A stretch of DNA of 6,106 nucleotides from Candidatus Hydrogenedentes bacterium CG07_land_8_20_14_0_80_42_17 (lineage in GTDB: Bacteria > UBA8481), in the NCBI GenBank assembly GCA_002780065.1, contig PEWQ01000181.1, forward strand, positions 1 to 6,106, read 5' to 3'. The first letter of the stretch is position 1; each line of letters starts with the position of its first letter. This document shows positions 1 to 6,106 of this stretch, piece after piece. A program made the translations under genes and the position numbers. The notes under the pieces are model-generated. The model had not been told where the DNA came from. It saw only the letters and a program-made list of their open reading frames with translations, and made no database searches.

Positions 1-14
1 TTCCGAATGACAGC

Positions 15-59
15 CGCATGCTTTAGCCTGCGTGACAAGCATGTGCGTGATGTGTTTTT
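15..59 (+). terminator. Imperfect hairpin followed by T-run, possible terminator of an upstream gene or a repeat fragment
   Basis: CGCATGCTT (15-23) pairs with AAGCATGTGCG (37-47) apart from a two-base bulge, and a run of five T (55-59) follows after a short gap. A competing small palindrome, CGCATGCTTTAGCCTGCG (15-32), also exists and resembles a dispersed 'GCATGCTTTAGCCTGCG' repeat seen in some environmental bacteria. It could end transcription of a gene left of the window. The evidence is modest. Confidence 0.3.
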
Positions 60-93
60 AATCTCCTGACGGGAGAGGGGAAGAGGCGAGAGT

Positions 94-1113
94 ATGACAG
101 ATAAAAAAATCTTAAAAGCTCATGGCGGCGGCGGAACTGCGATGAGCGATTTGATCGAATCGCATCTTCTCTCTGTATTGAAGGACCCGCGACTTTTGAA
201 AACCGACGATGCCGCAGTATGGAAAGAAAAAATCGTTGAAGGCGATAAACTTGCAATGACCACTGACGCATACGTAGTGGCTCCGATTTTTTTCCCTGGC
301 GGAGACATCGGAAAGCTTGCCATTTCCGGAACTGTCAATGACCTTGCTGTCAAAGGTGCGCGTCCGATTGCATTGTCGCTCGCTTTGATACTCGAGGAAG
401 GATTTTCTACAGACTCTTTGGATAAAATAATGAATTCGATTTCGGAGACTGCTAATGAGGCAAAAGTTTCTGTTGTCACAGGCGACACAAAAGTTGTTGA
501 ACGCGGAGCCGGCAACGGTTGTTACATAGTTACAGCCGGGATAGGAATTGTTCCTAAAGATCGCGAAACAGATATTGAACTAATAAGACCGGGCGACGCG
601 ATTATTATCAACTCATTTATCGGAGATCACGGCACAGCTGTCATGGCGGCAAGAAACGGCTTTGAGCTAGGTGAAGAGATAGTTTCCGATGCGGCTCCGC
701 TTTCGGAACTTATTGAGATTTTTTTTGAGTTTTCTCCCGACACTCGTTTCATTCGAGACGCAACGCGCGGAGGGATTTCAAATCTGCTGTGCGAAGTTGC
801 GGCGAAGACGAGTTTTGGAATTGAACTTGTAGAGGATTCGATTCCGATTCGAAGCGGAACCCGCGCCGCACTTTCGATGCTGGGACTCGATCCGCTCGGT
901 GTTGCGAACGAAGGCGTAATAGTTGCATTTTTGCCGGCAGAAAAAAAGGAAGCTGTTTTGAATGCGATGAGGAGGCACAGATACGGCAGCGCAGCACAGT
1001 GTATTGGAACTGTCACTGAAAAGAATAAAGGACGGGTTATATTGAAGACATCGATCGGCGGAGAAAGAATTCTTGTCAGACCGTACGGCGAAGAACTTCC
1101 TAGAATCTGCTGA
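94..1113 (+). CDS. hypE: HypE, [NiFe]-hydrogenase maturation protein (carbamoyl dehydratase)
   Basis: HypE is a cytoplasmic ATP-dependent enzyme that dehydrates a carbamoyl group on its own C-terminal cysteine to a thiocyanate, the source of the CN ligands of the hydrogenase Fe centre. The 339-residue product has the usual family length. It shows the N-terminal glycine-rich segment HGGGG (10-14), TTDAYVV (56-62), FFPGGDIGKLA (66-76), GTVNDLA (79-85), TGDTKVV (129-135), GDHGTAVM (177-184) and RDATRGG (221-227), all typical of the AIR-synthase-like HypE/PurM fold. It ends in PRIC, so the carrier cysteine C339 is the true last residue and the protein looks functional. The ATG at 94 gives the expected N-terminus and follows a purine-rich stretch (about 71-92) that can serve as ribosome binding site. 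The next gene encodes the HypF-type carbamoyltransferase domain, its pathway partner. Other hyp genes may lie upstream, outside the window. The family assignment is essentially certain. Confidence 0.97.
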   Translation: MTDKKILKAHGGGGTAMSDLIESHLLSVLKDPRLLKTDDAAVWKEKIVEGDKLAMTTDAYVVAPIFFPGGDIGKLAISGTVNDLAVKGARPIALSLALILEEGFSTDSLDKIMNSISETANEAKVSVVTGDTKVVERGAGNGCYIVTAGIGIVPKDRETDIELIRPGDAIIINSFIGDHGTAVMAARNGFELGEEIVSDAAPLSELIEIFFEFSPDTRFIRDATRGGISNLLCEVAAKTSFGIELVEDSIPIRSGTRAALSMLGLDPLGVANEGVIVAFLPAEKKEAVLNAMRRHRYGSAAQCIGTVTEKNKGRVILKTSIGGERILVRPYGEELPRIC

Positions 1114-1118
1114 TAAGT

Positions 1119-1236
1119 TGTGAAAAAATTGAATAGTGTCATTGCGAGGAGTGAAGCAACGAAGAAATCTCTTAAACATAACAGATTGCTTCTGCTAAAA
1201 AACGGCATCGAAATGACTTGCCGAAATTTTTTCACA
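1119..1236. repeat. Perfect 12-bp inverted repeat bracketing the palindromic element
   Basis: TGTGAAAAAATT at 1119-1130 is the exact reverse complement of AATTTTTTCACA at 1225-1236, with the 1138-1217 element nested between. If transcribed, the spacer could fold into one long two-level hairpin just after the hypE stop. It may be an outer end of the element, or a regulatory or attenuating structure between hypE and the HypF-domain gene. The pairing is seen directly; any function is inferred. Confidence 0.6.
1138..1217. repeat. Degenerate palindromic dispersed repeat (GTCATTGCGAG type), MITE-like
   Basis: The stretch begins GTCATTGCGAGGAGTGAAGC and ends CGAAATGAC. The ends pair as inverted repeats: GTCATTGCG (1138-1146) with CGAAATGAC (1209-1217), 8 of 9 positions. 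The inner arms GAAGAAATCT (1161-1170) and AGATTGCTTC (1183-1192) pair at 9 of 10. The sequence between outer and inner arms on the right side no longer pairs, so the element is decayed. The motif resembles a widely distributed intergenic palindromic repeat family that I recognise from many bacterial genomes. It is non-coding and occupies most of the hypE to hypF spacer. A second partial copy lies at the right edge of the window. Confidence 0.75.
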
Positions 1237-1262
1237 GTTTCTGATTGCGATAGAATCTTCTC

Positions 1263-2351
1263 ATGATCTCTATTCTTGCTTTAGGAAGTGACCTTAAACC
1301 GTCTTTTACTTTTCTACGAGGCCGAGAAATTTTTTCAGAATCCATTATTAATTTTGTAGAACTTTCCAATCTTGATGATTTTAATAATTGGTCTAAAAGA
1401 ATTATCGAGCTCTGTGACCGATTTAAACCGAATGTTATTGTTGTCGACAAACATCCTCTTTTCATTTCGAGAAGATTCGGAATTGATTTATCTCGAAAAC
1501 TGAATGCCGAATTAATCGAAGCTCAGCATCATCATGCGCACGCTTTCAGCTCAATTAAATATTTCGATATTAATGATCGCGTATTAGCGGTAATTATGGA
1601 TGGAACCGGCTTTGGAGAAGACGGAACGATTTGGGGCTGTGAGATTTTTTTGTGCGAAACTGATGGGAAATGCGAACGGTTGGGACATCTCAAACCTGTG
1701 CCTTGCCCGGGCGGTGATGCGGCGATTCTATCACCATGGCGAATGGCAGTAGGATGGCTTGAAGAATCTGCGGATTACGATTTGTTCAAAGACACAGTGC
1801 GCAAAGAAGAGTTTGAGATTGCAAAGCGCGTCTGCGCCTCCAAATTTGCGGTTCTTACATCGTCGGCGGGAAGGCTTTTTGATGCGGCAGCGTCTCTACT
1901 TGGAATTGCAGTGACCGTGAAAGAATCAGCGCGGGCCGCGGTAATGCTGGAGAACTATGCAATTTCTGCATTGGAAATTTTCGGATGCGCCGAAGAAGAA
2001 AAGCATTATGAAATTATTGGCAATGTTCTTGATATGAAGCCGGCTCTCTTTAAAATAATTCAGGATCAGAAAAGCGGAGTTTCAATAAAGAATTCCGCAT
2101 TGCAATTTCATGTTCAACTAGTTAGAGGAATTTGCGATCTATTGGAAGATGTGAACAATTTAGGAATTAAAAAAGTAGTATTTGGCGGAGGCTGTTTTTT
2201 GAATTCGATTTTGCGGCAAGAATTTCCAAAAAGACTTTCAAAATTGGGTTACGAAACTTATCTTCCTGAGCCTTTTATCTGCACGGATTTAGCTCTTTCT
2301 ATAGGGCAAGCTGAGATTGCATCGAAGAACCTTGAGCTGAAAGAGATTTGA
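1263..2351 (+). CDS. hypF: Stand-alone HypF C-terminal (Kae1-like) carbamoyltransferase domain
   Basis: The 362-residue product matches only the C-terminal Kae1/TsaD-like half of HypF, the part that moves carbamoyl from carbamoyl-adenylate to the HypE cysteine. Full HypF is roughly 750 residues. Visible landmarks: the domain-opening ILALGSDLK (4-12), metal-site HHHAH (89-93), DGTGFGEDGTIWG (113-125), the HypF-specific PVPCPGGDAA (145-154) and SPWRMA (157-162), GRLFDAAASLLG (203-214), the GGGCFLN loop (308-314), and TDLALSIGQ (341-349), whose D342 matches the last metal ligand of the family. No acylphosphatase, zinc-finger or YrdC-like region exists: an in-frame TAG lies at 1251-1253 and only a 149-bp spacer separates it from hypE. 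The ATG at 1263 is the only nearby start and falls at the domain boundary, so this looks like a deliberate single-domain gene rather than a fragment. No Shine-Dalgarno is visible. A shortened HypF (HypF1) is known in Ralstonia eutropha. The full reaction needs a carbamoyl-adenylate source from elsewhere. Confidence 0.9.
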   Translation: MISILALGSDLKPSFTFLRGREIFSESIINFVELSNLDDFNNWSKRIIELCDRFKPNVIVVDKHPLFISRRFGIDLSRKLNAELIEAQHHHAHAFSSIKYFDINDRVLAVIMDGTGFGEDGTIWGCEIFLCETDGKCERLGHLKPVPCPGGDAAILSPWRMAVGWLEESADYDLFKDTVRKEEFEIAKRVCASKFAVLTSSAGRLFDAAASLLGIAVTVKESARAAVMLENYAISALEIFGCAEEEKHYEIIGNVLDMKPALFKIIQDQKSGVSIKNSALQFHVQLVRGICDLLEDVNNLGIKKVVFGGGCFLNSILRQEFPKRLSKLGYETYLPEPFICTDLALSIGQAEIASKNLELKEI

Positions 2352-2375
2352 TAGTATTTTGAACTGGAAGAAATA

Positions 2376-3206
2376 ATGGCAAAGAGACAAATTTTTTTTA
2401 CTTTACTCACTTCGATTCAGCGCGCGTGGCGGATTAATCTTTTTGCGCTTTCGGCGCAATTAGCTTATTACGAATTTATTTCCATCTTCCCTCTGATAAT
2501 CGTCTGCCTATCTCTTTTAGGATTTTTGCCGATCGATAATATTTTTCTGAAAGGCGCCGACTTTCTTTCAACATTTATGCCTCCGAGCGTTATAGATTTT
2601 ATTTTGAATTGGACTGACGGAGTCAGAAAAACCGGAGGCGTCACAACTCTATTGCTTGGCGCAGGAGCTCTAATCTTTTCCGGTTGGGCTACTGCCGGAG
2701 CATTTATGCATGCGTTTAGAATTGTTGAACGTGAGCCGATACGAAAAAAGTTTATGACAGTTATTCTCGTTAAAACTTTTTTCAGTTTAGTAGTTGCTTC
2801 ATTGATTTCTCTTGTTTTTGTAATTTGGGTTGCAGGTCCTGCTCTATTGAGTTTAGTATCTCTGTTCTTTAGGATGGAAGAGATTTGGAATTGGGTGTGG
2901 CTGATAATCAGACTGCCTATCGGGATTCTCATTATGACTTTATGCGTGGCGCTTCTTTATAAAGTTTTGGGTTATAGAAATATTATTTTTAAAGAAAAAC
3001 TTTACGGAGCGTTTCTTGCGGCAATTTTTTGTTATCTGATCTCATGGTCATTTTCTTTATATCTTAGAGCTATTCCTGATTTAAATCTCACTTACGGAGG
3101 AATTGCCGGTATCGTCATCTTTTTAATTTGGCTTCAGATGATGAATTTATCTCTGCTTCTCGGAGAGGTCTGGAACGTCGAACTATCGAACAACAAAAAT
3201 TACTAG
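2376..3206 (+). CDS. YihY/BrkB-family integral inner-membrane protein
   Basis: This 276-residue membrane protein fits the YihY/BrkB (UPF0761) family in length and pattern. The family signature near the N-terminus, QLAYYEFISIFPLIIVCLSLLGFLP (28-52; Ala-Tyr-Tyr followed by a Phe-Pro-Leu core), is present. Hydrophobic segments lie at about 33-52, 88-112, 128-163, 171-197, 207-231 and 240-266, giving roughly six membrane passes. The C-terminal YGGIAGIVIFLIWLQ (240-254), ending in LLGEVWNVEL (261-270), is the other conserved block. The ATG at 2376 is preceded by GGAAG at 2366-2370 with good spacing. The gene begins 24 bp after the HypF-domain stop, so co-transcription is likely, though no role in hydrogenase maturation is known for the family. 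Its molecular function is unsettled; members have been called virulence factor BrkB or, wrongly, ribonuclease BN. Its stop is only 10 bp from the stop of the converging gene. Confidence 0.93.
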   Translation: MAKRQIFFTLLTSIQRAWRINLFALSAQLAYYEFISIFPLIIVCLSLLGFLPIDNIFLKGADFLSTFMPPSVIDFILNWTDGVRKTGGVTTLLLGAGALIFSGWATAGAFMHAFRIVEREPIRKKFMTVILVKTFFSLVVASLISLVFVIWVAGPALLSLVSLFFRMEEIWNWVWLIIRLPIGILIMTLCVALLYKVLGYRNIIFKEKLYGAFLAAIFCYLISWSFSLYLRAIPDLNLTYGGIAGIVIFLIWLQMMNLSLLLGEVWNVELSNNKNY

Positions 3207-3216
3207 GCGAATGCAA

Positions 3217-4359
3217 CTACCGTGCAACCGCGAAGACTCTGTTGTTCCTGAGATAATACCCTGTCATTCCCTGACGAGAATTTAGAGTCAAAGAAACTGA
3301 GCCGAACAAGAGCTCTATTGATGGTTTAATGTTATGAATTAGAATCGGGCATTTTTCTATGCTTGGTTTCTCATCAGAAATCTCTTCTTCGATTCTTTGA
3401 AGTTTATTATTATATTCGCTTATTTCATTTTTTAATTCCATATATCTTTTTGACTGAAGAGCTAGTTCCTGCTTTTTTTCTTGGGGAAGTGTTGTGACCT
3501 TGTCTCCTAACAATCGAATAACTTCTATAACTTTTTCCAGCTTCGACATCTCAGCCATCTTTTCTTCGATTGCTTTCTTCAAATTCATCGAGACTGAGAA
3601 GAGCTGTTTCTGGCGCTGAAGCACGATCGAAAGAATCACAGGCAAGTTATTTACACCTTCGGCAGAACTAATCCTAATAAATATTCCTGCTTCTATTTTG
3701 CCACCTATGACACCATCTCCTTTATCAACCTCGACAATCTCGTTGGACTTAACCTCGCATAATTTTAGAGTTTTTGCCTTTACAAATTTTATCGCTTCAA
3801 TTTTAGAATGCTCGGCAAAATTTACTGTTGCAGATTCTGATTTAATAAATACCGGTTTTTCGACAGAACCTTTAATGCCGCCTTGAATGACAATATCTCT
3901 TTCAGACTCGATACTAGCGCCCTCCGCAACGTTTCCTGCGACTTTTATGAATCCAGATGACTTTATTCTTACTCCAGCTCCAATGTCTTTCGTTAAAATA
4001 ATGTTTTTTTCGAGAAATATTTCTTCCTCCGAATATTCAATATTTGATTCCACCATCAAGGTACTGCCGTTGTCTATTTCGTAACCGGGAGGCGAGTAGA
4101 GATTTTTTTTCGGAGCCAGCCCCATTGCATCGATATCGTAAACTTCTATTTGAGAATCTTTTGGCAGTTCAACAATTTGTGAAAACGATTCAACGTTCAG
4201 CGCAACATCGAATGATTCGACGTTCCACGCTCGGAGTTGCCGCAGATGCCGCTCGGAAATTGTAGCGCCGGCTGCAAGCAGTTGACCGCCCTGATGAAAT
4301 ATTGGGACGCGAAGAGTCATCCCCGGTTGTAGTAAGTCTAGTCGGAACGAAGTCGCCAA
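3217..4359 (-). CDS. FapA/DUF342-family beta-helix protein with coiled coil
   Basis: Starting at the TTG at 4359, the product has 380 residues. Residues 4-53 (FRLDLLQPGMTLRVPIF, then GGQLLAAGATISERHLRQL) resemble the short N-terminal segment found in many HD-GYP and related signalling proteins. Residues 95-235 form a series of short beta repeats with regularly spaced Gly, Ile and Val (for example GFIKVAGNV, DIVIQGGIKG, GDGVIGGKIEAG). This is the FapA/DUF342 right-handed beta-helix pattern, related to bactofilin-like polymer domains. Residues 245-330 are a charged, heptad-rich helix (coiled coil), followed by a beta-rich tail (335-378), again as in FapA. No signal peptide or membrane segment is seen, so it is probably cytoplasmic. 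TTG is chosen because it lies one base after the TAA of the upstream sensor gene and precedes the conserved N-terminal block; ATG at 4320 would cut into that block, and TTG at 4434 would add 25 residues encoded within the upstream gene. Translational coupling is likely. The role is unknown; a scaffold or polymer working with the sensor is an inference. Confidence 0.75.
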   Translation of the reverse strand: MATSFRLDLLQPGMTLRVPIFHQGGQLLAAGATISERHLRQLRAWNVESFDVALNVESFSQIVELPKDSQIEVYDIDAMGLAPKKNLYSPPGYEIDNGSTLMVESNIEYSEEEIFLEKNIILTKDIGAGVRIKSSGFIKVAGNVAEGASIESERDIVIQGGIKGSVEKPVFIKSESATVNFAEHSKIEAIKFVKAKTLKLCEVKSNEIVEVDKGDGVIGGKIEAGIFIRISSAEGVNNLPVILSIVLQRQKQLFSVSMNLKKAIEEKMAEMSKLEKVIEVIRLLGDKVTTLPQEKKQELALQSKRYMELKNEISEYNNKLQRIEEEISDEKPSIEKCPILIHNIKPSIELLFGSVSLTLNSRQGMTGYYLRNNRVFAVAR

Positions 4360-4360
4360 T

Positions 4361-5905
4361 TTAGGCTCTCTGCAGTCCTTCGATTGCGGCAAGGAGCTCG
4401 CTTGCTGTTTCTCCGTCTTCAGGTGAAGCAACAATCGAAGTGTCCAGATCGTCAGCGTTAGTGAGTTCTATCATCATCATGTTTTTTCTCGCATCGAGCT
4501 TAGACCAGCCTGGCACGACAACAATCAAACAATTTACTCCGTATCTGACTATAAGTTCAGCCTCATTAACTTTACTTTTAAGTTCGTTTTCAAGTTCCTG
4601 AAATTTCTTTTCTACAGAGGTTGCACCTTCTTTCCATGACTTTTCTGCAAAATGAAAAGTGATTATGCTTAACTCGACTCCGAATTTTTTCGCATTTTTT
4701 AAATATTCGTCTATTCGGTTCGAAATGAATACGAAAGGATTTGTCAGCTTGAACATTTCCCGCTCCGTCATAATGCTTACAAGTATCGGAGGAGATATTT
4801 GCGATGCGACTACTGAAAGAATTTGCGCGGCGTCTTTTTCTTCCGAGGAAGAAACTCCGGCAATAAGGAGCCCAATATGACTGGAACCTGATTTTAAAGG
4901 CACTGCTAAAACTCTATTTTGAAATCCTTCTCCAAGGCCCCATTCCTTTGAGAGAAGGTTAGGATCTATATCTATTGGTGAATCGCTGTCGATAGCTTTA
5001 ACCAGACCGAGCTCTGATATATTCACTTCCTCCATAGGAAATGTGGGATGAGTCTCGGCACCACCGCTTTTCACCGCCGCTACCAGCCATTTGTGCTGAA
5101 GCTGAAGAAGTATCACTATCGGAGAAAAGTTGAAACCTGTAGCGAGCGTCTCAATATTCAGCCGTAAAATTTCCGAGCGATCTGAAGTTGTATTTATGAT
5201 TCGCGCTACGCTGTAGAGCGCTGAGAGTTCATTCAATGTGCGTTCCAGTTCTTCCCGCGAGCGGGCCAGATTATCGACCATTTCGTTGAATCTTGCAGAG
5301 AGTCTCGCAATTTCGTCTTTGCCTTTTACTTTTACCTTAGTTTTGAGATCACCTTTTGAGACTTGTTCCGCCGCAGAATCAAGAGCGACAATAGGCTTTG
5401 CGAAGAAATGAGCCCATATCAAACTTCCTAAGAGGGCGATAAAGAGAAGTATTGCCGCAACTGCAAGAGTAGTGCTTATGATATCGCGCCGCATTATTTC
5501 GCGAGGCGACGTGTTGAAGAGCATCTTTATTTCTCCGAATTTCTGCATGTGAGCCTGAATTGGACGTGTCATGAGCCGGGTATTCAAAGATATTTGTTGC
5601 GAATTAGATTCGGGATATTGCACGAGTTTATTGTTTTCGACATCGTAGATTGCAATCCAGACTACCGTTGAATTTTGTTCTTTAATTCTTTTTACAGTTT
5701 GAATGAGATTAGCAATGTCTTGTTTTACGATGTCGGATGCGGAAGATATCGCAATTGCAGAAGAGAGCAGATCCGCCGCTCTGTCTTCGTCAGCCTCCAT
5801 TATGTCGGTCTGCCTGACGATTGCCATATAACTGGTTACAGCAACAGCTAACACGACAAGTATCATTGCTCCAAGTGCGATTCTCCCTGCAACTGAATTA
5901 CCCAT
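4361..5905 (-). CDS. Membrane sensor: HAMP, GAF and degenerate GGDEF-like domain
   Basis: The 514-residue product has a first membrane helix (8-30), an extracytoplasmic sensor region (31-142) containing VVWIAIYDVENNKLVQYPES (81-100) as in Cache/PAS-like folds, a second membrane helix (143-168), a HAMP linker (about 166-217, with AEQVSKGDLKTKV and DEIARLSARFNEMVDNL), a signalling helix (217-240) and a GAF domain (about 240-378). The remaining part (385-510) follows the GGDEF scaffold: FFISNRIDE-like start (392-400), an ELSIITFHF strand (411-419), LIVRYGVNCLIVVVP (451-465) and SIVASPEDGETASELLAA (490-507). The catalytic GGDEF signature is replaced by GVNCL (456-460), so diguanylate cyclase activity is not expected. 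No histidine kinase, methyl-accepting or HD-GYP output is present. The ATG at 5905 is chosen over ATG at 5935 because GGGAGA sits just upstream at proper spacing and the hydrophobic helix follows directly. It is the first gene of a coupled pair with the FapA-like gene. Confidence 0.8.
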   Translation of the reverse strand: MGNSVAGRIALGAMILVVLAVAVTSYMAIVRQTDIMEADEDRAADLLSSAIAISSASDIVKQDIANLIQTVKRIKEQNSTVVWIAIYDVENNKLVQYPESNSQQISLNTRLMTRPIQAHMQKFGEIKMLFNTSPREIMRRDIISTTLAVAAILLFIALLGSLIWAHFFAKPIVALDSAAEQVSKGDLKTKVKVKGKDEIARLSARFNEMVDNLARSREELERTLNELSALYSVARIINTTSDRSEILRLNIETLATGFNFSPIVILLQLQHKWLVAAVKSGGAETHPTFPMEEVNISELGLVKAIDSDSPIDIDPNLLSKEWGLGEGFQNRVLAVPLKSGSSHIGLLIAGVSSSEEKDAAQILSVVASQISPPILVSIMTEREMFKLTNPFVFISNRIDEYLKNAKKFGVELSIITFHFAEKSWKEGATSVEKKFQELENELKSKVNEAELIVRYGVNCLIVVVPGWSKLDARKNMMMIELTNADDLDTSIVASPEDGETASELLAAIEGLQRA

Positions 5906-5912
5906 GTAAATC

Positions 5913-5918
5913 TCTCCC
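5913..5918 (-). promoter_or_regulatory. Ribosome binding site deciding the start of the sensor gene
   Basis: Read on the minus strand, GGGAGA stands seven bases before ATG at 5905, within AAGGGAGAGATTTAC. It lies inside the longer reading frame that begins at 5935, which makes that earlier ATG unlikely to be the real start. Confidence 0.7.
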
Positions 5919-5948
5919 TTCTTTACGCAACACACATATAGCGCGCAG

Positions 5949-5978
5949 ATTATTACAACTTGATTTTCGTTCGTTAAA
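5949..5978 (-). promoter_or_regulatory. Candidate sigma70-type promoter for the sensor/FapA-like operon
   Basis: On the minus strand, TTTAAC (5978-5973) and AATAAT (5954-5949) are separated by 18 bases. The -10 box matches TATAAT at 5 of 6 positions; the -35 box is weak at 3 of 6. A start near 5942 would leave a leader of about 37 nt before ATG at 5905. The local AT-richness makes chance matches common. Confidence 0.3.
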
Positions 5979-6064
5979 TTTAAACTTCAAGATATTTTTT
6001 GTATTGGAGCTTATGATAAAAAATCGAAAAGAGATAGCCGGGTCTGACCAAAAAGCAGAATTTC

Positions 6065-6106
6065 GTCATTGCGAGCACCGAAAGGGGAATACGCGAATAC
6101 GGGTAC
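6065..6106. repeat. Second copy of the GTCATTGCGAG repeat, cut by the window edge
   Basis: GTCATTGCGAG at 6065-6075 matches the first 11 bases of the element at 1138 in the same orientation. It then continues CACCGAAAGG, a common variant interior of this repeat type. The right arm, if present, lies beyond the window, so length and completeness cannot be judged. Confidence 0.6.

Follow-up and report, generated by a model that had tools for sequence, protein, structure and literature searches.

A degenerate GAF-GGDEF sensor core encoded beside a FapA-family beta-solenoid protein in several bacterial phyla

Introduction

FapA is widespread beside flagellar and chemotaxis genes, and most of what is understood about how it acts comes from Vibrio. 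The locus described here raises the question of how a FapA-family protein might be controlled when its gene adjoins that of a sensor with no enzymatic output of its own. The window, a whole contig of 6106 bases (C13 of G000, a draft genome of 2.39 Mb that is 87% complete), carries such a pair, which a preliminary description had read as a possible signalling-to-scaffold module: the pseudo-GGDEF domain of the sensor would dock the FapA-like protein by an N-terminal segment of the latter, and thereby hold it at the membrane. As detailed below, the idea of such a module, with the pseudo-GGDEF domain as a non-enzymatic output, is supported by conservation over at least five phylum-level groups, but the details of the N-terminal segment and of membrane docking are not.

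Gene organization of the window

The forward strand carries hypE (positions 94-1113) and a BrkB/YihY-type gene (2376-3206), both recognized by Pfam and NCBIfam matches. Adjoining hypE is a HypF-like gene (1263-2351, forward strand), whose match to TIGR00143 is confined to positions 392-739, the Kae1-like carbamoyltransferase part at the C-terminus, and which represents a split or reduced HypF. Two intergenic stretches (1139-1175 and 6065-6100), beginning TCATTGCGAG, resemble copies of a dispersed repeat when compared by eye only.

The pair lies on the reverse strand, as do all of its features given below by window coordinates. The sensor gene (4361..5905, with its ATG at 5905) encodes 514 amino acids and is supported by its open reading frame and translation, by Pfam and by an AlphaFold2 model; the FapA-like beta-solenoid gene (3217..4359, with a TTG at 4359) encodes 380 amino acids and is supported by its open reading frame, a PF03961 match and a model. 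At the junction (4357..4363), the stop codon of the sensor (TAA, 4363-4361) is separated by one base from the start of the FapA-like gene (TTG, 4359-4357), and the reading frames, translations and sequence agree with the positions and the one-base gap originally given for the two genes. As judged from sequence, the TTG start is plausible because the sole same-order homologue examined begins with ATG at the equivalent position (MATSF / MPHRF).

A sensor that ends in a degenerate GGDEF domain

From its N-terminus, the sensor comprises a transmembrane helix, an extracytoplasmic Cache-like region, a second transmembrane helix, HAMP, a helical linker, GAF and a degenerate GGDEF domain, and its AlphaFold2 model has a mean pLDDT of 78.4, with GAF and pseudo-GGDEF mostly at 75-95. 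The Cache-like region between the two helices (residues ~31-145, 5471..5815, boundaries set by eye) is an addition to the earlier description of the sensor: it is modelled as helix-then-sheet and matches sCache_4 at 17.7 bits, below the Pfam cut-off of 22.1, and its Cache identity is not established. When applied to the sensor alone, Pfam clearly detects HAMP (PF00672, residues 166-214, 5264..5410, 45.3 bits against a cut-off of 25), and GAF and GGDEF weakly. A profile of 27 homologous sensors, compared with solved structures, makes the GAF domain certain (residues 241-371, 4793..5185; 7e-13, e.g., 3e0y), and the domain ends near the family motif SQISPP, of the QxxP type. The same profile makes the GGDEF fold of residues 390-514 (4364..4738) equally certain, with 6d9m (7e-12) as the best match and 4urg at 2e-9. 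In agreement with the earlier description, Pfam detects no kinase, phosphodiesterase or chemoreceptor output domain in the sensor, and NCBIfam matches to kinases and chemoreceptors fall mainly on its N-terminal and HAMP part.

Alignment with intact GGDEF proteins confirms that the terminal domain is a pseudo-GGDEF, as previously proposed: it reads RYG-VNCL in the motif region, with GVNCL (codons 456-460, 4526..4540) replacing GG[D/E]EF. None of the 27 aligned sensor cores has a GG[D/E]EF motif, and none has the RxxD of the I-site, which both intact controls possess; all 27 have another residue, most often Lys or Arg, in place of the first-strand Asp that binds metal. Because motif, metal Asp and RxxD are all missing, neither c-di-GMP synthesis nor classical I-site binding is expected of this core, and both were rejected on these residues. 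Most of the degenerate-core family is also marked by Gln-x-x-Pro at the GAF exit, present in 35 of 47 rows without the GGDEF motif (three of these rows being unrelated sequences) versus none of 22 intact controls.

The nearest known architecture is that of PelD, a c-di-GMP receptor with transmembrane, GAF and degenerate GGDEF parts and likewise a non-enzymatic output. A sensor of this type would bind GTP, a cyclic nucleotide or c-di-GMP through its GAF or pseudo-GGDEF domain, and the loaded protein would act on FapA, such that the input would be a cytoplasmic small molecule rather than the N-terminal domain only. Foldseek matches do include PelD 158-CT (GAF plus degenerate GGDEF, with c-di-GMP bound) and cyclic-nucleotide GAF domains, but the residues missing from every aligned core include the I-site that PelD uses, and the sensor further differs from PelD in having HAMP and an extracytoplasmic input, and in being partnered with FapA instead of exopolysaccharide machinery. 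We regard a ligand receptor of the PelD type as unlikely.

The FapA-like partner

The partner matches PF03961 at 77.4 bits against a cut-off of 31 and thus shares its beta-solenoid and coiled-coil domain with FapA of V. vulnificus (flagellar assembly protein A, DUF342). It differs from canonical FapA in its pairing with a GAF-pseudoGGDEF sensor and in its N-terminus, where Pfam finds no FapA_N (PF20250), a domain present in another copy of the same genome (L025), and where another segment (residues 1-55, 4195..4359) is located. As the preliminary description had noted, this segment resembles one that precedes HD-GYP-type HD domains, and profile searches indeed place HD_5 behind such a segment in other proteins. 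In the AlphaFold2 model (mean pLDDT 86.6), this short N-terminal domain is followed by the beta-solenoid (residues 93-245, 3625..4083), a coiled-coil hairpin (residues 248-329, 3373..3618), and a C-terminal beta region that completes the FapA domain (residues 334-380, 3220..3360). Alignments also delimit the hairpin and its motif LGxKVxxLPxEKKQEL (residues 284-299, 3463-3510). Foldseek searches with this model returned no informative match (best E 0.09).

The solenoid contains a MinC_C-like stretch (4v02, 1.2e-5), which raises the possibility that it acts as MinC does, binding a MinD/FlhG-type ATPase in a contact that the sensor would tune, with effects on flagellar position or number. Eleven of 21 FapA members match the MinC_C profile, the solved structures that score best by sequence are MinC chains, and canonical FapA is close to flhG in the loci examined and in the spirochaete flagellar superoperon, which is given as flhF-flhG-flgV-sigma28-fapA in the passages available from PMC11607428. 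However, the MinC_C scores are far below cut-off, the window protein has no MinC N-domain and is not in a min operon, and no MinD/FlhG gene lies beside the pair in the loci examined. This MinC-like role seems rather doubtful as an explanation, although it is compatible with control of FapA by the sensor and would name the next partner. The spirochaete superoperon itself resembles our loci in placing FapA in a flagellar cluster, but contains the canonical form, and the passages available mention no pseudo-GGDEF partner (PMC11607428).

Conservation of the pair

Scanning genome contigs with the single sensor sequence yielded no relatives, whereas a FapA-side profile did find relatives. When 247 Spirochaetota genomes were surveyed from the FapA side, the short FapA genes with the highest scores proved to follow immediately on a GAF-GAF-pseudoGGDEF gene, in Brevinematales (records JABLXN01 and JAOADA01) as well as in further families. 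Both genomes examined from the phylum of the window also carry the pair, the second (G001) being record RFFU01, 'Candidatus Hydrogenedentota bacterium isolate J006'.

From the sensor side, searches relied on a profile of the GAF-pseudoGGDEF core that used no FapA information, run on 386 genomes from across the domain and on the phyla of G056, G055 and G589. Degenerate cores were detected in 36 genomes; the profile behind the 386-genome, G056-phylum and G055-phylum searches had been built from FapA-linked sensors, so that its most similar matches are expected to resemble these. In 33 of these, the immediate neighbour is a FapA gene on the same strand, and in the other three (G056, G630 and G688) the core is at a contig end, whereas FapA adjoins none of the 22 homologues that retain an intact GGDEF motif. 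Fisher's test of this difference gives p 4e-13 without phylogenetic correction, a value that overstates the evidence because the genomes are related. Receiver-type cores, which did not enter the FapA-linked-sensor profile, and bare cores, which entered neither of the profiles used, are still FapA-linked, in the other gene order. Spacing between the two genes is mostly -20 to +86 bases, and gene order differs: the sensor gene leads in Spirochaetota and the window group, and FapA leads elsewhere.

Sensor-side and FapA-side searches together place the pair in at least five phylum-level groups (those of G018, G055, G056, G589 and the window), a recurrence well beyond chance. The Spirochaetota census and the sensor-only searches thus reject the view that the two genes merely happen to adjoin in a couple of related genomes, and conservation outside close strains, on which the preliminary description had made its proposal depend, held. 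The same description knew of no reported system with this pair; likewise, we found none in the titles and passages of open-licence papers when searching for FapA, DUF342 or 'flagellar assembly protein A' together with GGDEF. The component domains are already known, and their dedicated cross-phylum pairing appears to be new as far as this open-licence literature goes.

What precedes the core varies among groups. Transmembrane helices and HAMP occur only in the window and in G001, and other sensors are cytosolic: those of Spirochaetota have a second GAF domain as input and no transmembrane helix, those of the G055 and G056 groups and part of the G589 group have a receiver domain, and in the rest of the G589 group the protein begins with the core itself. 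The input is interchangeable, and the core is constant. Membrane docking is therefore not a general rule of the module. The N-terminal segment of the partner (residues 4-53), previously suggested as the docking site, also fails as a shared contact, since it is missing from most short Spirochaetota partners (289-295 amino acids) and FapA_N takes its place in the partners of three further groups. Any contact common to the module must thus use the solenoid, the hairpin or the C-terminal region, and solenoid and coiled-coil hairpin are common to all FapA partners compared. A tree built from 94 FapA domains separates members with a partner from those without in five changes, as opposed to at least 22 in 500 shuffles; two of the exceptions (L005 and L006) sit at contig ends and may have a partner.

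Flagellar and genomic context

FlhA was detected in 42 of 46 module carriers, G000 and G001 among them, versus 12 of 34 non-carriers that belong to three of the carriers' phylum groups (p 1.3e-7). When only genomes with a completeness of 90% or more are counted, the numbers are 28 of 29 carriers versus 9 of 29 non-carriers; one of the four carriers without detected FlhA (G644) is 96% complete. The module is 24-27 kb from flhA on the same contig in six genomes, CheZ-type genes stand ahead of FapA in G055 and G589, and the Spirochaetota cluster includes fliS, for the FliS chaperone, with a long acidic protein encoded between fliS and the sensor.

The window itself presents a different picture, in that its 6106 bases include no flagellar or chemotaxis gene, but canonical FapA copies do sit in such clusters. 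Its genome has at least five FapA-family loci, and the canonical FapA (with FapA_N) is part of a cluster of flhA, flhF, a ParA/MinD-type gene and fliA. Given this further copy, the window protein is a paralogue, and the process it serves is less certain than for the family as a whole; it may serve something other than flagella. The pair in the window could then, in the manner of bactofilins, organize a different structure of the envelope or of cell polarity, the flagellar association elsewhere being historical. The multiple FapA-family loci and the context of the window would fit this reading, as would a PhoH-like gene adjoining the same-order homologue and SpoIIE/STAS-type neighbours in one family; against it stand the FlhA association, which includes G000 and G001, and the FliS or CheZ genes in several clusters. 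We judge a non-flagellar scaffold possible but improbable.

Proposed mechanism and precedents

Since the pair adjoins in at least five phyla, and almost always in flagellated bacteria, the sensor probably controls the scaffold. Our preferred reading, to which we attach fairly good confidence, is an ancient two-part module in which a dead GAF-pseudoGGDEF core controls the adjacent FapA scaffold, with the front domain setting the input, in the service of flagellar or chemotaxis organization. In the window sensor, an extracytoplasmic signal would pass through HAMP and the helical linker to GAF, and a change in GAF would alter the arrangement or an exposed surface of the pseudo-GGDEF dimer. This dimer would in turn bind or release the FapA-like protein by way of its solenoid and coiled-coil hairpin, shifting its location or assembly and so affecting, most likely, flagellar or chemotaxis organization. 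Direct contact, the direction of control and the flagellar role of this particular paralogue are elements that we infer. Weighing against this reading are the variable order of the two genes, the four carriers in which FlhA was not detected and, for the copy in the window, a contig free of flagellar genes in a genome with several other FapA-family loci. Conserved operons do not always imply contact, and the two genes might instead be needed simultaneously but act separately; such independence is quite improbable, however, given that the core is paired only where the enzyme motif is lost, that both gene orders occur, and that the core-FapA pairing stays as the inputs change.

The module with direct control of FapA has partial precedents. 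FapA of V. vulnificus is a binding partner of EIIA-Glc in its unphosphorylated state and is recruited by HubP (Park 2016, 2019, cited in PMC6877527 and PMC9061725), so that in these secondary accounts signal-controlled binding of a partner is already known for FapA, as the proposed switch would require. In Shewanella putrefaciens, PdeB docks onto HubP through its inactive GGDEF domain (PMC9061725), a similar use of an inactive GGDEF for protein contact at a flagellated pole; however, the GGDEF domain of PdeB is a GTP-binding switch for the phosphodiesterase domain attached to it (PMC9061725), and the window sensor has no enzyme. The core is probably a dead-GGDEF interaction switch of this kind, here coupled to FapA. 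We lean slightly towards the broader view that it represents a phylum-spanning signalling output that has evolved into a regulator dedicated to FapA, sits on swappable inputs (transmembrane-HAMP, GAF or receiver) and acts in flagellar or polar assembly without a second messenger. A conserved regulator family, if true, would supply a general signal input for FapA and account for a large group of degenerate GGDEF proteins. It would further offer a genome-wide annotation rule (a GAF-GGDEF protein with a dead motif beside FapA) and a path, open to experiment, along which signals from the environment might be relayed to flagellar organization without c-di-GMP.

Genes flanking the pair and related loci

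The long acidic protein encoded between fliS and the sensor in Spirochaetota is probably disordered and has 701-961 amino acids (L019, 10480-12585; L064, 10463-13348; L071, 10211-12331). It has no Pfam match in L019 and L064, and its start (..DDFELDMDIETITLDDIDL..) is conserved in Brevinematales. In two Spirochaetota families (L069, 5313-13480; L067, 3238-5661), the pair is flanked by partner-switching genes, including one for a SpoIIE phosphatase, and the flanks in L069 also contain an anti-sigma-type ATPase, a STAS-like gene, a receiver protein and an HD-GYP-type protein.

FapA-family genes without a pseudo-GGDEF partner, called from sequence and not by Pfam, occur inside chemotaxis or fliA clusters in L022 (6892-8301), L024 (9676-11130) and L026 (7829-9232). 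In L073 (genome G107; 8460-9332 and 9341-10423, reverse strand), a short FapA-like gene lies beside that of an unrelated 360-amino-acid protein that has a hydrophobic helix at its C-terminus, and this locus was left out of the count of pairs. These two genes are near a flagellin-like gene, and the 360-amino-acid protein is possibly another kind of partner.
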